Shown here: positions 1-64,000 of the stretch, piece after piece
Numbering within the stretch: position 1 is the first letter of the stretch
Layout: the number at the start of each line of letters is the position of its first letter
Assembly (NCBI GenBank): GCA_017303935.1
Contig: JAFLBD010000003.1
Coordinates: 248,001-312,000 of the forward strand
Reading direction: 5' to 3'
Length of the DNA: 64,000 nucleotides
From: Armatimonadota bacterium
GTDB taxonomy: Bacteria > Armatimonadota > Fimbriimonadia > Fimbriimonadales > Fimbriimonadaceae
Notes under the pieces: model-generated
Databases searched by the model: none
Told to the model about the DNA's origin: nothing
The model's input: the letters and a program-made list of their open reading frames with translations, nothing else
Position numbers and translations under genes: made by a program

Positions 1-1
1 T

Positions 2-223
2 ATCTTGGAAGACCAGATATTACGGCAAGCCAAGGCACCATTTGGAATGAGGCAGGTCACGCAGGACATTGTAATTCCGATCGCTGTCAAATGCATAAAC
101 CCGTCAGAAATCTATGTGGTGGAATTTGAACCCGTCGAACGTTCCTCATTCGCGGGGATCGATAACCTTACGATTGCTAGTGACTCGGTATTTGAAATTC
201 GCCCACCTGTGCCGGGCATCTAG
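2..223 (+). CDS. C-terminal part of an unidentified protein (truncated by window start)
   Basis: The reading frame is open from the first base and stops at 221-223, so only about 73 C-terminal residues are visible. The visible part alternates hydrophobic and polar residues (for example VIPIAVKC and IYVVEFEPVE), which suggests a beta-rich domain. No catalytic motif or membrane segment is seen. A TTG lies near the window edge, but the frame is already open before it, so the real start is probably outside. I do not recognise the family. Confidence 0.45.
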   Translation: MLEDQILRQAKAPFGMRQVTQDIVIPIAVKCINPSEIYVVEFEPVERSSFAGIDNLTIASDSVFEIRPPVPGI

Positions 224-225
224 CT

Positions 226-330
226 TCAGTCCCAGACGATGACGAGACTCTGATTATCCTCCGGGACCAAGCCGAAGTCAGTTAGCTTTGGTGCGTCGGA
301 GAATTCGGGCTCTTCGAAGTTGTACGTCAT
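226..330 (-). pseudogene. 34-residue remnant of a paralogue of the 1397-1849 gene
   Basis: On the minus strand an ATG at 330 begins MTYNFEEPEFSDAPKL, nearly identical to the start of the gene at 1849 (MTYNFEEPEFPEAPKL, then an FGL match). The frame then ends at TGA after only 34 residues, before the transmembrane part present in the intact copy. The sequence just upstream of both starts also matches (TGTATACCTTT on the plus strand), so the duplication included the promoter region. It is either a decayed duplicate or a truncated small gene. It was found by comparing the two sites directly. Confidence 0.6.
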
Positions 331-480
331 TGAACTGTGAACGCGGAGTCGCGCCAATCGCTAAGCAATGTATACCTTTAGCTGGGTGATTTTGAACTGT
401 CTCACTAAAAATCCCGCAGAGGGGCGCCGATATCACCAATAAGTGCTCCGACTTCGATGGCGGAGGACGGGGAGACAACC

Positions 481-1122
481 ATGTCCTACATAACAGAAGA
501 AACTGCTGATGCTCCGTTGGTGACAAAGCTGACCAACTTTAAGGCGGCGAGTGAGGCAAACAAGACCGTGCTCGGTTTGACGCCTGCTGATATCACCACG
601 ATGGGCACACTTTACACCGCTTTTTCGACCGCTTATGCTGCGAGCGAAAACGCCAAAGCTGCTGCCAAGCAAGCCGTGACCGCCAAGAACGCCGCCAAAA
701 AGGCCGCCCGAGCCAATGTGGCCGGTTGGTCCAAGATTTGGCGCGCCAATCCTGCCATCTCCGATGCGATTTTGGATGCGCTGATGTTGGCTCCGCACAA
801 CACTCCGGCCAGCACCACGCCGCCAACCACTCCCACCAATTTGGTGGCTACGGTGAATGGCGAAGGCGTGATCTCACTGAAGTGGGGCCGAAACGGCAAC
901 AAGCCCGGCACCATCTTTAACATCGAGACCTCTGATTCGCCTTCGGGCAATTGGACGATCTTTGATTCGACCACGAAGGCCAAGTTTGATTACGCTGGAA
1001 CTCCGGGCACCTCGGTTTGGTTCCGGATTGTTGCCAAGTGCGACGGTCAGTCTGCTGCTCCGACCAATCCGATTTCGGTTTGGGCTGGTGGTTCGGGCCG
1101 ATCGTTGAAGTTTGCTGCTTAA
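481..1122 (+). CDS. Fibronectin type III-like domain protein with Ala/Lys-rich helical N-terminus
   Basis: The product is about 213 residues from the ATG at 481, which has GGGGAGA a few bases upstream. An in-frame GTG-type start at 457 is less likely. Residues about 1-85 are helical and Ala/Lys-rich (AKAAAKQAV, AKNAAKKAA). A linker rich in Thr and Pro follows. Residues about 115-205 (PTNLVATVNGEGVISLKW to WFRIVAKCDG) look like a fibronectin type III beta-sandwich, with a Trp in the early strand and a WFRI strand near the end. No signal peptide is visible. The ending SLKFAA resembles the KKKAA tails of the paralogous family at 30.5 and 55.5 kb, but the rest is not clearly homologous. A structural or cell-surface role is a guess. 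Confidence 0.75.
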   Translation: MSYITEETADAPLVTKLTNFKAASEANKTVLGLTPADITTMGTLYTAFSTAYAASENAKAAAKQAVTAKNAAKKAARANVAGWSKIWRANPAISDAILDALMLAPHNTPASTTPPTTPTNLVATVNGEGVISLKWGRNGNKPGTIFNIETSDSPSGNWTIFDSTTKAKFDYAGTPGTSVWFRIVAKCDGQSAAPTNPISVWAGGSGRSLKFAA

Positions 1123-1396
1123 CGACGTTTAAGTCTTGCCATTGCTTGTTGCGCCTGTCGATTTTTTCGGCGGGCGCTCTCGTTTTTGTTTGTGGCTTGG
1201 GGGCTGGGGATTACTTCTTCCCTGCGTTACTCAGAATGTCGTCGAGGGAGGGTTGGGGGGTGCGGTAGTGCTTTAACGCCCGACCGTATGCGCCTTCGAG
1301 TGCGGCGATCCGTCGGGCGATGGGGGCGCGTATTTGCTCGTGAGCGTTCTCGCTCGACAACTTCCTGATGACAAGCGGTGTCGCCAGTTCTCGATA

Positions 1397-1849
1397 CTAA
1401 TTCGCGTGTGCGGTCTCAAAGATCTCAATCAGAGGCTGTAATGTATCCCGATATTGCACTTGGCTCGGCGCGCGAGCACGAACCCGCCTTCGCCAAACCG
1501 CCATTCGTTCGGCGAAGCGGTGTTCTCGTTGGCTCTGATATTTGGATTCCCATTTGTAACAGATCAGGCCAAGCACCACCATCATCACGCCACATGCAAA
1601 ACAAAACGGCCAAAAGTAGTTGCCGAGTGCCTTAGCATTGACGAAGATCGGCGGCAACGTCAGCGGAAGAACAGGGATCGTACGGATCATCGGGACCCAG
1701 GTGATATCCACTGGCGCCGGGATAAACCACGACGCAGACTTGATGGCCTTATCGACCTCGGCCAGGTCCTCATAATCTTTGGCCGTTAATCCGAACTGGA
1801 CTAGCTTCGGGGCTTCAGGAAACTCGGGCTCTTCGAAGTTGTACGTCAT
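1397..1849 (-). CDS. Small membrane protein of unknown function
   Basis: The 150-residue product begins MTYNFEEPEF and has an acidic N-terminal third. A proline-rich hydrophobic stretch (RTIPVLPLTLPPIF) is followed by one strong transmembrane helix (about residues 85-107, YFWPFCFACGVMMVVLGLICY). The C-terminal tail is very basic (RMAVWRRRVRARAP) and presumably cytoplasmic. The N-terminal 16 residues recur in the broken copy at 226-330. It may share a transcript with the 50-residue ORF just upstream at 1892-2044. I do not recognise a family. Confidence 0.6.
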   Translation of the reverse strand: MTYNFEEPEFPEAPKLVQFGLTAKDYEDLAEVDKAIKSASWFIPAPVDITWVPMIRTIPVLPLTLPPIFVNAKALGNYFWPFCFACGVMMVVLGLICYKWESKYQSQREHRFAERMAVWRRRVRARAPSQVQYRDTLQPLIEIFETAHAN

Positions 1850-1891
1850 TGCGCCGCTGATCTATGTATACCTTTCGCAGTATGCAAGGTG

Positions 1892-2044
1892 TTACTTCTT
1901 GTCCACAATTCGCCCATTCACGCCGATGGCTTGGTACACGGTGAGATTGTGCGGAATTTCACCAGCAAGCGAGACTATCCATGATTCGGCTAGCGCACAC
2001 AATTTCGTGTTAGTCGAACTGTGGGCACCCCGGAACTTAGTCAT
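1892..2044 (-). CDS. Possible small gene, 50 residues
   Basis: A minus-strand ATG at 2044 opens a 50-codon frame ending TAA at 1892-1894. It reads as plausible soluble protein sequence (ESWIVSLAGEIPHNLTVYQ, then VNGRIVDKK). It fills the gap between the divergent EEP gene and the membrane protein gene, and it points the same way as the latter. No clear ribosome binding site precedes it, so it could equally be a chance frame or a gene fragment. Confidence 0.35.
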   Translation of the reverse strand: MTKFRGAHSSTNTKLCALAESWIVSLAGEIPHNLTVYQAIGVNGRIVDKK

Positions 2045-2067
2045 CGCGAGTGCTGTTGTGCGAAGCG

Positions 2068-3048
2068 ATGAAGGACAAAAAGCAACTGCCCTATTTCATA
2101 TTTTTGGCCCTGACACTGGTGTGGTTGCTCGCGTCTGTTTACGGTGATCGCTGGGTTTGGCCTTTTCCTGTTTTTTCATACCTCCCTCCTCTTGTCGTAG
2201 TGACACCTGGGGCGATCTGCATGGCCTGGACCGTTGCTCGGATTTTGCGTGGACTTCGCAAGCCCGGCGAAATCACCGCACTGTTGTTCTTTGCGTTCTT
2301 CTCTAGTCGATTACTGGGCTGGCAATGGGATATGTTTTACTCAAACACTTCCCAGCAGGACGTAAGGGTCATGACGTTCAATGTCCATCTCCACAGCCGA
2401 GAGGTACCGAAGGCTCTGGAAATGGTGCAGGAGCTGAAGCCCGATGTGATCTATTTTCAGGAGAACCTGGGAGGCGATTCCAGCCCTGCTTCTTATCTGC
2501 GGTCAAAGCTGGACGGCTGGCACATGGTCCAGGATGGCGATGTCGCGATTCTTTCGCGATGGCCGCTGTCGAATCTGCATAGTTCGCCCCTTTCTAGCGT
2601 TCCTGGGCGTGTGATTCTCTCGGCGAAAGTTCACGCGCCGCACCCATTTACTGGGTTAACAACTCACTGGTCTGTGCCGCAATGGCGTCAAGGAATGGAG
2701 GGCCTAAAGCGCACCGTTGCTTCTCAACAGCGGGATTTCGATGACACGCGAAATGCGGTTTCCAGCGTGGTAGGCCCAGTGATTTTTGGCGGCGATTTGA
2801 ACAATCCACCGAATCACTCTCACGTCCGAACGCTCTCCAATGAATTCCAGAACGCGTTTGGTAAGGTGGGGAATGGGGTTGGCTGGACTTTCCCAGATCG
2901 CTTTCCTCTCGTGTTCCCTCTCGTGCGAATAGACCACCTCTTCTCCAGCCCCGAGTATGTTCCGGTCCGCTGCTGGGTCGGCCCTTCAGCTGGCTCCGAT
3001 CATCACTCTTTGATCGCCGATTTTCGGTGGAAGTCAGAGAATCACTAA
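2068..3048 (+). CDS. Membrane-anchored endonuclease/exonuclease/phosphatase (EEP) family protein
   Basis: From the ATG at 2068 the protein is about 326 residues. The N-terminus has two or three transmembrane helices (YFIFLALTLVWLLASVYG, YLPPLVVVTPGAICMAW, ALLFFAFFSSRLLGW), then a catalytic domain of the DNase I-like EEP fold. The expected motifs appear in order: TFNVH (Asn), FQEN (Glu, metal ligand), GGDLNN (the GDxN motif), and near the end SDHHSL (the catalytic SDH). The family cleaves phosphodiester bonds in nucleic acids, phospholipids or inositol phosphates. An extracytoplasmic EEP domain behind several helices is common in bacteria and its substrate is usually unknown. The start at 2068 is preferred over TTG 2050 because it directly precedes MKDKKQLPYFIF, a typical positive-then-hydrophobic N-terminus. 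Confidence 0.85.
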   Translation: MKDKKQLPYFIFLALTLVWLLASVYGDRWVWPFPVFSYLPPLVVVTPGAICMAWTVARILRGLRKPGEITALLFFAFFSSRLLGWQWDMFYSNTSQQDVRVMTFNVHLHSREVPKALEMVQELKPDVIYFQENLGGDSSPASYLRSKLDGWHMVQDGDVAILSRWPLSNLHSSPLSSVPGRVILSAKVHAPHPFTGLTTHWSVPQWRQGMEGLKRTVASQQRDFDDTRNAVSSVVGPVIFGGDLNNPPNHSHVRTLSNEFQNAFGKVGNGVGWTFPDRFPLVFPLVRIDHLFSSPEYVPVRCWVGPSAGSDHHSLIADFRWKSENH

Positions 3049-3075
3049 GCAGTCACACGTCTGTATTTATTGCAA

Positions 3076-3122
3076 TTCCCTCCCCCTCCTTTCTGTGTTA
3101 TGAGGGGGGTTAGGGGGGAGAG
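3076..3122. repeat. Dispersed palindromic G/C-tract repeat, copy 1
   Basis: A copy of the intergenic element described in the findings. A C-tract arm (imperfect here: CCCTCCCCCTCC) is followed by TTATGAGGGGGG and the tail TTAGGGGGGAGAGA. It lies between the 3' end of the EEP gene and the 3' end of the HEAT-like gene. Confidence 0.8.
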
Positions 3123-3247
3123 AACCTACTTCTCTTCGTCCTTCCGACTATCTGCTTCCCACACTATATGCACGTGGCACGAGAAAATCTAAACGACAAA
3201 GAGAATTATAATGAATAGAGAAGAGTCCCCAAATTTGCCACTAGCTA

Positions 3248-3673
3248 CTATTGCAACAGTGCCTCATCTAGAAACTTTAATACATCCAGCGCATTTAACC
3301 GAGTGTCATAGTCTCCGTCTCTAGATAGTCGTATGAGAATTGCACGATCTGCCTCTCCGCCAAGTTTTCGAATTGCAAATGGAACAGTAGATCTAACTTC
3401 GGGGTTTGGATAAGAAGCGAATTTAATAATCTCGGGATACGCCTCGCGGTCTTCGAGAGTGCTGAGCGCCACAATTGAATCTGCAATATCGCCATCAAAA
3501 CTACTTTTCAAGAAATTTCGCAATTGAGGGACATACTGATATAACTTCAGCCGCTGCACAACCAGAATGGCAAACATCCTCTCTCTCGGATCAGGGGAGT
3601 CTAAATGAGATTTCAGAAAATCGGAATCGCCTGTATCGACAATTCTCTGGCACATTTCAGGAAAAGATGTCAT
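3248..3673 (-). CDS. HEAT-repeat-like protein in the Rhs immunity array
   Basis: The 141-residue product is all-helical and contains HEAT-like units: DPRERMFAILVVQRLKLY, then a unit around DREAYPEIIKFASYPNPEVR, then ILIRLSRDGDYDTRLNALDVL. Small HEAT or Armadillo proteins often act as protein-binding immunity proteins downstream of polymorphic toxins. This gene is the last of the minus-strand string downstream of the Rhs gene, so an immunity role is a contextual inference. No enzyme motif is seen. It is preceded by a copy of the intergenic repeat, which may mark the end of the array. Confidence 0.65.
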   Translation of the reverse strand: MTSFPEMCQRIVDTGDSDFLKSHLDSPDPRERMFAILVVQRLKLYQYVPQLRNFLKSSFDGDIADSIVALSTLEDREAYPEIIKFASYPNPEVRSTVPFAIRKLGGEADRAILIRLSRDGDYDTRLNALDVLKFLDEALLQ

Positions 3674-3708
3674 TGTAGAGGTCCTCTCAAAAAGCCGCTA
3701 GTAAGCAG

Positions 3709-3750
3709 CCCCCCTCATTACTCTGTTATGAGGGGGGTTAGGGGCGGAGA
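3709..3750. repeat. Dispersed palindromic G/C-tract repeat, copy 2
   Basis: CCCCCCTCAT and ATGAGGGGGG form the inverted arms around a short TACTCTGTT-type loop, followed by TTAGGGGCGGAGA. It sits between two minus-strand genes of the immunity-like array. Confidence 0.85.
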
Positions 3751-3792
3751 ACAAGTTTCTCACGGCCTCCAAGTTTAGTTAAGATCATCACG

Positions 3793-4584
3793 TCAATCGT
3801 CATTACCGTCAAGATCGTCAGGATCAATCTCGCTGAACAGAAACTTCAGCGCATCCATAAAACGAAAACCAAAGGGCACGGGTTCCGTTTCATACTCATG
3901 CACATTAACAAAGAAGCCTTCATCCGAGCGATTCGGATCCCAAAAGATAAAGCGATACATATTGCCAAATTCGGCAAAAACCAGAACCTTATATTTGAAC
4001 CAGGGAAAGCAATATGTTTTCGGCGATGCGGCGTGGATCGAGGCATGTTCAAAGAGTCTGTCCATTCCGCGAAGTGGCGTGCTCGACAATGCATCACAAA
4101 CGGCTTGGTTAGTTCGCAACAACATCTGTCTCTCCCACACATCGCTGGGAAGGCTACGCACCTCTAGCAGTTTGCCGAGATCAACAGACTTTGGAATTTC
4201 CACAGCTTCTAAATCTCCATGTACCGTGCTAGGTACTTGTAGAAGCTGTACACTTATCGTGTCAGGATCAATCGAATCCACAGCCATTTGGTATTCAATT
4301 CGATCAACTTTGTGATTTACTGCGGAGATTGTTGCGACCGTATGCGAACCAGATAATACGACTGCTACCGGATAGATGTTGTCTTGGCCAGGGCCAGGTT
4401 CCCACGCCTTGATTGTCGGGAGCTCGCCTCCAAACACGACCTGACTGTGATCCGCTGCCTGGACGAAAAGCTCGGTAGGTGCAAACTGAACCTGATCGCC
4501 AATACTAGCCAGCTTTGCCAAAATAGCCGATTCAAATTCACCTAGTGGCTTCTTTCGTCTTTGAAACAGGGATCGCCAATTCAT
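3793..4584 (-). CDS. Unidentified soluble protein in the Rhs immunity array
   Basis: The 263-residue product starts with a basic patch (MNWRSLFQRRKK), has no membrane segment, and ends in an acidic tail (SEIDPDDLDGNDD). Aromatic residues are concentrated in the C-terminal half (TYCFPWFKYKVLVF, MYRFIFWDP). Many toxin-immunity proteins are acidic, soluble and poorly conserved like this, and the gene sits in a same-strand string downstream of the Rhs toxin. I do not recognise a named family, so an immunity function is only inferred from position. Confidence 0.6.
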   Translation of the reverse strand: MNWRSLFQRRKKPLGEFESAILAKLASIGDQVQFAPTELFVQAADHSQVVFGGELPTIKAWEPGPGQDNIYPVAVVLSGSHTVATISAVNHKVDRIEYQMAVDSIDPDTISVQLLQVPSTVHGDLEAVEIPKSVDLGKLLEVRSLPSDVWERQMLLRTNQAVCDALSSTPLRGMDRLFEHASIHAASPKTYCFPWFKYKVLVFAEFGNMYRFIFWDPNRSDEGFFVNVHEYETEPVPFGFRFMDALKFLFSEIDPDDLDGNDD

Positions 4585-4768
4585 TCTTCAGTTCCTCGAA
4601 CAACATATCCAAGCATAGCACCGCCACAAAATCCTCTATCACCTAGCGGTAGCCAGTCGATCTACGGTGACTTTTGCGTGTGGCGCGATTCATGCTCAGT
4701 CTACACCCTGACTAAGATTGAGGGTTCGACAATGTCATTGGCATCCAATTGGCTTTCAGAACTTGGGT

Positions 4769-5301
4769 TTACTCTGGTGGCCAAATTCGCGACTCGATCT
4801 CCAGTCCCTTGGGCAGTTTCTTCCGAATTTCATCCCTTAGAATCAATATACACTTCCCGCCTTCCAACATATGCCATTCGCCTAATGCCTCAGGATTCTC
4901 TCGAGAGGCAGGCTCATAAAATACTTCGACACTTTCGCCAACTTCGTAACGGAGAACGGGCTTTGTTCAAACGCATACAGCCTTAAGAAGAACAGGAGGC
5001 GTGAGAACCTTAAGTTGCTCACATCTCCCACTTCTGGCAATTTATGCCATTTCAGATAATTATCCTCCGACCATCGGTAATAGAAGAACCTTGCCTTCGG
5101 CATGAGTTCCTTGCACACCTCGTACAACTCTTTTAAATCTGAAATCTCCGCTCGAATGACGTACTTATACATCAACCCAAATTCACCATGGAAGTGGCCA
5201 TCCGCCGGCTTCTGATCATCGCTGATCGATCGCCGACGGTGGACGTCAATTATCCTTAAAGCCGTCCCGCGTCCGTAATCATCACAAATCCTATCCCTCA
5301 T
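4769..5301 (-). pseudogene. Frameshifted immunity-like gene
   Basis: The frame starting at 5301 runs 139 codons and stops at 4882. Downstream of about 4960 the coding-like sequence switches frame. After AFEQSP the alternative frame reads VLRYEVGESVEVFYEPASRE, and later GEWHMLEGGKCILILRDEIR, ending at TAA 4769-4771. The in-frame tail (KLAKVSKYFMSLPLERILRH) looks like a shadow. Restoring one missing base near the AACAAAGCCC stretch (about 4963) would give a protein of roughly 175 residues, perhaps starting at the internal MYKYVIRAEI. It is either a genuine inactivating frameshift or a sequencing error. I do not recognise the family. It sits in the array downstream of the Rhs gene. Confidence 0.6.
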
Positions 5302-5333
5302 TACAGTGTTTTGAGAAAGGAGTGCAAATTCTT

Positions 5334-5732
5334 CTACTGGTGGCCCTGATTTCCTAGTTCATCCTTCAATTCTTGAAATCCTGGCGGACGCCATGATGAT
5401 GTCAGATCAGACTCATTCTCAATTAGAGCGATCAAAGCTCTGCGATACAAGCTCGAATCTGGCGGCAGTTCTGCTCCAGAACATTTGGCCTGATAGATGT
5501 AGTATTCCAATTGAAGCGGTAGCCCATTCCGTGAAAAGAATGTAATTTCAGGTTTCACATCATAATGGGCTTCGATCGTAATCATTAATTCTCCGATTGT
5601 CGGAAAGATCTCTGAGTAATTGTCTTCAGAATCAAATGCAACAATCGGGAAGAAACTGTCTTCGACAAGCTCGGCTGGCTCCTTCGGCTTGCTTCTGCGC
5701 TTGAAGAATCTCATAAATAGTTCCATGGCCAT
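5334..5732 (-). CDS. Small unidentified protein in the Rhs immunity array
   Basis: The 132-residue product has a short basic N-terminus (FMRFFKRRSKPKEP) that resembles the MNWRSLFQRRKK start of the 3793-4584 protein. A central segment predicts mixed alpha/beta structure (IFPTIGELMITIEAHYDVK, ITFFSRNGLPLQLEYYIYQ). It ends 32 bases before the next gene on the same strand, consistent with co-transcription. The start could be MAMELF at 5732 or the second Met at 5726. No family is recognised, and an immunity role is inferred from position only. Confidence 0.55.
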   Translation of the reverse strand: MAMELFMRFFKRRSKPKEPAELVEDSFFPIVAFDSEDNYSEIFPTIGELMITIEAHYDVKPEITFFSRNGLPLQLEYYIYQAKCSGAELPPDSSLYRRALIALIENESDLTSSWRPPGFQELKDELGNQGHQ

Positions 5733-5828
5733 TCTATAGTTTTACCAGGTAAGTGAGGGTGCGGTCTATTACTTTGGGCGCACGCCCCGTCGGACGATTT
5801 GCCGGGTCGAGTTGACGCAGTTCTGAGT

Positions 5829-6167
5829 TTACTTCACTATGTTCGGACTGGAAACCAACTTCAGCCCCCAAAAGGAACCCCCGAATGGCATCCATAGAGT
5901 AGCTGGCTCAGTCACTATCGTGAAAATCCCATTAGCAGATAGGGCTCTCCAGATGAAAACCTGCCAAATTGCCACGGACGCCATCAATAATGCCTTAACG
6001 TGATGATCTCCATACAATCTCCATTTGAAAATGATGAGTGCTTGCATGATACCAAGAAACAGAAGAAACAAGTCGACTTCCATCAGATAAATCACAATTC
6101 CTTTTACTCCAAACGCATTTACGGAAAAGGTTGAAAAACTAATTAGACTTGGATAGTTGGCTAACAA
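5829..6167 (-). CDS. Small membrane protein in the Rhs array
   Basis: The 112-residue hydrophobic product has about three transmembrane helices: around residues 22-44 (GIVIYLMEVDLFLLFLGIMQ), 60-80 (ALLMASVAIWQVFIWRAL) and a weaker C-terminal one (FGGSFWGLKLV). It is same-strand with its neighbours and A+T-rich. Small multi-TM proteins can act as immunity to membrane-acting toxins, but nothing here shows that directly. Confidence 0.5.
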   Translation of the reverse strand: MLANYPSLISFSTFSVNAFGVKGIVIYLMEVDLFLLFLGIMQALIIFKWRLYGDHHVKALLMASVAIWQVFIWRALSANGIFTIVTEPATLWMPFGGSFWGLKLVSSPNIVK

Positions 6168-6198
6168 AAGCCGAGAGTATTGCAGGAGGATTCAGAAT

Positions 6199-6534
6199 CT
6201 AGACAGGCGGGCCAGGTTCTGGAATGGATAACAATCCCTCTAGATCTCCAAATTCGACAAGTCGCTGAACCCATAGTTCTTTAAGTCGATAAATGTCAGC
6301 ATCATTTCGGGTTATCTTGGCGTCAGCTCTTGCTTGGCCTTCTATTCCAAGTTTATCTAATACAATGTTCCCAATACTCCTATAGTATGCACCTCCATTG
6401 GCCAAGATGCCCGGGACTATCTCACCGGATTCGTGAAAAATGATGATACTCATGCGCTCACCGGAGAAAATCCATGCCGGCCCAAATCCAGTCTGCTTAA
6501 TTGGTTCCGGAAACAGATCTGCAAAGAGGATCAT
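6199..6534 (-). CDS. Small unidentified protein in the Rhs array
   Basis: From the ATG at 6534 the product is about 111 residues (MILFADLFPEP). A longer in-frame start at 6564 adds ten basic residues and is less likely. Soluble mixed alpha/beta sequence includes a strand pair (AWIFSGERMSIIIFHESGE) and a C-terminal helix (DADIYRLKELWVQRLVEF). It is co-oriented with the membrane protein downstream, with a short gap. The family is not recognised. Confidence 0.5.
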   Translation of the reverse strand: MILFADLFPEPIKQTGFGPAWIFSGERMSIIIFHESGEIVPGILANGGAYYRSIGNIVLDKLGIEGQARADAKITRNDADIYRLKELWVQRLVEFGDLEGLLSIPEPGPPV

Positions 6535-6602
6535 ATGACCAACATACCTCAAGCGGCGACGCATTCAGATTCGACGTGCCATGCGAATTTGGAGTTCAGG
6601 CG

Positions 6603-6902
6603 TCAAAAGGACTTTCTTGACCGCCAGCGCTTCCAGTGATATTTGATTGCCGCGAACATCAAAGGTCCAGAACCCGGATCAATGACAAAAGGAAGCAATG
6701 TGACAGCCCAATGAAACTGATGTCCGCTTGCTTCGTAAGCAATCCAAAGTGCAATCGATAGCAATGTACCACCGAGAAATCCACCCACTGAGCCTTGTTT
6801 CTTAATAAGCAATACATAGTAGTTGCCGAAGGTTACGATAAGTCCAATCGTCCCAATACAGATCGCGACCAATATCACTAGAGCCACAGTCTGACTCCGC
6901 AA
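6603..6902 (-). CDS. Small membrane protein in the Rhs array
   Basis: The 99-residue product has about three transmembrane helices: residues 4-28 (QTVALVILVAICIGTIGLIV), 40-57 (GFLGGTLLSIALWIAYEA) and 64-88 (FHWAVTLLPFVIDPGSGPLM). It ends in a basic tail (KYHWKRWRSRKSF). It is same-strand with the Rhs gene. The function is unknown. Confidence 0.5.
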   Translation of the reverse strand: MRSQTVALVILVAICIGTIGLIVTFGNYYVLLIKKQGSVGGFLGGTLLSIALWIAYEASGHQFHWAVTLLPFVIDPGSGPLMFAAIKYHWKRWRSRKSF

Positions 6903-7148
6903 AACTCAAGACTCATGTTTTGGCTGTCCAAACAATTCTTACTAACCCTCCACCACATAGTGGCACTTGAGTGTACCTTCTGGCACAGTTAATTGCTCTC
7001 TAGAACATTGCGGCGCGGAGAGCTTCACTCAAACCGGCTGCACCTTGCGAGTGAATATCCCAGTCACCAACGTTGTTTCGGTCAACTACCATCGCGACTT
7101 TCTCAAGTACAGAACAAAACCTAATCAAAGGAACGACAAGGGAGTGAT

Positions 7149-7656
7149 TTACCCATAGTGGGGGGCACCTATTCGATATCGGTCTAGCCTCTTTTGCTGA
7201 CTCTCTGGGTCAAGATTGAGTACGCGCTCAACAAAAGTCTCAGTTATGTTTGGACCGGGAATAGCGTAGTCCATCACCTCTCTGTCTTCAATATCGCCAC
7301 GAAAGTGCCTTTTCCCAACGTTAAATGTCTCCGTAAATTCCACTATGGGAATATGCTCTGACATGTAGAACAGTGGCAGCTTCTGCCATTCGTCGTCCAG
7401 ATTTTCGAATGTTCCCAAGGACATCCACCGTCCAGTACTGTATCCATAATTGCTAATAATCTCGCGAAACCATGGCTCGTGATGCAACTTTTCTTCGAGT
7501 TGTGTCAGTGTCGGCATCTCATTGAATTTGTGTGTTGAAATCACGGCCAATCCGATGAGTCCAGGACCAAGATGAGTGACCACGCCTCCAGCAAAACCGC
7601 CACTAGCAAGTTTAAAAGTGAACGCTGTCTTAATTTTCAGTCGCTTTCCCAGTCAT
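7149..7656 (-). CDS. Imm26-like immunity protein, 5' end possibly frameshifted
   Basis: The product aligns by eye with the coupled immunity gene at 8529-9020. GGFAGGVVTH matches QGYIPGIVTH, and both continue with a hydrophobic glycine-rich strand. The homologous region extends upstream of the GTG at 7583 to KTAFTFKLASG. The good ATG at 7656, with AGGTGG just upstream, is in another frame and stops after eight codons. Either translation starts at a CTG (7652) or a 1-base indel lies within the first ten codons. Imm26 proteins neutralise nuclease toxins, so this gene may be an orphan immunity for a lost Rhs tip. Confidence 0.55.
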
Positions 7657-7722
7657 TACCACCTATTTGATTTCTCGAGTTGCCGTTCTAATCACTGAGA
7701 ATCGCGCACGGTAGAGCTTATG

Positions 7723-8223
7723 CTACTTGATTCGATTTGCCAGGAGCCCTTTCTGATCGACAGTCTCCCAAAACTCTTCCCCACCCGAAACCGGAAGTGG
7801 CGACGGCAATTTCAGATACTCGTCAACAGCCGATTGGACAATTGACTCCCAGTTCCCAGAATCAAAGTTGGAATGCTTCTTCTTCATATTTGCGCATATT
7901 CGCCGAATTCCTTCAACAATCAGTTTGGCAAACATCTCTCTCCTCTCGAACTCATTCGAATACAAGAAATCTCTTGACAAGTAGATTGTAATTCCAACAT
8001 CCAGCTTGCTATTCGAAGCATGTATCCGTCCTAGTTTTGTTTCAGGACACAGTTCCGGTTCTATTGATCCCCATGTTTCAAGAAAGAAGCCGAAGGTCAT
8101 TTCAACATTTTCGTTTTGATCCTTAAATTTCTGCGTCAAGAGTTGCAAGAGTGCGGCGTCATCTCTTGCGAATCCGCTCCTAGCGCCCTCGGGTCCGTGA
8201 TCAATTCCTCCAATCATAGTCAT
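7723..8223 (-). CDS. Immunity-like protein next to a possible orphan toxin tip
   Basis: The 166-residue soluble acidic protein has an alpha/beta core (LDVGITIYLSRDFLYSNEF) followed by long helices (MFAKLIVEGIRRICANMKKK, SIVQSAVDEYLKLP). It starts about 30 bases after the end of the 66-residue ORF at 8253-8453, in the same orientation. That arrangement is what an orphan toxin C-terminus plus immunity pair would look like. The start could be Met1 or Met3. No named family can be assigned with confidence. Confidence 0.55.
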   Translation of the reverse strand: MTMIGGIDHGPEGARSGFARDDAALLQLLTQKFKDQNENVEMTFGFFLETWGSIEPELCPETKLGRIHASNSKLDVGITIYLSRDFLYSNEFERREMFAKLIVEGIRRICANMKKKHSNFDSGNWESIVQSAVDEYLKLPSPLPVSGGEEFWETVDQKGLLANRIK

Positions 8224-8252
8224 CTACAGTCAGCCTCGTGAACTTTACCCGT

Positions 8253-8453
8253 TCAATAGATGTCACCCATAAGTTCATCAGGATCAATTCCAGCTCTGCC
8301 TCCATAACTCCAGCCAGAGTAGCCATCATTTGCCTCACTAACTACCGGATCGATCCAATCACCGAACCCTTCACCTGCAGCCAGAGGGTCGGATGTCACA
8401 AGGCCATGCAGCATCTCCCCGATTTCCCAATTGTGAACGGAGCGGGCATCCAT
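8253..8453 (-). CDS. 66-residue ORF, possible orphan Rhs C-terminal tip fragment
   Basis: The frame begins at ATG 8453 and includes EGFGDWIDPVVSEANDGY and GRAGIDPDELMGDIY. It lies between the coupled immunity gene and another immunity-like gene, where displaced toxin C-termini are usually found in Rhs loci. The Gly/Asp-rich composition and the lack of an obvious start signal suggest a fragment, not a complete gene. Function unknown. Confidence 0.4.
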   Translation of the reverse strand: MDARSVHNWEIGEMLHGLVTSDPLAAGEGFGDWIDPVVSEANDGYSGWSYGGRAGIDPDELMGDIY

Positions 8454-8528
8454 CCAATAGTTAGCACAAAGAATATTTCAGAGTTCTTATAGGCGAAAGT
8501 GCAAAAGTTACTGTTTGGCAGATGTTGC

Positions 8529-9020
8529 CTAAGAAATGATTCCTTCCCTTCGCTTCCATTCCTCAACTTCATCCTTCGGTACCGCTGCAAATTCTTCAAG
8601 TGTTTGCATCAGCGCAGCATAGCCATAGCCAACATAATTGAGCACTTCCTCGCCATCCGACGGCTCTTCCACGAACACCGGATAGAAGTCCAGCCCGCCA
8701 AGATACATGGTTGGAGGCTCGTCACTACACACTCGAAATAGCGGGAGTCGCACCAGGGGAGAAGGAATTTGCACGTTTCTTGCAAATAACTTCCAGTGAT
8801 GTCGCGTAAAGCCGATCCCTGCGATATAAGCACGAAACCAAGGGGCACAGGCTATTGCCCTCTCGATCATTTCTGTCGAACAATCAACGGGCATTAGCGT
8901 CTGCCCAAAGGCCGCAAAACCGGAATATTTGCCTTTATGAGTGACTATCCCAGGGATATACCCTTGATCCCGTAAGGGAACTCCAAACAACATTCCTGGC
9001 TTTAGAACAATACGTTTCAC
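8529..9020 (-). CDS. Imm26-like immunity protein translationally coupled to the Rhs toxin
   Basis: The 163-residue product (MKRIVLKPGMLFGVPL, then GYIPGIVTH) has the start typical of the Imm26 family, where a basic strand leads into a G-x-x-F-x-x-P-L motif. Translation begins at a GTG that shares its first base with the TAG stop of the Rhs gene (TAGTG). A strong AGGAGG lies inside the last Rhs codons, so the two are translationally coupled. Imm26 genes are known neighbours of polymorphic nuclease toxins. Here the toxin tip is a GIY-YIG nuclease, so the inferred role is to block it in the producing cell. A second, related gene lies at 7149-7656. Confidence 0.8.
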   Translation of the reverse strand: MKRIVLKPGMLFGVPLRDQGYIPGIVTHKGKYSGFAAFGQTLMPVDCSTEMIERAIACAPWFRAYIAGIGFTRHHWKLFARNVQIPSPLVRLPLFRVCSDEPPTMYLGGLDFYPVFVEEPSDGEEVLNYVGYGYAALMQTLEEFAAVPKDEVEEWKRREGIIS

Positions 9021-12000
9021 TACGTTCCTCCTAAGCTTGCCTTGATGAGGTTGTAAAGTGGATTGTTCTGACCAATTGGCATTCTCTTGTTAAGTAAATC
9101 ACAACCTGCTTCCTTTTGGAACGAAATCTCCTGCATCTCTCGAATAAGTCGTTCAAACGGATCATTAATTTTCATTACGATCTTCATTTCCAACCCTACC
9201 TTATCTGGATCTCTCAAATGCTCCCAGTTTCTTCGTACAAAGTCATTGGTTTGCCCTACATACCTAACAAGCCCTGTGCACTTATCTACCAAATGGTATA
9301 TTCCGCCCTGGCATGTTTGAGCAACGGTGGTTAACTCATTACTAGGGTCACCATCGGCGGAAGCGGCCCCTAACCCAGCGCCGGCGAGCTTACCTGCAGC
9401 TGCCCAAAGTTCTTCAGCCAATGCAGTATTGCCAGCTTCTTCAGCCGCGATGGCAGCGAGCTCGAGTTCTTCTACTTCCTTCGCTGGAGTTAGGCCGGTT
9501 GCATCTGTAAGCGTAGTAGGACGGTTGATGCAGTACCCATACACATTAATCCCACCAGAGAAGCCGATCGGATCGCGGGTGAGCCAGCGGCCGGCAGTCG
9601 GATCATAGAACCGGTTCTGGCAGTAGTAGAGGCCCGTTTCTGTGTCGAGGTAGTAGCCCCACTTGCCGTTAAAGCTAAATGGCTGCTTCAGCCCATGCTT
9701 CTCTTCGTCGGGATAGGCAAAGTTGCGCGAACCCCATGCGTTGTACGCAAAGAAGATGGCGTCTTGACCTTCATCGGTGATGATGTTGACCACATTGCCT
9801 TGCTGGTCAAACATGTAGAAGTAGGCCGTAGAGCCCTCGACTCTTGAAACGAGTCCATCGGGCGCGAAGGCATTCCGGGCGACGACAGCACCAGATGCAT
9901 CCAGTTCGCAGACGACGTTGCCGTTGTCATACAAGAAGAATGTCTTCGGCGCCGTCGACGCGTCTTGCCGCCAAGCCCTCAGGTTGTCTGCGCGGTAGCC
10001 GTTCGTTTGTGTGCCAAACGACAGCATCCGGTTTTCTTTGTCAAAGGTCGCGTTGACGCCCTTCCACTTCGTCGGATTTCCGTTGCCGTCGTACGTGAAA
10101 TCCGTTCCGGTGCGCTGGTTGGCGTTGTTGTACTGGAAGCCCGTGGCACTTCGGAAAGTGGTCGGATTCCCAGCGTTGTCGTACGCCTGCGATTCGGTGT
10201 ATCCGCCATATCGAGTGCTCACTTCTTGAGTCAGGCGATCCTTCGAATCGTACGAGAAGTTCACCGATCCGTCCATGTCTGGAACGACATCGATGTCGTG
10301 ATACAGGCTCTTCAGGTTGAATGCGCCATCGTATTCGAGCGAATCGTATTTACTCTTTAGCGCTTCGGCGTAGTTAGCAACCTGGGACAACAAACCCAAC
10401 TGGTTGTAGGAATAGTTCGTGTAGATGTCGTTAGGGAGATAACGGTGAGTCATCCGTCCGGCGGCATCGTAGGTGAACGAGCTGTTGCCTTCCGCAGTCG
10501 AGAATCCGATGCATCGCCCGGCTTTGTCGTAGGAGTATCCCAACGAGTCGCCAGGATGCGACATCGACTGGCGACTGCCGTCGGGGTAGTAGGTGTAGCT
10601 GATCGTCTTCGATCCGGTCATCCCCGTGTAGGCCGTGGTCCGGCTGAGGATCATGTCGGATTCATCGTAGGTAGCCGTTTCAGAACCTGTACCGTTGCTC
10701 CAACCCGTCGGACGCTGATATTCGACGTAGGTCAGAGTCACGTCCTCTGATGGCGCGGCTGGATAAAGGATCGACGACAAATTGCCGTTCGGCTCGTCGT
10801 AAACAAAGTTCGTCACCATGCCGCGACCGTCGGTCCTGCTCAGCGGGTTGTTTTGCAGGTCATAGATCGTGAATTGCGTCACATCGGCTGTAGAACCGGT
10901 TGCGCCAGATGGCTGGCTGAACTGAGTCAGCTGACCTTTGGTGTTGTAGGTATAGGTCGTGGTGTGGCCGGCATTATTGAATCCGTCGCGCACCGTTTTG
11001 GTGCGATACAGGCCATCGTAGGAGACATAAACATCCTCCGTGCTTCCAGTTCTAGAAAGCAGTTCGCCCGTCTTGCCGTAACTGAGGTTTACGGTGCGGA
11101 ACGCCGTTCCGCCGGCTTCACTAAAGGACTCGACCCGATTTACAGGGCCGCCTAGCCACGCGTAGGTATTGACGGTTGTCGCACGCCCAGTACCGGTGTT
11201 GCCGGTAGCAGGAAGTTGAACCTGCGTTTGCTGATCCGAAAGAGGATCATAGGCAAAATCGGTGGTGTTTCCGAGATTGTCCCAAGTCTGAATCAGGTTC
11301 CCACGGACGTCATAGCGGAAGTGAGTCTTCTCGCCATTGCTGTTCGTGACCACAACCGGCTGCCCTCTCTTAGCGGTGGTTGTGTACGTTCCGTCGGTGG
11401 TGTAATTGAGTGTAGTCGTGTGGACGGTTTCAGCGTTATTTCCAGGACTCTGAATCTGGAGAATATTGCCGAGCGCGTCGTAGGTATACGTCGTCGTTTG
11501 GAGAGTCGCGCTGACTCCTGTCTGCCCCGGCGCAGGCGAGCTCACGGTTTGGACTAGACCATTTGCATATCTCGTGTAGGTCGTCTTCGCCCGAGTCGGT
11601 GTGAAGTTGTATGGTCCTGCGCCAGTTCCTTCCTGAACCTCGATGAGATCCCCGCCCCAGTACGCGCCAGAAGTTTCGTCGAATTTGAACTGGGTTCCAA
11701 TTCCAGGTAGCGGATTTGAGAAGCCCTGGCTCTCTAGGCGATAGGTGTAGACCAGATTCCGAGGGTATTGATAGTCGTACCTCGTTGTGATCGATTTGGT
11801 CGAAGAGTAGTGCTCGGTGGTGACCGAAACGTCGCCGCTCGCGTCGTACCACGCTTCAGAAACCTTGACTCCATCCGCGTTATAAATCGCCTCAACTTGC
11901 TGGTTGTTATTGAAGTCCGCCGAAAACTCGTCAATGACGGTGTTCGTCGCATCCTTCGTGGTTACCTTTGTCCGGAACTCCGATACTTCAGTGAACTCAG

Positions 12001-14305
12001 TCCGATTCCCGTTCGGGTCCACAATTGCTTCGACAACCGCTGCTGCAGGTGCCGCCGGATATTCGAACGTCCATGTGGACATTGCGCCGCCGGAAGGGGT
12101 CGAGTTGTAGTAGGCAGGATTTGGCTGACTGATCGTCTGCAGGTACGGATAACTTTGGCCATCACCGTTGCCGAAGAGGCCGTAGGTGTATTCCGTCGCA
12201 AGCGGAACAGAACTCGGTGTTCCGGTGTAAGGCTGCGAAACCTTCCTTAAGTACTTCCCATTCGGGAAATCAAGATTTATGCCGCCGAGATCGTTGGCAA
12301 TCTCCTCGACCTCGTACTTCACCTTGCGGCCGAAAGCGTCGACGGTTGATTCCAAAATCCCGGAGGAATCAAGATTCAGCGTCAAAAGTACGCTGCCATT
12401 CTTGTCTTTGATTTGCGACAGAACCGGAATTTGTGTGGTCGGGAAATTCGGATTCGCAACCGCCGTTCGAACCAGTTCAATCCGGTCTCCAAACCGATCG
12501 ACCATGTATTGAATCGGGCGATAGCTATCCGCGCCGGCTGGAATCGGCGACGCATAGACGCCTGGAATCGAATAGTCTGGGCCCGAAGAGCTCTCAGTTA
12601 CCCACTTTGATCGATCCTTATACTCGATCTCATACCGATCACCGCCAGTAGCACTATCCCAGTACCAAGTGACCTTCACGGCATGCTCGATGCCGACCGT
12701 GCATTCCACGGGTCCTGGATTAGAGGCTGAAGGCGAAGGAACGCCGATCGGATGCCTAAACCCGATGATCGAACCGTTCGGTTCTACTAATCCTCGATCA
12801 CGAATGACACCGACGTTATAGGGCGTGGACCACCCGTTACCGAGCTCGCAATAGGTCGTTGCCTGACTGTTGTAAATTCCGCCATAGCTGACCGACGGGC
12901 CGCCGATTGCATTGAAAACTGAACTTCCACCAGCGAATCCCGTTTCGGATGCCCCCGTTGCAACGTTCACCATCGCAGGGCCACGCGAGATCGTCATACA
13001 AGCAGGTCGATCGCATGGGCAGCACAGGCCTTCAAGCCGTCCGCCGCAAACTGTGGAGTAGGGACCGATGTATCCAATCCCCGCCGTGACGAGTTGACCT
13101 AGAAGACCCTGGAACCCCGTCGGGGCACCGACCGGACTCATCCAGCGAGCGTCAATCGTTGACTGTGACGATTTTGGCAATGCCGCCAAAGCGAGCTGGT
13201 AGTCCGACCCTTTTGGAGCGACCGCAAGAAACGCGTCCGCTTCCATCAACTGCCATTGCTCCCAAGTCAGATGATTCCGGCCACCGGGCCATTCCCCGCA
13301 GTCGCTGCAGAAATAGTCGACACCCTTTTCATCGGCTCCGGCAACGGCAATGAAGTGGTCGTGCTCGACCCTCGCGACAATCGGAATCCCCTTGTTCAAT
13401 CGGAACAAAGCCTTCAGCGATTCGTTGTTTGAAACTTTGATCTGATGCGCTGACAACCCGAACTTGGGCGCGGCATTTTTGAGGTCATCGAAAGAGCTGC
13501 CTTCCCCGGTGTGGCGAATCTTCTTGACCAATGACTCTTCCGAAAATTCCTTGCCAAGCTTCCGCAAAATCTGCCCCATCGCGGCAACGCCGCAAAGAGG
13601 ATCGAGGTGAAACGGCTCGGTGATGCCCGCTTCGGCTCGCTTCAGGTGGTATCCCGCGCAGCTCTTCGCCATCGCGTAGAAGCCGACTGCATCCCGATAA
13701 TTGAACCCAGAAGCATTGCCCTTTACTGCGGTGGCAAAGGAGTCAGAAGCTTCTTGGTAGCGACCTTGGCGGAACAATGAAATCGCACGGTCGTAACGGG
13801 CAATCCCAAATTCCGGACTGTCTTGGATCGCGGATTTGCTCGCTTTCAGGAACCAGTCTTCGGCGATCGCTGGTTCAAAGAGTCCCAAGTAGCCTTCGCC
13901 CACGCGGATTTGCGCCCGTGCTCGTTCAGTACGGCTCAGACCAGTGGCTTCAGCTTTCTTGATGAGTTCTCGAACTTCTTGCGGACTCGTTTTGTGCGTC
14001 AGTCGTCCGACGTCATTCAGTTGCGTTCTGAAGCTCGGGGCCTCCGCTTGAATTGGTGCTGAAGGGCCCGATTCAGAAGGTTCTGTGGACATCATAGCCC
14101 CGGCAACGGTTGGCGCCACTCCAGGCACAATATTCTGGCTTCTTACAGGCACTAAGCTAACGACAGCCGGTGCCACAGAATTCAGCAGCAGGATTCCAGC
14201 CACGCATCGCGAGATGAGATTTCTACCGGAATTTGAACTTAGAAAGCGAGATCGTGATTTGAGCAACATGACAGTCACCGCACAGCAAAGTGCTTTTCCT
14301 ATCAT
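9020..14305 (-). CDS. Rhs polymorphic toxin with C39-like peptidase domain and C-terminal GIY-YIG nuclease
   Basis: The 1761-residue secreted Rhs/YD-repeat protein has these parts in order. There is an N-terminal hydrophobic export segment (about 32-52), then TPR-like helices (135-195). A C39-family papain-like cysteine peptidase domain follows (230-365), with Cys238 in DPLCGVAAMGQ, His317 in EHDHFIAVAG and probably Asp335. A long YD-repeat shell covers about 650-1560. The Rhs core motif (GRWLTRDPIGFSGG, then NVYGYCINRP) is at 1566-1605, and an Ala/Glu-rich linker precedes the tip. The tip (1667-1761) is a GIY-YIG nuclease with GIY 1668-1670, YVG 1682-1684, Arg1691/1692, His1696, Glu1726 and LLN to 1739. 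Such proteins encapsulate the toxin and release it on contact. The C39 domain could process the Rhs protein or accompany export. Met13 is an alternative start. Confidence 0.92.
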   Translation of the reverse strand: MIGKALCCAVTVMLLKSRSRFLSSNSGRNLISRCVAGILLLNSVAPAVVSLVPVRSQNIVPGVAPTVAGAMMSTEPSESGPSAPIQAEAPSFRTQLNDVGRLTHKTSPQEVRELIKKAEATGLSRTERARAQIRVGEGYLGLFEPAIAEDWFLKASKSAIQDSPEFGIARYDRAISLFRQGRYQEASDSFATAVKGNASGFNYRDAVGFYAMAKSCAGYHLKRAEAGITEPFHLDPLCGVAAMGQILRKLGKEFSEESLVKKIRHTGEGSSFDDLKNAAPKFGLSAHQIKVSNNESLKALFRLNKGIPIVARVEHDHFIAVAGADEKGVDYFCSDCGEWPGGRNHLTWEQWQLMEADAFLAVAPKGSDYQLALAALPKSSQSTIDARWMSPVGAPTGFQGLLGQLVTAGIGYIGPYSTVCGGRLEGLCCPCDRPACMTISRGPAMVNVATGASETGFAGGSSVFNAIGGPSVSYGGIYNSQATTYCELGNGWSTPYNVGVIRDRGLVEPNGSIIGFRHPIGVPSPSASNPGPVECTVGIEHAVKVTWYWDSATGGDRYEIEYKDRSKWVTESSSGPDYSIPGVYASPIPAGADSYRPIQYMVDRFGDRIELVRTAVANPNFPTTQIPVLSQIKDKNGSVLLTLNLDSSGILESTVDAFGRKVKYEVEEIANDLGGINLDFPNGKYLRKVSQPYTGTPSSVPLATEYTYGLFGNGDGQSYPYLQTISQPNPAYYNSTPSGGAMSTWTFEYPAAPAAAVVEAIVDPNGNRTEFTEVSEFRTKVTTKDATNTVIDEFSADFNNNQQVEAIYNADGVKVSEAWYDASGDVSVTTEHYSSTKSITTRYDYQYPRNLVYTYRLESQGFSNPLPGIGTQFKFDETSGAYWGGDLIEVQEGTGAGPYNFTPTRAKTTYTRYANGLVQTVSSPAPGQTGVSATLQTTTYTYDALGNILQIQSPGNNAETVHTTTLNYTTDGTYTTTAKRGQPVVVTNSNGEKTHFRYDVRGNLIQTWDNLGNTTDFAYDPLSDQQTQVQLPATGNTGTGRATTVNTYAWLGGPVNRVESFSEAGGTAFRTVNLSYGKTGELLSRTGSTEDVYVSYDGLYRTKTVRDGFNNAGHTTTYTYNTKGQLTQFSQPSGATGSTADVTQFTIYDLQNNPLSRTDGRGMVTNFVYDEPNGNLSSILYPAAPSEDVTLTYVEYQRPTGWSNGTGSETATYDESDMILSRTTAYTGMTGSKTISYTYYPDGSRQSMSHPGDSLGYSYDKAGRCIGFSTAEGNSSFTYDAAGRMTHRYLPNDIYTNYSYNQLGLLSQVANYAEALKSKYDSLEYDGAFNLKSLYHDIDVVPDMDGSVNFSYDSKDRLTQEVSTRYGGYTESQAYDNAGNPTTFRSATGFQYNNANQRTGTDFTYDGNGNPTKWKGVNATFDKENRMLSFGTQTNGYRADNLRAWRQDASTAPKTFFLYDNGNVVCELDASGAVVARNAFAPDGLVSRVEGSTAYFYMFDQQGNVVNIITDEGQDAIFFAYNAWGSRNFAYPDEEKHGLKQPFSFNGKWGYYLDTETGLYYCQNRFYDPTAGRWLTRDPIGFSGGINVYGYCINRPTTLTDATGLTPAKEVEELELAAIAAEEAGNTALAEELWAAAGKLAGAGLGAASADGDPSNELTTVAQTCQGGIYHLVDKCTGLVRYVGQTNDFVRRNWEHLRDPDKVGLEMKIVMKINDPFERLIREMQEISFQKEAGCDLLNKRMPIGQNNPLYNLIKASLGGT

Positions 14306-14422
14306 AACAAATATTTGCCAAAATGTTGCGTAATTGTCATTTATTTTTGAAAAAAGTTGCTGTTTAGGTTCAAATCGTCGTCAAAATTCTCCTGACATGA
14401 ACGGGGTACCGTGAATCCCATC

Positions 14423-14767
14423 ATGGAATCCCTGCAAGTCACCGTCGAAATCGTGGATCCGCCGGAGGGATTCGATTGCTTGCTGCAGGTCGGAAGCTCG
14501 CTACAGCGCGAACTCGCGTTCGAGATCTCTTGGAAGGGAGAGAATCCGACTGGCCTTGCGGTGGTGCGCAATAGCGACGGCCGGAGATTTGTGTATCTGG
14601 TTTGGCTCGAACCCACTGGCAAGCGCTATGGCCGCATCAAACTTTGGGCGAACCAGATCGCCGCTCCGGGAACTACCGGGCGGGTGTTGGTTCAGGTCCC
14701 AGGCAAAGACTCCAAGGGCCGCCCCGCCTGCGCCACGGTGGCTGGAGTGACTTCGAATGCGCATTGA
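14423..14767 (+). CDS. DUF5990-like protein
   Basis: About 114 residues from ATG 14423. A GTG at 14411 would add four residues. The pattern VTVEIVDPPEG, then an LAFEISW strand, then GRRFVYLVWLEPTGKRYGR with a basic strand (RIKLWANQI), matches what I recall of the DUF5990 family, which has a conserved RFVYxxW and a basic KL segment. Function of that family is unknown. It is divergent from the Rhs gene, with about 120 bases between the starts. No signal peptide or membrane segment is present. Confidence 0.65.
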   Translation: MESLQVTVEIVDPPEGFDCLLQVGSSLQRELAFEISWKGENPTGLAVVRNSDGRRFVYLVWLEPTGKRYGRIKLWANQIAAPGTTGRVLVQVPGKDSKGRPACATVAGVTSNAH

Positions 14768-14773
14768 GCGCAA

Positions 14774-15301
14774 TCATTGATTGCACTTTAAGGTCTTTAG
14801 AATCTTTTCGACCTCGGACACAGATTCCGGGTCTTGGCCAACGATTCGAGCAAAAACGAGTCCCGATGTATCCTTTGACTCCGATGCAAGCATCATGATG
14901 ACTCCAATATCGTTGCTCTGAAATCGCACATCGGCGCGAAACAAGATACTATCCAGGCCGTGTGCCTTACCCAATTCCATAACTTGTTTCAGTGTCACGA
15001 TTTTCTCACGGCGAAAAATTTCTTCGATTGATTTCTCAAAAGCTCTTCTTAGATCAAAGTTCCTATCCTTTCGAATTGCAGCTAAGTCAATTCGAATACT
15101 TTCATTTTCTGCAATTAGATAATCCTTTGTGGGGCTTATTCGTTTTTTATAACTTGCAGGAACCGTAACTTCCCAAGTCCCCACTCGCATCTTAGAGTCC
15201 GTATCAACCACCCTGAATACGGGCCCGACACGGATAATAGGTGCGCATCCAAATGATCCTAGTGCGATCGTGGTAATTAGTAGTAATTGTGCCCTTTTCA
15301 T
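14774..15301 (-). CDS. Putative lipoprotein of unknown function
   Basis: From ATG 15301 (MKRAQLLLITTIALGSFGC) the product is about 175 residues. It has a lipoprotein-type signal peptide ending at Cys19. The mature part is alpha/beta, with a basic strand-rich start (MRVGTWEVTVPASYKKR) and C-terminal helices (SEVEKILKTLK). It converges with the DUF5990-like gene and is followed upstream by another lipoprotein on the same strand. A longer in-frame start at 15322 is less likely because it would precede the signal peptide. No family is recognised. Confidence 0.7.
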   Translation of the reverse strand: MKRAQLLLITTIALGSFGCAPIIRVGPVFRVVDTDSKMRVGTWEVTVPASYKKRISPTKDYLIAENESIRIDLAAIRKDRNFDLRRAFEKSIEEIFRREKIVTLKQVMELGKAHGLDSILFRADVRFQSNDIGVIMMLASESKDTSGLVFARIVGQDPESVSEVEKILKTLKCNQ

Positions 15302-15365
15302 GCTTATGCTGCCCGTTCTCAATTGGATCGTATCGAACTATTCTATACCTTCGCAGGTGCCGGAA

Positions 15366-16526
15366 TTATTGCTGCTCCTCTCCCGAGTCTCCCAGATCCA
15401 ACAAGTCGTACAATACTTCGAATACCTTTTCGCTGTTCATCGGAACTGCGATGTCCCTGCGCGCTAGCGCTTTCGTCGTACCCGTGATGTACTTATCAGT
15501 GATGATGACGTAATCTTGATCATCGTCCATTTCAAGGCGAGCCGCCAACTTCCCTGTTCGCAGGTCATAAAACTCTCCGCTATCGTATAAGGCATGCTTA
15601 CCGTAAGTGGCTGTATATTGCGACCAAACACCTTGGCTGCGTTTGAATGTCCAAGTCGGGCCACCGCGATAGATGCTCCGCACGACAAGGGTTTTCTTGT
15701 CTTCACTGCGAGTCACCGACCAAGGCGAAAGTGCAACCCCATTTTCTGATGCCTTCACTGGCTTGAAACCAGGGATGATTCCGTGATCCTGAATCTTGCC
15801 TTTGAACTCACTGAGCACGTGCCCTTGGTCGACCCAATGGCTCCTCTTCTCGATATCGATAGGCAGAGTAGACGCCGGATACATCCGATCGAGCAAAGGA
15901 TCGTACCAAAATCGAACTTCGGGGGTGTCATTGGAATTACCAACTACTAACGCTAGGCGCCCGCTGGCTCCAGGAATGAGATAGTAACTTCCGTAATTAT
16001 TAGGCAAGAGAACTTTATCGCGGCCGAGCATCGTCGAAACATTTCGGACTTGTAATGTGCCGCTTGTATTAAGTATCCAGTTTTCTCCATTCTGGCTAAA
16101 TTGGACCTCACCATCAATATTTATCAGGCAATAATCCAAAAGTGTTGCACTAGTCGCCTGAAACAGTGCCGCAGAGGCATCATCGAAACCTTCACAAACC
16201 ACTGCAAAGCTATCATAGGGACCGGGCACGACATGGCTCACGCTTCCGCTCGAACTTCCACTCAACTGCCCATCGAGCCTCTTGGCGCTAGGAGTAGTCT
16301 CGTTTAAGGACTCCAATCTGAATTCATACAATCTGGAGTTATAGCGAACGTACAGCCAGGAATCGAACATGTGAACGCCCGAGCCTGACACCGATTTGGG
16401 AGCACACACATACTGGTCGGCAATTCCAGATCCGGTGACAGGATTCAGCATCGGGCGCTGAGCCGGCTCCTGGCACCCCACCAAAACCAGTCCGACTGCA
16501 CAAAACAGTGCCCTTTGCCGTCCCAT
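15366..16526 (-). CDS. Putative lipoprotein, beta-rich
   Basis: The 386-residue product begins MGRQRALFCAVGLVLVGC, a lipoprotein signal peptide with lipobox LVGC. The mature protein is strand-rich with many Trp, Tyr and Gly residues (HMFDSWLYVRYNSRLYEF, WILNTSGTLQVRNV, GPTWTFKRSQGVW), compatible with a beta-propeller. It is probably anchored in the cell envelope. It is same-strand with the lipoprotein at 14774-15301 and may be co-transcribed with it. No enzyme motif is seen. Confidence 0.7.
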   Translation of the reverse strand: MGRQRALFCAVGLVLVGCQEPAQRPMLNPVTGSGIADQYVCAPKSVSGSGVHMFDSWLYVRYNSRLYEFRLESLNETTPSAKRLDGQLSGSSSGSVSHVVPGPYDSFAVVCEGFDDASAALFQATSATLLDYCLINIDGEVQFSQNGENWILNTSGTLQVRNVSTMLGRDKVLLPNNYGSYYLIPGASGRLALVVGNSNDTPEVRFWYDPLLDRMYPASTLPIDIEKRSHWVDQGHVLSEFKGKIQDHGIIPGFKPVKASENGVALSPWSVTRSEDKKTLVVRSIYRGGPTWTFKRSQGVWSQYTATYGKHALYDSGEFYDLRTGKLAARLEMDDDQDYVIITDKYITGTTKALARRDIAVPMNSEKVFEVLYDLLDLGDSGEEQQ

Positions 16527-16574
16527 AGCTCACCTTACTCCAAAGCCGGATTGAGGTTCAAGGTAGCCCAAAGT

Positions 16575-16614
16575 TCCCCCTCATTACTTGTTATGAGGGG
16601 GGTTAGGGGGAGAA
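16575..16614. repeat. Dispersed palindromic G/C-tract repeat, copy 3
   Basis: CCCCCTCATTACTTG then TTATGAGGGGGG and TTAGGGGGAGAAAG. It lies between two minus-strand genes, upstream of the 16526 start. Confidence 0.88.
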
Positions 16615-16638
16615 AGAGCCCAAGCCAAATGAACTGAA

Positions 16639-17052
16639 TCAACGCGCTAGTGGTGGTTTGCTCCACTCGGCACGATAGTAGATTGCCACGATCTCGTCTG
16701 CCGGCGGCGGCTTGACGGCTGCCCCGTCGAGGTCCACCCAGATCAAATTCTCCAGCTCTTTCTTGCCTTGGCTAGCACCTTCGGAATCGATGATGGCGAT
16801 CGGTCGAGTTAGAGCGGCTACGTCTTGGCCGCCCTTCCAGCAGAGGTGGGTGATGACGAATGGCCCGTCTGATCCTGGCTGAAAATGAAGTTCCCCTTTC
16901 TGACTTGCCACAACGCGCACTTGATCTCGGAGAGCCAAAGTTGGCATCAAAAGACTATAAGCCAACCAAAGGATTATGGCGAGGGTGACCAAGACGATTT
17001 GCCCGATCACATTTCGCTCTAGACGGTGCAATCGTTGCTCGATAGTACGCAT
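16639..17052 (-). CDS. Single-pass membrane protein of unknown function
   Basis: The 137-residue product has a basic/acidic N-terminal helix (MRTIEQRLHRLERN), one transmembrane helix (about 17-37, GQIVLVTLAIILWLAYSLLM) and an extracytoplasmic beta-rich domain (GELHFQPGSDGPFVITHLCW, LENLIWVDLDGAAVKPP). The first codons of this gene form one of the two 43-bp direct repeats at 17028 and 18248. No family is recognised. Confidence 0.65.
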   Translation of the reverse strand: MRTIEQRLHRLERNVIGQIVLVTLAIILWLAYSLLMPTLALRDQVRVVASQKGELHFQPGSDGPFVITHLCWKGGQDVAALTRPIAIIDSEGASQGKKELENLIWVDLDGAAVKPPPADEIVAIYYRAEWSKPPLAR

Positions 17053-17070
17053 GTTGCAGTATTGCGCACG
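17028..17070. repeat. 43-bp direct repeat, left copy
   Basis: This block (GCAATCGTTGCTCGATAG, then TACGCATGTTGCAG, then TATTGCGCACG) recurs at 18248-18290 with one mismatch. Here it covers the first codons of the minus-strand gene ending at 17052. The flanks on both sides differ between copies. Confidence 0.9.
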
Positions 17071-17098
17071 AAACCTGCATCTTGATCGTCAGAATGAA

Positions 17099-18265
17099 AT
17101 GATGGTTCCTGCCGTTCTTAGTCTAGTTCTTTCGACGACCGGGGCCGTGCGCCAAATCCCTCTCAATGGCCAGGAATGGTCTTTGGAATGGAGCCCAAAT
17201 GGTCAAACACTGGCGATGATCGATATATTTAGCCCGGAAGACGGAGACTCTGTAAAAAAATCGACATTCAGATTGTTCAATCCTACTCGCACCATAGAAC
17301 TTCCGGTCTCAGATAATGGTTGGGCTATTGACCGGTGGAAACCCGATGGGAAGCAGATCATGATATCGGATTGGTATCAAACTCTCATTTTGGATATGCC
17401 ATCCGGAAAGATCGCTAAACGCTTGCCGCCCAATACCTACGCTTGGTGGATCGGAGACGTGCTGTGTATCACAAAGAAAATTGAGGTCAAACCCAACAAC
17501 CGCGTGCACCGGTGGTGGTTCGGAAAACAAGAACGTAAACTTCCAACAGGTTTAACGTTTGACAGCGCATCCTTGGATGGAAACGTTTTGATCGCTGAAG
17601 TCAATAAGGGCTCCAACGACAACAACCGCTCAACATATGCATTGGCGATGATCGTGCTTGACGAGGCAGGAAACATCCGTTGGTATAAGAAGCTCCTGTC
17701 TGGCGGCAGGTTGGATTTGCGAGCAGACTATGTTTCTAGCTGGAATCCCAAATACGGAATGCTTGCGCGTACGGTCGACATTTCTGGAGCACCGTCAATG
17801 TTGGGTTTCGTTGAAGATCGCTTCGGTGAAACAGCATTGGAGGCACTCAATATTCCAAACGAATCTTGGTATGGTGCCGACAACTTAAGGTGGGTCGGTG
17901 AACGTTCTCTCACAATGACCATGGATGTCAGCTATTTGAATGGCGCCACTCCGCCAGTGTACATCGCACTCTTTGATGCAGTCTCAAAGACCATTCGCCC
18001 TATCTACGGAAGCCCATCGATGGTGAGTTATTCAGGCTCCAAGCATTCCGCTGCCATTATTGAGCGTCAGGGTAGTGGCTCATGCAGACTCGTTATATGT
18101 GGGTGGAAGCGTAACAACAAGGGCGAAATCATCACTACAGAATACGTTCCTGCAGATGCACCAAGGGATGCGCTCGGAAAGACACAGGATTGGAGTCATT
18201 ACATCATCCACCCATCGAAACCGCTTAAGCCAACCCGCACCCGCCCCGCAATCGTTGCTCGATAG
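17099..18265 (+). CDS. WD40/TolB-like beta-propeller protein
   Basis: About 388 residues from ATG 17099 (the next codon is also ATG). The N-terminus is a signal-like stretch (MMVPAVLSLVLSTTGAV). Blade-like motifs follow: WSLEWSPNGQTLAMIDI, WKPDGKQIMISDW and LRWVGERSLTMTMDV, the SPDG/SPNG turns typical of TolB or WD40 propellers. Its last codons, AIVAR plus stop, lie inside the right copy of a 43-bp direct repeat whose left copy is just upstream, so the gene looks inserted. No catalytic domain is seen. Probably a secreted binding protein. Confidence 0.72.
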   Translation: MMVPAVLSLVLSTTGAVRQIPLNGQEWSLEWSPNGQTLAMIDIFSPEDGDSVKKSTFRLFNPTRTIELPVSDNGWAIDRWKPDGKQIMISDWYQTLILDMPSGKIAKRLPPNTYAWWIGDVLCITKKIEVKPNNRVHRWWFGKQERKLPTGLTFDSASLDGNVLIAEVNKGSNDNNRSTYALAMIVLDEAGNIRWYKKLLSGGRLDLRADYVSSWNPKYGMLARTVDISGAPSMLGFVEDRFGETALEALNIPNESWYGADNLRWVGERSLTMTMDVSYLNGATPPVYIALFDAVSKTIRPIYGSPSMVSYSGSKHSAAIIERQGSGSCRLVICGWKRNNKGEIITTEYVPADAPRDALGKTQDWSHYIIHPSKPLKPTRTRPAIVAR

Positions 18266-18290
18266 TACGCATGATGCAGTATTGCGCACG
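18248..18290. repeat. 43-bp direct repeat, right copy
   Basis: 42 of 43 bases match 17028-17070. It supplies the stop codon of the beta-propeller gene and lies 1220 bases from the left copy. The block between looks like an insertion that duplicated the start of the minus-strand gene. Confidence 0.9.
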
Positions 18291-18381
18291 GATCACTTAT
18301 CACGTGATTACGAACGTGTGTCCATCTTTGCGCGCCCTTACTTTGAATGGAGTTAAACAATCTCTTTTCAAAATCAAATTC

Positions 18382-18414
18382 TCGCACACTTTCTACTCTC
18401 ATCCCCGTTATAAT
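18382..18414 (+). promoter_or_regulatory. Putative sigma70-type promoter
   Basis: A perfect TATAAT lies at 18409-18414, with a weak -35-like TCGCAC about 20 bases upstream. It points toward the gene whose coding frame opens near 18502. The intergenic stretch 18291-18501 shows nothing else that I can support. Confidence 0.4.
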
Positions 18415-18663
18415 GATGGGGCCTGTCCTGTATTCGCTGAATCATTGGGCACCTAGTATTTTGCCCTGCAGCGGTCTGCGTCAGGTTTGGACCGGTTTTG
18501 AGTACAAGGAAGATCACTTATCACCGAACTTGCAAGATTTAAGAGGGAAAGGGCTCGCTTCGTAGGCTTACTCCGTCGGATCGCGGATGATCCGGCGGCC
18601 GTTAGTCGTTGCCACGATGAATACATCGCGGTTCGAGCATATCTGATTAACGCTTGCGCTGCG

Positions 18664-20226
18664 GTGCCCGACTGGTTACACGAATGTGAATCAAGTCATC
18701 GCTTTCGGAATCGGATTCAGGACGGGATTCGTGTTGATGGGGCCCTAGTTCATCCCAGATTGGACTTTGGCGCGTGCGTCGCTGAGTCGCAGGCGCTGAA
18801 GCTAAAGACAAGAGCCCATTTTGCCTTTCTCGGCGGCAAGAAGGTACCTGACGAACAGAAATCCTCGAGCTTCATTACCGAATATGCCAACCAGCTAGTT
18901 ACGTCGATTGCAGGCGCAATTGGCGCGACATTTTTCGGCGGACGTCCGGTGATTCAGTTTTGGATCGTAGTTGGAGCGGTTGCCGCGGCTTTGTTGCTTC
19001 GAGTAATAAAATTGCAAAGGCTCGGCTACAACCATAAGAGGTGGTTGGTAACCGCAAGTATTTTTCTTGCCGTTTCCACGGTAGCGTGCGTATTGGATTT
19101 TAAGAGGTCCGCACCAGTGCCTCTGCCGCCTACCGTTGAGAAAACAGAAGGTGGAGCCGAAATAGAAACTTCGCCGCGCCCTGGTCGAGGAAATGCAGAG
19201 TCAGGAACCTCGGACCAACCTCGTATTGAAGTTGAATTTCTCCATTCGATTTCTAGCCTCGGAGTCTGCGCGGATGAACCTGTAGAGGTTACATTTGTTG
19301 ATGAAGGCGTGAAGTGGCGGATCCATCCTACCGCAAGTATGAGCGCTGAAGACCGGCTCGGCTATGACCCTGGCGATGATAGATTCGAGCTCGTTGTCGG
19401 TGAATTCAAGCGCGGTAGCCTCGGCATTAATGGGGTTGAAATACATCCTGGCGATGGCCGGATACGTGTTGGCACGGTGCAGTTGACGATGGACGGTGGA
19501 ATGGCGAACTCAACAATGTCATTTTATACGCCCACATGGCGGCGTTTTTCGCCAGACTCCGTGATGACTTACGCAGGATCCGATTACAAATCAGCAGGTG
19601 TCGTTAACCCCACTGCTGAGATTGCCGAAGGTCTCGCACCCATTCCTCCAGGAGATACAGCATGGAAAGTAGATGGGCGTGATTCGCGTGCATTCTTGCG
19701 CTTTGCATCAACATTGTGGTGTGCTCGACCAAACGGAGTTGGGTTTTATATCGGCGTTAGAGCCGGTGAACACCCAAGTGCTAGACTCGTCTTTGGAACA
19801 CCGGACGGCAGTTTCTTTGTTCTACAGCGCCGTACTCGTTCCAAGTGGCGTATTGGAAAACTCATCGATGGCGCGCCGGTCTGGCTAGCTGAACTCAGCC
19901 TGCGTACGGCTTTCGACGCATTTTTTCAGTTTATGGATGATGGGTTCGGCAATTGTCATTTGTTTGTAGATACCGACATGCCCACTGTCGTTCCATACAA
20001 GAGCAAGGCAGCAAGAATTCTAGCTCCAAATAGTAGTCAGTTTCAACTTACCGCTGCCGGACGCGAGTGGCCGCTATACGTCTCATTCCAGGCCGAAGGC
20101 GTTACTGCCTATCTTCGCAGCGTACTCGTTTCAACCTACACCCATCCCTCGGATGCCGAAGCGCGGGTCGCAGCACGCGTAATCATGCGGAATCCTGGTG
20201 AGTATTTATCCTTAGCGGGCGATTAG
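18664..20226 (+). CDS. Two-TM protein with large C-terminal domain, possibly longer at the N-terminus
   Basis: The GTG start at 18664 gives 520 residues. The same frame is open and coding-like back to 18502 (ITELARFKRERARFVGLLRR, CHDEYIAVRAYLINAC) but contains no ATG, GTG or TTG, so the true N-terminus may have a frameshift or an unusual start. Transmembrane helices lie at about 100-117 (IQFWIVVGAVAAALLLRV) and 128-145 (RWLVTASIFLAVSTVACV). A Pro/Glu-rich linker leads into a soluble strand-rich domain of about 340 residues. The cytoplasmic helical N-terminus plus two TM segments and a large exterior domain suggest a sensor, but this is only inference. No family is recognised. Confidence 0.6.
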   Translation: MPDWLHECESSHRFRNRIQDGIRVDGALVHPRLDFGACVAESQALKLKTRAHFAFLGGKKVPDEQKSSSFITEYANQLVTSIAGAIGATFFGGRPVIQFWIVVGAVAAALLLRVIKLQRLGYNHKRWLVTASIFLAVSTVACVLDFKRSAPVPLPPTVEKTEGGAEIETSPRPGRGNAESGTSDQPRIEVEFLHSISSLGVCADEPVEVTFVDEGVKWRIHPTASMSAEDRLGYDPGDDRFELVVGEFKRGSLGINGVEIHPGDGRIRVGTVQLTMDGGMANSTMSFYTPTWRRFSPDSVMTYAGSDYKSAGVVNPTAEIAEGLAPIPPGDTAWKVDGRDSRAFLRFASTLWCARPNGVGFYIGVRAGEHPSARLVFGTPDGSFFVLQRRTRSKWRIGKLIDGAPVWLAELSLRTAFDAFFQFMDDGFGNCHLFVDTDMPTVVPYKSKAARILAPNSSQFQLTAAGREWPLYVSFQAEGVTAYLRSVLVSTYTHPSDAEARVAARVIMRNPGEYLSLAGD

Positions 20227-20667
20227 CCAACGGCTGCAGAGTGGAAAGTTACTAAGTGGTTGCCTGGAGCAGACGTCTAGCGAATATTCGCGCAAAGGTC
20301 CTCCCTGCACGATATTCTAAACTCGCGCAGTCGTAGCATGAACTTAAGCCAATTCTCAGATTCTTCGTTACCTCCAATTAGTTATTAATTTTGCAAGCGA
20401 ATTTGCCAAAGAAGGCGGTTTTTTTGAAGTCTACGTCGGCGAACCACCGCCCACCGACTCCCTGCAATCCCTCATATTAGCAAGCGTGTTTGGGCGGTTT
20501 CAACGATGGCACGGGCTCATCCTTAAGGATTGATCATCGAAATTCGCCACCAATCTTGAGGGCTCAATTGTGGGACACTCCTCAGTTGCTCTTGTAGAAA
20601 CCACTCTTTTCCTATACACTCGTATTGTTAACTGGGCTACGTTTCTCGGTTGACCCACGGAAGCCCG
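20227..20667. other. Intergenic region without a recognisable gene
   Basis: About 440 bases. No convincing frame is present on either strand. Near the right end CCTATACACTCG resembles a -10 element for the downstream PEP-CTERM gene. Nothing else is supported. Confidence 0.5.
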
Positions 20668-21735
20668 ATGAAATCACATGCCTTTCTCACCACTTTACTG
20701 ACCTGCGCAACGCTAAGTTCAGCGCATGCTTGGACTTTCGTGAATCTGCATCCCGCCAGCGCATCTGTTTCTGCAGGGTTCGCCGCAGGTGGCAGCACTC
20801 AAGGAGGGAACGCCAATATTAGCGGCGTGCTTAACGCAGGTATGTGGAGTGGCAGTTCGGCTTCTTGGACAAGCCTCCACCCGAGCGGTGCAAACTACTC
20901 CGAGGTTTGGGGGGCATCTTCCGTTTCACAAGTTGGCTACGCGCATATCGGAGTCACTACCCACGCCAGCCTTTGGACGGGCACCGCCGGATCATGGATT
21001 TCACTCAACCCTAGCTTTGCTCTAGGCTCCATCGGGTACGCCGCCACTCCTACTTCTCAAGCCGGTGCCGTCTACGCATTTAGTACTGTAGTCGCCGCCT
21101 ACTGGACCGGATCAGCGGGCTCTTTCGTGAACCTGAATCCAACCGGGGCGAGCCAATCCGTCGCCTACGGAGCCTCTGGTTCGATCCAATCCGGTTACGC
21201 CAACATTGCCGGCGTGACCTCCGCCGGAAAATGGAACGGCACCTCGGCATCTTGGGTCAACATGCACCCATCCGGAGCCACTTCTTCGATCGCCTATGCA
21301 GCAGACGCCGCTAGCCAAGCGGGTTACGCTGTAATCGGTGGTTCAAACCACGCGAGCCTTTGGACAGGAACTGCTGGTTCCTGGGTGGACTTGCACCCGA
21401 CCGGTGCAACTGCCTCAACTGCATGGGGTGTCAGCGGCCCCTACCAAGTCGGTGGTTCTGTATTTGGCGGAATCCAGCGCGCCAGCCTCTGGACCGGGTC
21501 TTCTGGCTCACACGTTGACTTGCACGCATTCCTACCCGCAAGCTTCACCAACTCCGTCGCCCGTTCCATCTCCACAGACGGGGTGAACTACTACATCGTC
21601 GGGATCGGACGAAACTCTGCCACCTTCCGGGACGAAGCCCTGCTCTGGACTCAGCCCGTCCCCGAACCTTCAACTCTCGCCGCACTGGGTCTCGGCGCCT
21701 TTGCTCTCCGACGCCGCAAGCGCACGGCAAAGTAA
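20668..21735 (+). CDS. PEP-CTERM-type exported protein with internal repeats
   Basis: About 355 residues from ATG 20668 (an upstream in-frame start at 20650 is less likely). The signal peptide is MKSHAFLTTLLTCATLSSA. The mature protein is built of five to seven repeats of about 45 residues, each with a W(T/S)G(T/S)AGSW core followed by (D/N)L(H/N)P(T/S)GA and a Gly-rich turn, as in HAF-type or propeller repeats. The C-terminus is a PEP-CTERM sorting tail: VPEP, a hydrophobic helix (STLAALGLGAFAL) and RRRKR. Such tails direct proteins to exosortase-mediated sorting at the cell envelope. No exosortase gene is visible in the window. Confidence 0.85.
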   Translation: MKSHAFLTTLLTCATLSSAHAWTFVNLHPASASVSAGFAAGGSTQGGNANISGVLNAGMWSGSSASWTSLHPSGANYSEVWGASSVSQVGYAHIGVTTHASLWTGTAGSWISLNPSFALGSIGYAATPTSQAGAVYAFSTVVAAYWTGSAGSFVNLNPTGASQSVAYGASGSIQSGYANIAGVTSAGKWNGTSASWVNMHPSGATSSIAYAADAASQAGYAVIGGSNHASLWTGTAGSWVDLHPTGATASTAWGVSGPYQVGGSVFGGIQRASLWTGSSGSHVDLHAFLPASFTNSVARSISTDGVNYYIVGIGRNSATFRDEALLWTQPVPEPSTLAALGLGAFALRRRKRTAK

Positions 21736-21785
21736 GTTTCCTCGGTTTGCGGGTGAATTCAGCCCAGACTTAGCCAATTTCCGCC

Positions 21786-22283
21786 TTACCGGCGGCCGAT
21801 CCAGTTCGAATCCATACCTCGAGCAAAGAGGAGCTCTTGCAACTGCCCGGTGTGCGTTCCGAGATGGCGCAAGTTCACGAGCTGGTGGTCCAGCTTCGGG
21901 ATCCGGTACCAGGAAAATCCAGATTTGGGCGATGCCAGATCAAGCGCGTCCACCCAGGCGTCCACCTGTTTGACGATCCAGTCCAAATAGCTCAGGACTT
22001 CCGACTTCGAATAAGTCGTCTCCTCGGGAGGAATTCCTTCCTCGTCGTCATCCCACAGGCAAGTCGCTTGGGATTGATGCTTCTCCCAAGGCACAAAATC
22101 CGACTTCATTGGCATCAGATAGAGGTGGGTGTAGAACAGAGCGTGGTAGGCAATGCGCCAAAAGGTCCGCGGATGCCCGCTCGGCGCCAAGGCCCACAGG
22201 TCGTCGGGGCAATCTTCCACACACTGGCGGAGCATCGCCAGCCCTGCCTTGTACTGCCCCTTGAGTGCGGCTTGAAGTTCCAT
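21786..22283 (-). CDS. DinB-like metal-binding protein
   Basis: From ATG 22283 (MELQAALKGQYKAGLAML) the product is about 165 residues, the usual size for a DinB/YfiT four-helix bundle. His47 (FWRIAYHALFYTH), His140 and His144 (LRHLGTHTGQLQELL) form the expected metal-binding triad. Members include thiol transferases for bacillithiol or mycothiol and damage-inducible proteins, so the reaction here cannot be named. A longer in-frame start at 22517 would read through the repeat region and is rejected. Neighbours give no pathway hint. Confidence 0.8.
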   Translation of the reverse strand: MELQAALKGQYKAGLAMLRQCVEDCPDDLWALAPSGHPRTFWRIAYHALFYTHLYLMPMKSDFVPWEKHQSQATCLWDDDEEGIPPEETTYSKSEVLSYLDWIVKQVDAWVDALDLASPKSGFSWYRIPKLDHQLVNLRHLGTHTGQLQELLFARGMDSNWIGRR

Positions 22284-22391
22284 AACGGTTAGACTACACG
22301 ATTCGCCGTCGTCCAGTTTGCCGAATTCTTGCTCTTTGGTCACATGAATCAGATTCTGTAGCAACGCAGCTGAACCATCACCTTCTCCCAA

Positions 22392-22458
22392 CCCATCATC
22401 GGCGCCAGAACCAAGTCCCCCCCTCATTACTTTGTTATGAGTGGGGTTAGGGGGAGAA
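22392..22458. repeat. Dispersed palindromic repeat, copy 4, long form
   Basis: The core CCCCCCCTCATTACTTTG / TTATGAGTGGGG / TTAGGGGGAGAA is preceded by CCATCATCGGCGCCAGAACC. The copy at 23351 has the same 5' extension, so these two are a longer duplicated unit. Confidence 0.82.
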
Positions 22459-22479
22459 ATTCCGTGCCAAACTAAACCT

Positions 22480-22899
22480 ATGGCGCAAAGCCAGTTGCCG
22501 TTAGAAAATGTGAGCACAAAGAATGGCGGGCATTCTGGGATTCTTTCGGAATGCGCCGCACTGTTGCAAGCAGTTTGTATCTATTTGGTAGGCAATCCGA
22601 GGCTCCAAGGTTTTGGCAACATTGCAATTGCTTCTGCGGCAATCACGTCGGTCATCGTTATCCTTTGGCAAATTCGCAACAGCCGAACAGACTCCCTCAT
22701 CACGTTCGCCAGTGCAGTTTTCGTGGCGTCAGCAATACTAGTAAGAGACAAGATTCCATTCGATCAATTGCTCGCAGTTGTCTTGGTGTACGTGGCTCTC
22801 ATTTCGGCGTTGGTGTACTTTGCGAATAAGGCGCGGTCCAGTCCATCAAGATGTTCAATTTTGGTCATTATCGCAACAATTGCATCGATGGTCAGATAG
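22480..22899 (+). CDS. Small membrane protein of unknown function
   Basis: About 139 residues from ATG 22480 (MAQSQLPLENV). Three or four transmembrane helices: IAIASAAITSVIVILWQI, LITFASAVFVASAILV, LLAVVLVYVALISALVYF, and a short one at the C-terminus (ILVIIATIASMV). The in-frame upstream start at 22441 lies within the repeat and is not used. Function unknown. It is followed on the same strand by another small membrane protein. Confidence 0.6.
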   Translation: MAQSQLPLENVSTKNGGHSGILSECAALLQAVCIYLVGNPRLQGFGNIAIASAAITSVIVILWQIRNSRTDSLITFASAVFVASAILVRDKIPFDQLLAVVLVYVALISALVYFANKARSSPSRCSILVIIATIASMVR

Positions 22900-22994
22900 G
22901 ACGGCGGAGACCTTTAGAGTTCCTTATGAAGGTGTGTCGAATATGAGAATAGTTGTATCAATTACAGCGTTTATAGGATGATTCGACTAAGAAT

Positions 22995-23306
22995 ATGGAC
23001 ACAGCTCTCGTTCTTGAATTGTTTCTCAGATTCTTTCTGAAGGGTCTGGTGGCGGGCGTTGGGCTAGCAGGATTTCTCAGAAGACCAGCCGGGAAGCCCA
23101 TCATGTACCTGTGTTTGTTTCCATTGCTCATCTTAATCGGTTTGATCGCCTTTGTTACTGTCACCTTTTCTAATTTCTATCCCATGGCGCGACTCCTCGG
23201 AATCACCAGCCTTGGTGGTGCTAATGGTGGCGTATTGGGTTACTTCGCAACAATCCTCATGTTGAACCGATTCCAGACGAAATCCAAAGAAGAATCCACC
23301 AAGTGA
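22995..23306 (+). CDS. Small membrane protein of unknown function
   Basis: The 103-residue product has transmembrane helices at about 8-27 (ELFLRFFLKGLVAGVGLAGF), 36-58 (IMYLCLFPLLILIGLIAFV) and around 72-92, and a charged tail (RFQTKSKEESTK). It follows another membrane protein on the same strand after about 95 bases. No motif or family is recognised. Confidence 0.6.
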   Translation: MDTALVLELFLRFFLKGLVAGVGLAGFLRRPAGKPIMYLCLFPLLILIGLIAFVTVTFSNFYPMARLLGITSLGGANGGVLGYFATILMLNRFQTKSKEESTK

Positions 23307-23350
23307 TGTGAGGCAAGTGGCAAAGCCAAGTTCAATCCAAGGTAACCACA

Positions 23351-23416
23351 CCCGTCATCGGAGCCGGAACCAAGTCCCCCACCTCTTCACTTTGTTATGA
23401 GGGGGGTTAGGGGGAG
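23351..23416. repeat. Dispersed palindromic repeat, copy 5, long form
   Basis: CCGTCATCGGAGCCGGAACC precedes a slightly degenerate core (CCCCCACCTCTTCACTTTG / TTATGAGGGGGG / TTAGGGGGAGAG). It matches the extended copy at 22392-22458. Confidence 0.82.
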
Positions 23417-23511
23417 AGAGGAAGCGAAACCCTTCAGCTCCACCGCAACAGATGTCGACAAGAAAGGCAAACCTGGTGAAAGCAACTCTTCCACCACACC
23501 AAAGTTTCCAC

Positions 23512-23517
23512 TATAAT
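23512..23517 (+). promoter_or_regulatory. -10 box for the PEP-CTERM gene
   Basis: TATAAT within TTTCCACTATAATGCAG. No convincing -35 is seen at the usual spacing. It is placed 22 bases before the chosen start codon. Confidence 0.45.
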
Positions 23518-23538
23518 GCAGTCATCAAGGAATCAACC

Positions 23539-24498
23539 ATGAAGCGCACCGTTCTTACCCTCATTATCGCCGCCGGAATGGGAACGCTGGCGCACGCCAG
23601 CTTCGACATGATGTTTGTGGCCGACGGTGTCACCAAGTCGATCCACCGAATCGACCCGATCAACGGAGTCAGCTTGGGGCGGTTCGGAGCAGGATTCCTC
23701 AGCAACCCGGTCTCTGTTTCCCTCGGACCGAATAACGAAGTCTGGGTTTTGGACCAACCAGGCTCGAATTCGAGAGTACGAAAGTTCAACGGAAACACGG
23801 GCGACTATCTCGGCGGTTTTAGCTTGTACTATTCCACGGGAAGCGATTCCAAACTCCGCGTGGTCGGTAACAACGTTTTTGTGACCTCAGGGAATGGATT
23901 TGGTAGCGGATACCTCTTCAACTACCAGCTTAACGGAAACCTCAATGGTGCTTCTTACCTCTCTTTGACTGAAGCTGGAAATCAGACGCAAGGAGTAGCT
24001 GTGATCGGTTCTACCGTCTACTGCAGTTCCATCCAGAGCGCGTTTTCTCGACACCTGTTCTACCAAACCCCTGTGAGTAGTAGTTGGAATGGAGGCTTCA
24101 TCGGCTACTCCAATACAGTGACGTCCAGCGCGAATCCTGGCTACCTAACTGCCGCGAACGGATTGCTAGTTCACACAGCAGGGGTGACGCAAGGCTTTGT
24201 CTTTAACTCCTCGCTCGCGTTTATTCAAAGCTTTGGTATCTCTGGGTTTACCAGTATTAAAGGACTGGCTGGAGGACACGAAGACTTGGTACACGTTGCT
24301 GGTATGACTTCGAACGGATTCGGCGTCGCCAAGTATTACTCGGGAACCAATGACTTCATCTCTCCGACGGTCATTGGCGGAACAGGCATTACTGACCCAC
24401 GCGACATCGCGGTCCTCATCGCTCCCGAACCAGGAACGATGATCGCCCTCGGCGCAGGGCTCGCTGCCTTACTCCGCAAACGCCGCCGCGCAAGTTAA
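23539..24498 (+). CDS. PEP-CTERM-type exported beta-propeller protein
   Basis: About 319 residues from ATG 23539. The signal peptide is MKRTVLTLIIAAGMGTLAHA. The mature N-terminus (SFDMMFVADGVTKSIHRIDP) resembles that of the protein at 37302-38276, and both follow the same NHL/propeller-like pattern with a PEP-CTERM tail (APEPGTMIALGAGLAALL, then RKRRR). They appear to be distant paralogues. The tail predicts exosortase-dependent sorting. A TATAAT box lies at 23512-23517, about 22 bases before this start, which fits a short leader. Longer in-frame starts from 23452 are rejected because they would precede the signal peptide. Confidence 0.82.
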   Translation: MKRTVLTLIIAAGMGTLAHASFDMMFVADGVTKSIHRIDPINGVSLGRFGAGFLSNPVSVSLGPNNEVWVLDQPGSNSRVRKFNGNTGDYLGGFSLYYSTGSDSKLRVVGNNVFVTSGNGFGSGYLFNYQLNGNLNGASYLSLTEAGNQTQGVAVIGSTVYCSSIQSAFSRHLFYQTPVSSSWNGGFIGYSNTVTSSANPGYLTAANGLLVHTAGVTQGFVFNSSLAFIQSFGISGFTSIKGLAGGHEDLVHVAGMTSNGFGVAKYYSGTNDFISPTVIGGTGITDPRDIAVLIAPEPGTMIALGAGLAALLRKRRRAS

Positions 24499-24552
24499 TT
24501 CGCCCACAACTTCCCCTCCCGACTCTGTTTTGTAGGGAGCGCTCCGACAAAT

Positions 24553-24592
24553 CCCCCCTCATTACTTGTTATGAGGGGGGATAGGGGGGAGA
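24553..24592. repeat. Dispersed palindromic repeat, copy 6
   Basis: CCCCCCTCAT, loop TACTTGTT, ATGAGGGGGG, then ATAGGGGGGAGAA. A nearly ideal copy lying between convergent genes. Confidence 0.9.
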
Positions 24593-24600
24593 AAAGCCAA

Positions 24601-25119
24601 CTACTCGATCTTCGAACCGAAGAATTCATTCGACCGCAGAACAGCATCAAGGTAAGCCAGTTTCTGCAACTCGTTCACGAACTTCCCCGCCAAGGCAGGC
24701 TCCGATTCCTCCGCCCAGGTGAGCGACATCCGGCCCTCGTTCAGAGTGATCGCCCCAACCTGTTCCGCGCTGAATGTGGCCCGGCGAGCGGGGTCGAATC
24801 CGCGGATATCCAAGAGCGTCACCAATCCCGAATACAGGTTCAGCCTAAGCTCGTATCGAGCGCGATACTGGATCAGCCACAGGCTCAACCGGAAAGCCAA
24901 AGTTGCTCCCGTCAGCGCGCCGCACACCAAGCACAAGTATTGCCCAATCGAGAGCACTGCGAAGTCCGTCACGCCGACCGTCCCAAACACCACGCACACC
25001 CCTGTGAGCACGGCCAAAATCACGATCTCCAGGGTCGAGACGAGATTCGGCGGTCGCGCCGAGAAGATCACCTCTTCGCCCTTGATCTCAAAACTCGTCA
25101 GTATCGGTGCTTCGTCCAT
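24601..25119 (-). CDS. Membrane protein of unknown function
   Basis: The 172-residue product has two transmembrane helices (about 28-48, STLEIVILAVLTGVCVVFG, and 55-80, LSIGQYLCLVCGALTGATLA) and a cytoplasmic PH-like or beta-rich domain (YELRLNLYSGLVTLLDIRGF, VGAITLNEGRMSLTW). Two TM helices followed by a beta domain resemble bacterial PH-domain membrane proteins, but I cannot assign a family. It is convergent with the PEP-CTERM gene across repeat copy 6. Confidence 0.6.
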   Translation of the reverse strand: MDEAPILTSFEIKGEEVIFSARPPNLVSTLEIVILAVLTGVCVVFGTVGVTDFAVLSIGQYLCLVCGALTGATLAFRLSLWLIQYRARYELRLNLYSGLVTLLDIRGFDPARRATFSAEQVGAITLNEGRMSLTWAEESEPALAGKFVNELQKLAYLDAVLRSNEFFGSKIE

Positions 25120-25198
25120 CGCCGCAGGTTCACCCCACCTCCATCATGCCTCAACTCCAGAGCCATTGGCTAGAGCGAATCATCTCTTCTCCCCCCTT

Positions 25199-25235
25199 CC
25201 CCCCTCATTGGCTTCGCCAATGAGGGGGGATTTTT
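25199..25235. repeat. Dispersed palindromic repeat, copy 7, short-loop form followed by a T-run
   Basis: CCCCCCTCATTGGC, loop TTC, GCCAATGAGGGGGG: a perfect 14-bp stem with a 3-base loop, followed by ATTTTTC. This copy could act as a rho-independent terminator. It lacks the usual TTAGGGGGG tail. Confidence 0.85.
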
Positions 25236-25391
25236 CGGAGCATTCGGCCTTTCGTTTCAATCCGGCAACCACTCCCGATCTACAGCATTCAAAGAATTGG
25301 AATGCATGGCGACGCTTCCCTTCACAGAGGCAAAGCTGGGCTGGCGATTTCCCCTTTCACTTATCAGTCACCAGGCGAAAGCTCCGAGATT

Positions 25392-25433
25392 CCCCCCCTC
25401 ATTACTTGTTATGAGGGGGGTTAGGGGGGAGAG
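25392..25433. repeat. Dispersed palindromic repeat, copy 8
   Basis: CCCCCCCTCAT, TACTTGTT, ATGAGGGGGG, TTAGGGGGGAGAGG. It is about 160 bases from copy 7. The stretch 25120-25476 holds these two copies and no supportable gene. Confidence 0.9.
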
Positions 25434-25476
25434 GGGCTATACCGAACACTGTTGGTCTCCAAATCGCCGCGGCACT

Positions 25477-26001
25477 TCATTTTGGTACTTTCAAGTTGGC
25501 TAGTAACCAGTCGCCGTCTTTGAGCCGAACCCTGCTGGCCCTCGCCTGCTCGACAGCCGAGCGAGTGAACCCACTCGGGCTCACAACCCAGGCTTCATCC
25601 GCGCGGTAGCGATCCCGTGCGCCTGCGGCTTCCTGCACCGATTTGATCCCAGCGGGCCGTCGCCAGCGCTTGGCTTGAACCACGACTCGCCTTCCTTGTC
25701 GATGGATGACCAGATCGGCTCCAAAGTCATTTGAACGCGGAGTCAGCTCGACCGCCCATCCCTCGCGCTCCAAAATCTGCCGGAGTGCGCGCTCGAACTC
25801 TTCTCCGCTCATCTGCTCGATTTGCCCAAGGGACGGAAGAGGCTGTATTCGTCGTATCCAGCGTTTGAAAATGATCCAAAGCAGCCCCATCAAAATCAGG
25901 CAAAGAAACACCAGAAAAAGCGGAAAAAATGCGCGAAGAAAAGCTCCGGAATAATCCGGGGCAGACTCCGAAAGCAGCAATCCTATTCCAAAATTCTCCA
26001 T
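25477..26001 (-). CDS. Membrane-anchored Mrr-like restriction endonuclease
   Basis: About 174 residues from ATG 26001 (MENFGIGLLL). A transmembrane helix lies at about 22-47 (AFFPLFLVFLCLILMGLL). A Mrr_cat-type PD-(D/E)xK nuclease domain follows, with EEFERALRQILEREGW, then Asp96 in FGADLVI, then Gln109-Ala-Lys111 in VVVQAKRW. This is the diagnostic D...QxK signature of the Mrr family. Soluble Mrr cleaves methylated DNA. A membrane-tethered version is known in other bacteria, but its target is unclear. It is an isolated gene with repeat copies on both sides. Confidence 0.82.
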   Translation of the reverse strand: MENFGIGLLLSESAPDYSGAFLRAFFPLFLVFLCLILMGLLWIIFKRWIRRIQPLPSLGQIEQMSGEEFERALRQILEREGWAVELTPRSNDFGADLVIHRQGRRVVVQAKRWRRPAGIKSVQEAAGARDRYRADEAWVVSPSGFTRSAVEQARASRVRLKDGDWLLANLKVPK

Positions 26002-26028
26002 AGGCACACTCTCAGTGTCATCAAGGAA

Positions 26029-26045
26029 TTAGGGGGGAGAGGGGG
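26029..26045. repeat. Partial copy (right tail only) of the dispersed repeat
   Basis: AATTAGGGGGGAGAGGGGG matches the tail of the element. The C-tract arm is missing, so this is a truncated copy between two minus-strand genes. Confidence 0.5.
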
Positions 26046-26046
26046 A

Positions 26047-26691
26047 CTACACCCCAAACTTGCCAAGCTCGACCAGAGCCGTGGACTGCCCAGTCGCCGC
26101 GCAGACAAACCGAACCGCCACCGCGCAAAACCGCGAATCCACCCCAAACTGCTCCGGAACGCCACCCTTAAACGTCACAAAACCGGCCGAACGGTAGCGG
26201 CTGAGATACGTGCGGCGGTGCGCCGAAAGAAGCGGCTGGAGCAACACTTCGGTCACCACTCCGTCCGAATTGCTGCGGTCGGGGGTCAGCTCCACCGAGC
26301 CTCCCACCGCCGAAACCGAAAACCGCACCGCATCGCCCATAAAAGGCGAATCGGGCGGATCCAAAGGCAGCTCCGCCCCCGGGTTCATCTGCAAAAACTT
26401 GAAAGACAAAGCGGTGAAAAAGAGGTTCGGCCTGGCGCGGTTACTGCTCGAACTTCCCGCTTCGCGATTGGCATAATCGGCCCAAGATTCGGCCTGAGCC
26501 AGGGTGAGATTCCGCCACGCATCGCCGATTCGGGCCAGATTTTGGCGATTGGCCTGTTGGCGCGGCGACCTTGGATCGTTGACCAGGGGCCGTTCGCGCA
26601 GCACCGTCCCGTTTGGGGTTTGGGCAAAAACGGCGTTGCCAGCCCTCCCGCTGATTCCGCCGAGCACGATGCCTTCTTTGACCTTTGCCAT
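26047..26691 (-). CDS. SGxxGN-family paralogue A (DUF6266-like N-terminus)
   Basis: The 214-residue product begins MAKVKEGIVLGGISGRAGNAVF. It carries the family signature SGRAGN, an R-E-R-P turn, then ND(P)RSPRQQANR and AWRNLTLAQAESWADYA. The C-terminal half contains PLDPPDSPFMGDAV and a strand pattern ending TGQSTALVELG. The same architecture occurs at 30506-31219, 40767-41414, 55459-56175 and, broken, 38925-39371. The N-terminal signature resembles DUF6266 of Bacteroidetes. No signal peptide is visible. Function unknown, possibly a structural or phage-tail-like protein. Confidence 0.75.
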   Translation of the reverse strand: MAKVKEGIVLGGISGRAGNAVFAQTPNGTVLRERPLVNDPRSPRQQANRQNLARIGDAWRNLTLAQAESWADYANREAGSSSSNRARPNLFFTALSFKFLQMNPGAELPLDPPDSPFMGDAVRFSVSAVGGSVELTPDRSNSDGVVTEVLLQPLLSAHRRTYLSRYRSAGFVTFKGGVPEQFGVDSRFCAVAVRFVCAATGQSTALVELGKFGV

Positions 26692-26753
26692 ACCGTGGAT
26701 TGTTGGCGCCTCCCCCCAAAATCCTCAGCCCGTCCATGCGGCGAGATGCATGG

Positions 26754-26790
26754 ACACTGCACGCACACTGCACGCACACTGCACGCACAC
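26754..26790. repeat. Short tandem repeat, 11-bp unit
   Basis: Three tandem copies of ACACTGCACGC followed by a partial ACAC, just upstream of the 26691 start on the minus strand. Confidence 0.85.
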
Positions 26791-26801
26791 ATGGGCACCA
26801 C

Positions 26802-27277
26802 TTACGCATTACATGTCGGAGGTACTGGATAAGAGGCCATACGCTTGTAGCGAGTGGTAAGTGCCAACGATATTTGACACAATGAAACACTTCGGATATC
26901 TAGTTCAGTCTCTTTAACAAACCCAAGAAGTGTATAAGCAAAGCAAATTTCGGCTCGTTTGCACAGAATACTAAGGTTACCAATGTCTACGTTAGGGCTT
27001 TTAGATTTGCAGAACCCTAGAAGCGGATCAAAAAAATCAAAGAAAGTTAGAATCGTTTCCGCATTGGCACACGTGTCTACTGGTGAAGAGGTCGCGGCCC
27101 ACCAGCTTTGATCGGAGGGTAGAGCCGCTCTCTTCTGATTTGCGTCACCGTTTTTCAAAGGCTATTCTAGGCAACATCGCTCTAGTGACGAGTCCAAAGC
27201 GCAGAAAGGTTCGGTTGATGAAGCAAATTTCGCAACAGGTGCGAGGCGAGCGGGGCCAATCCGAATCGCAATATACG
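26802..27277. other. Intergenic region, no convincing gene
   Basis: About 475 bases. A 42-codon plus-strand frame (26982-27110, MSTLGLLDLQNPRSGSKKSK) is possible but has no ribosome binding site. Frames on the minus strand read as low-complexity or unlikely protein. The right end holds the AAGGAGG of the next gene. Confidence 0.4.
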
Positions 27278-27290
27278 AAGGAGGTACATT

Positions 27291-27458
27291 TTGTACTACT
27301 ACATTTACAAGGACACGAACTCTGAATGGCGTTGGACCCTCTATGCGGCGAATAATCGAAAGATTGCAAATAGTGGCGAGGGATACCAGAACAAACAGGA
27401 TTGCCTCAGTGCAATAACCCTGGTCAAGGGTTCATCTGGCGCACCGATACACGAGTAA
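27291..27458 (+). CDS. DUF1508 (YegP-like) mini-protein
   Basis: A TTG-started frame of 55 residues, preceded six bases upstream by a perfect AAGGAGG (27278-27284). The protein begins MYYYIYKDTNSEWRWTLYAA, continues NNRKIANSGEGY and ends HE. This is the compact DUF1508 fold: a strand ending in W-R-W-x-L, an N-x-x-I-I-x-S turn and an E-G-Y. Function of the family is unknown. YegP-type proteins are often associated with stress or defence regions. It lies just upstream of the restriction-modification cluster, on the same strand. Confidence 0.75.
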   Translation: MYYYIYKDTNSEWRWTLYAANNRKIANSGEGYQNKQDCLSAITLVKGSSGAPIHE

Positions 27459-27499
27459 AGTAAAAAGTGGGGCGACGGAAACCTCGCCCCTTCTAAAAT

Positions 27500-28381
27500 A
27501 TGTCCGAAGAGCCGTTTGTTATTGTTTCCGATGAATCAGGAACTGAAGATTTGATTCGGTCGCTGAGTTTTATTGCTGGGCCGAGCCGCGCAATTGGTCG
27601 ACTCAATAAGAACTGCAAAGTGGCACTGTCCGAAAGTTGTCGCACCGAGATTAAGTTTAAAGATATTGATGACGCCGGACGCTGCAAGGCGGCCAAGGTT
27701 GCCCTTACGGCATTTCTCGATTGTCCAGATTGTCGTGCACTATGCCTCACATGGAGCATGCAAGATAGCCGTCGAAATGGATTGCATGGTCGAGACGATT
27801 GTGCGGATTTTCATCGGATGCTCTTCCACGGCCTTCGATCAGTAGCCGACTGGATCGGAGATAAACAGTGGCACTGGTGCCATGATCAAAAGTCAGATTT
27901 GCAGCAGGATGAACTCATAGAGTTTCTGAAAAATACTAGAGGCAACCGGTCTCACAAGTACCAAATCGAGGACCTATTTGGAAATTCTAGGCATTTCATT
28001 CGGATTGCAAAATTTGAACAACGTTGCTCAAAACAAACACCAATACTTGGACTTGCGGATCTGCTCGCGGGAGTATGTAGGCACTCGCTCCAGGACGCAG
28101 ATGGATGCGTGGCGCACTACCGGGCGAGATGTGGTCAGTCGCAGTTGGAGCTTGGCTCAGGTGACACAACAGAGAGTCCAACGACGCGGGCGACCAGAGC
28201 AAAGCGGGAATTTGTTGCTTATGTTAAGGATGAGTGCGGAAAGCGGAGGTTAGGAGTGAGCCTTGAAAGCACGAGGCGCCTGGCGACACGACGCAAGGGG
28301 ACAAAGTTCTGGATATGGCACTATGAACCTCAAGGACAATATGATAAAGCACCTCTTCGCTCGAAGAATACTGGCAGTTAA
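27500..28381 (+). CDS. DUF3800-like protein next to a restriction-modification system
   Basis: The 293-residue product begins MSEEPFVIVSDESGTED, with the N-terminal DESG motif (Asp11, Glu12) of the DUF3800 family. Near residue 200 it has TPILGLADLLAG, the second conserved acidic motif of this RNase H-like superfamily. DUF3800 proteins are predicted metal-dependent nucleases or nucleic-acid-binding proteins and are common in defence islands. The ATG at 27500 is preceded by TAAAATATG, so the transcript may be leaderless. About 160 bases separate it from the methyltransferase gene on the same strand. Confidence 0.75.
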   Translation: MSEEPFVIVSDESGTEDLIRSLSFIAGPSRAIGRLNKNCKVALSESCRTEIKFKDIDDAGRCKAAKVALTAFLDCPDCRALCLTWSMQDSRRNGLHGRDDCADFHRMLFHGLRSVADWIGDKQWHWCHDQKSDLQQDELIEFLKNTRGNRSHKYQIEDLFGNSRHFIRIAKFEQRCSKQTPILGLADLLAGVCRHSLQDADGCVAHYRARCGQSQLELGSGDTTESPTTRATRAKREFVAYVKDECGKRRLGVSLESTRRLATRRKGTKFWIWHYEPQGQYDKAPLRSKNTGS

Positions 28382-28538
28382 ATTTCTTTTTTGTAGCAAC
28401 AACTTCCGACCAATTTGATAATTCTGTGATAGAATCAAACCGGATTCTCATCTCAGGTCACTGGCAACGCCGGACCCGAAATTTGAATCCGAATTGCAAT
28501 GGCTGGCGTCCAGAAATTGTATAGTTAATTCAACACAC

Positions 28539-29495
28539 ATGAGTACCGCAACACTACGCGTCGCATCTTTTTTTGCCGGAATCGGGGGCTTCGACCTCGG
28601 TTTCGAGCGGGCAGGGTGCAAAGTTGTGTTTCAGTGTGAGCGTGACGGTTTTTGCCAGCAAGTATTGCAAAAACACTGGCCAGATGTGCCGCTTGTGGGG
28701 GATATTAACAATGTGACCGCCACTGACGTGCCCAGCGCCGAAATCTGGTGCGGAGGATTTCCGTGCCAGGACTTGTCACTAGCAAACCAAGGAAAAAGGA
28801 AGGGATTAGATGGTATCAGAAGTGGACTCTTTCACAAGTTTGCAGCGCTTGCTGCAGAAGTTCGACCAAAGTGGCTTGTCCTCGAAAATGTGGTCGGGCT
28901 CCTTAATTCCCATGACGGGGAGGATTTTGGAATCGTCCTCTCAGTTTTGGATGAACTCGGGTATTGTGCTGCATGGCGAGTTCTTGACAGTAAGTACTTC
29001 GGAACACCCCAGCGTCGCCGTCGTACGTTCGTTGTCGCAAGTCTTGAAACAGACGGCGCCGCCCGAGTCTTTTTTGACCACACCACAATTGGAAAAGTGG
29101 ATGGACCGTCACGCCTCCCAGGCGCGCACGCTACCTCCCGATCTGCAAAGGGCCATCGAGACGCAGATATCTACGTTATTCAACACGCGACGATCGGCAG
29201 AAAGCCAAACGCCGGCCCGCAAGCAAAGGGATTCAGATGCGACGGCGAAGCCTACACCCTCGACAGCCGAGGATCATCGGACGTTGTTTGTTCGACGAAT
29301 GCTGGCTTCGGAGTACGAAGCACTTCAGGGCTTTCCAGAGAACTGGACGGACGTAGATTCCGAGCACTAGGAAATGCAGTCAACGTTGATGTAGCAGAGT
29401 GGATTGCGAAGCGCATCGTTAGCGCCGAAAAAGCGGAAACTGGTAATGTTGGATCGTGGCTGTACACGTCGGAGAATATCTCGGTCAATGCGTAA
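28539..29495 (+). CDS. C5 cytosine DNA methyltransferase, motif IX region apparently in another frame
   Basis: About 318 residues from ATG 28539. Motifs seen: I, SFFAGIGGFDLGFERAG. IV, CGGFPCQDLS with catalytic Cys76. VI, Glu116 in LENVVGL. VIII, TPQRRRRTF. X, ALGNAVNVDVAEWI. Residues before motif IX follow the usual pattern (HATIGRKPNAG, AYTLDSRG). From about 29290 to 29350 the conserved motif IX (VRRMLASEYEALQGFPENW) is in the +1-shifted frame, while the annotated frame reads an unrelated sequence, then returns for motif X. Two compensating indels, real or from sequencing, are the simplest explanation. It overlaps the downstream endonuclease by 40 bases. Confidence 0.85.
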   Translation: MSTATLRVASFFAGIGGFDLGFERAGCKVVFQCERDGFCQQVLQKHWPDVPLVGDINNVTATDVPSAEIWCGGFPCQDLSLANQGKRKGLDGIRSGLFHKFAALAAEVRPKWLVLENVVGLLNSHDGEDFGIVLSVLDELGYCAAWRVLDSKYFGTPQRRRRTFVVASLETDGAARVFFDHTTIGKVDGPSRLPGAHATSRSAKGHRDADIYVIQHATIGRKPNAGPQAKGFRCDGEAYTLDSRGSSDVVCSTNAGFGVRSTSGLSRELDGRRFRALGNAVNVDVAEWIAKRIVSAEKAETGNVGSWLYTSENISVNA

Positions 29496-30340
29496 ATTCA
29501 TCAACTGAGATCATTCCTTACAAAGAAGGATCTCCGATCCCGAGTTGTCCATTCACTCACCAAGAATGTATTAAGCTCAGGAAGAAAACAAACCCAACTC
29601 AACCGGTTTGCTCTGTGGTATCCGGTGAGAAATTGTTTCCAGTATGTGAGAATAGAGTTTTGCCCTCTCTTAGCGTCAGTCCAAGTCCTAAAAACAAGTC
29701 GATCTTATTAGGAATCTCGAAAGTACTATTCCCGGGCGCATCCCATCAGGACCTCAAATATGGTACGCAATCGACTATAAGATTTCGAGCTCAGGGGGAA
29801 ACTAAGGGCCCCTCAAGCTCGATTCGCACTGATTACATTTTGGTGAATGATGACAAGGACTACATCGGTCGAACGAGTTGCATTCTTGAAGTACAAGCTG
29901 GCGGAGAAACGAGTTCGACAAGTGCCCTAACTCAGCACGTATTGGAATGGGCATCGATGAAGCATCCGACAAACGAGCAGCTCAGGCAATCGGTGAAGCA
30001 ACCCGGGATAATACCGAATAATGCCTGGAAGAGAACTTTAGAGCAGGTATTTCGAAAGGCACCTCTTTGTAGGCTCCATGGTGGCGGATTTGCAATTGCT
30101 CTTGGCACAATCAACTTCGACTATTTCACGAGGTTCATACGAACGTCGCACGATTATTATCCTGAATGGGAAGTCGCACTCGTGGAAATGTCTGACACAT
30201 GGCCTTCCGAACTTGATATCGAGTTTCGTCCGGGCCGAGCCGTATTTATGTCTTATTCGGAGCTTGTTGATTCAGTAAGTGAGTTCCCGTATTCAGAAAG
30301 TACTCCGAATCCATTCCTTGTTCCGCTTCATGATTTCTGA
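29456..30340 (+). CDS. NotI-like restriction endonuclease
   Basis: The 294-residue product starts at GTG 29456, overlapping the methyltransferase by 40 bases. Four cysteines (Cys31 in SCPF, Cys38, Cys52, Cys64 in FPVCENR) are spaced like the metal-binding Cys cluster of NotI-type enzymes. Downstream, Asp126 (SIRTDYILVN) and Glu145-Val-Gln147 (CILEVQAGG) fit the ExQ variant of the PD-(D/E)xK active site reported for NotI, as I recall it. Pairing with a C5 methyltransferase fits a type II system. Recognition sequence cannot be read. NotI-like enzymes usually recognise GC-rich 8-bp sites. Confidence 0.7.
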   Translation: MAVHVGEYLGQCVNSSTEIIPYKEGSPIPSCPFTHQECIKLRKKTNPTQPVCSVVSGEKLFPVCENRVLPSLSVSPSPKNKSILLGISKVLFPGASHQDLKYGTQSTIRFRAQGETKGPSSSIRTDYILVNDDKDYIGRTSCILEVQAGGETSSTSALTQHVLEWASMKHPTNEQLRQSVKQPGIIPNNAWKRTLEQVFRKAPLCRLHGGGFAIALGTINFDYFTRFIRTSHDYYPEWEVALVEMSDTWPSELDIEFRPGRAVFMSYSELVDSVSEFPYSESTPNPFLVPLHDF

Positions 30341-30505
30341 CGCTCATACTCGGTAGATGCAAGATTCATCGATTTTCTTGCGCATTTCACCGCAATTTTC
30401 AATTCTCACCTCCAAAACCTATCCACAACTGCCAATCATCGCCAGTAAGCCGGGTGCTGGGTGGCGGGTAAGCGTCATGCAGTGGCGGCGGGAACCAAAA
30501 GCCAC

Positions 30506-31219
30506 ATGGCAAAACTTAAACTATCGAGCTTCCTGAGCGGCGTGAGTGGGCGTGCCGGGAATGCTGTATATCGCTACACCAAAAACGGCACCGAGCTTAG
30601 CGATCGGCCGTTTGTGAACAACCCCAACACTCCGGCGCAATCTTTGGCCCGGTCTGCTTTTTCCAAGGCTACCAAGGCGTGGAAGACTCTGACCGCGGCT
30701 CAGGCGGCGGCCTGGAACGCATATGCGGCCAGCATCACCGAGACCGAAGCTGTGACCGGAGTCAAGACCAAGCGATCTGGATTCAACTGGTATGTCGCGC
30801 TTTCGAGCCGGTTTTATCAGGTGAACAACATGGCGGGAACCGCTCCGGCGACTCCTCCGGCCAGCGCCTTTACTGGCGATGCGTTGACCTTCACTTTGGG
30901 CGCGCAATCGGGCGGAATCAAGGTGACGGCGAGCGGAGGTAACTCGGCTGGCACGGTGACGGCCCTGATGTTCCAGAAGCTGACCAGCGCAAACAGCAAA
31001 CCGCAAAAGGCCAAGTACACCACCAAGGCTTACTTCGCCTTTCCTTCTGGTAGCCCGGCGACGACGGTGCCTTTGGCTCCGGGAGTTTATTCGGTCGCGA
31101 TCCAATACGTCAGCACGGCGACCGGTCAAGAGACCGCCATCCAGGTTCTGGGAACGGTTTCGGGCGTGACCTTTGCTGTGGCGGCTCCGGACGCGAGCGC
31201 CAAGAAGAAAGCGGCGTAA
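30506..31219 (+). CDS. SGxxGN-family paralogue B (DUF6266-like N-terminus)
   Basis: About 237 residues from ATG 30506 (MAKLKLSSFLSGVSGRAGN). Signature elements: SGRAGN, NNPNTPAQSLAR, AWKTLTAAQAAAWNAYA, then the strand-rich second half with PPASAFTGDAL and STATGQETAIQVLG. The C-terminus is Lys/Ala-rich (ASAKKKAA), as in the copy at 55459. An in-frame start at 30461 adds 15 residues before the conserved MAK and is not preferred. A strong hairpin (31241-31281) follows. No signal peptide. The function is unknown. Confidence 0.8.
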   Translation: MAKLKLSSFLSGVSGRAGNAVYRYTKNGTELSDRPFVNNPNTPAQSLARSAFSKATKAWKTLTAAQAAAWNAYAASITETEAVTGVKTKRSGFNWYVALSSRFYQVNNMAGTAPATPPASAFTGDALTFTLGAQSGGIKVTASGGNSAGTVTALMFQKLTSANSKPQKAKYTTKAYFAFPSGSPATTVPLAPGVYSVAIQYVSTATGQETAIQVLGTVSGVTFAVAAPDASAKKKAA

Positions 31220-31240
31220 GTCTTCTCCTTTTGTTGTTTC

Positions 31241-31281
31241 CAACTCGCCCCGTGGGGATATCTTCTCTACGGGGCGAGTTG
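31241..31281 (+). terminator. Strong hairpin after the paralogue B gene
   Basis: CAACTCGCCCCGT pairs with ACGGGGCGAGTTG (13 bp) around a 15-base loop, 20 bases after the stop. There is no T-run, so it is a hairpin of terminator type but not a classical rho-independent one. Confidence 0.6.
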
Positions 31282-31300
31282 TGCTTGGGGGGTGGGGTGG

Positions 31301-31630
31301 TTAGGACGGTGGCCTGCTAGAAAGGACTGCGAACAGGATCAACAAGCACACCAGCGAGCCCATGACGATCGCGAAGATGGCGCGGCCTTTGCCATCCTTT
31401 CCCGGGTTGCGCTTGAGATCGTGCAAGGCCCAGATTCCCATCAAGATGGCGATGGGCGCCATGATTCCGGTGAGCGCGAGCAGTCCCATGTAGCCCGCCA
31501 CGATCGCGAGCCCGGAGGTGTTCACCGGCGCGACGTACCGCAACTTCGGGTCGACCGGCGTCTGCGGCGGGTGCAGGTCTGGGCGCGGGTACATGCCTTC
31601 TTCCTGCACTGGAGGTGGCTTGTTATCCAT
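31301..31630 (-). CDS. DUF4190-like membrane protein
   Basis: About 109 residues from ATG 31630 (a GTG at 31636 is possible). The proline-rich N-terminus is followed by two transmembrane helices: NTSGLAIVAGYMGLLALTGI and, after a loop, a second hydrophobic stretch GRAIFAIVMGSLVCLLILF. The pattern S-G-L-A-I at the start of TM1 and G-x-A-x-A near TM2 matches DUF4190. Function unknown. It begins two bases after the stop of the upstream secreted protein gene (31633-33378), so the two are co-transcribed. Confidence 0.7.
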   Translation of the reverse strand: MDNKPPPVQEEGMYPRPDLHPPQTPVDPKLRYVAPVNTSGLAIVAGYMGLLALTGIMAPIAILMGIWALHDLKRNPGKDGKGRAIFAIVMGSLVCLLILFAVLSSRPPS

Positions 31631-31632
31631 GA

Positions 31633-33378
31633 TCACATTCTATCACGGGATTCTGGTTTTGGCTCGACAATCTTCGCCAGCTTTTCTGCAAGGGATTGGA
31701 TTTCTTGGGGGAGGGCCGGGTTGGCATTGATCAGGTACCAATATTGCGCGCGGTTCGGCGCGCTCTCCATCAGCTTCAGCACCATCTCCGCGGTTTTCGC
31801 ATCCGACCGGAACAGCGCTTGGCCGACCAAATCCCACCCTTGTTGCCGGGCGAATTCATCCTTCTTTAGCTTGGCGAGCTTCTCGGCGATGAGCGGCAGC
31901 GTCTTGGCTGGGTTGCGGAACATCCCTTCAGCGACGAACGCGGCAAAGCCTTGCCCGCTCACGGATGGTTGCTGTTTTATCCAGCTCAGGCACCGGGACT
32001 CGTCGGCGATCCAGGCCTTTTGCGCATAGATGGCGCACTCGGCCGAGGTCAGCGATTCCGCCTTCACGAATTCGGGGTCGAAGGCGGTCTTCAAGCTGGG
32101 ATTGTTGGCTGGAATCGCGAGTCGTCCCATCGCCTCGATCTCGCGCACGAATCGGCTCGGCGTCACCATCGGCTGCAGCACTTTCTTGATCTCAGCGTAG
32201 GTCGCGCCTTCCGTGAACATCCAGACTCGGACTTGATCCCACGGGCCCGCGATGCGCTCTTGGGACTGATGAAACGCCAGCGCGATCAGCTCGGGGCGGG
32301 TGGTTTCGATCGCTCGGTAGGGCGTTTTGATCGTCGGCTCCGACTTCTTCATCTCAAGGCAGGCCGCGCGCCCTTTTCCGGTGGCAATACCTTCGCGCGG
32401 GGAGAGCTTCACTCCGCCGCAAACCAGCAGATCTTGCACCTTCGAATCTCGGCTATCCAGCGTGAATCCGGGCACGACGATCAGCGATGCGGGCGCATTC
32501 GGCCCAGTGGCGCAGGAGACTTGGTAGCTCGTCATGCTGCTGGAATGGAACTCGATCTTGTACTTGCTGATGTTCGAAAGCGCGAGCTGGACGTATTCTC
32601 CGTCGCCGTCCTTATCTTCCCAAACGCCGGCATAGCCTTGGCTCACTGGCTCTTGGTTCGAGCCTGGGAGCAGCGAGACTTCGCGCACGGGCTTCGGCGG
32701 ATTCAGGGCAGGGTCACATTTGCAATGGAGCGTGCGCCGGATCAGCCCCTGCCCCACCGTTTTGAGCGTTGCGACTGGGAATGAGTCTTCGACATAGATC
32801 GTTCCGAGTGTCGCCGCGCGCAACCGGTACGACAAGGTGCAAGTCGACATCACGTACTTTAGGTTCCGGTCCACGCCTTCGCACGAGTTCGCGAAATGCT
32901 CGCCCAGATACGGGCTGTATTGGCGGTCTTTCCGCAGCGATTCGATTTGGTCGCGGAGGTCGGCAATCACTGGCGACATCGACACTTCGCCCTGGAACAG
33001 ATAGCTGATGATGCTCTTCGAGCGCTCTAATTCGACGGCCCACTTTCGCATGGATGGAGCAAATCCCGGATCCATCTCAACCACCACATCGTAGTCGTGG
33101 CCATAGAAGTTGTGCGGGCGGGTGCACTCGACATGGCAGGTCCCATCCGTGCAGGCGATGTGGCTCACATGGACCTTTTTCGATCCTTCATGATTGCAAT
33201 AATCCAGGCCGCTTTCGCCGTCTGGGCTCCAATCGGACCAGGAGTAGCTGCACTCGAGCACATATCCCCCTCCGATCTTGAAGTCGGTTCTCGTCGCACG
33301 CGGTGTTGGAGGTGGTTCACGGAACGCGGTGAACCCGGAAGCCTGCATCGTAGCCAAGAGCAGAATCGAAGTGAGCAT
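31633..33378 (-). CDS. Secreted protein of unknown function
   Basis: The 581-residue product has a signal peptide (MLTSILLLATMQASGF) and a beta-rich N-terminal half with paired cysteines (LECSYSWSDWSPDGE, DYCNHEG, DGTCHVECTR). The C-terminal half is helical, with a repeat-like character (AKTLPLIAEKLAKLKKDEFA, SDAKTAEMVLKLMESAPN), suggesting HEAT- or Sel1-like helices. No catalytic motif is recognised. Its stop codon lies two bases before the DUF4190-like gene on the same strand. Probably exported, with disulfides. Confidence 0.7.
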   Translation of the reverse strand: MLTSILLLATMQASGFTAFREPPPTPRATRTDFKIGGGYVLECSYSWSDWSPDGESGLDYCNHEGSKKVHVSHIACTDGTCHVECTRPHNFYGHDYDVVVEMDPGFAPSMRKWAVELERSKSIISYLFQGEVSMSPVIADLRDQIESLRKDRQYSPYLGEHFANSCEGVDRNLKYVMSTCTLSYRLRAATLGTIYVEDSFPVATLKTVGQGLIRRTLHCKCDPALNPPKPVREVSLLPGSNQEPVSQGYAGVWEDKDGDGEYVQLALSNISKYKIEFHSSSMTSYQVSCATGPNAPASLIVVPGFTLDSRDSKVQDLLVCGGVKLSPREGIATGKGRAACLEMKKSEPTIKTPYRAIETTRPELIALAFHQSQERIAGPWDQVRVWMFTEGATYAEIKKVLQPMVTPSRFVREIEAMGRLAIPANNPSLKTAFDPEFVKAESLTSAECAIYAQKAWIADESRCLSWIKQQPSVSGQGFAAFVAEGMFRNPAKTLPLIAEKLAKLKKDEFARQQGWDLVGQALFRSDAKTAEMVLKLMESAPNRAQYWYLINANPALPQEIQSLAEKLAKIVEPKPESRDRM

Positions 33379-33486
33379 CCTCCATTATAGTGACTTTCGG
33401 TGCTCGTTCCACAGGATTTGCTGCACACGGGTGAACATGTGCAATCCTCACGCGTTTTCTAGATAACCGATTTAGTCGCGCCCGGC

Positions 33487-33846
33487 TTATTGCTCAACGA
33501 ATTCCACGATACCGACAGCGTTGCCATCCGGATCTTTGATCACCGACGAGAATCCGACTCCTGGAACCGGGGACTTTTCGCCGTCGGTCGAACCGCCGAT
33601 CTGAACCGCTTTCGCCAAGGTCGCGTCCAAACTCGCCACGCGGAACCACAGGCTAGGAGAGTCTCCCGCGTTCACCACATCCTTCTTCATCAGGCCGCCG
33701 ATGTGCTGATCGCCAATACCGAAGACCACCATATCGGGGGTGAACGCCTGGAAATTCCAGCCGAATAGCGATTCGTAGAACGCCTGGCTTCGGGCGATAT
33801 CGGTGACAAAGTACTCGACGTGGCAGAGGTTGTTGAGTTCGCTCAT
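33487..33846 (-). CDS. VOC (glyoxalase/bleomycin-resistance-fold) protein
   Basis: About 119 residues from ATG 33846. A single VOC module: LCHVEYFVTDIARSQAFYES with an early His, then LFGWNF, and near the end VIKDPDGNAVGIVEF with the typical DPDGN motif and Glu. The bound metal and substrate cannot be inferred. The protein is the length of stand-alone antibiotic-resistance or glyoxalase-like VOC domains. An AraC-type gene lies immediately upstream on the same strand. Confidence 0.85.
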   Translation of the reverse strand: MSELNNLCHVEYFVTDIARSQAFYESLFGWNFQAFTPDMVVFGIGDQHIGGLMKKDVVNAGDSPSLWFRVASLDATLAKAVQIGGSTDGEKSPVPGVGFSSVIKDPDGNAVGIVEFVEQ

Positions 33847-33899
33847 GACCACATCTTATCGCGCATTGGCACCAACGGTGGGGACCAAATGTGCTGAAT

Positions 33900-34244
33900 T
33901 TAGATTCGGGCCTTGGCGCGCCGAGCGGCTCTGGCGCAACTGTAGCCGCTGGTCCATGCTGCTTGTTGGCGAGTCTTCCCTTCCGAAATCTTCTTGGTAT
34001 AGGCCTCGATCCGCACTCGGCGAACGAAGCGGCTGGGAGATTCTCCCATCAGGATTCCGAACTCGCGGCAAAAGTGCGCCCGGCTGAGATGGGCCAATTG
34101 CGCCATGGTTGCGACAGACCAATCGCGGTTCGGGTCGCGCCGAATGGCTTCGCACAGGAGCGCGAGACGCAGGGTGACCTCAGCCCGTGTCGTCCACCGT
34201 TTACGGGGTTGCGCAGCAAGTCGAAGGCCAAATCCACATGGCAT
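33900..34244 (-). CDS. AraC-type DNA-binding protein, N-terminus doubtful
   Basis: The C-terminal two thirds is an AraC/XylS helix-turn-helix domain: WSVATMAQLAHLSRAHFCRE is the first HTH, ESPSRFVRRVRIEAYTKKI and TRQQAAWTSGYSCARAARRA the second. The first 25 residues look arbitrary. In the frame upstream of about 34200, reading FHERIYAAERPTVCHVDLAF, the sequence looks more protein-like. A frameshift near the CCCCGTAAACGG stretch is therefore possible. Full-length members have an N-terminal effector domain, which is absent here. Confidence 0.65.
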   Translation of the reverse strand: MPCGFGLRLAAQPRKRWTTRAEVTLRLALLCEAIRRDPNRDWSVATMAQLAHLSRAHFCREFGILMGESPSRFVRRVRIEAYTKKISEGKTRQQAAWTSGYSCARAARRAKARI

Positions 34245-34308
34245 ACCGTTGGACGCTCGGCGGCGTAAATCCGTTCGTGGAACTAGTTTTCGGCAGTCAC
34301 TGCCCCAG

Positions 34309-35673
34309 CTACAGGTTCACCGTGACGCGGTAGACCTTGCCACCCTTCCCCACCATCATCTTTATGCGCGAGTTCGACTCCCAAACCGGATCGCCGTACT
34401 TTACGGCTCGGTCAAAGGTCGCTTCGGTGGGTTTGCCATCCACCATGAGGCAGAGTGGATCGCCACGCTTCTGCTCCGCGACATAGGCGAATCGCTTGCC
34501 GTCGGGGCTGAAGATCACCGAGTCGCCTTCCAGATATTCGACGCTCGAGTATGGGCCAAACCGTTGGTCGTTCACATGGACGGTCATCCCTAGCTCGCTC
34601 TCCGTCACAAACCCGAGTCGGTCGCCAGAGGGCGTCAGGGCAAGGCCACTGTACTCGGTGGTTTCGGGATAATTCCCTTTCGATTCCCAGACGATCTTCG
34701 CCACCGACGTCTCGCGGCTGAGATCTTCCTGTAGCACCGCGTAATGGTCTTCCCCAAGTTCGACAAGCATCGCGTAGCCTCCTTTTACACCCTCAGAGTA
34801 TACCGTCACGTCGTGCACGGCGATGCTGGCGACGGGCCAAGTCATGCCGTCTGTCCGGGCACGATACAAATAGAACCCAGCATCCTCATCGTCCTTGTCC
34901 ACGGGCTCCTTCATCAAAATGCCCCGTTCGAAGGTCAAATCTTCCACGAGCTCAAGCCCGGGGCGAGTCACCTTGACCTCCTTTCCGTTGAGCCAAAATC
35001 TTCGATCTGACCTTGCAAGGTACCAACCATATCCGCTCGGCGTCGGCAGAATATCGTCGTTCGGACCGATCGCAGGTAGGCCGTCCACCAGCTTTCCATC
35101 GATGTACGCCATGCTCCCTGCTTGCAGCACCACCCGCTTGTCGGCGAGCACAAAATACGTCGGCGAATCATCGCTTGTCACGCGCCATTTGTCATGCCGA
35201 GCCTCCCACCGCCCCTCGTTCGTTTTGAACGTGGTGAGCAGGCCCGTCGGAGTCATTCCCGCCCAAAGGTCGGTCGATTGCAGTACGACTTTGCCGTCGC
35301 GCTCCAGCCGGGAAATGCCGCCTTTGGTGAACACGCGAATCTTGGGTTTGACCGACACCACGCTCGCCGAATCGAACCCACGCGCATCCTCTTTGCCATT
35401 CACCCAAAGCACTCTTTCTTTGCCATCCCAGAACGTGTAGTACCAATCCTTCCCGTCGGGGGTTGTGTACGCAAATGGGTTGCTGCCGATGCTCAGCCAG
35501 GGCAACTCTGTGTCGTTTATGATGTACCGCACTCGGTTGCTGGCGACTTCCTGGCGAATGGCGTGGTGCATCCCGGGGCCGGTAGTCACCTCTGCGGGAT
35601 TCGGCCCCGATGGACCGACGTATTCCCATTTGACGGTCATGGTGGCTAGGGCGAGCGCGGCGAGCAAAGACAT
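34309..35673 (-). CDS. Exported beta-propeller-like protein
   Basis: The 454-residue product has a short hydrophobic start (MSLLAALALATM) and a strand-rich body with repeated D-G-K and S-P-D-G-K turns: TTPDGKDWYYTFWDGKERV, FLYRARTDG-like strands, GLALTPSGDRLGFVTES and VIFSPDGKRFAYVAEQ. These turns are characteristic of TolB/WD40-like propellers. Several strands mention no catalytic residues. It is probably an envelope protein. It is divergent from nothing close and is followed by the AraC-type gene after a gap of about 65 bases. Confidence 0.7.
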   Translation of the reverse strand: MSLLAALALATMTVKWEYVGPSGPNPAEVTTGPGMHHAIRQEVASNRVRYIINDTELPWLSIGSNPFAYTTPDGKDWYYTFWDGKERVLWVNGKEDARGFDSASVVSVKPKIRVFTKGGISRLERDGKVVLQSTDLWAGMTPTGLLTTFKTNEGRWEARHDKWRVTSDDSPTYFVLADKRVVLQAGSMAYIDGKLVDGLPAIGPNDDILPTPSGYGWYLARSDRRFWLNGKEVKVTRPGLELVEDLTFERGILMKEPVDKDDEDAGFYLYRARTDGMTWPVASIAVHDVTVYSEGVKGGYAMLVELGEDHYAVLQEDLSRETSVAKIVWESKGNYPETTEYSGLALTPSGDRLGFVTESELGMTVHVNDQRFGPYSSVEYLEGDSVIFSPDGKRFAYVAEQKRGDPLCLMVDGKPTEATFDRAVKYGDPVWESNSRIKMMVGKGGKVYRVTVNL

Positions 35674-35810
35674 CGTATTTTCTGACGCGCTATCGTCCAG
35701 AAACGGTTTGCCCCTGTGCAGTTTTGCTGAACCTGCTCACAGCTCGAAATCTCTAGATTGCTCGTGCCGTGTCCCAGTGCAAATTCGGTACCGAACCTGG
35801 CAGTGCCTGT

Positions 35811-37211
35811 TTATTGAGCCGTTGCAGCCGTGGGCAAGAACCAAAGCGTGGATGGACTCACGGTGCGGTGGTAGACGAGAATCTCGGTCATCGGGAGTGT
35901 AGGCGCCGCTTGTGAACGGGCCATTTCTCGCCAACTATTTGGATCAAAGCCCCAGCCAAACATCGCTCGAATATAGTTCAAACTCCCCCACCCGCGAGTC
36001 GCTTCATCGGCGCGGCGCAGGTCCACAAAGAACCTATCTTTTCCGACTCGGCCGAGGAACTCGCCGAGGTCGCCTGCGCGGTCAAAAGTGAGCTTCATAG
36101 GCTCAAACGTGCGCTTTTGGGAAACCTCAATCGGCTCGTCCGGGACCATGCGCTTGGCGTGAATCGCGCCGGTTGTCCAAGCGAAAGTCACCGTCAAGTA
36201 TCTATTTTGCAGATGCGTACGGACGGCGGAGCCGAGCGTAACATATCCCATGTCGATAAACTCTTTGGGCAAGTTGCCCATCACGTGACCATCATGAGCC
36301 CAAAGAGCCGCTTTGCCATCGCCGAGGCGATGCATCAGATTTTCGCCCATGAATCGGTCGCGCCGCGAGAAGTACTCGGGTGGCATCTTGCTGTAATCGC
36401 GCGGGCCAGGACCAAATTCAAATTCATACGATTCCAGAGCCTGCTGCCCTGCTTTTGCCGCGTAGATTCCTTCCGCATCGCCGGTCTTCTCCATGGCGGC
36501 TACCAATTCTTTTGCCAGAGCAAGGTGCCGCGCAAACGAGCCTTCGGGCTGGCTTCCGGTCCACGCAATATAAGTTTTTCCCGTGGACTCAAATTTGAGA
36601 ACGCTATCCAACTCCTTGCGAAGTCTGTCCGCTGTTCGGCGGTCTTTCTTGCTCAGGCGGTCTAGAGCCAATCCGAAATCGGCACTTGGATCTTGGCAGT
36701 CAATGCCATACACTCGGATGGGCTTGCCGGTCTTGATCACGTAGGCTCGGAGCCACATCATCAGAGCTCCAAATTCATCGTTTCGCCAGATCGAAAACAG
36801 CCCAGATTCGCTCATCAAGCGGGCGAGGTCGCCCTTGCCTTCGTTCACATAAGCATCAAATTCTGCCGCGGGAGCGCGGTTGATCTCCAGCATCAAGCTG
36901 TTGATCTTGCCTTGCCGCACGAGTTCGCGGATCAAGTGTGTCTTGAACAGTTGTGATTGTCGATCGCCGTGGGTGCTCTCGCCGATTCCCACGACGCGCG
37001 CATCTTGCAGCCATTCAATCATCGGTTTCAGCTCGGACTGCATCGGCACGTCCGATTCAAACGCAACAGAGTTTTGCTTCATCCAGGCGAGTGCTCCTGG
37101 CTCCCATTTGGCACGTTCATCGTCTGTCGGCAACGGCAGCGCTTCCTGACCCAGAGCCAAAGCGGCGGCGGCCAATTGGGTCGTAACGACCAGAAGTCTC
37201 AACCATTTCAT
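35811..37211 (-). CDS. Erythromycin esterase-like protein, exported
   Basis: About 466 residues from ATG 37211 (MKWLRLLVVTTQLAAAALAL), a signal peptide. The catalytic part matches the erythromycin-esterase family (EreA-like): VVGIGESTHGDRQSQLFK with Glu78 and His81 in the GE(S/A)THG motif, then MLEINR (Glu109), then a long helical region. Clinical EreA enzymes open macrolide lactone rings, but most family members have other, unknown substrates, and an exported version in an environmental bacterium need not confer resistance. A longer in-frame start at 37241 is less likely. Confidence 0.85.
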   Translation of the reverse strand: MKWLRLLVVTTQLAAAALALGQEALPLPTDDERAKWEPGALAWMKQNSVAFESDVPMQSELKPMIEWLQDARVVGIGESTHGDRQSQLFKTHLIRELVRQGKINSLMLEINRAPAAEFDAYVNEGKGDLARLMSESGLFSIWRNDEFGALMMWLRAYVIKTGKPIRVYGIDCQDPSADFGLALDRLSKKDRRTADRLRKELDSVLKFESTGKTYIAWTGSQPEGSFARHLALAKELVAAMEKTGDAEGIYAAKAGQQALESYEFEFGPGPRDYSKMPPEYFSRRDRFMGENLMHRLGDGKAALWAHDGHVMGNLPKEFIDMGYVTLGSAVRTHLQNRYLTVTFAWTTGAIHAKRMVPDEPIEVSQKRTFEPMKLTFDRAGDLGEFLGRVGKDRFFVDLRRADEATRGWGSLNYIRAMFGWGFDPNSWREMARSQAAPTLPMTEILVYHRTVSPSTLWFLPTAATAQ

Positions 37212-37301
37212 GGCAGGATTATATCCTTGCCCCGGGCCCACTCTTATGAGCCAAGCTGCCGAAGGAATCTTGTCGGGATGACGCCCATCTTATGGTTAAA
37301 C

Positions 37302-38276
37302 TTATCGGGTCGATTTGCGGCGACGGCGTAAGACAAGCCCAACCGCTCCGGCCAAAGCCAGCATTGATGCGGGTTCGGGGGCAACCACATTCGCCGCTCC
37401 GAAATTTCCAGCGCCGAAACTGTAACCCGCGGACACATTTTGGTGGAGCAGCACGCCGTTGTTCGTATAGCCTTCCACTCTCAACGACGTCGTTGAAGCA
37501 ATATCTTGACCAATAGCAAAATAGCCATCGTGGGCATTGGCGATCGATGGCAAAACAACGGTGCTGTTGAAATTGGGCAAAGTCGTCGAAGTCGCAAACG
37601 TAAGGAAGCCGGAAGTCGTCACCCCGCCGAAATACACGGAGAGCGTGCCAGTACTACTTACTCCTGTATATCCGAATTGGTACCCGGAACCGTTGGTTGA
37701 CAGGCACGCCTTCCCCAGCCGTGTCCCTGAAACTAGGAACCCGATGCCAACCTGGTCCTGGATTGCGAAAGTACTTGCGTTTATGGCCGTGTAATGGAGG
37801 GCATTGCCGGAAGTCACGCCAGCCAAAGATACGATGCCATCACGTGTATCTAGCGTTCGGTAGGAAACACCAGCCACTCCTGCAATCGTGTTATTCGCCC
37901 CGGTGGTGAAATTGTATCGGCCAATTGTGCCTGAGGTTGTCACATAGAACAATGAATTGACACTGGCGTTATACGCGAACTGTGCTACGTTAACGCCGAT
38001 AAAGGTCACTCCCATCGAATCGCCGGTGTTGTAGTTGTAAGAACGGATGAAGCCAGACGACGGGTCGGATACAAACACTCGGTTGTTGGCCTGGTCGAGT
38101 GTTACGTTGTTGGCGTTTGGCGCGCCGAAGCTACCGAGAGCCACATTGGTGACCGGGTCGTGCCGCTGGATTCGCCCAGTCGTCACCTGCGGAATGAGAG
38201 ATAGGTCAAACGACGCCCTCGCCCCTGGAGCCAACACTGCCACCGCACACAATACAAGAACCAATCGCCGAGACAT
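37302..38276 (-). CDS. PEP-CTERM-type exported protein, NHL/propeller-like
   Basis: The 324-residue product has a signal peptide (MSRRLVLVLCAVAVLAPG) and a mature start ASFDLSLIPQVTTGRIQRHD resembling that of the 23539-24498 protein. The body has Asn- and Gly-rich strands (ITVDQANNRVFVSD-like) suggesting a propeller. The tail is VAPEP, a hydrophobic stretch (SMLALAGAVGLVL) and RRRRK, a PEP-CTERM sorting signal. It is likely a distant paralogue of the 23.5 kb gene. It may be sorted to the envelope by an exosortase outside the window. Confidence 0.82.
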   Translation of the reverse strand: MSRRLVLVLCAVAVLAPGARASFDLSLIPQVTTGRIQRHDPVTNVALGSFGAPNANNVTLDQANNRVFVSDPSSGFIRSYNYNTGDSMGVTFIGVNVAQFAYNASVNSLFYVTTSGTIGRYNFTTGANNTIAGVAGVSYRTLDTRDGIVSLAGVTSGNALHYTAINASTFAIQDQVGIGFLVSGTRLGKACLSTNGSGYQFGYTGVSSTGTLSVYFGGVTTSGFLTFATSTTLPNFNSTVVLPSIANAHDGYFAIGQDIASTTSLRVEGYTNNGVLLHQNVSAGYSFGAGNFGAANVVAPEPASMLALAGAVGLVLRRRRKSTR

Positions 38277-38370
38277 GCTGGGAGTATAACACCCAAACCC
38301 TCGAATCCAAAATCATTGGGTCGGCCTAGCCCAATCCCTGCTGTTGCAGCCCTGGGTTGGTCGCCAATCC

Positions 38371-38437
38371 CCCCACCCTTTGGCACACGCCGCCCATCCG
38401 TTTTCCCCCCTCATTGGCAAAGCCCATGAGGGGGGAA
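38371..38437. repeat. Dispersed palindromic repeat, copy 9, long form
   Basis: CCCCACCCTTTGGCACACGC and GCCCATCCG precede the core CCCCCCTCATTGGC / AAAGCCCATGAGGGGGG. The same 5' extension occurs in the copy at 38794-38886. The tail TTAGGGGGG is missing here. Confidence 0.82.
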
Positions 38438-38529
38438 AACGAGTAGCTTTCGCGATTTAATATTCGCAGTTGGCGGTCATTCACCGAAGTCGCGGGCATC
38501 GTGGCTATACTTACTTCGGACCGAGTGGG

Positions 38530-38754
38530 ATGAATAGACTACTGCAAAACGCATACTATCTGGTACTCGGAGTGTCCATTTCGCTCTTAGTGGAGTACCT
38601 GTTCTTTCGGGAACAGGCCAATCCCGTGAAGGCGGCTGTTTTTGGCTTGGTAATCGGACCGTTAATCATGGTGGTACTGAGTGTTTCCGGCCTTTTTCCG
38701 CATCAAGTCGTAATTAAAGACGAGCCCAGCGAACCAGATCCATCCGCACAGTAG
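38530..38754 (+). CDS. Small membrane protein of unknown function
   Basis: About 74 residues from ATG 38530 (MNRLLQNAYYLVLGVSISLL). Two transmembrane helices (YYLVLGVSISLLVEYLFF and AAVFGLVIGPLIMVVLSVSG) separated by a short charged loop, with an acidic C-terminal tail (KDEPSEPDPSAQ). The in-frame start at 38470 is rejected since it would add a polar stretch. No motif is recognised. Confidence 0.6.
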   Translation: MNRLLQNAYYLVLGVSISLLVEYLFFREQANPVKAAVFGLVIGPLIMVVLSVSGLFPHQVVIKDEPSEPDPSAQ

Positions 38755-38793
38755 GTTTGTTTGCGCTAGGATCGGCCTCATCACGCTAAGTCG

Positions 38794-38886
38794 CCTAATC
38801 CAAAAGTTCCCCCACGCTTTGGCACACGCGCCCATCCGAGTTCCCCCCTCATTGGCGAAGCCCATGAGGGGGGTAGGGGGGAGAAA
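38794..38886. repeat. Dispersed palindromic repeat, copy 10, long form
   Basis: A CCTAATCCAAAAGTTCCCCC lead is followed by ACGCTTTGGCACACGCGC, then core CCCCCCTCATTGGC / GAAGCCCATGAGGGGGG and TAGGGGGGAGAAA. The lead also precedes the copy at 40683. Confidence 0.82.
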
Positions 38887-38924
38887 CGAGCAACCCAAAA
38901 AAACTCAAACCTCTCGGGATAGCA

Positions 38925-39371
38925 TCACGACACCACGGCTCGCCCGATCTCCATCAGCTGCCCAGACTGTCCAGTGGCGGACTTCACCGTACGGATCGCG
39001 ACCGCATAGACCCCAGCGGATAGCGGCACCAATACCGTCCCGCCGGATGCCCAAGCCGAGAATCCGGCCGAGCGGAACTTTTCGGGATAGGCCGCGCGGT
39101 GAACCGAAGCCAGCCGTTGAACCAAAACCTCCGTCATCATTCCCGGAGCGTTGCCTTGGGTCACGAGCAGGTTCACCGCTCCCGGCGCGGCAGACAAAGA
39201 GGCCGCCACGGCATCACCCGAAAACGGCGTTGAAGGCAGGTCCAGCGGGATCGCCGAGTCTGGACTCACTTGCATTGCTTCCAATTTGAAGTCTCGGGAG
39301 AGATTGAGTACCGTGCCCGAAGCAAAAGAACTCGGGTTCTGCCTAGTTTTCTTCCAAGAATATGCCTTAAC
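38925..39371 (-). pseudogene. Truncated SGxxGN-family paralogue C
   Basis: The 119-codon frame starting at 39284 is homologous to the C-terminal half of the 40767-41414 protein (PSTPFSGDAVAASLSAAPGA, then VQRLASVHRAAYPEKFRS). The same frame continues upstream to 39371 (KAYSWKKTRQN), where an in-frame stop occurs. The MATVK start and the SGxxGN and NPxTPAQ signatures are absent. The break lies 68 bases from the start of the divergent prepilin gene, so the 5' end was probably lost by rearrangement. Confidence 0.8.
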
Positions 39372-39438
39372 TCAGCGTTAACACCGCGGTAACAATGTCT
39401 TCATAATCGCGCGAAATCATCGGGACTGAGCGTGACTT

Positions 39439-40371
39439 ATGAAACGACGTGCTTTTACTCTCATTGAACTTCTCGTGGTGATTGCGATCATCGCCATTCT
39501 TGCTGCTATTCTCTTCCCTGTTTTTGCCCAGGCACGAAACGCTGCCAAAAAGACTCAGGACCTTAGCAATATGAAGCAGGTGGGGACGGGAATCATGATG
39601 TACACCGCCGACAACGATGACACCTATTCGCAAGGCTACTTCTACAAAGACGATGCCGGCGACACGGGCGGATACGTTCACTGGACATCAACTCACTATC
39701 CTTACATCAAAAATACACAGCTCTTTGTTTCGCCAGGCGACCCGAATGGCGGTCTAAAGCCAACCAATCCTGCCTGCCAAAACATTCAAGATGGATCGAT
39801 CAACTATTCATCGCCTTGCGATGCTCAAGTAGCTCGCCTGAGCTACACAATGAATGCAGCATTGATGCCGCGCAAACGACGAACTATCGACCCAGCAAAC
39901 GTTGTTCCTCAAACTTCTGTCGATAACACCTCGGAAACGATTCTAATCGCTTCGTTCTCGAACTCGGTTGCCTGCGTTAACGACACATCAGCAAACCAAA
40001 CAAGCACCGGCTACAAGAACAAGTCGCACCGGCCTGTGAATGCTGTTATGAGCACCGCGACCGGCGGAAAATGGGCGGGAGATAACGCGGCAGACATGGC
40101 ACTCGCGGCGGTCTATGCGGTTACCCCAGCGGTTGCCAAGAACGCTTGGGCGGCATGTAAGACAGCCGCGGACAGCTCTAGCTTGCCACACATCAAGTAC
40201 ATGGAACCTTACCGGTTCGGCAATGGCTCCAACTATACCTATGCCGACGGCCACGCTAAGTTCGCAGCGCCAGAAGCGACCTTGAATCCAAACGCATTCC
40301 AGTGGGGCAAACTGATGTACTCGGCTGGCGGAAAGTCGGTGCTGGATCAATCGGGCAACCCGGTTCGGTAA
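39439..40371 (+). CDS. Type IV pilin-like exported protein with H-X9-DG motif
   Basis: The 310-residue product has a class III/prepilin leader: [20 protein letters not shown], with cleavage expected after the Ala before F. The long hydrophobic helix is followed by [14 protein letters not shown]. Close to the C-terminus the prepilin-type processing-associated H-X9-DG motif is visible as [15 protein letters not shown]. This is the typical abundant secreted pseudopilin family of Armatimonadota and Planctomycetes. Such proteins are usually processed by PilD-like peptidase. A classical terminator follows. Confidence 0.9.
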
Positions 40372-40403
40372 TTCAATCCAAGTCTAACTGACTCGCATGG
40401 AAT

Positions 40404-40434
40404 GGCCCTCGGCAACTGCCGAGGGCCTCTTTTT
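40404..40434 (+). terminator. Rho-independent terminator of the prepilin-like gene
   Basis: GGCCCTCGGCA pairs with TGCCGAGGGCC (11 bp) and is followed by TCTTTTT. It lies about 35 bases after the stop. Confidence 0.9.
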
Positions 40435-40644
40435 GTATACGATTCTCTCTTTTCCCCGAGGGTTTCAGGTGAGATGACCGATTCGAGCAAGAGCAATTCT
40501 TCGCTGTACGCGTTCGCATCGGTTTCGGCCAGAGTAATTTGATTGGTAAGCCACACTCTGCTCGTTTGGATCAAGGGGTTACCATCCTGCGTTCGCATTG
40601 TCAAGCAGTGTCCATTGGGGATTTGTTAAAAAGAAGACTCACTG

Positions 40645-40727
40645 TCCCCCCTCATTGGCGGCCCCCAGCCCAATCCGAAAGTTCCCCCCCTCTTTGGCGA
40701 AGCACATGAGGGGGGTTAGGGGGGAGA
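40645..40727. repeat. Dispersed palindromic repeat, copy 11, tandem partial plus full copy
   Basis: A left arm alone (CCCCCCTCATTGGCGG, 40645-40660) is followed by CCCAATCCGAAAGTTCCCC and a full core (CTCTTTGGCGAAGCACATGA, GGGGGG, TTAGGGGGGAGAAG). The rest of the 40435-40766 interval shows no supportable gene. A minus-strand frame at 40347-40604 overlaps the terminator and is not convincing. Confidence 0.8.
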
Positions 40728-40766
40728 AGTGAACATTCCTAATTACTCAAACATTTCGGGACAGTA

Positions 40767-41414
40767 TCACGACACTACGGCTCGCCCGAGTTCCATCAAC
40801 TGCCCGGATTGCCCTGTCGCGGATTTCACCGTTCGGATCGCGACCGCATAGACCCCAGGTGATAGCGGCACAGATACCATCCCGCCGGATGCCCAAGCCG
40901 AAAACCCGGCCGAACGGAACTTTTCGGGGTAGGCCGCTCGGTGAACCGAAGCCAGCCGTTGAACCAAAACCTCCGTCACCACCCCCGGAGCGTTGCCTTG
41001 GGTCACGGGCAGGTTCACCGCTCCCGGCGCGGCAGACAAAGAGGCCGCCACGGCATCACCCGAAAACGGCGTCGAAGGGGGGACCAGCGGGATCTCCGCG
41101 TTCGGGTTCACCTGCAAAACCCGCACCGCCAGCCGAATGAAAACGTTGTTGGCATCCATCACGAATCCGCGCGGATCGCGGCCTTGCTGCTGGGCATAGG
41201 CTTTCCAGGCCATCGCCTGTTCCAGGGTCATCCCGCGCCAAGCCTTCCCCGCTTGCCGCATCCTCTCGCGAACAGCCATCTGCGCCGGAGTGTTGGGTTG
41301 CTTCGGGCGCACCCGCTCGATCATCTGGGTGCCTTGCGGGGTCTGCCGAAAAACCAGGTTGCCAAGCTTGCCCGAATACCCTTCAAACACGCCCGGAGTT
41401 TTGACCGTTGCCAT
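40767..41414 (-). CDS. SGxxGN-family paralogue D (DUF6266-like N-terminus)
   Basis: About 215 residues from ATG 41414 (MATVKTPGVFEGYSGKLGN). The signature SGKLGN, KQPNTPAQMAVRERM and AWRGMTLEQAMAWKAYA is complete. The second half (PLVPPSTPFSGDAV) is nearly identical to the truncated copy at 38925-39371, so those two are recent relatives. The alternative start at 41423 adds only MNG. The gene diverges from the four-gene operon that starts at 41674. No signal peptide or catalytic motif is seen. Confidence 0.8.
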   Translation of the reverse strand: MATVKTPGVFEGYSGKLGNLVFRQTPQGTQMIERVRPKQPNTPAQMAVRERMRQAGKAWRGMTLEQAMAWKAYAQQQGRDPRGFVMDANNVFIRLAVRVLQVNPNAEIPLVPPSTPFSGDAVAASLSAAPGAVNLPVTQGNAPGVVTEVLVQRLASVHRAAYPEKFRSAGFSAWASGGMVSVPLSPGVYAVAIRTVKSATGQSGQLMELGRAVVS

Positions 41415-41673
41415 GCCGTTCATTCTCGGCGCATTCGGCTGGATTCCTCACCCTTCCTTTGCGTAAACCTTTCGGATACGCTTCGGATGCGTTTGGAATA
41501 GCATTGAGATTGTGGCCAAGGTAATCCGAGTACCCAGAAAACAGTTTGGCGTATCGCAATTTCCGTTATCTAATTCACTTGAATGGCGATCCCTGATTCC
41601 GCCCTGATGCAGCTTACAAGACAAGGTGATAATCTGGAAAAACGGACACAATAATGCTAGGATAATAGTAATT

Positions 41674-42726
41674 ATGGAGCGAAGCGTAGGCACATTGGCT
41701 TTGGCTGTATGTGGCGGAATGGCCTTGTTTGCGGTGGCTGGACCGGTCGGTGCGCTAGCAGGAGCGACTCTAAAAGCGGGACTTGGACTCACGATTCCGG
41801 CGGCAGTGCTTGGCTCCCTCAGTGGTGCAGTCAGCGATGCGGCCCAAGACGCTATCAAATCTTTTGCAGACGGACACCTGCAAGACGCACTTGCGGACTA
41901 CCGACAAACAAATCGGGAAAAAATCAATCACGATTTGTCCGCGGCTATCGCGGTTGGGCTTCACGCGACTTGTCGCTCAGTTCTAGAAAAATCACCAGGT
42001 TTGTCTGACAGCGCCAAGGAGGTACTCCGTCATGCAAGTGGCTTCTTTGGTCGAGCAGGGCGTGAAAGAAGGGCTGACGAGCTCACACGATTTGCGAACG
42101 CACTTGACCAAGTGATTTCTTCTCGATTGGGTGGCGTGAATAGTCAAGACGACTTTACAACACACTCCCGAGCGATCACGGGACTGCTACTTTCTAGCGA
42201 TGGCCTCGAGGATATCTTAGAACATGTGGTTTGCATTGCCATCAATCTGCCGAATTTGGCAGCGAATGTCAGCGAATCGGAGCAAATCATAAAGCTCCTT
42301 CGAGAGGAATCAAGACGAGAAATAGGAAGGGCTTCAGCAAGCTATCTTGCGAGAAACTCTGTTGCTTTTAATAAATATCTTTTCTATGTAGAGCAGATGC
42401 AACATGCCGAAATCCTAGAGGTGAAGTCTGGCGTTAGTGACCTCGTCGCGAACGCTAGACTTCAGGCAGCACTTATGGCTCAGTCAAACAAGCTCCAAAC
42501 AGATATTCTCAATTTGCTGAAGCAGTCCACAACGGAGACTCACGCTAAACTGGAATATATTGTTGGAACCGTAGACCATATTCAATCCACCCTTATCGCG
42601 CAGAGAGAACAGCTGAGTGAACTGGACGCCAAGATTTCGGAGATGCACCAGGAGATGCGCATCGACCTCAAGGAGCTCAACCGAGCGATGAACGAGGTTC
42701 TCCAATACTTGAGGCCACCCCAGTGA
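41674..42726 (+). CDS. Gly-rich membrane hairpin plus coiled-coil protein, gene 1 of an unknown operon
   Basis: About 350 residues from ATG 41674 (MERSVGTLALAVCGGMAL). Residues 5-60 are a Gly/Ala-rich hydrophobic hairpin with small-xxx-small spacing (VAGPVGALAGATLKAGLGL), resembling glycine-zipper membrane segments. The middle is helical. The C-terminus (about 280-340) is a coiled coil (STLIAQREQLSELDAKISEM). A membrane effector or pore-forming role is conceivable by analogy with defence effectors, but not proven. GGATAATAG (about 41658) may be a -10. It starts a same-strand run of four genes with gaps of 34, 30 and 9 bases. Confidence 0.7.
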   Translation: MERSVGTLALAVCGGMALFAVAGPVGALAGATLKAGLGLTIPAAVLGSLSGAVSDAAQDAIKSFADGHLQDALADYRQTNREKINHDLSAAIAVGLHATCRSVLEKSPGLSDSAKEVLRHASGFFGRAGRERRADELTRFANALDQVISSRLGGVNSQDDFTTHSRAITGLLLSSDGLEDILEHVVCIAINLPNLAANVSESEQIIKLLREESRREIGRASASYLARNSVAFNKYLFYVEQMQHAEILEVKSGVSDLVANARLQAALMAQSNKLQTDILNLLKQSTTETHAKLEYIVGTVDHIQSTLIAQREQLSELDAKISEMHQEMRIDLKELNRAMNEVLQYLRPPQ

Positions 42727-42760
42727 CAATGGACAAACCGAACAGAGGTTCTTAAAGTAA

Positions 42761-44794
42761 ATGACCGAAGAAGAACAACCGAACGAGGTGCCTTCAGAGA
42801 CACAGGGTAAAGAAACCAAGGCGCAGGCGGAAAGTGAGGCTCCAGTTTCGGACCAAGTTGGTCTAAGTGCGAAAGGGCTTCTACCGGGACTTGAATCAGC
42901 GACGGCGGCGAGCACCATGAAAGACCGGTGTGCAGTGCTTGTCCCTAGGAATCCAGAATTTGACGCGGACTACGTCGTACCACTCGGCAGAAACACTGGT
43001 GCCGCACCCCAACAAGCCCTAGCAGACAGACTTCGCCAGAAGATCACTGTTGGAGTGGACAAGCGGCCACTAATTATCTACGGCAAACCCAAATCCGGCA
43101 GGCAAAGGGCCGCAGAAGTTGCAGCACATCAGGTTGCTCCAAGTCTCGCCGACCACGCCATACCGAGGATATACACATTCAAGGCCGGCACTCACATTAC
43201 TACAGTCAAAGAAGAAGTCCGAGAAATGACCAAGATTGAGGCGACAGGTCACTTTCTTTTTGTTTGGAGACATCCCCCTTCCTTCGTACTAGACCAGGAC
43301 GGCCTTCGCGATATCGAATCTATGATTGAGCCCATGAATGTTCACCTAGTGATCATTGCTGAATCAAGTGGGGGATCAGATACCGACTCAATCCTTTGGG
43401 AGCCGAGGTATGACTGGAGTGCTCTATGCAGAGCCAAGCTCTCTGAAGACCAATTCGGCCTGCTAGATACAATCGAAGATGCAGTGCTCAAGGCTCTGAG
43501 TGAAAAGCCAATTGGAATTCAGTTGGGGTATTTCCAGAGATGGCTTGATGAGAATTGCTGCCTGGAAGTACTACGAGAACTAGCCTTTGAAAACACTGAG
43601 AGCCTTGTTACGGACCTACTCGAAGACAGTAAGGTCCCGGCGAGTGCGAGGCAATGGTGTGTGGCAGCTTGCCTCTTGAACGGTGCGGAGTATGAAATCG
43701 TCGACAAGTTGGCCAGACGACTTGCCGAGATTGAAGGCACAAAATACCGCCATCATGATGTGAAAGAGGCGACGAGGCGACGTCTTGGCTGCCGTATAGC
43801 CGGGCGGGACGCCCGTGAGGGGTCCGGAAAGACGATTGAGATATTGGATCCCCTCGTAGCACGCCTAGTGCTTTACCGGTACTGGCAATCGTCGCCTTCA
43901 AACTTCAAGCAACTTATTTTTGAACTAGGGTTAGAAGATTATGGGCCACATCGACAGCTAGCCTTGGAACATGTGATCGCTGAATGTAATGCAGGATCAC
44001 GTTGGCTGGGAGAGTTTCTTTCTAGGTGGTCGAATAGCGAGCACTTTACCGCCGCGTCCCTTGCTCAGCGAGCTAGTAGTTCGGGCGTAGAAACCGAGCA
44101 ACTACTTGACTGGGCCCTTTCGTCACTACAAAAGCCTGCGCCTGATCTTCCCTTCTTCCAAGCAGTAGTCGCTGTCGCGAACGGTGCACTCTGGGACCAT
44201 AGGGGCGAATTGGTAGATGGATTGCTTAAGGGTGGGAATGATTCGGGATTGCTCGCTACGATGGCACTGATCGTGACAGATCAATCTGGTGAGTGGACCT
44301 GCGCAATCCTGGACAACCACAGGCTGTCTCATCACGAGAAGATCAACGACTCAGAAGAATTAGAAAGAATTGAGAATCACTTGAGGTTACTTGACGTGTT
44401 GATCGCGGTTTACGAGGTAGACGAACAACTTCTCGCGCGACACCCTGAAGCCTTTCGTGCCTATACTCGATGGTGGATCGAAACGTTCACTTCTTGTGAC
44501 GGTTTGGACGAAACAGGAGTTGAAATGTGCGTTCGTGCAGTATTCTACATAATGTATAGACTTCAGCAGAGAAACGTCTTCGCTGCCGCACTAGTGACCA
44601 TTCCGCTCTATGTGATGAAGCACTTCCCATCAAGGAGCCGCATGTATAGTGATCTGCGTAGTGAGCTTCTGGGATCGAAAATGCAATATGAATTCCCCAT
44701 CGAAATTGTTAGGGCTCTACGCAATCTGGTAAGGGACGTGGTGGAAAGCTCTGAAGTTGCCTTCTGGGAGGCATTCAACTCAAAGGCTAATTAG
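42761..44794 (+). CDS. Large helical protein with a degenerate P-loop, gene 2 of the operon
   Basis: The 677-residue product starts MTEEEQPNEV with an acidic disordered head. Around residues 107-120 RPLIIYGKPKSGRQRAA resembles a Walker A loop preceded by a hydrophobic strand, but the Lys-Ser/Thr of GK(S/T) is replaced by Arg-Gln, so ATP binding is doubtful. NVHLVIIAESSG later could be a Walker B-like strand. The rest is helical (LQLGYFQRWLDENC-type repeats). The layout recalls STAND NTPases, which act as defence sensors, but the family is not established. It overlaps no neighbour and follows gene 1 by 34 bases. Confidence 0.65.
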   Translation: MTEEEQPNEVPSETQGKETKAQAESEAPVSDQVGLSAKGLLPGLESATAASTMKDRCAVLVPRNPEFDADYVVPLGRNTGAAPQQALADRLRQKITVGVDKRPLIIYGKPKSGRQRAAEVAAHQVAPSLADHAIPRIYTFKAGTHITTVKEEVREMTKIEATGHFLFVWRHPPSFVLDQDGLRDIESMIEPMNVHLVIIAESSGGSDTDSILWEPRYDWSALCRAKLSEDQFGLLDTIEDAVLKALSEKPIGIQLGYFQRWLDENCCLEVLRELAFENTESLVTDLLEDSKVPASARQWCVAACLLNGAEYEIVDKLARRLAEIEGTKYRHHDVKEATRRRLGCRIAGRDAREGSGKTIEILDPLVARLVLYRYWQSSPSNFKQLIFELGLEDYGPHRQLALEHVIAECNAGSRWLGEFLSRWSNSEHFTAASLAQRASSSGVETEQLLDWALSSLQKPAPDLPFFQAVVAVANGALWDHRGELVDGLLKGGNDSGLLATMALIVTDQSGEWTCAILDNHRLSHHEKINDSEELERIENHLRLLDVLIAVYEVDEQLLARHPEAFRAYTRWWIETFTSCDGLDETGVEMCVRAVFYIMYRLQQRNVFAAALVTIPLYVMKHFPSRSRMYSDLRSELLGSKMQYEFPIEIVRALRNLVRDVVESSEVAFWEAFNSKAN

Positions 44795-44824
44795 AGCAGA
44801 CAAAATTGAAGACCGTAGTAGAAC

Positions 44825-46129
44825 ATGGTGAGTCGAATGAATACATTAATCGTGGGCCAGGCAATAGACATTCCGAGTAACTTCAGTAGCAGAGGGGATT
44901 TGGATATTCCAAGTGATGACCAGGTTTTCGTTTACTTGGATGGGAATAGCAGCCGTGTTGCGACGGCATCCCGACCGGTTTCACCTCGGGATACCAAAGG
45001 ATCTCGCCGTTGGACAGTCTCACTTCGCGTGGTGGAAGTTGAGGTTACTCACGAGGTTCACTGCCCTAAACTTGGTGGCTGGGCATCACTAACCGTTAAA
45101 TCTTCAGTTCGGTTTGACCGTACGGAAGAGCCAGCAATTATTGCTTACGTTCGGAACCCACGTGACCCAGAAGTAATGCTCCGGGAGGCCCTTGGTGCGC
45201 TTTCATTGGAGGCTCATGCCGAAAAAGTCATTGTGGAGAGTGCCTCCACCGACCATATTGCGCAGCTTATCCAAGAGAGTGCGAAGAAGCTTGGGCTTGA
45301 GTTTAAGACGCTTCAAGTCACCGTAAAGCCTGACGCTGCAATTTCCAAAGGGGTCACCGGCGTAGTAGAGGAGGAAAAGCTTACGCAGATCAAGGGCGAA
45401 GCCACTAAGATGCTAGAAGCAACTGAAAAACTCTCCACGCAAGTTCTTGTCCGAATGCGTGAGGAGAACAATCTGTATGACCCACGAATTGGTACATCAC
45501 CAGTAGCAGGAGAAACACCGGAAAATCTAGTCTTAGAGCAGAAACGGGCCAGGATTCGCGCCATGAGCACAATAGATGAAGTACAAGCTGAAATCAAGCG
45601 AATCGAACTAAAGCAAGAGGCTCTTGAGTTATGTCTCTATGTGCTGGAAAACGTCCCTTATGTCAGCACCTCAAAACTCAAATCCTTGATCCTGAATCCG
45701 ACGAAAGAATCGCTCCAGTCCATTAAATCCTTCACGAATTCGCTTGCGGGGGTTGCGTCTCTGCTCGCAATGATTCGGAATTCAGAAATGGTATCCGACT
45801 GGAACAAGGAGATGTTCTATCTTTCTATTCAAGAACGATACTCTATGCGTCACACTAGCGGCGAAGCCGATATAATCAAAGTTCTCAAGAGTATCTACAC
45901 AGACTATACGGGACACACACCAGACCGCCTAGGCATTATGGAAATGCAAAGTCTAATGACTACAATGTCACGAGAAGAGAAAAGGGCATTGGAGTCTGGC
46001 CGCAGCGAAAGCAGCGCAAGCGAACGCGCCAAAGATACTCAACCTCAGGGAGGGGTGAACCATGGAGCATCGGTGGACGCCACAATGGAGCCGGATGATG
46101 TTTCAGACCCTAAGCCTTGGCAAACATAG
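44825..46129 (+). CDS. SPFH/band 7-like protein, gene 3 of the operon
   Basis: The 434-residue product has no clear membrane helix. Residues about 60-180 show an SPFH-like pattern: strands (RRWTVSLRVVEVEVTHEV), RDPEVMLREALGALSLEAHA, a helix with IAQLIQESAKKLGLEFKTLQ and a final strand (VTVKPDAAI), followed by a Glu/Lys-rich helix. This is how band 7 domains end, but similarity is by pattern only. The C-terminal 50 residues are disordered. SPFH proteins form membrane-linked rings or scaffolds, so it may organise the membrane components of the operon. An alternative start is the Met at 44837. Confidence 0.6.
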   Translation: MVSRMNTLIVGQAIDIPSNFSSRGDLDIPSDDQVFVYLDGNSSRVATASRPVSPRDTKGSRRWTVSLRVVEVEVTHEVHCPKLGGWASLTVKSSVRFDRTEEPAIIAYVRNPRDPEVMLREALGALSLEAHAEKVIVESASTDHIAQLIQESAKKLGLEFKTLQVTVKPDAAISKGVTGVVEEEKLTQIKGEATKMLEATEKLSTQVLVRMREENNLYDPRIGTSPVAGETPENLVLEQKRARIRAMSTIDEVQAEIKRIELKQEALELCLYVLENVPYVSTSKLKSLILNPTKESLQSIKSFTNSLAGVASLLAMIRNSEMVSDWNKEMFYLSIQERYSMRHTSGEADIIKVLKSIYTDYTGHTPDRLGIMEMQSLMTTMSREEKRALESGRSESSASERAKDTQPQGGVNHGASVDATMEPDDVSDPKPWQT

Positions 46130-46138
46130 ATAAAGAAG

Positions 46139-47902
46139 ATGGAGATCGTACAGTGGATTTACCGACATTGCATTTTTCGGCCCTTAGAAGAGAGAGTCGC
46201 AATCGCAACCACTTGTGCCGTGCTCTTTTTTTTCGTTGCCATCCCGATCGTAAGGCTCGCCCTGTATTGGGCGTACTTTGGAACCGCCAAGTTGATTGGC
46301 TATTTACTTACTCGTGGGGCAGTTGCATATGACAGGATTTTCGCCGAACCAATCTTTAGATTTAGGCAGAAGTCCGCAAGCCCAGAAGCCATCCTTCGAC
46401 TCAACCAAGCTGCGAGTGCGCGAGCAAAGGATCAAGCAAAGTGGCAACTCCACGTCGCTCGTAAATATCACATCACTCCGGTGGATGCGCAAAACCTGGA
46501 CTCCGAGTTTGTTGTGAATCCGATTCCGCCACTTAAGGCGATTCGCTGGGGACGTTATTCAGGACTTGCCCTCGTAATAACCTGTTCGGTTAGTTTTTTT
46601 CTCTACTTCCGGGTGCGGGCTGTCGCCAACGATTCAACTCGCTCGACCACAGAGGAGATTCAAGAACTACGAACCTGGCTCTCGTATGAAGCAAGGATTT
46701 TTGGCGTTGACCACCAAGATGACGCCCGCCTGGCGGTGCGAAAGAAGGATTCAAAAATCATTGTAGTTGTCCCAAACATGCGATCAATGGAATGGAAGGT
46801 CCTGTCTTCGAATCAACCTTCTGAAACAATCCTTTTGAGCGATATAGACCAATTGTGGCCCGAAAAACTACACCGACTGGAGTTTCCTGATGGGGAGGAC
46901 ATTTCTGGTGACGAACTGACCACCTTTTTGAAAGATTTAGGAACTGAGTTTTCTACATTGGAGGCCGACGATGCGACTTTGATTCCGCGGTTCTCATGCC
47001 CCCCACAGTTTTGGAATTCCGAAGCGATAAAGTTCAACGCTGCGCTAGGAAAAGAGTCCGATGGCTCGGGTTATCCAAGGACGAGGCGAATACAAGCCGG
47101 AGTTTCACTCGGAGATTCAAGAATCGATGAAATCCGGCATTCGCTTCAGGATCTCTGGAACACTTTCAGTACCGCGGAACTGGAGGACTATGGCAAGGAT
47201 AGGGGATTCTTGGACATTGTGACTATTCCTAGAAAAGCTGCGTTCAGTCTGCGAGGCGAGCCAGAGGTGTCGGAAAATGGGGTAGTTGCAGTGAATACCC
47301 GCTTGACCCTTGTTGAAGGTGATATTCTGTACGATGGAGATTGCAAACTCAAACTCGCCAAACTCAACGGCACTATCTACATAGCAAGGCTTGAAGGAGA
47401 TCTCACAGGAACTTTAGAACTCGAGAAAATCCGCGATGAGTTGCCACAGCTACTGAGCGAGTGGGAGTTAGACTTCTCTGCGATTTTAAATGGGAAAGCC
47501 GAGCCAACAACCTTATCAGATTCAGGCTATATCAAGTTCGTTGATGGAAGTGAGGTGAAATTCAGTGAGCTATCGCAAATTGAAAGCAGCGGCCAAGAGA
47601 CACTCGAAGCTACGATCACTCGTCCGACGCGTTGGACCCAAGTGGGTCGCGAAGGTGGCGTCCACTTTTTTGAAGGAGATGCAGCACTAACGATCCGCGA
47701 AGTGCCTACGCAAAATAATGCACCCGCTCCAGGTGACGCGTCCGCAACAGAAGTACTGGGAGAAGAATCGGGAACAGCCACTAACACAGTTGAGCCCGAA
47801 ATCGGTATATCAGGCAAATTTCGATTCCGGTATGAACTGGGTTCCCTTGTCCTTGAAAAGGTGACACACGCGACGAAGCACCTACGAGGATTCCCAGAGT
47901 AG
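46139..47902 (+). CDS. Two-TM protein with large exterior or cytosolic domain, gene 4 of the operon
   Basis: The 587-residue product begins MEIVQWIYRHCIFRPLEERV, followed by a first transmembrane region (about 22-58, IATTCAVLFFFVAIPIVRLA) and a second at about 140-158 (YSGLALVITCSVSFFLYF). The region between them is about 80 residues and basic/helical. The C-terminal 420 residues are mixed alpha/beta, with no recognised catalytic motif, ending in a Ser/Thr/Glu-rich linker and a short beta domain (ISGKFRFRYELGSLVLEKV). It starts 9 bases after gene 3. Frames within it on the opposite strand are shadows. Confidence 0.65.
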   Translation: MEIVQWIYRHCIFRPLEERVAIATTCAVLFFFVAIPIVRLALYWAYFGTAKLIGYLLTRGAVAYDRIFAEPIFRFRQKSASPEAILRLNQAASARAKDQAKWQLHVARKYHITPVDAQNLDSEFVVNPIPPLKAIRWGRYSGLALVITCSVSFFLYFRVRAVANDSTRSTTEEIQELRTWLSYEARIFGVDHQDDARLAVRKKDSKIIVVVPNMRSMEWKVLSSNQPSETILLSDIDQLWPEKLHRLEFPDGEDISGDELTTFLKDLGTEFSTLEADDATLIPRFSCPPQFWNSEAIKFNAALGKESDGSGYPRTRRIQAGVSLGDSRIDEIRHSLQDLWNTFSTAELEDYGKDRGFLDIVTIPRKAAFSLRGEPEVSENGVVAVNTRLTLVEGDILYDGDCKLKLAKLNGTIYIARLEGDLTGTLELEKIRDELPQLLSEWELDFSAILNGKAEPTTLSDSGYIKFVDGSEVKFSELSQIESSGQETLEATITRPTRWTQVGREGGVHFFEGDAALTIREVPTQNNAPAPGDASATEVLGEESGTATNTVEPEIGISGKFRFRYELGSLVLEKVTHATKHLRGFPE

Positions 47903-48264
47903 CCATTTAAAGAACTGGCTGCCGATACCGCGAATTTGCTTCCATTTTGCTGAATTATGGATGGAGGCCGGAGTACGACAACCTGTGCGTGGGGCTTTTC
48001 AACCATATGTTCCCGGATGCGGTGAACAAAGGCTACCGCGCCCCTGCCCTTCCCCAAGAACCAAACGCCCTCGCCTGCGCTGTGCTACCGGATCAGCCTA
48101 ACACCCCTCCCGGAGAAACCTTGAATCAAACCGGAAAAAGTGACTAAAAACCCCCAAGCAGCCGGAGTAAAACCATCCAAGCACCTGGCGACACTCCGGT
48201 TTCCCCCTCATTCATGGAGCTCCGCCCCATCGGGGCGAAATGCTTGAAGGGGGAGAAAGCCAGC
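47903..48264. other. Intergenic region with a degenerate repeat copy
   Basis: About 360 bases. A plus-strand frame (47947-48147) reads LFNHMFPDAVNKGYRAPALP but lacks a start context and may be a fragment. At 48201-48258 CCCCCTCATTC and GAAGGGGGAGAAAG form a degenerate, longer-loop version of the dispersed repeat. Confidence 0.4.
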
Positions 48265-48948
48265 TTAACGACGCCGTCGACGAACGAGTCCGACGACTCC
48301 GAACCCCAATCCCAAGATCGAGATCGGTTCGGGAACGACCGTCACCTTGTAGCCGAGGTTTCCGCCCGAACCGCCATAGAGACCTTCTGAGGTGCTGGCG
48401 CCGTTCATGTAGAGGCTGCCCGGCGTGCTACCCAGAGTTGGCGAAGTGAAGAGCCCCGCTCCATAAAACGTGCTGGTGCCTGCCGTCTGAGTGAACGACT
48501 GGGTGATGAGCACTTTTGAGGTGAGGTTGATGTTTAGCGGCGCCAAAAAGGCGATAGTGCAGTAGGCCATTCCGCCCGGATTGAGCCCTGCACCAAAAGT
48601 AAAGTTCGCCGTGAACGAGCCGAGCAACGGTTGCGCCGAGATCGGGCCACCGGTGTATGGCACTGTGTTGTCGTAGATATTGATCAAGAAGGTGCCGGCC
48701 AAGATCGGACCGGTGGGTTGGAACGAAAAGGGGTTCGCCAGGGACCAGCTCAGCTCGGTGAGTTTGCCTCCCGAAGTGAGGTTCAACGACGCCCCAACGG
48801 TGCGCGTGAGATCTGTTGATGCAATGTGACCAGTGAGGCTGGTCCCGGTGAGTCCGTCATAGACGACCGTGACAGCTTTCGCCGCGCGGAATCCTCCCAC
48901 CGCAGCGATGAGAAGACCAGCAAATGCGAGCGAATTTCGAAGTGTCAT
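48265..48948 (-). CDS. PEP-CTERM-type exported protein
   Basis: About 227 residues from ATG 48948 (MTLRNSLAFAGLLIAAVGGF), a signal peptide. The body is strand-rich with few charges (LSWSLANPFSFQPTGP, TFLINIYDNTVPYTG). The tail is VVPEP, a short hydrophobic helix (ISILGLGFGVVGLV) and RRRRR, a PEP-CTERM signal. The in-frame start at 48996 precedes a basic stretch and is less likely. It is convergent with the unknown four-gene operon. Confidence 0.82.
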   Translation of the reverse strand: MTLRNSLAFAGLLIAAVGGFRAAKAVTVVYDGLTGTSLTGHIASTDLTRTVGASLNLTSGGKLTELSWSLANPFSFQPTGPILAGTFLINIYDNTVPYTGGPISAQPLLGSFTANFTFGAGLNPGGMAYCTIAFLAPLNINLTSKVLITQSFTQTAGTSTFYGAGLFTSPTLGSTPGSLYMNGASTSEGLYGGSGGNLGYKVTVVPEPISILGLGFGVVGLVRRRRR

Positions 48949-49337
48949 AGCAACAATCACCGACCAGGGATCCCCGCCCCTAGTCCTGCGTTGCATTGTG
49001 CGCGCCCCCCCCTCCCCCCACCACCCGCACTTGTGCTGGAAATTGGCAGGGGATGGCTGTGGGCAGGCTCGAGGAGAGAACTGAAGCGAAAAAACCGCCT
49101 AAGAGCTCGCCCAAATGCTCATGCCGCTATCCTCGCGCCCGAGAAACGACTAGGCGTAAAATTGGTATGAAATGATTCAAACGTTCTCACCAGACACAAT
49201 GGCAACCAAGCAGGCGCATGCCGTAGGCGCTAGAATAAGCCAGTAATAGGGGTGGTTGATAAACGTTTACAACTAGAGCCTATACTTTGTATACTAGAAA
49301 TCCAATAATATTGGCGAGAGTACACACAAGCATTTAA

Positions 49338-49919
49338 ATGGAATATAAATTGGACCGCGCCATGGCGATGACCGCCTTCTTTCTGCAGAAGGGTGGTGGC
49401 GAGATGAATGACATTAAGCTTGCAAAGCTCCAATATCTTGCGGAGAGAGCATCGCTGATCACCTTGGCCGAACGATTAACTGGAGACGACCTCGTCAGTT
49501 TGGAGCATGGCCCATGCTTGTCTCGGACCGTTAACCTTGAGACCCAAAAGACTCCGAATGCAAATTGGAGACGGCATTTCGGATTTCGGCCTCACTCTCC
49601 AGCGCAAGGTACGGACAATACGGTTACCCTAGAGAAAGGGATGGATATCCACGAAGTACTCAGTGAAGCTGAAATTGAAATACTGGAAGCCCTCTGGAGG
49701 AAGTTTGGAAAAATGGACAAGTGGGCGATCAAGCGCTGGTGTCACAACAACTGCAAAGAGTACAAAGAGGTCGGAGCGGACAACAGCGCACCGATCCAGC
49801 TCATTGATGTGCTACTCGCCGAAGGCTGGGACCAGCCAAAGGCCGAGGCGCACCTGCGGGACATCGAGTATTACGATAGTGTTTCGGAGCAATACGGACT
49901 TAAGGAAGGACTGGCTTAA
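49338..49919 (+). CDS. Panacea (DUF4065/SocA-like) antitoxin
   Basis: The 193-residue product has the Panacea pattern: MAMTAFFLQKGGGEMNDIKL, AKLQYLAERASLITLAERLT, then GDDLVSLEHGPCLSR (the EHGPxxS motif). A helical C-terminal extension follows. Panacea domains are used as antitoxins by many unrelated toxins and as regulators. The gene is followed 6 bases later by a partner on the same strand, the usual antitoxin-toxin order. It sits beside a type III-like restriction system. Confidence 0.82.
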   Translation: MEYKLDRAMAMTAFFLQKGGGEMNDIKLAKLQYLAERASLITLAERLTGDDLVSLEHGPCLSRTVNLETQKTPNANWRRHFGFRPHSPAQGTDNTVTLEKGMDIHEVLSEAEIEILEALWRKFGKMDKWAIKRWCHNNCKEYKEVGADNSAPIQLIDVLLAEGWDQPKAEAHLRDIEYYDSVSEQYGLKEGLA

Positions 49920-49925
49920 GTTCTC

Positions 49926-50348
49926 ATGGCGGCGGGGTTTGCGTATTACCACCAGCGAGCCCATGATCCCAAGCCTCACCTATGGTTCCATCTCCACGAA
50001 TACCTGGCGCCATATTATGGAGTGGCGGTCTCAATGACCAGCTTTTGCCCTAAGGGGATCCAAATTATTACTATTCCAGCGAATGCCATCCTGACGAAAG
50101 CCCACAACCCGTATCCCGCATACACAGTTGACCATGACTCAACCGTCTTTGCAGGAAGCGTCCTCGTAATGACAAAATCCACTGAGGATGAGATGTTCAC
50201 TACGAAAAACTGTAGGGGTGCGATTCTCTCCGATTGGGAAAGAAAACTACGGATTGCGGCCAGCCAATGCGCAAGGTTCCAGCGAGGTCCAACCAGAACG
50301 GAGTTGGACCGAGTGGTTAGTTATTGGCGCGAAAACGGCTTGATTTGA
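49926..50348 (+). CDS. Probable toxin partner of the Panacea antitoxin, PemK-like barrel
   Basis: The 140-residue product starts 6 bases after the Panacea gene. The segment DPKPHLWFHLHEYLAPYYG, then VAVSMTSFCPKGIQIITI, resembles the first strands of the small-beta-barrel PemK-like fold (H-x-W/H-L-W start, then a hydrophobic strand with TS). Later a hydrophobic strand (VFAGSVLVMTK) and C-terminal helix follow. This similarity is only by pattern. No RNase motif can be confirmed. In many Panacea loci the partner is a toxin, which supports the role by context. Confidence 0.6.
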   Translation: MAAGFAYYHQRAHDPKPHLWFHLHEYLAPYYGVAVSMTSFCPKGIQIITIPANAILTKAHNPYPAYTVDHDSTVFAGSVLVMTKSTEDEMFTTKNCRGAILSDWERKLRIAASQCARFQRGPTRTELDRVVSYWRENGLI

Positions 50349-50397
50349 ACAACTGTGCCCAAGCAATCTCTCAGCAACAGCGGAGATAATTAGCGGT

Positions 50398-52596
50398 ATG
50401 CCGAAGCTCACCGAACAAGAGCAACAAGAGGTCATTCGATTCATCGAGCAGGGGAAGCCCCTGCCAGAAAAGTATCGGTTCTTGCTCTTCGATGACAAGC
50501 GTGAGGTTGAGCTGGTTTGGAATGGCAAAACGAATGAGGTGTGCTCGGTTGTCTTGCCATTCCAGGTGATTGAGCAAGTAGACGAGCCTCGTAGTGATGC
50601 GGTGATGGCGGCGCAACCGGGGCTGTTTGATGCAACCAGCGGGAGACAGATCAAGGACTGGACGAATAAGCTGATCTGGGGGGACAACAAGCTGATCTTG
50701 TCATCGCTCAAGAATGGCCCCATGCGCGATGAAATCGAAGCGCAGGGCGGGATCAAGCTGATTTACATTGACCCGCCGTTTGACGTCGGGGCTGACTTCA
50801 GTATGGACATTGATGTGGGGGACGGTGGGGATGTACTCACAAAACGACCAAATGTACTTGAAGAGATAGCCTATCGAGACACGTGGGGGCGAGGTGCTGA
50901 CTCGTTTCTTGCAATGATTTTTGAACGGCTACTCATCATGAAAGACCTTTTGGCAACGAACGGAAGTGTTTACGTCCACTGTGACTGGAAATTATCTGGA
51001 CCTCTTCGGGTCGTGTTGGATGAAGTTTTTGGAAAGGAAATGTTCCGAAACGAGATTGTGTGGCACTACCCGGGGAGGGAAATGCACATTGACTCTAAAT
51101 TCAATTGTAAGCACGACACAATTTTTTTCTATGCCTCGTCTGACGGAACGAAGATTTCCATGTCAGAAGTTGCCCCGTCGTACGATCGAAAGGATCGCAT
51201 TAAGGGCCTACGAAGGAAGGTGCATACCGATGAAGAAGGACGTGAATGGGTTTGGGAAACTAGGGGACAGGCAAATGGCCAAGAACCATACAAACGCTTT
51301 ATCGATGAGATCATCGAGAAAGGTAAACCTTTAAGTGACGTCTGGTCCGACCTGCAATTTCTGCGCGGAAATCACCCCGAGCGGGCAGACTATCCTACTC
51401 AGAAGCCTGAAGCCCTTGTCGAGAGGATTATTAAGGCGTCGTCGAAGAAGGGAGAGATCGTTGCGGACTTCTTTGTTGGTTCTGGAACGACAGCCGCCAT
51501 CGCTGAGAAATTGGGACGCAAGTGGATATGTTCCGATCTCGGCAAGTTCTCGGTCCATACCACGCGAAAGCGCTTGATCCAAGTACAGCGCGAACTGAAA
51601 AAATCCGATAGCCATTACCGCGCCTTTGAAATCTTGAACCTCGGCAAATACGAGCGGCAACACTACATCGGCGTAAATCTCAACCTTCGCGAAGAGGAGC
51701 AACGCCAACAACAAGAAGCACGCGAACAGGAGTTCCTAAAGCTCATACTGCGGGCGTACCAGGCCGAGCCTGTCACCGGCTATCGGACATTCCATGCCAA
51801 GAAAGCGGGACGCCTCGTCGCAGTCGGCCCGGTGAACCTCCCAGTCACACGGCTCTTCGTGGAAGAACTTATCAACGAATGCCGCCAGAAGCAGATCACC
51901 CGCGCCGATGTACTCGGTTTCGAGTTCGAAATGGGCCTCTTCCCCAACGTCTTGGAGGAAGCGCGATCCAAAGGCATTGACCTTCTACCCAAGTACATTC
52001 CACGAGAAGTATTCGACAAACGCGCGGTCGAAAAGCACCAAGTCGTGTTCCACGATGTGGCCTATGTGGAAGTCAAGCCGATCATCAAGGACAACACAGT
52101 AGCGGTCGAGCTCACGGACTTCAGCGTCTTCTATAGCCAAGACAGCATCGCGGCAGTCGAAGCAACGTTGAAGGACAAGCAAAGCAAGATCGTGGTCGAG
52201 AAGGGCCAAATCGTGAAAGTCAGCAAAGATAAGGACGGCATCGTGACCCGTGAACAACTCACCACGAAGTGGAGTGATTGGGTGGACTATTGGGCAGTGG
52301 ACTTTAATTACGAAAGTAAGAAAGAGATCATCCGTCAGCGTAAGGAGCTCAGTACCCAACCTTCACTTGATCCTGGCTCAGATAGCCAGCCTTCCTTGGC
52401 AGAGGAATATGAGGAAATCTGGCTTGGTGACTACATCTTCGAAAACGAATGGCAAAGCTTCCGAACCAAAAAGCACCGAAACCTAGAATTCACATCGGTC
52501 GCGAAGGAATGCGCACCTGGGCGCAGAAAAGTCGCGGTTAAGGTGGTGGATATCTTTGGAAATGATACGATGAAGATCATCGAGGTGAATGTTTAG
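50398..52596 (+). CDS. mod: Type III-like adenine DNA methyltransferase (Mod)
   Basis: The 732-residue product has the beta-class order of methyltransferase motifs: motif IV DPPF at 125-128 (LIYIDPPFDVG), then a long central region and motif I near 354-362 (VADFFVGSGTTAAIAEKL). This order and the size fit the type III Mod subunit, which methylates N6-adenine and recognises the target. The C-terminal part carries extra domains (LTTKWSDWVDYWAVDF, ending FGNDTMKIIEVNV). The gene ends exactly one base before the start of the Res gene, so the two are transcribed as a unit. Confidence 0.9.
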   Translation: MPKLTEQEQQEVIRFIEQGKPLPEKYRFLLFDDKREVELVWNGKTNEVCSVVLPFQVIEQVDEPRSDAVMAAQPGLFDATSGRQIKDWTNKLIWGDNKLILSSLKNGPMRDEIEAQGGIKLIYIDPPFDVGADFSMDIDVGDGGDVLTKRPNVLEEIAYRDTWGRGADSFLAMIFERLLIMKDLLATNGSVYVHCDWKLSGPLRVVLDEVFGKEMFRNEIVWHYPGREMHIDSKFNCKHDTIFFYASSDGTKISMSEVAPSYDRKDRIKGLRRKVHTDEEGREWVWETRGQANGQEPYKRFIDEIIEKGKPLSDVWSDLQFLRGNHPERADYPTQKPEALVERIIKASSKKGEIVADFFVGSGTTAAIAEKLGRKWICSDLGKFSVHTTRKRLIQVQRELKKSDSHYRAFEILNLGKYERQHYIGVNLNLREEEQRQQQEAREQEFLKLILRAYQAEPVTGYRTFHAKKAGRLVAVGPVNLPVTRLFVEELINECRQKQITRADVLGFEFEMGLFPNVLEEARSKGIDLLPKYIPREVFDKRAVEKHQVVFHDVAYVEVKPIIKDNTVAVELTDFSVFYSQDSIAAVEATLKDKQSKIVVEKGQIVKVSKDKDGIVTREQLTTKWSDWVDYWAVDFNYESKKEIIRQRKELSTQPSLDPGSDSQPSLAEEYEEIWLGDYIFENEWQSFRTKKHRNLEFTSVAKECAPGRRKVAVKVVDIFGNDTMKIIEVNV

Positions 52597-55278
52597 ATGG
52601 GTCTTCATCCTGAGTTCCCGCATTCTCCGTATGTCATCGTGCCTCCCGAACACCGCTGGTTCCCGGCGGACGAAGAATTGCGCCAGAACAGCATGGACAA
52701 ACTCATGCCGCCTTTGGTACCCGAGATCCGAAAGGCAGTACACAAATGGAGAGAGAGCGGTTACGTCGGGGCAAGCCCGACGAGCAAAGCATTGCTGACT
52801 TGGTGGTTTCTCGAGCCGCACCTAATGCCACAGGCGCACGGGCCGGACGCTGAGTTCCAGTACTTTTTCTCCCAACGCGAAGCAATCGAGTCCGTGATCT
52901 ACCTGACCGAGGTCGTAGGTGTCAAAGACAAATTCGATATGATGCGGTTCGACTCATCCGGGGCCGTCTCGGCCGGACTCTTCAAAGAATCGTGGCGGCG
53001 TTACGTGATCAAGATGGCAACGGGTAGCGGCAAAACCAAAGTGCTTAGTTTGGCTTTGGCTTGGAGCTTCTTCCACAGACTATACGAGCCGGATAGCGAG
53101 ATGGCCCGAAACTTTCTCATTATTGCTCCCAATATCATCGTGCTAGACCGACTCTACAAGGATTTTAAAGGGCTCGACATCTTTCTTCGCACTGATCCCG
53201 TTTTACCGGACAACGGATACGAGGGCAGGGATTGGCGCAGCGACTTCCAATTGAAGCTCCACGTCCAAGACGAAGTCAGAGTGACTCATCCGACTGGCAA
53301 TATATTCTTGACCAACATACACCGCGTATACGCAGGTGACGAAACTTTGCCAACGGCGGATGATGAGGACACCACCGCGTACTTTCTAGGGGACAAACCG
53401 GTTGCCAATACTACAGATACGAAAGTTGATTTAGGGATGATCGTAAGGGACATCGATGAGCTAGCCGTATTCAATGACGAAGCTCACCACGTCCACGACG
53501 AACGGATGGCTTGGTTTAAGAGCATCGAAGACATCCACAACCGAATGTTACAGAAGGGGGGCAAGCTTGCTTTGCAACTCGATGTGACGGCAACACCGAA
53601 ACATAACAATGGGGGAATTTTTGTCCAGACGATCAGCGATTACCCATTGGTAGAAGCGATATACCAGGACGTGGTAAAGCACCCCGTTTTGCCGGATGCG
53701 GCTAGCCGCGCAAAGCTCCACGAAAAGCAGAGTGCGAAGTTCACCGAGAAGTATTCGGACTACCTGAACTTGGGAGTTCTTGAGTGGCGCAAAGCCTACG
53801 AGGAGCACCAAAAGGTGGGCAAGAAAGCGGTTCTCTTTGTCATGACCGATGACACTCGGAACTGCGATGACGTGGCAGAACACCTTGAGTCAATGTATCC
53901 CGACTTGAAAGATGCCGTACTTGTAATCCACACGAAGAACAATGGTGAGATTTCTGAATCAACTTCCGGAAAAGCAAAGGAGGAGTTGGAGCGGCTCCGG
54001 AAGCTCGCCAATGAGATTGATCAGCCGACTAGCCCATACAACGCCATCGTCTCTGTGCTGATGCTGAAAGAAGGATGGGACGTCCGGAATGTGACTACGA
54101 TTGTTGGCCTACGAGCATATAACTCAACGGCGCGGATCCTGCCAGAGCAAACCTTGGGCCGCGGTCTTCGGAAGATGTACTCTGGCGACGTTGAGGAGCA
54201 ACTGAGCGTCGTCGGCACCGACGCCTTTATGGACTTCGTGGACGGAATCCAAGCTGAGGGCGTGGTCCTAGACCACAAACCGATGGGTCATGGAACAGCC
54301 CCGAAGGCACCCATTGTAGTGGAGGTTGATCACGAAAGCCCGACGAAGGACATTGCCAAACTGGACATCGATATACCGGTGTTATCACCCCGTAACTACC
54401 GGGAATACAAGAACTTGGCCCATCTCGATACCGCAAAGATCGCCCACCAAAAAGTTGCCTACCTTCAATTTAGCGAGGAGGAGCAAAGGGTCATTGTGTT
54501 CAAAGATATTGTCACCAACGAGATTACTCACTTGACCGAGCTGGACGGCGCAACAGTGACCGACCCTGGCGCAGTGATCGGCTACTTTACCCAGTCGATC
54601 ATGAAATCCCTTCGTCTCATATCAGGCTATGACGTTCTTTATGGCAAGGTTAAGCAATTTGTGCGAGACGAGCTCTTTGATGTGACGGTGAAGTTGGAAT
54701 CAGGCAATACCATACGGAACCTTTCAGAGCTGGCGGCCTCGAAGACGCTGATCGAGGGGTTCTGCAAGGCGATTAATGCGCTTACGATTTCGGATAAAGG
54801 GGACGCGGAAATCCGCGCCACGATTAAACTCGGCAGTATGCGCCCATTTGTAGCTAAAGACCAGCGCTATTACGTCCCAAAGAAGAGCGTTGTGAATCGA
54901 ATTATTGGAGATTCTCACTTTGAGCTCGAATTCGCACGTTTTCTAGATGACTGTGCGGATGTCGAGGCGTTCGGAAAGAACTTCCTTGCGGTTAATTTCA
55001 AACTTGACTACGTAAACGCAAGCGGTAATCTAACAAATTATTATCCTGACTTCTTCGTTCGGACTACTGAGGGCGAAATTGTAATCGTTGAGACCAAGGG
55101 TGTAGAGGACTTGGATGTCCCGGCGAAGATGACTCGCCTAAAATTATGGTGCGAGGATGTCCGTAAGGCCGACCCCAGCCTTCTGATTTCATTTATCTTT
55201 GTTGAAAGTAAAGAATTTGACAAATTGGCTTTAAAGTCATTTAAACAGCTTAAAAGTGCCTTTAAAAACTACCAATAG
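52597..55278 (+). CDS. res: Type III-like restriction helicase-nuclease (Res)
   Basis: The 893-residue product has an SF2 helicase core: Walker A (KMATGSGKTKVLSLALAW, about 140-147), DEAH-type motif at 294-297 (FNDEAHHVHDE) and LDVTATPK near residue 330. A central helical region follows. Near the C-terminus a PD-(D/E)xK nuclease is visible, with Asp818 (YYPDFFVR), Glu832 and Lys834 (IVIVETKG). This is the Res layout: ATP-driven translocation or sliding, then cleavage. Its ATG follows the Mod stop immediately. Confidence 0.9.
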   Translation: MGLHPEFPHSPYVIVPPEHRWFPADEELRQNSMDKLMPPLVPEIRKAVHKWRESGYVGASPTSKALLTWWFLEPHLMPQAHGPDAEFQYFFSQREAIESVIYLTEVVGVKDKFDMMRFDSSGAVSAGLFKESWRRYVIKMATGSGKTKVLSLALAWSFFHRLYEPDSEMARNFLIIAPNIIVLDRLYKDFKGLDIFLRTDPVLPDNGYEGRDWRSDFQLKLHVQDEVRVTHPTGNIFLTNIHRVYAGDETLPTADDEDTTAYFLGDKPVANTTDTKVDLGMIVRDIDELAVFNDEAHHVHDERMAWFKSIEDIHNRMLQKGGKLALQLDVTATPKHNNGGIFVQTISDYPLVEAIYQDVVKHPVLPDAASRAKLHEKQSAKFTEKYSDYLNLGVLEWRKAYEEHQKVGKKAVLFVMTDDTRNCDDVAEHLESMYPDLKDAVLVIHTKNNGEISESTSGKAKEELERLRKLANEIDQPTSPYNAIVSVLMLKEGWDVRNVTTIVGLRAYNSTARILPEQTLGRGLRKMYSGDVEEQLSVVGTDAFMDFVDGIQAEGVVLDHKPMGHGTAPKAPIVVEVDHESPTKDIAKLDIDIPVLSPRNYREYKNLAHLDTAKIAHQKVAYLQFSEEEQRVIVFKDIVTNEITHLTELDGATVTDPGAVIGYFTQSIMKSLRLISGYDVLYGKVKQFVRDELFDVTVKLESGNTIRNLSELAASKTLIEGFCKAINALTISDKGDAEIRATIKLGSMRPFVAKDQRYYVPKKSVVNRIIGDSHFELEFARFLDDCADVEAFGKNFLAVNFKLDYVNASGNLTNYYPDFFVRTTEGEIVIVETKGVEDLDVPAKMTRLKLWCEDVRKADPSLLISFIFVESKEFDKLALKSFKQLKSAFKNYQ

Positions 55279-55458
55279 AACCCGCCCCTCGAAACCCATT
55301 TAGTCGCATTACCCGAGCTTGCACGATCGCCCCATAGAACAGATGGTGGCCATGTCTGAGTTATAGAAGTAATCGCCCTAAAGTTCCAAAAGAAGCCTTC
55401 CGACAATCCCGGTGAAGGGTCTAGCCCTGTCGCTCGACAACAAATAGGAACAACAAAA

Positions 55459-56175
55459 ATGGCAAAAGTTAAACTTTCTGCATTTAGCACAGCGCTCAGT
55501 GGCAAGCTGGGCAACCTCACATTCAGCAACACTAAAGAAGGCACGATCATGCGAGAGCGGATTTCGCCAAAGAACCCAAGAACCCCCGCACAACAAGCCG
55601 TGCGAGCCGCATTCACCAAGGCCACCAAGCAGTGGGCAAACCTGACCACCGCCAACGTCACCAATTGGGAGAACTTTGCGGCCGGGTATGAAACCACCGA
55701 AGAAACCACCGAAAAGCGCTATAAATCTTCGGGATTTAACGCCTTTGTGAAGCTGGCGGCCAAGTTTTATGCCGTGAACCCCAGTGGTACCGCTCCGGCA
55801 AACCCACCGACATCTTCGTTTGCTGGCGACACCATCAGCGTGGCGGCTTCGGCTTCGACCGGATCGGTGAAATTCACCGCGACAGGCGCCAATGCGAGCG
55901 GTGTGACCACTGCCCTGCTTCTCGCTCGAACCGGTGGCAAGAACCGAAAGGCGAACGCCGAGCAATACCGCGAGAAGGCCTATTTCACCTTTGCTAGCGG
56001 ATCTTTGTCCACGACGGTGAGCGTTCCTGCGGGCTACTATGCGGCTGGATATTCGTTCATCAACACCGCGACCGGCCAAGAATCTGAGCCAGTCCTTTTG
56101 GGCAATATTGGCGGTGTGACCTACGCTGTCGAAGGCGGCGGAAAGGCTCCTTCGACCAAGAAGAAAGCGGCGTAA
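55459..56175 (+). CDS. SGxxGN-family paralogue E (DUF6266-like N-terminus)
   Basis: The 238-residue product begins MAKVKLSAFSTALSGKLGNL. It has SGKLGN, PKNPRTPAQQAVRAAF and QWANLTTANVTNWENFA, then PPTSSFAGDTI, and a Lys/Ala-rich tail (STKKKAA) shared with the copy at 30506. A terminator (56192-56232) follows immediately. That terminator sequence is repeated at 59487-59533 near tRNA-Lys. No signal peptide or catalytic motif. Confidence 0.8.
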   Translation: MAKVKLSAFSTALSGKLGNLTFSNTKEGTIMRERISPKNPRTPAQQAVRAAFTKATKQWANLTTANVTNWENFAAGYETTEETTEKRYKSSGFNAFVKLAAKFYAVNPSGTAPANPPTSSFAGDTISVAASASTGSVKFTATGANASGVTTALLLARTGGKNRKANAEQYREKAYFTFASGSLSTTVSVPAGYYAAGYSFINTATGQESEPVLLGNIGGVTYAVEGGGKAPSTKKKAA

Positions 56176-56191
56176 GCCTGCTCACTTCCAT

Positions 56192-56232
56192 GCCTCGCGG
56201 GGGATCACTTCCCTGCGGGGCTTTTTTGTATG
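56192..56232 (+). terminator. Rho-independent terminator after paralogue E
   Basis: GCCTCGCGGGG pairs with CCCTGCGGGGC (allowing G-T pairs) around GATCACTT and is followed by TTTTTTG. The downstream part of this sequence is duplicated at 59487-59533. Confidence 0.85.
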
Positions 56233-56247
56233 TGGGGGTAGGATGGT
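56201..56247. repeat. 47-bp direct repeat, left boundary of a possible island
   Basis: GGGATCACTTCCCTGCGGGG then a T-rich part, then TGTGGGGGTAGGATGGT. Compared with 59487-59533, 43 of 47 bases match by eye. The other copy ends inside the 3' end of tRNA-Lys. Confidence 0.85.
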
Positions 56248-56287
56248 TGTGGAGGCTGTTGAGGGGCTGGAAACTCGTGAGACGACG

Positions 56288-56635
56288 ATGCGAAAAAAGA
56301 CCCTGATATTCTTGCTTCCACTTTCTGCATTTATCGCAGTCTGCTTGTATGGGTATTTTTGTCTATGTATTCTTGTAAGCCCAATATTTATCATCTCTGA
56401 AGACCCCGATTCGATAATCTTCGTGAACAACAAGGAAGTAGTGAAAGGAACAGGGAGTTATCATCTTGAGACCTGGGAGCCACGATACACCGTGACGATT
56501 ATTCAACCGAAATTCCGCCATACCATCGTCCTGGATGGATGGATACGGGGCGGGGACTCAGAAGGCATTTTTGTCGAAAAGAAGAAAGTGAGAGTATACG
56601 CATACTATCGGTCATTCATCTCGACAAAGCGTTAA
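56288..56635 (+). CDS. Small membrane or exported protein of unknown function
   Basis: About 115 residues from ATG 56288 (MRKKTLIFLLPLSAFIAVCL), with an N-terminal transmembrane or signal helix. The remainder is beta-rich (PDSIIFVNNKEVVKGTGSY, YTVTIIQPKFRHTIVL), resembling a small PEGA-like or carrier domain. The gene is A+T-rich compared with the paralogue E gene upstream. It lies at the left edge of the block bounded by the 47-bp repeats. The in-frame start at 56243 overlaps the repeat and is not used. Confidence 0.55.
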   Translation: MRKKTLIFLLPLSAFIAVCLYGYFCLCILVSPIFIISEDPDSIIFVNNKEVVKGTGSYHLETWEPRYTVTIIQPKFRHTIVLDGWIRGGDSEGIFVEKKKVRVYAYYRSFISTKR

Positions 56636-56637
56636 CT

Positions 56638-57060
56638 ATGAAATACCAAAGAGAGGCACTGTTGCTAGTTTTGGCTATCGTTTTAGCAAGTGTCAATGTC
56701 GTTCTTGTGCGCCATTGGATAATAAACGAAGCTAAGTCGTACGTGTTGCCTCTTTGGCAATATGTACTCACTGCGCTGGGTTGCTTTATTGTTATCGGCT
56801 ATATTGGGTACCTCATCGTGCTCTGGTTCAAGCCCTTCACCTTCTGGCATTGGTTTTTCGGATTGACGTTAACAAACGCAACTGCCTTTTCAGTAAGCAA
56901 GGTTTTTCTTGATCACTTTGCATTGGGTGTTCCACTCCTTGAAGATCAATCCCTGTATGTACTTTTTGCAGGACCGATACTTTTTACACCAATTGTCGCT
57001 CCTTTCACTGCGCTGACGAGCTTTTTGCTGATGAAGTGCAATTGGCGCAATACTATTTAA
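56638..57060 (+). CDS. Multi-TM protein of unknown function, C-terminus duplicated downstream
   Basis: About 140 residues from ATG 56638. Four transmembrane helices: EALLLVLAIVLASVNVVLV, WQYVLTALGCFIVIGYIGYL, KPFTFWHWFFGLTLTNATAF and LFAGPILFTPIVAPFTALTS. The last residues (LTSFLLMKC) are encoded again at 58336 as a remnant. It follows the previous gene by two bases on the same strand, so the two are co-transcribed. Family not recognised. Confidence 0.6.
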   Translation: MKYQREALLLVLAIVLASVNVVLVRHWIINEAKSYVLPLWQYVLTALGCFIVIGYIGYLIVLWFKPFTFWHWFFGLTLTNATAFSVSKVFLDHFALGVPLLEDQSLYVLFAGPILFTPIVAPFTALTSFLLMKCNWRNTI

Positions 57061-57072
57061 AGGCGAACAAAC

Positions 57073-57666
57073 ATGAAAGTTGAAGAGGTGACATTGACTG
57101 GTACCGGCACAACTCATGAGATCATTGATATCGTTTCAACCGCCAAAGCGTCAATGATGACCCTTCGGGATGTTAGGTTGAGGGCCGGACCCGAACCTGA
57201 ATTCAAATTGAAGCTAGATGGCATTGGAATTGCCGGTCTGTCAGCATCGCAGGGGACTATACAATCACTGCTGTCAGCAGCAAGTCCCGACGGAATCAGT
57301 GTTCAATATCACGTGTCGGTGATGAGGCACATCTTAGCAGCAGACTTTCAATGCACGTCTCTCCTCGTCGAAAATTGTGACTTCACCCAGTTTAGATTTC
57401 CAAGAGACACTGCTTTCAGGTGCGACCAGTGCAACTTGATCGACTGCACTATCTCGGCAGAACTGCTTTGGAGACTTGCGCAAGGTACTAGGGCAGAAAC
57501 TGTACGGATGCTCAGCGGGGTGATCAAGGAACCAAATGCCTTGGTTATGGCTTCTCCTCACCTGCCCTCCAGCATGGCCCATATTGACCTCAATGCAACT
57601 GAAGGGGCGCAACCAATCGTCGAATGGTTGAGAAGCTTCCCAAATGATCTAGAAATATGGTGGTAA
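57073..57666 (+). CDS. Unidentified soluble protein
   Basis: The 197-residue product (MKVEEVTLTGTGTTHEII) is strand-rich and cysteine-containing (ADFQCTSLLVENCDFTQF, FRCDQCNLIDCTISAELL). The short regular strands with N/D-C-x-F resemble pentapeptide- or beta-helix-like repeats, but I cannot assign a family. It follows the membrane protein by 12 bases on the same strand. An enzymatic role is not suggested by any motif. Confidence 0.55.
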   Translation: MKVEEVTLTGTGTTHEIIDIVSTAKASMMTLRDVRLRAGPEPEFKLKLDGIGIAGLSASQGTIQSLLSAASPDGISVQYHVSVMRHILAADFQCTSLLVENCDFTQFRFPRDTAFRCDQCNLIDCTISAELLWRLAQGTRAETVRMLSGVIKEPNALVMASPHLPSSMAHIDLNATEGAQPIVEWLRSFPNDLEIWW

Positions 57667-57790
57667 ATTTGATTTCAACTGCAATCGCACTTGACATTCG
57701 GGATCGCCGCCATTCGATCGGCGAGACCGGTCAGCGCGATTGTGAGTGGCGCATAGTAGTTGGCGTTATTGAAGTTCCTCCGAGGTAGAC

Positions 57791-58327
57791 ATGACAAGGC
57801 TCGAAATTGAATCTGCATTTGGCGTGAATATTCCAGTCGTGCCACCCGAAGAAGGGCGGGTTTATGAACCACATTTTAGAGAGGATTGGGACTATGTAGT
57901 TGACTTTCTAATCGAGCATCCGAATATATATGAGGGCATCGACGACTTCGATCTACTGCTACCTGCTTTTCTTTGGGTAGAAAGCTGGTATGCGGCTCGC
58001 TTCACGGCGAGTATTTGCGTGCAGATACTCTTGGCTATTGAAACAAACACTATCGAGTACTTTCACTACTTTTTTAATGACCTTCGCGAATCGCTTACAA
58101 TCGAACGTACCGACTTTGACACTCTAGCGTATTTAGGTCTCCCCCAGAATCAATTTGATGTTTTTTCATCATGTGTCGCCGACCTGGCGCGTGAGTGCCA
58201 TTCCCTTACAGATGCGCGCTGGGGCAACAAAAACTACCCACTAAAGAAGTTTCTATCTGATGTTGATCAAACACTATTACTGTTGAATGACATGAGAGCT
58301 GCAGCAATGAGACAACCGAATTCATGA
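57791..58327 (+). CDS. Unidentified helical acidic protein
   Basis: The 178-residue product is acidic and Phe/Tyr-rich (FREDWDYVVDFLIEHPNIYE, DFDLLLPAFLWVESWYAARF) and probably all-helical. No family is recognised. The upstream stretch 57667-57790 contains no plus-strand gene. A short minus-strand frame ending at 57675 (NFNNANYYAPLTIAL) is possible but unsupported. A polymorphic-toxin immunity role is conceivable from size and context only. Confidence 0.55.
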   Translation: MTRLEIESAFGVNIPVVPPEEGRVYEPHFREDWDYVVDFLIEHPNIYEGIDDFDLLLPAFLWVESWYAARFTASICVQILLAIETNTIEYFHYFFNDLRESLTIERTDFDTLAYLGLPQNQFDVFSSCVADLARECHSLTDARWGNKNYPLKKFLSDVDQTLLLLNDMRAAAMRQPNS

Positions 58328-58335
58328 TCGAAGGT

Positions 58336-58370
58336 CTGACGAGCTTTTTGTTGATGAAGTGCAAGTGACG
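58336..58370 (+). pseudogene. Remnant of the 3' end of a membrane protein gene
   Basis: CTGACGAGCTTTTTG, TTGATGAAGTGCAAG, TGA encodes LTSFLLMKCK and a stop. This matches the last residues of the 56638-57060 protein (LTSFLLMKCN), with a handful of differences at the DNA level. It indicates that a paralogue once ended here. Confidence 0.65.
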
Positions 58371-58397
58371 CAACAATTATTATGAAGCATAAAGGAA

Positions 58398-58868
58398 ATG
58401 GAATTTGATAATCGCATTTACGAATTCATACTAGATTGGCCCGTGCCAACCGTCACAAGCCCATGGATCGAGGCGGATGATTTACGTGAAAACTTGAAAT
58501 CTGTTAAAACCTTGCGGGACGCGCTTACTTCAGCAAGCCAATTGTGGCATCTTGTAACGGATACCGGTACCTTTATTTCTGAGCCGCCAGTCTTTGAGTT
58601 CCTCGTATTGCTAGGTCTTATGGGTTTGCTCAAATTTGAGGACTACGCAGAGGAGAACACGGGATGTGCCCTATGCGCCCTGCTTAGAAACGGCGCACTG
58701 GATTTTTCAACGACGTTCTTGTTTTGCGCAAGTTTTTTGCTGTCTCACTTGGAGTCTGATGAAAACCGGCACCTGTTGTGTGACTACGAAGCAGAGGTTT
58801 CCTACTCACGATCGGTGCTTTCATTGGTTTTGTACCAAAGGCTCGCTGGATCGTCGAAGCAAATTTGA
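58398..58868 (+). CDS. Unidentified helical protein
   Basis: The 156-residue product (MEFDNRIYEFILDWPVPTV) is helical with a hydrophobic middle (VFEFLVLLGLMGLLKF, CASFLLSHLESDE) and several cysteines. It may be a small membrane-associated protein. No family is recognised. It follows the remnant at 58336 and is one of the orphan genes in the block next to tRNA-Lys. Confidence 0.5.
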   Translation: MEFDNRIYEFILDWPVPTVTSPWIEADDLRENLKSVKTLRDALTSASQLWHLVTDTGTFISEPPVFEFLVLLGLMGLLKFEDYAEENTGCALCALLRNGALDFSTTFLFCASFLLSHLESDENRHLLCDYEAEVSYSRSVLSLVLYQRLAGSSKQI

Positions 58869-58904
58869 GCAGATTTGATGGTGAAGTTCTAGAGTTGCAC
58901 CCGA

Positions 58905-58945
58905 ATCCAATCAACCGGCCGAGCGACTCGCTCGGGTACCGAGTC
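58905..58945 (+). pseudogene. Short remnant similar to an Rhs repeat
   Basis: GCCGAGCGACTCGCTCGGGT followed by ACCGAGTCCTTCACG resembles the Rhs remnant at 61210-61240 (ACCGAACGACTAGCTCGGGT, ACAGAGTCCTGCACG). The frame RSGTESFT parallels SSGTESCT there. It is short, so the call is tentative. Confidence 0.4.
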
Positions 58946-58985
58946 CTTCACGAAACGAAGCCGCAAGTGATATAAGATAGCAAGG

Positions 58986-59441
58986 ATGACCAAGAAGGAA
59001 ACATTTCAACGCATATTGAGCCTGTGGGATTCGTACGAGGAAGAAGACGGGCGCTATATCCTGAGTGAACTCCTGAAAGCGGAATCTCATCAGGACTTTG
59101 GATTTATAGCGGCAATTGCAATTCCGAAGTGGGTAGTTCTTCTGCACACGATGATAAAAGAAGCGACTCAACCACTACTTCCGCGACAAGTGGCTTGGCT
59201 CTGCATTGCACTACGCGGACTGAGGCTCCCAATATTCGAGGCTTCCGTTTTGCAGTTGCTGAGATCGCAAACTCCTCTCTCTATCGCCGCAGCGGCATAT
59301 TGCTTAGAAAAGAACATAGCCTTTGATGAAGCGTTTCCGATTGTCGTTCAGTTCGACCCGTCTGCCCAGCCCACTCCTGCTTTGACTCATCCGAAAGCCA
59401 TTGATTTACGACGCGACTTGTTGGAGCGATATGGACCTTGA
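58986..59441 (+). CDS. Unidentified helical protein
   Basis: The 151-residue product (MTKKETFQRILSLWDSYEEE) is helical and HEAT-like (FGFIAAIAIPKWVVLLHTMI, IFEASVLQLLRSQTPLSIAA). It ends with an LRRDLLERYGP helix close to the tRNA-Lys gene. Small helical proteins behind Rhs remnants are often immunity proteins, but this is inference. The family is not recognised. Confidence 0.55.
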   Translation: MTKKETFQRILSLWDSYEEEDGRYILSELLKAESHQDFGFIAAIAIPKWVVLLHTMIKEATQPLLPRQVAWLCIALRGLRLPIFEASVLQLLRSQTPLSIAAAAYCLEKNIAFDEAFPIVVQFDPSAQPTPALTHPKAIDLRRDLLERYGP

Positions 59442-59486
59442 TGCGGCTTGGTGGCGAGTGACTCGCTCTCGACCAGTTCTCGCAAA

Positions 59487-59529
59487 GGGATCACTTCCCT
59501 GCGGGGCTATTGTGCGTGTGGGGGTAGGA

Positions 59530-59533
<4 letters not shown>
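59487..59533. repeat. 47-bp direct repeat, right copy at tRNA-Lys 3' end
   Basis: It matches 56201-56247 at 43 of 47 bases. Its last four bases (59530-59533) are part of the tRNA-Lys CCA end and discriminator. An attachment-site-like arrangement is suspected, but no integrase gene is visible in the block. Confidence 0.8.
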
Positions 59534-59605
<72 letters not shown>

Positions 59606-59769
59606 ATCGAACGGGCAAAAGTATACCCAGCCCAAGGGACGATGGCAAGGGGCGGGGGCGGAACCCTCCCAAGATGCCGGAGATTTCGGCAACATTGACG
59701 TTCAAACTAGGGTAAATCGAGCCGCCGGCCACCGTCTTGATCTTGCAAAGGCATAAACTAGGAAGGTTC

Positions 59770-60486
59770 ATGACGACGCCGCGCACCTATCGCTGCCAAC
59801 GACTCGACGATCTCTGGCAAGAGAGCCACCTCCGGGTCTTCCCGGAGCGGTGGGAGGACGTCGAGTGGTCCGATGAATTTGTCGATATCTTGGGCGATGC
59901 GGGTCCGGCGCCGTGGCACGAGACTCGGTTCAAGATGGTGTATGGCTCGCAAGGCATTTCGGTCCTGGCGTGGATGCAAGGCCCGGAGATTTGGGCATAT
60001 CAAACCGAGCGCGACAGCGTGATTTTTCACGATAACGACTTCGAAATTTTCCTCGATCCGGACGGTGACGGCGAGCTGTACCTAGAGCTGGAAATCAATG
60101 CGCTGAACACGGTTTGGGACTTGGTTTTGGTGAAGTCGTACCGCAAAGGCGGGCCACCGCTCGACTCGTTCGACGTCAAGGGATTGCAGACGGCGGTGCT
60201 GATCGAAGGCGCGCTGAATCTCGAGAATCCCAGCAACCGCGGGTGGTGGGCGCTGATTCAGATTCCCTACCGGAGTTTGCTTGAGATCGCGGGTCGAATG
60301 AACTTCCCTCCCCTGCCCGGCGATGAGTGGCGGATCAACTTCAGCCGTGTGCACTGGGATGCCGCGGTCCGCGATGGCCGCTACGCCAAGATCGAAGGGC
60401 GACCCGAACACAATTGGGTGTGGTCTCCGATGGGTGAGGTGGACATGCACCTTCCAGATCGCTGGGGCATCCTGCGGTTCGAATGA
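59770..60486 (+). CDS. CBM9-like carbohydrate-binding-fold protein
   Basis: About 238 residues from ATG 59770 (MTTPRTYRCQRLDDLWQESH). The sequence has the DOMON/CBM9-like pattern: W-Q-x-S-x-L-R-V-F-x-E, RFKMVYGSQGISVLAWMQGP, a SVIFHDNDFEIFLDPDGDGE calcium-like loop, and LYLELEINALNTVWDLVLVK. CBM9 domains usually bind sugar chain ends. This stand-alone form resembles uncharacterised 'carbohydrate-binding family 9-like' proteins of environmental bacteria. No signal peptide is apparent, so the location is unclear. The in-frame upstream start at 59737 would include a basic stretch and is not preferred. Confidence 0.8.
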   Translation: MTTPRTYRCQRLDDLWQESHLRVFPERWEDVEWSDEFVDILGDAGPAPWHETRFKMVYGSQGISVLAWMQGPEIWAYQTERDSVIFHDNDFEIFLDPDGDGELYLELEINALNTVWDLVLVKSYRKGGPPLDSFDVKGLQTAVLIEGALNLENPSNRGWWALIQIPYRSLLEIAGRMNFPPLPGDEWRINFSRVHWDAAVRDGRYAKIEGRPEHNWVWSPMGEVDMHLPDRWGILRFE

Positions 60487-60774
60487 GTTCCGGTCCGATC
60501 CCGCCGCAATGCGGGGTGGGTGGTCCGGAGGAGTATACGACAATCGCAAGAATATTGAACATGATTTTCAAGAAGATGCCAAAGAGCCTTCTGATTGTAA
60601 CATTTCAAATATTGGCAAACTTGTTGAAAGGAAGGGTAAGTATGGTGAAGGCAATAAGGTTGCTTAAGGAAATTGGGGTACTTTGCTACTACTCGAAGCG
60701 ATTGCAGCGTGGATTTGCGCTCCAGGGTGCGACCAAAACGAGAATAACGATTATTGCGGCTGTTAAGTGACGGT

Positions 60775-61083
60775 ATGGAGTCAGAAGAGCAAAGAAATAA
60801 TAGACTAATGAAGGTTATCGATTTGGTAACATCAGATCCATATGAGTTAATGAGATTTTTCACGTCTGAAGGTAAGTCGGCTAATTCATCAAGGGATGAA
60901 TATGCATATATAGCTGGCTATTACTTAGAAGAAATCTACCTCGATAATATTCCAAAGGAACACTGGGATCTAGCAGATGAAGTAATGGAACTCGCTAAGA
61001 GTAGCAAAGACTCTGATTTTATTTCGTGGGCGGAGTACTTCGTTACTGAAGTAAAGAAACTCAGACGCAAGTCCGGCATCTAA
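60775..61083 (+). CDS. Small helical protein next to an Rhs remnant
   Basis: About 102 residues from ATG 60775 (MESEEQRNNRLMKVIDLVTS). The gene is strikingly A+T-rich. Two long helices are suggested (YIAGYYLEEIYLDNIPKEHW, FISWAEYFVTEVKKLRRKS). It is directly followed by an Rhs remnant. An immunity role is plausible by position, but the family is not recognised. Just upstream, 60700-60770 holds a short plus-strand frame (LLLLEAIAAWICAPGC) that could be an old toxin-tip scrap. Confidence 0.55.
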   Translation: MESEEQRNNRLMKVIDLVTSDPYELMRFFTSEGKSANSSRDEYAYIAGYYLEEIYLDNIPKEHWDLADEVMELAKSSKDSDFISWAEYFVTEVKKLRRKSGI

Positions 61084-61090
61084 GCTCACA

Positions 61091-61449
61091 GACTGTAGTG
61101 CCGCATTACACAATTTCACCTACACTTACGGCTCGAGAGACAATATTCTGACCTCAAGCAAGGAGGTCGTGGTCCAAATTTACGACGCCGCAAGCCGATT
61201 GATTGACCGAACGACTAGCTCGGGTACAGAGTCCTGCACGTACGACGCAAACGGAAAGATGGCCTAGCTTAACGCGGATGGCAAAGAATCGGCGTACACT
61301 TGGAACAAGGAGAATATGCTCTGAATGTGGTCTACAAAGGCAGCCCAGAAACCGGGTTCGATTTCAGCTTGACAGGGTGCCTTAGGCGTGAATATTGGGC
61401 CGCCTACTATGGAGGAGCATCAATCATGGCAGGGGCCGAAGTCAAGTGA
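61091..61449 (+). pseudogene. Rhs/YD-repeat remnant with in-frame stops
   Basis: In the frame of TAC 61181 the sequence reads FTYTYGSRDNILTSSKE, then YDAASRLIDRTTSSGTES, then CTYDANGKMA followed by a stop, LNADGKESAYTWNKENML, then a second stop (61322). These are typical YD-repeat turns (Y-D-A, S-G-x, D-A-N-G-K). A tail in another frame (YYGGASIMAGAEVK) ends just before the gene at 61458. It is a decayed toxin C-terminus. Confidence 0.8.
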
Positions 61450-61457
61450 AAAGCGAG

Positions 61458-61760
61458 ATGAATCAGAAGCTCCGAAGCGTTGCCTTCTACTTGATCGTAG
61501 GCACCGGCCTCTTAGTGATTGCAGGAGATACAGAATCGTTAGCAAGCTTTGGAGGCATGGGGATTTATGTTGTAGTGTCTCTTTCAGCGATCACGTTTCT
61601 GCCTCTGATTATCGGTAGCTGGCTGCTGATCAAAAGTGAGGGGGATCGCGTTAGGAGGTCGTGGTTGCGCTTTACAATGATATTTCATGCCATAGTCGCT
61701 GAAATAGCCCTATTAACCGGATTGTACGGCGAATACTTGCTGCGGAGCCAACCGAAGTAG
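61458..61760 (+). CDS. Small membrane protein after an Rhs remnant
   Basis: About 100 residues from ATG 61458 (MNQKLRSVAFYLIVGTGLLV). Three transmembrane helices: VAFYLIVGTGLLVIAGDTE, GIYVVVSLSAITFLPLIIGS and IFHAIVAEIALLTGLYGEYL. It starts nine bases after the Rhs remnant, in the position of an immunity gene to a membrane-acting tip, but this is only inferred. The upstream in-frame start at 61395 lies in the remnant. Confidence 0.55.
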   Translation: MNQKLRSVAFYLIVGTGLLVIAGDTESLASFGGMGIYVVVSLSAITFLPLIIGSWLLIKSEGDRVRRSWLRFTMIFHAIVAEIALLTGLYGEYLLRSQPK

Positions 61761-61916
61761 GCAAACGAGACATTCAGTTCAGTGAGGGCAATTGATCGTG
61801 AGCCAATGAACACGAATAGCCTAGAATATGCGGCTGAATGTGAGGCAGGGATAGATCGGAATTCGCCACAGACGACAATATCAGAATTTCTCTGCCGTCA
61901 AACCACCCCTCAATAC

Positions 61917-61946
61917 AGAAAAATCCCGCTCAAAGGCGGGATTTTG
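61917..61946 (-). terminator. Rho-independent terminator of tRNA-Thr
   Basis: On the minus strand AAAATCCCGC pairs with GCGGGATTTT around a 6-base loop, followed by TTTTTCTG. It lies just after the 3' end of the tRNA gene. It may work in both directions. Confidence 0.85.
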
Positions 61947-61957
61947 AATCTAAAAGC

Positions 61958-62032
61958 TGGAGCCGATGACCGGATTTGAACCGGTGACCTGCTGTTTACG
62001 AAACAGCTGCTCTACCACTGAGCTACATCGGC
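61958..62032 (-). tRNA. tRNA-Thr (anticodon CGT), CCA encoded
   Basis: Minus-strand cloverleaf: acceptor GCCGATG / CATCGGC, D-arm AGCTCAGTGGTAGAGC, anticodon loop TTCGTAA with CGT, T-arm CCGGTTCAAATCCGG, discriminator T and encoded CCA (61958-61960). No mobile element is visible next to it. Confidence 0.95.
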
Positions 62033-62169
62033 GAAGAACGGATCTCGCCGTCCGAAAGAGATTATGGGCGCGTTTGGGTGCTTTCTGCAACAGCCCAAAA
62101 TCATCGCCAAAAAATGCAGGGACAGATTCCGGCGTTTAGATATACTAATGGTAATTCGCGAGGACAACC

Positions 62170-63255
62170 ATGGAAGACCTATTTCCCATCCGCAAAATTG
62201 ACCACGTTCGACACTATGTGAACAACGCCCGGCAGAGCGCTTACTTCTACCAGCACGTTTTTGGCTTCGACATCGAAGCATACAACGGCCTAGAAACGGG
62301 TTCGAGGAACCAGGTGGACTACATGCTCCGCCAAAACGACATCACGCTTGTTTTCAGTGCGCCATTGCGGCCTGGGCACCCGATGGCGGAAGCGATCAGC
62401 ACTCATGGCGACTTTGTACAGGACATCTGCTTCGAAGTCGATGACGTGGATTGGGCATACAAAACTGCCATCAAGCGCGGCGCGGAATCGGCGGTTGCTC
62501 CTTATGACATGCAAGATGAGCACGGCACTGTTCGCTACGCTGCGATCAAAGTTTATGGCAACACGGTCCACGGCTTGCTGAATCGCGACAAGTACAACGG
62601 CCCATTCTTGCCTGGATTCCGCGAGCAAAAAGAACCGGGCGAAGGCATCGGTCTGATCGAAGTTGATCACTGCGTCGGCAACGTCGAGCTCGGCAAGATG
62701 AACTACTGGGTCAAGTGGTACGAGGATGTGCTCGGATTCAAGAATCTGATCAGCTTCGACGATAAAGACATCTCCACCGAATACACCGCGCTGATGAGTA
62801 AGGTAATGGCGAGCGGCAATGGCCGGGTCAAATTCCCGATCAACGAGCCTGCCGAAGGCAAAAAGAAGTCACAGATCGACGAATACCTCGAGTTCTTTGG
62901 CGGCGCAGGCGTGCAACACGTCGCGATGCGAACCGATGACATCGTCCACACCGTCAGCCGATTGCAAGCACGCGGCTTGAACTTCTTGACAGTGCCGAAG
63001 ACGTATTACGACGTGCTGGAAGACCGAGTCGGAAAGATCGATGAGAACATCGACGAACTGGCCGAGCTGGGAATCCTGGTTGACCGAGACGACGAAGGCT
63101 ATCTGCTCCAAATCTTCACGAAGCCAGTGACCGACCGTCCGACCTTGTTCTACGAAATCATCCACCGCAAGGGCGCGAAGAGCTTCGGAAAGGGCAACTT
63201 TAAGGCGTTGTTCGAAAGCATCGAGCGCGAGCAAGAACTGCGCGGCACTCTGTAA
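62170..63255 (+). CDS. hppD: 4-hydroxyphenylpyruvate dioxygenase
   Basis: The 361-residue product has two VOC modules and the complete iron triad of HPPD: His167 (IEVDHCVGNV), His250 (GVQHVAMRT) and Glu329 (LFYEIIHRKGA). The C-terminal sequence (YEIIHRKGAKSFGKGNFKAL) is the diagnostic HPPD ending. The enzyme converts 4-hydroxyphenylpyruvate to homogentisate in tyrosine catabolism. No other pathway gene is present in the window. The gene follows tRNA-Thr in the opposite direction and has its own terminator at 63273. Confidence 0.97.
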   Translation: MEDLFPIRKIDHVRHYVNNARQSAYFYQHVFGFDIEAYNGLETGSRNQVDYMLRQNDITLVFSAPLRPGHPMAEAISTHGDFVQDICFEVDDVDWAYKTAIKRGAESAVAPYDMQDEHGTVRYAAIKVYGNTVHGLLNRDKYNGPFLPGFREQKEPGEGIGLIEVDHCVGNVELGKMNYWVKWYEDVLGFKNLISFDDKDISTEYTALMSKVMASGNGRVKFPINEPAEGKKKSQIDEYLEFFGGAGVQHVAMRTDDIVHTVSRLQARGLNFLTVPKTYYDVLEDRVGKIDENIDELAELGILVDRDDEGYLLQIFTKPVTDRPTLFYEIIHRKGAKSFGKGNFKALFESIEREQELRGTL

Positions 63256-63272
63256 TCCGATCCGAATCAAGT

Positions 63273-63322
63273 CAGCCTGGTCACACCAATTCATGTGGCC
63301 AGGCTGGTATTTTTTAGATTCA
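63273..63322 (+). terminator. Rho-independent terminator of hppD
   Basis: CAGCCTGG(T)CACA pairs with TGTGG-CCAGGCTG around CCAATTCA, followed by GTATTTTTTAG. It is about 18 bases after the hppD stop. Confidence 0.88.
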
Positions 63323-63326
63323 CGGC

Positions 63327-64000
63327 ATGACAAATTCGCTACGACATTTCCGGGCGCTGATCTCGATCTACCTGCAGGATGGCCTTGCATACAAGGCGAG
63401 CGGGTTCATTTGGGTGCTCACGGACGTGTCGACTGCAGCCACCATGCCGATCGTGCTCTCTGCGGCGGCAAAGGGGCAAAGCATCGGCGGGTTCGATTCC
63501 AGCAGCATCGCGGTGTACTACCTCGTCATGCTGTTCATCACCAGTTTCGTGCAGAGCCACTTCATGTGGGAAGTCGCCTTCGAGGTCAAAGAAGGAATCT
63601 TCAGTAGCCAGATCATCCGGCCTGTGCCGTATTTGCAGTTCATGGCGGCGCGAAATCTCGCCTGGCGAATGATGCGCACGATGTTCTTCTTCCCGATGTT
63701 TCTGATCCTGTTGTGGGCGTACAGCGGGATGATCCATTCGTTCCAGTTGCACATCTCTTGGGTCGCGATTGCCGCGATTGTGCTCGGGCATTTGGTGAGC
63801 TTCTTCTTTGTGATGGCGTTTGCGATGCTAGCGCTCTTTCTGCAGGAAGCGACCTCTGTATTCGAGCTGTATTACGTGCCAATGCTATTCCTTTCGGGGC
63901 AGCTCTTCCCTATTGCTCTTTTCCCACAATGGGTGCAGAACATCAGTAAGATCTTTCCGTTCTACTACACCACTGGCTTACCCACGGAGATTGTTGTGGG
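63327..64000 (+). CDS. ABC-2 type permease (DUF990-like), truncated by window end
   Basis: An open frame runs from ATG 63327 (MTNSLRHFRALISIYLQDGL) to the window end, about 224 residues so far, and was identified by translating this stretch. It contains YKASGFIWVLTDVSTAATMP, a YYLVMLFITSFVQSHFMWEV helix, then FEVKEGIFSSQIIRPVPYLQ (a re-entrant loop typical of the ABC-2/DUF990 family), and further helices (MFFFPMFLILLWAYSGMIHS, ISWVAIAAIVLGHLVSFFFV). The gene is divergent from nothing and begins 10 bases after the hppD terminator. The ATP-binding partner is outside the window. Confidence 0.85.
   Translation, partial: MTNSLRHFRALISIYLQDGLAYKASGFIWVLTDVSTAATMPIVLSAAAKGQSIGGFDSSSIAVYYLVMLFITSFVQSHFMWEVAFEVKEGIFSSQIIRPVPYLQFMAARNLAWRMMRTMFFFPMFLILLWAYSGMIHSFQLHISWVAIAAIVLGHLVSFFFVMAFAMLALFLQEATSVFELYYVPMLFLSGQLFPIALFPQWVQNISKIFPFYYTTGLPTEIVV

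Follow-up and report, generated by a model that had tools for sequence, protein, structure and literature searches.

An Rhs polymorphic toxin from a probable Fimbriimonadaceae host with an N-terminal C39 papain-like domain, and double-glycine motifs in cis in its sister proteins

The locus described here is located in a 64,000-nucleotide stretch of DNA (hereafter referred to as the window), which forms part of contig C3 of a 2.56 Mb genome whose host is probably a member of the Fimbriimonadaceae (Armatimonadota). The minus-strand open reading frame 9020-14305, which a first-pass annotation had reported as an Rhs toxin combining these domains, has exact coordinates and is open as described. Its product of 1761 aa (the window protein) is an Rhs polymorphic toxin with an N-terminal C39 papain-like domain, and its parts follow one another in the order given in Table 1. 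Signal-like or Tat-like segments also open the N-termini of relatives.

Table 1. Features of the rhs locus, in window coordinates; residue numbers refer to the window protein.
Feature	Position	Strand	Basis or remark
rhs gene	9020..14305	-	ATG start, TAG stop, 1761 aa
Putative export segment (signal peptide or membrane anchor), residues ~27-55	14141..14227	-	hydrophobic by sequence reading
TPR-like helical array, residues ~103-225	13631..13999	-	model, fold matches and weak Pfam TPR
C39 papain-like peptidase domain, residues ~231-368	13202..13615	-	Pfam, model, fold search
Cys238 codon, predicted nucleophile	13592..13594	-	alignment of relatives
His317 codon, predicted catalytic His	13355..13357	-	alignment of relatives
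Asp335 codon, predicted catalytic Asp, within CxDCG motif (residues 333-337)	13301..13303	-	alignment
CGG (residues 420-422) ahead of RLEG, Cys-rich linker; low-confidence candidate cleavage site	13040..13048	-	linker comparison
Rhs/YD-repeat cage, residues ~444-1605	9491..12976	-	Pfam, NCBIfam
Core autoprotease motif DPIG..DATG, residues 1578-1604	9494..9574	-	sequence motif
GIY-YIG nuclease tip, residues ~1665-1750	9056..9313	-	Pfam below cut-off, plus homologous tips
Probable immunity gene, 163 aa, GTG start	8529..9020	-	position only; no family match
Second gene akin to the probable immunity gene	7149..7583	-	24% identity, 79 aa, E 4e-6 (single comparison)

The proposed assignment of the N-terminal domain to the C39-type peptidases is correct by sequence and by predicted fold. 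The Pfam profile Peptidase_C39 (PF03412) matches residues 238-328 with an E-value of 7.1e-11 (42.5 bits as compared to a cut-off of 22), and an AlphaFold2 model of residues 95-395, generated with an alignment of 17 relatives, shows a C39 fold preceded by an array of TPR-like helices (pLDDT 88.5). The best match to this model among solved structures is LahT in complex with its leader peptide (6mpz; Z 16.2, rmsd 2.0, 125 residues), while the ComA peptidase (3k8u) gives Z 15.1 and the C39-like domain of HlyB scores lower than both. Cys238, His317 and Asp335 are present exactly as they had been named. Starting from the first aligned pair (position 139 of the model and 22 of 6mpz) and assuming no gap, Cys238 falls on Cys27 of LahT, whose triad consists of Cys27, His101 and Asp117 (PMC6363468); Asp335 is located 18 residues beyond the His, as opposed to 16 in LahT. 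The oxyanion position six residues before the Cys, being Gln in C39 peptidases, is occupied by Phe232, and this Gln is found in 0/18 rows of the window-clade alignment. The role of the oxyanion Gln has been cast into doubt by the work on LahT (PMC6363468).

The window-clade alignment comprises 18 rows with ~34-44% identity to the window protein, in which the Cys is conserved in 16, the His in 17 and the Asp in 17, so that 15/18 rows display the full triad. The losses correspond to three distinct relatives, all inside the window's own family, and involve different substitutions, namely C to A (L008), C to S (L053) and H to R plus D to G (L009). Structural residues such as C333, C336, W348, Q350 and W351 (18/18 rows) are better conserved than the catalytic Cys (16/18). 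Loss of activity, a possibility raised in the first-pass annotation, is real in those relatives with broken triads, but the triad of the window protein is intact. As a separate observation, both Cys residues of the CxDCG motif surrounding the Asp (333 and 336) are invariant in 18/18 rows, including those with a broken triad, and may bind a metal or form a disulfide. Furthermore, the TPR-C39 region of L053 is identical to that of L052, these loci being present in genomes of different genera (G162 and G164), which reflects either recent transfer or assembly cross-contamination.

Within the phylum, a TPR-C39 profile generated matches in 65 of 291 genomes, many of which represent other C39 proteins, whereas C39-Rhs loci, a set that takes in some partial copies at contig ends, were retrieved from 23/291 Armatimonadota genomes. 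Two groups can be distinguished among these fusions, the window clade with 18 genomes and a sister group of 8 proteins from 5 genomes. The co-occurrence of C39 and RHS repeats was verified by Pfam in eleven relatives, and the relatives found with the TPR-C39 module carry the names Fimbriimonadaceae, Chthonomonadaceae and Armatimonadetes, which is the basis for the probable host assignment. A matching module is absent from the four congeners searched, and relatives of the C39 module were not encountered in the viral contigs or plasmids searched; in an empty-site comparison with congeners, the flanks were missing or merely 33% identical. The notion that this is an uncommon combination fits the searchable literature, but the fusion recurs inside the phylum.

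Other arrangements of the C39 domain were observed alongside these fusions. Stand-alone exported proteins with TPR-like and C39 parts (~275-356 aa) and without Rhs are encoded by L071, L072, L073, L074 and L075, while an exported C39-type domain followed by beta-type repeats (~400-480 aa) is specified by L076:1115-2566 (-) and L070:3846-5036 (+), coordinates being approximate. The latter type is present in several copies per genome in some relatives, and the L070 copy is devoid of the Cys and His. At L047 (G080), TPR-C39-Rhs is part of a 3405-aa open frame in which a very long stretch of repeated sequence precedes the module.

The sister group supplies the evidence that bears most directly on a possible substrate. 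In 8/8 sisters an invariant Gly-Gly is located between C39 and Rhs, 131-140 residues past the catalytic Cys. In four of them it terminates the sequences LSQQELASAWGG, ISAQEMKLVWGG, LSPEELRNAWGG and LSMADLENAWGG, positioned 133-140 residues past the Cys and immediately ahead of Rhs, which conform to [LI]Sxx[ED][LM]xx[AV]xGG. The pattern is that of a textbook double-glycine leader: a hydrophobic residue occupies position -12, Ser position -11, an acidic residue position -8 and a second hydrophobic residue position -7, and the motif closes with Gly-Gly; position -4 holds Ala or Val. In the remaining four, the invariant Gly-Gly is followed by CCG or CCR. The strict motif occurs four times in the 87,732 residues of the examined ORFs, in each case in a sister linker, and was obtained in at most 6 per 20,000 shuffles for any linker. 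Cleavage after Gly-Gly is known from LahT and ComA, and also from Cpe1, a related toxin (PMC6363468, PMC12136450). All C39 matches in the five sister genomes are within Rhs ORFs or short ORFs (254-524 aa), so that a C39 ABC exporter is not seen in them, for which reason the natural cutter would be the fused C39 domain itself. The presence of a cut signal in cis in several relatives suggests a toxin that frees itself of its own front end. Among the sisters, two (L010) carry Glu in place of the catalytic Asp, and the ORFs of L061 and L065 stop inside the YD repeats and contain no Rhs core.

A canonical double-glycine leader was not found in the linker of the window protein, which instead contains a Cys-rich stretch that is conserved in the clade and includes CGG|RLEG at 420-422. 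The equivalents of CGG|R in relatives read CGGK, CGGR, CGAR, CGMR, CGLK, CGYK and others, with Gly-Gly or Gly-Ala at this site in 6/13 triad-intact relatives of the clade as compared to 0/3 triad-broken ones, a sample too small for correlation. CGG|R is put forward, at low confidence, as the best candidate cut site of the window protein. Self-processing, one of the options in the first-pass annotation, gains support from the cis motifs of the sisters, but the window protein contributes just this candidate; with neither a canonical leader nor an oxyanion Gln, the self-cleavage reading is weaker for the window protein than for the sisters.

The C-terminal half of the earlier description, consisting of YD repeats and an Rhs core motif, is borne out by Pfam RHS repeats in seven stretches (E 6e-20), by NCBIfam Rhs_assc_core at residues 1521-1605 (E 7e-20) and by the DPIG..DATG motif. 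The C-terminal 200 residues of L048, L049, L054, L055 and L060 differ from one another and from those of the window protein, the shared N-terminal part thus carrying variable tips. The GIY-YIG identity of the tip does not pass on its own score (E 0.002, 18.8 bits, under the Pfam cut-off of 22.6), but is upheld by a relative, the end of an Rhs ORF in a tandem Rhs array of G158, which is 43% identical over 83 aa and reaches 23.1 bits. Y1670, YVG1682-1684, R1691, E1723 and N1739 are invariant across three homologous tips, and the [RK]xxE spacing of Tox-URI1 becomes RxxRE in the window tip, for which the structure model is poor (pLDDT 61.6).

The GTG of the 163-aa downstream gene overlaps the rhs stop codon by one base and is preceded by an AGGAGG ribosome site, making this gene a probable immunity gene. 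It did not match an immunity family, and its identification as Imm26 was rejected (no match at E 10, and E 0.07 with respect to the Imm26-like gene of a relative). Further behind the toxin, at 3248-8223 (-), the window contains small same-strand ORFs without Pfam matches, apart from HEAT repeats in one of them (3248-3673), which resemble a reserve of immunity genes. Elsewhere in the same genome (L101, contig C1, 879500-892000), a 1583-aa Rhs gene that has no C39 precedes three truncated Rhs-core ORFs, which differ in their ends and are interspersed with small genes, as is typical for arrays of spare toxin tips.

Considered together, these data lead us to propose, with a probability of roughly 0.5, that the window protein is an exported Rhs toxin whose N-terminal TPR-C39 part acts as a built-in processing peptidase, yielding a freed cage with a nuclease tip against which the downstream gene confers immunity. 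The C39 domain, if catalytic as we infer, would cut the linker that joins it to the Rhs cage, acting either on its own chain or on that of a neighbouring copy, and this cut would separate the cage from the N-terminal part, which in the presumed topology is probably membrane-bound. N-terminal cleavage just ahead of the cage is established for other Rhs effectors (PMC8765631). Inside the cage, the Rhs core autoprotease would release the GIY-YIG nuclease, the timing, order and place of the two cuts being as we infer them; the released nuclease would then attack the nucleic acid of a competitor as its presumed target, while the overlapping downstream gene would shield the producer. At a little less than even odds, a more general formulation may also apply: an Rhs family that carries a C39 leader peptidase and its own double-glycine leader in one polypeptide as a release switch outside the cytosol, in which the window protein would represent a divergent branch whose active site reads CxDC and whose GG site is relaxed.

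Given that some relatives have lost the triad and that the window protein is without leader or oxyanion Gln, the main rival is an inactive binding module, i.e. a non-catalytic or decaying C39-like domain that binds peptides and serves in surface anchoring or export, comparable to the C39-like domain of HlyB and to the inactive transglutaminase domains of other Rhs toxins. Triads are broken in L008, L009 and L052/L053 while the structural residues of the fold are invariant, the oxyanion Gln is missing, and Zhang et al. 2012 reported Rhs toxins with inactive papain-fold domains at the N-terminus, for which anchoring was proposed (PMC3482391). This reading is possible, if on balance somewhat improbable, since the full triad persists in 15/18 rows with losses limited to one family, and since it leaves unexplained the leader motif ending in the invariant Gly-Gly of the eight sisters.

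An active peptidase directed at another protein, being a cell-surface partner or, as with Cpe1, a protein of the target cell, would have precedents in the C39-like warheads of polymorphic toxins (Tox-PLC39, PMC3482391; Cpe1, PMC12136450). We regard it as unlikely, because the known C39 warheads are C-terminal whereas the C39 of the window protein is N-terminal, outside the cage and accompanied by a separate tip, because there is a single probable immunity gene placed directly behind that tip, and because the sisters hold the substrate motif in cis. A role in bacteriocin-type export through an ABC transporter, although solved C39 structures retrieved by sequence are mostly transporter domains, is very improbable: the window protein has no transporter domain (Pfam), seven relatives searched have no exporter-sized C39 ORF, and the window genome contains no second C39 domain, which also renders unlikely the partner bacteriocin system that had been envisaged.

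The window protein can be compared with several known systems. It shares with the C39 domains of PCAT/AMS proteins (LahT, ComA, PCAT1) the same profile, predicted fold (Z 14-16) and Cys-His-Asp order, and its sisters share the double-glycine leader motif with the substrates of these peptidases. It differs in not being fused to an ABC transporter, in an Asp shifted by two residues within CxDCG and in a clade devoid of the oxyanion Gln; moreover, considering its export-type N-terminus, the window C39 domain is probably situated outside the cytosol, unlike its PCAT/AMS counterparts.

The transglutaminase Rhs toxins of Zhang et al. 2012 (PMC3482391) likewise contain a papain-fold domain between an export segment and the Rhs repeats, although in the present case the domain is of the C39 family, with a triad that is intact in the window protein and in most relatives. 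Tox-PLC39 and Cpe1 (PMC3482391, PMC12136450) also represent a C39-type papain fold in a polymorphic toxin, but as C-terminal toxin domains, whereas in the window protein the C39 lies at the N-terminus and a GIY-YIG domain forms the warhead. Residues of the GIY-YIG type are similarly found at the Rhs C-terminus in Tox-URI1, alongside which Imm26 is listed (PMC3482391); the gene behind the GIY-YIG tip of a relative has a weak Imm26 match (E 0.05), as opposed to the window downstream gene, which has none.

Polymorphic toxins are known to contain papain-like releasing peptidases, C39-like warheads and papain-fold domains at the N-terminus (PMC3482391, PMC12136450), but a description of Rhs proteins that combine an N-terminal C39 with a double-glycine site in cis was not found in the open-access literature. 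What is new in the current work, at the level of sequence, is the invariant Gly-Gly between C39 and Rhs in the sisters, with the leader motif in four. The T6SS effectors RhsA and TseI (PMC8765631, PMC7170923) have in common with the window protein the Rhs cage, the C-terminal core autoprotease motif and a nuclease-type tip, and their N-terminal part is cut just ahead of the cage. By comparison, no PAAR was found in the window protein by Pfam and no gene for the VipB sheath in its genome, so that T6SS delivery was rejected, and a recognisable peptidase domain precedes the cage of the window protein. The activity that makes the N-terminal cut of RhsA is not yet identified (PMC8765631), and the way in which some Rhs toxins shed their N-terminal part is unsettled; the present family pairs a recognisable peptidase with an adjoining textbook substrate site, which makes the question of N-terminal loss testable. 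If the proposal is true, C39 leader peptidases would extend from exporter domains and C-terminal warheads to the self-processing of giant exported toxins.
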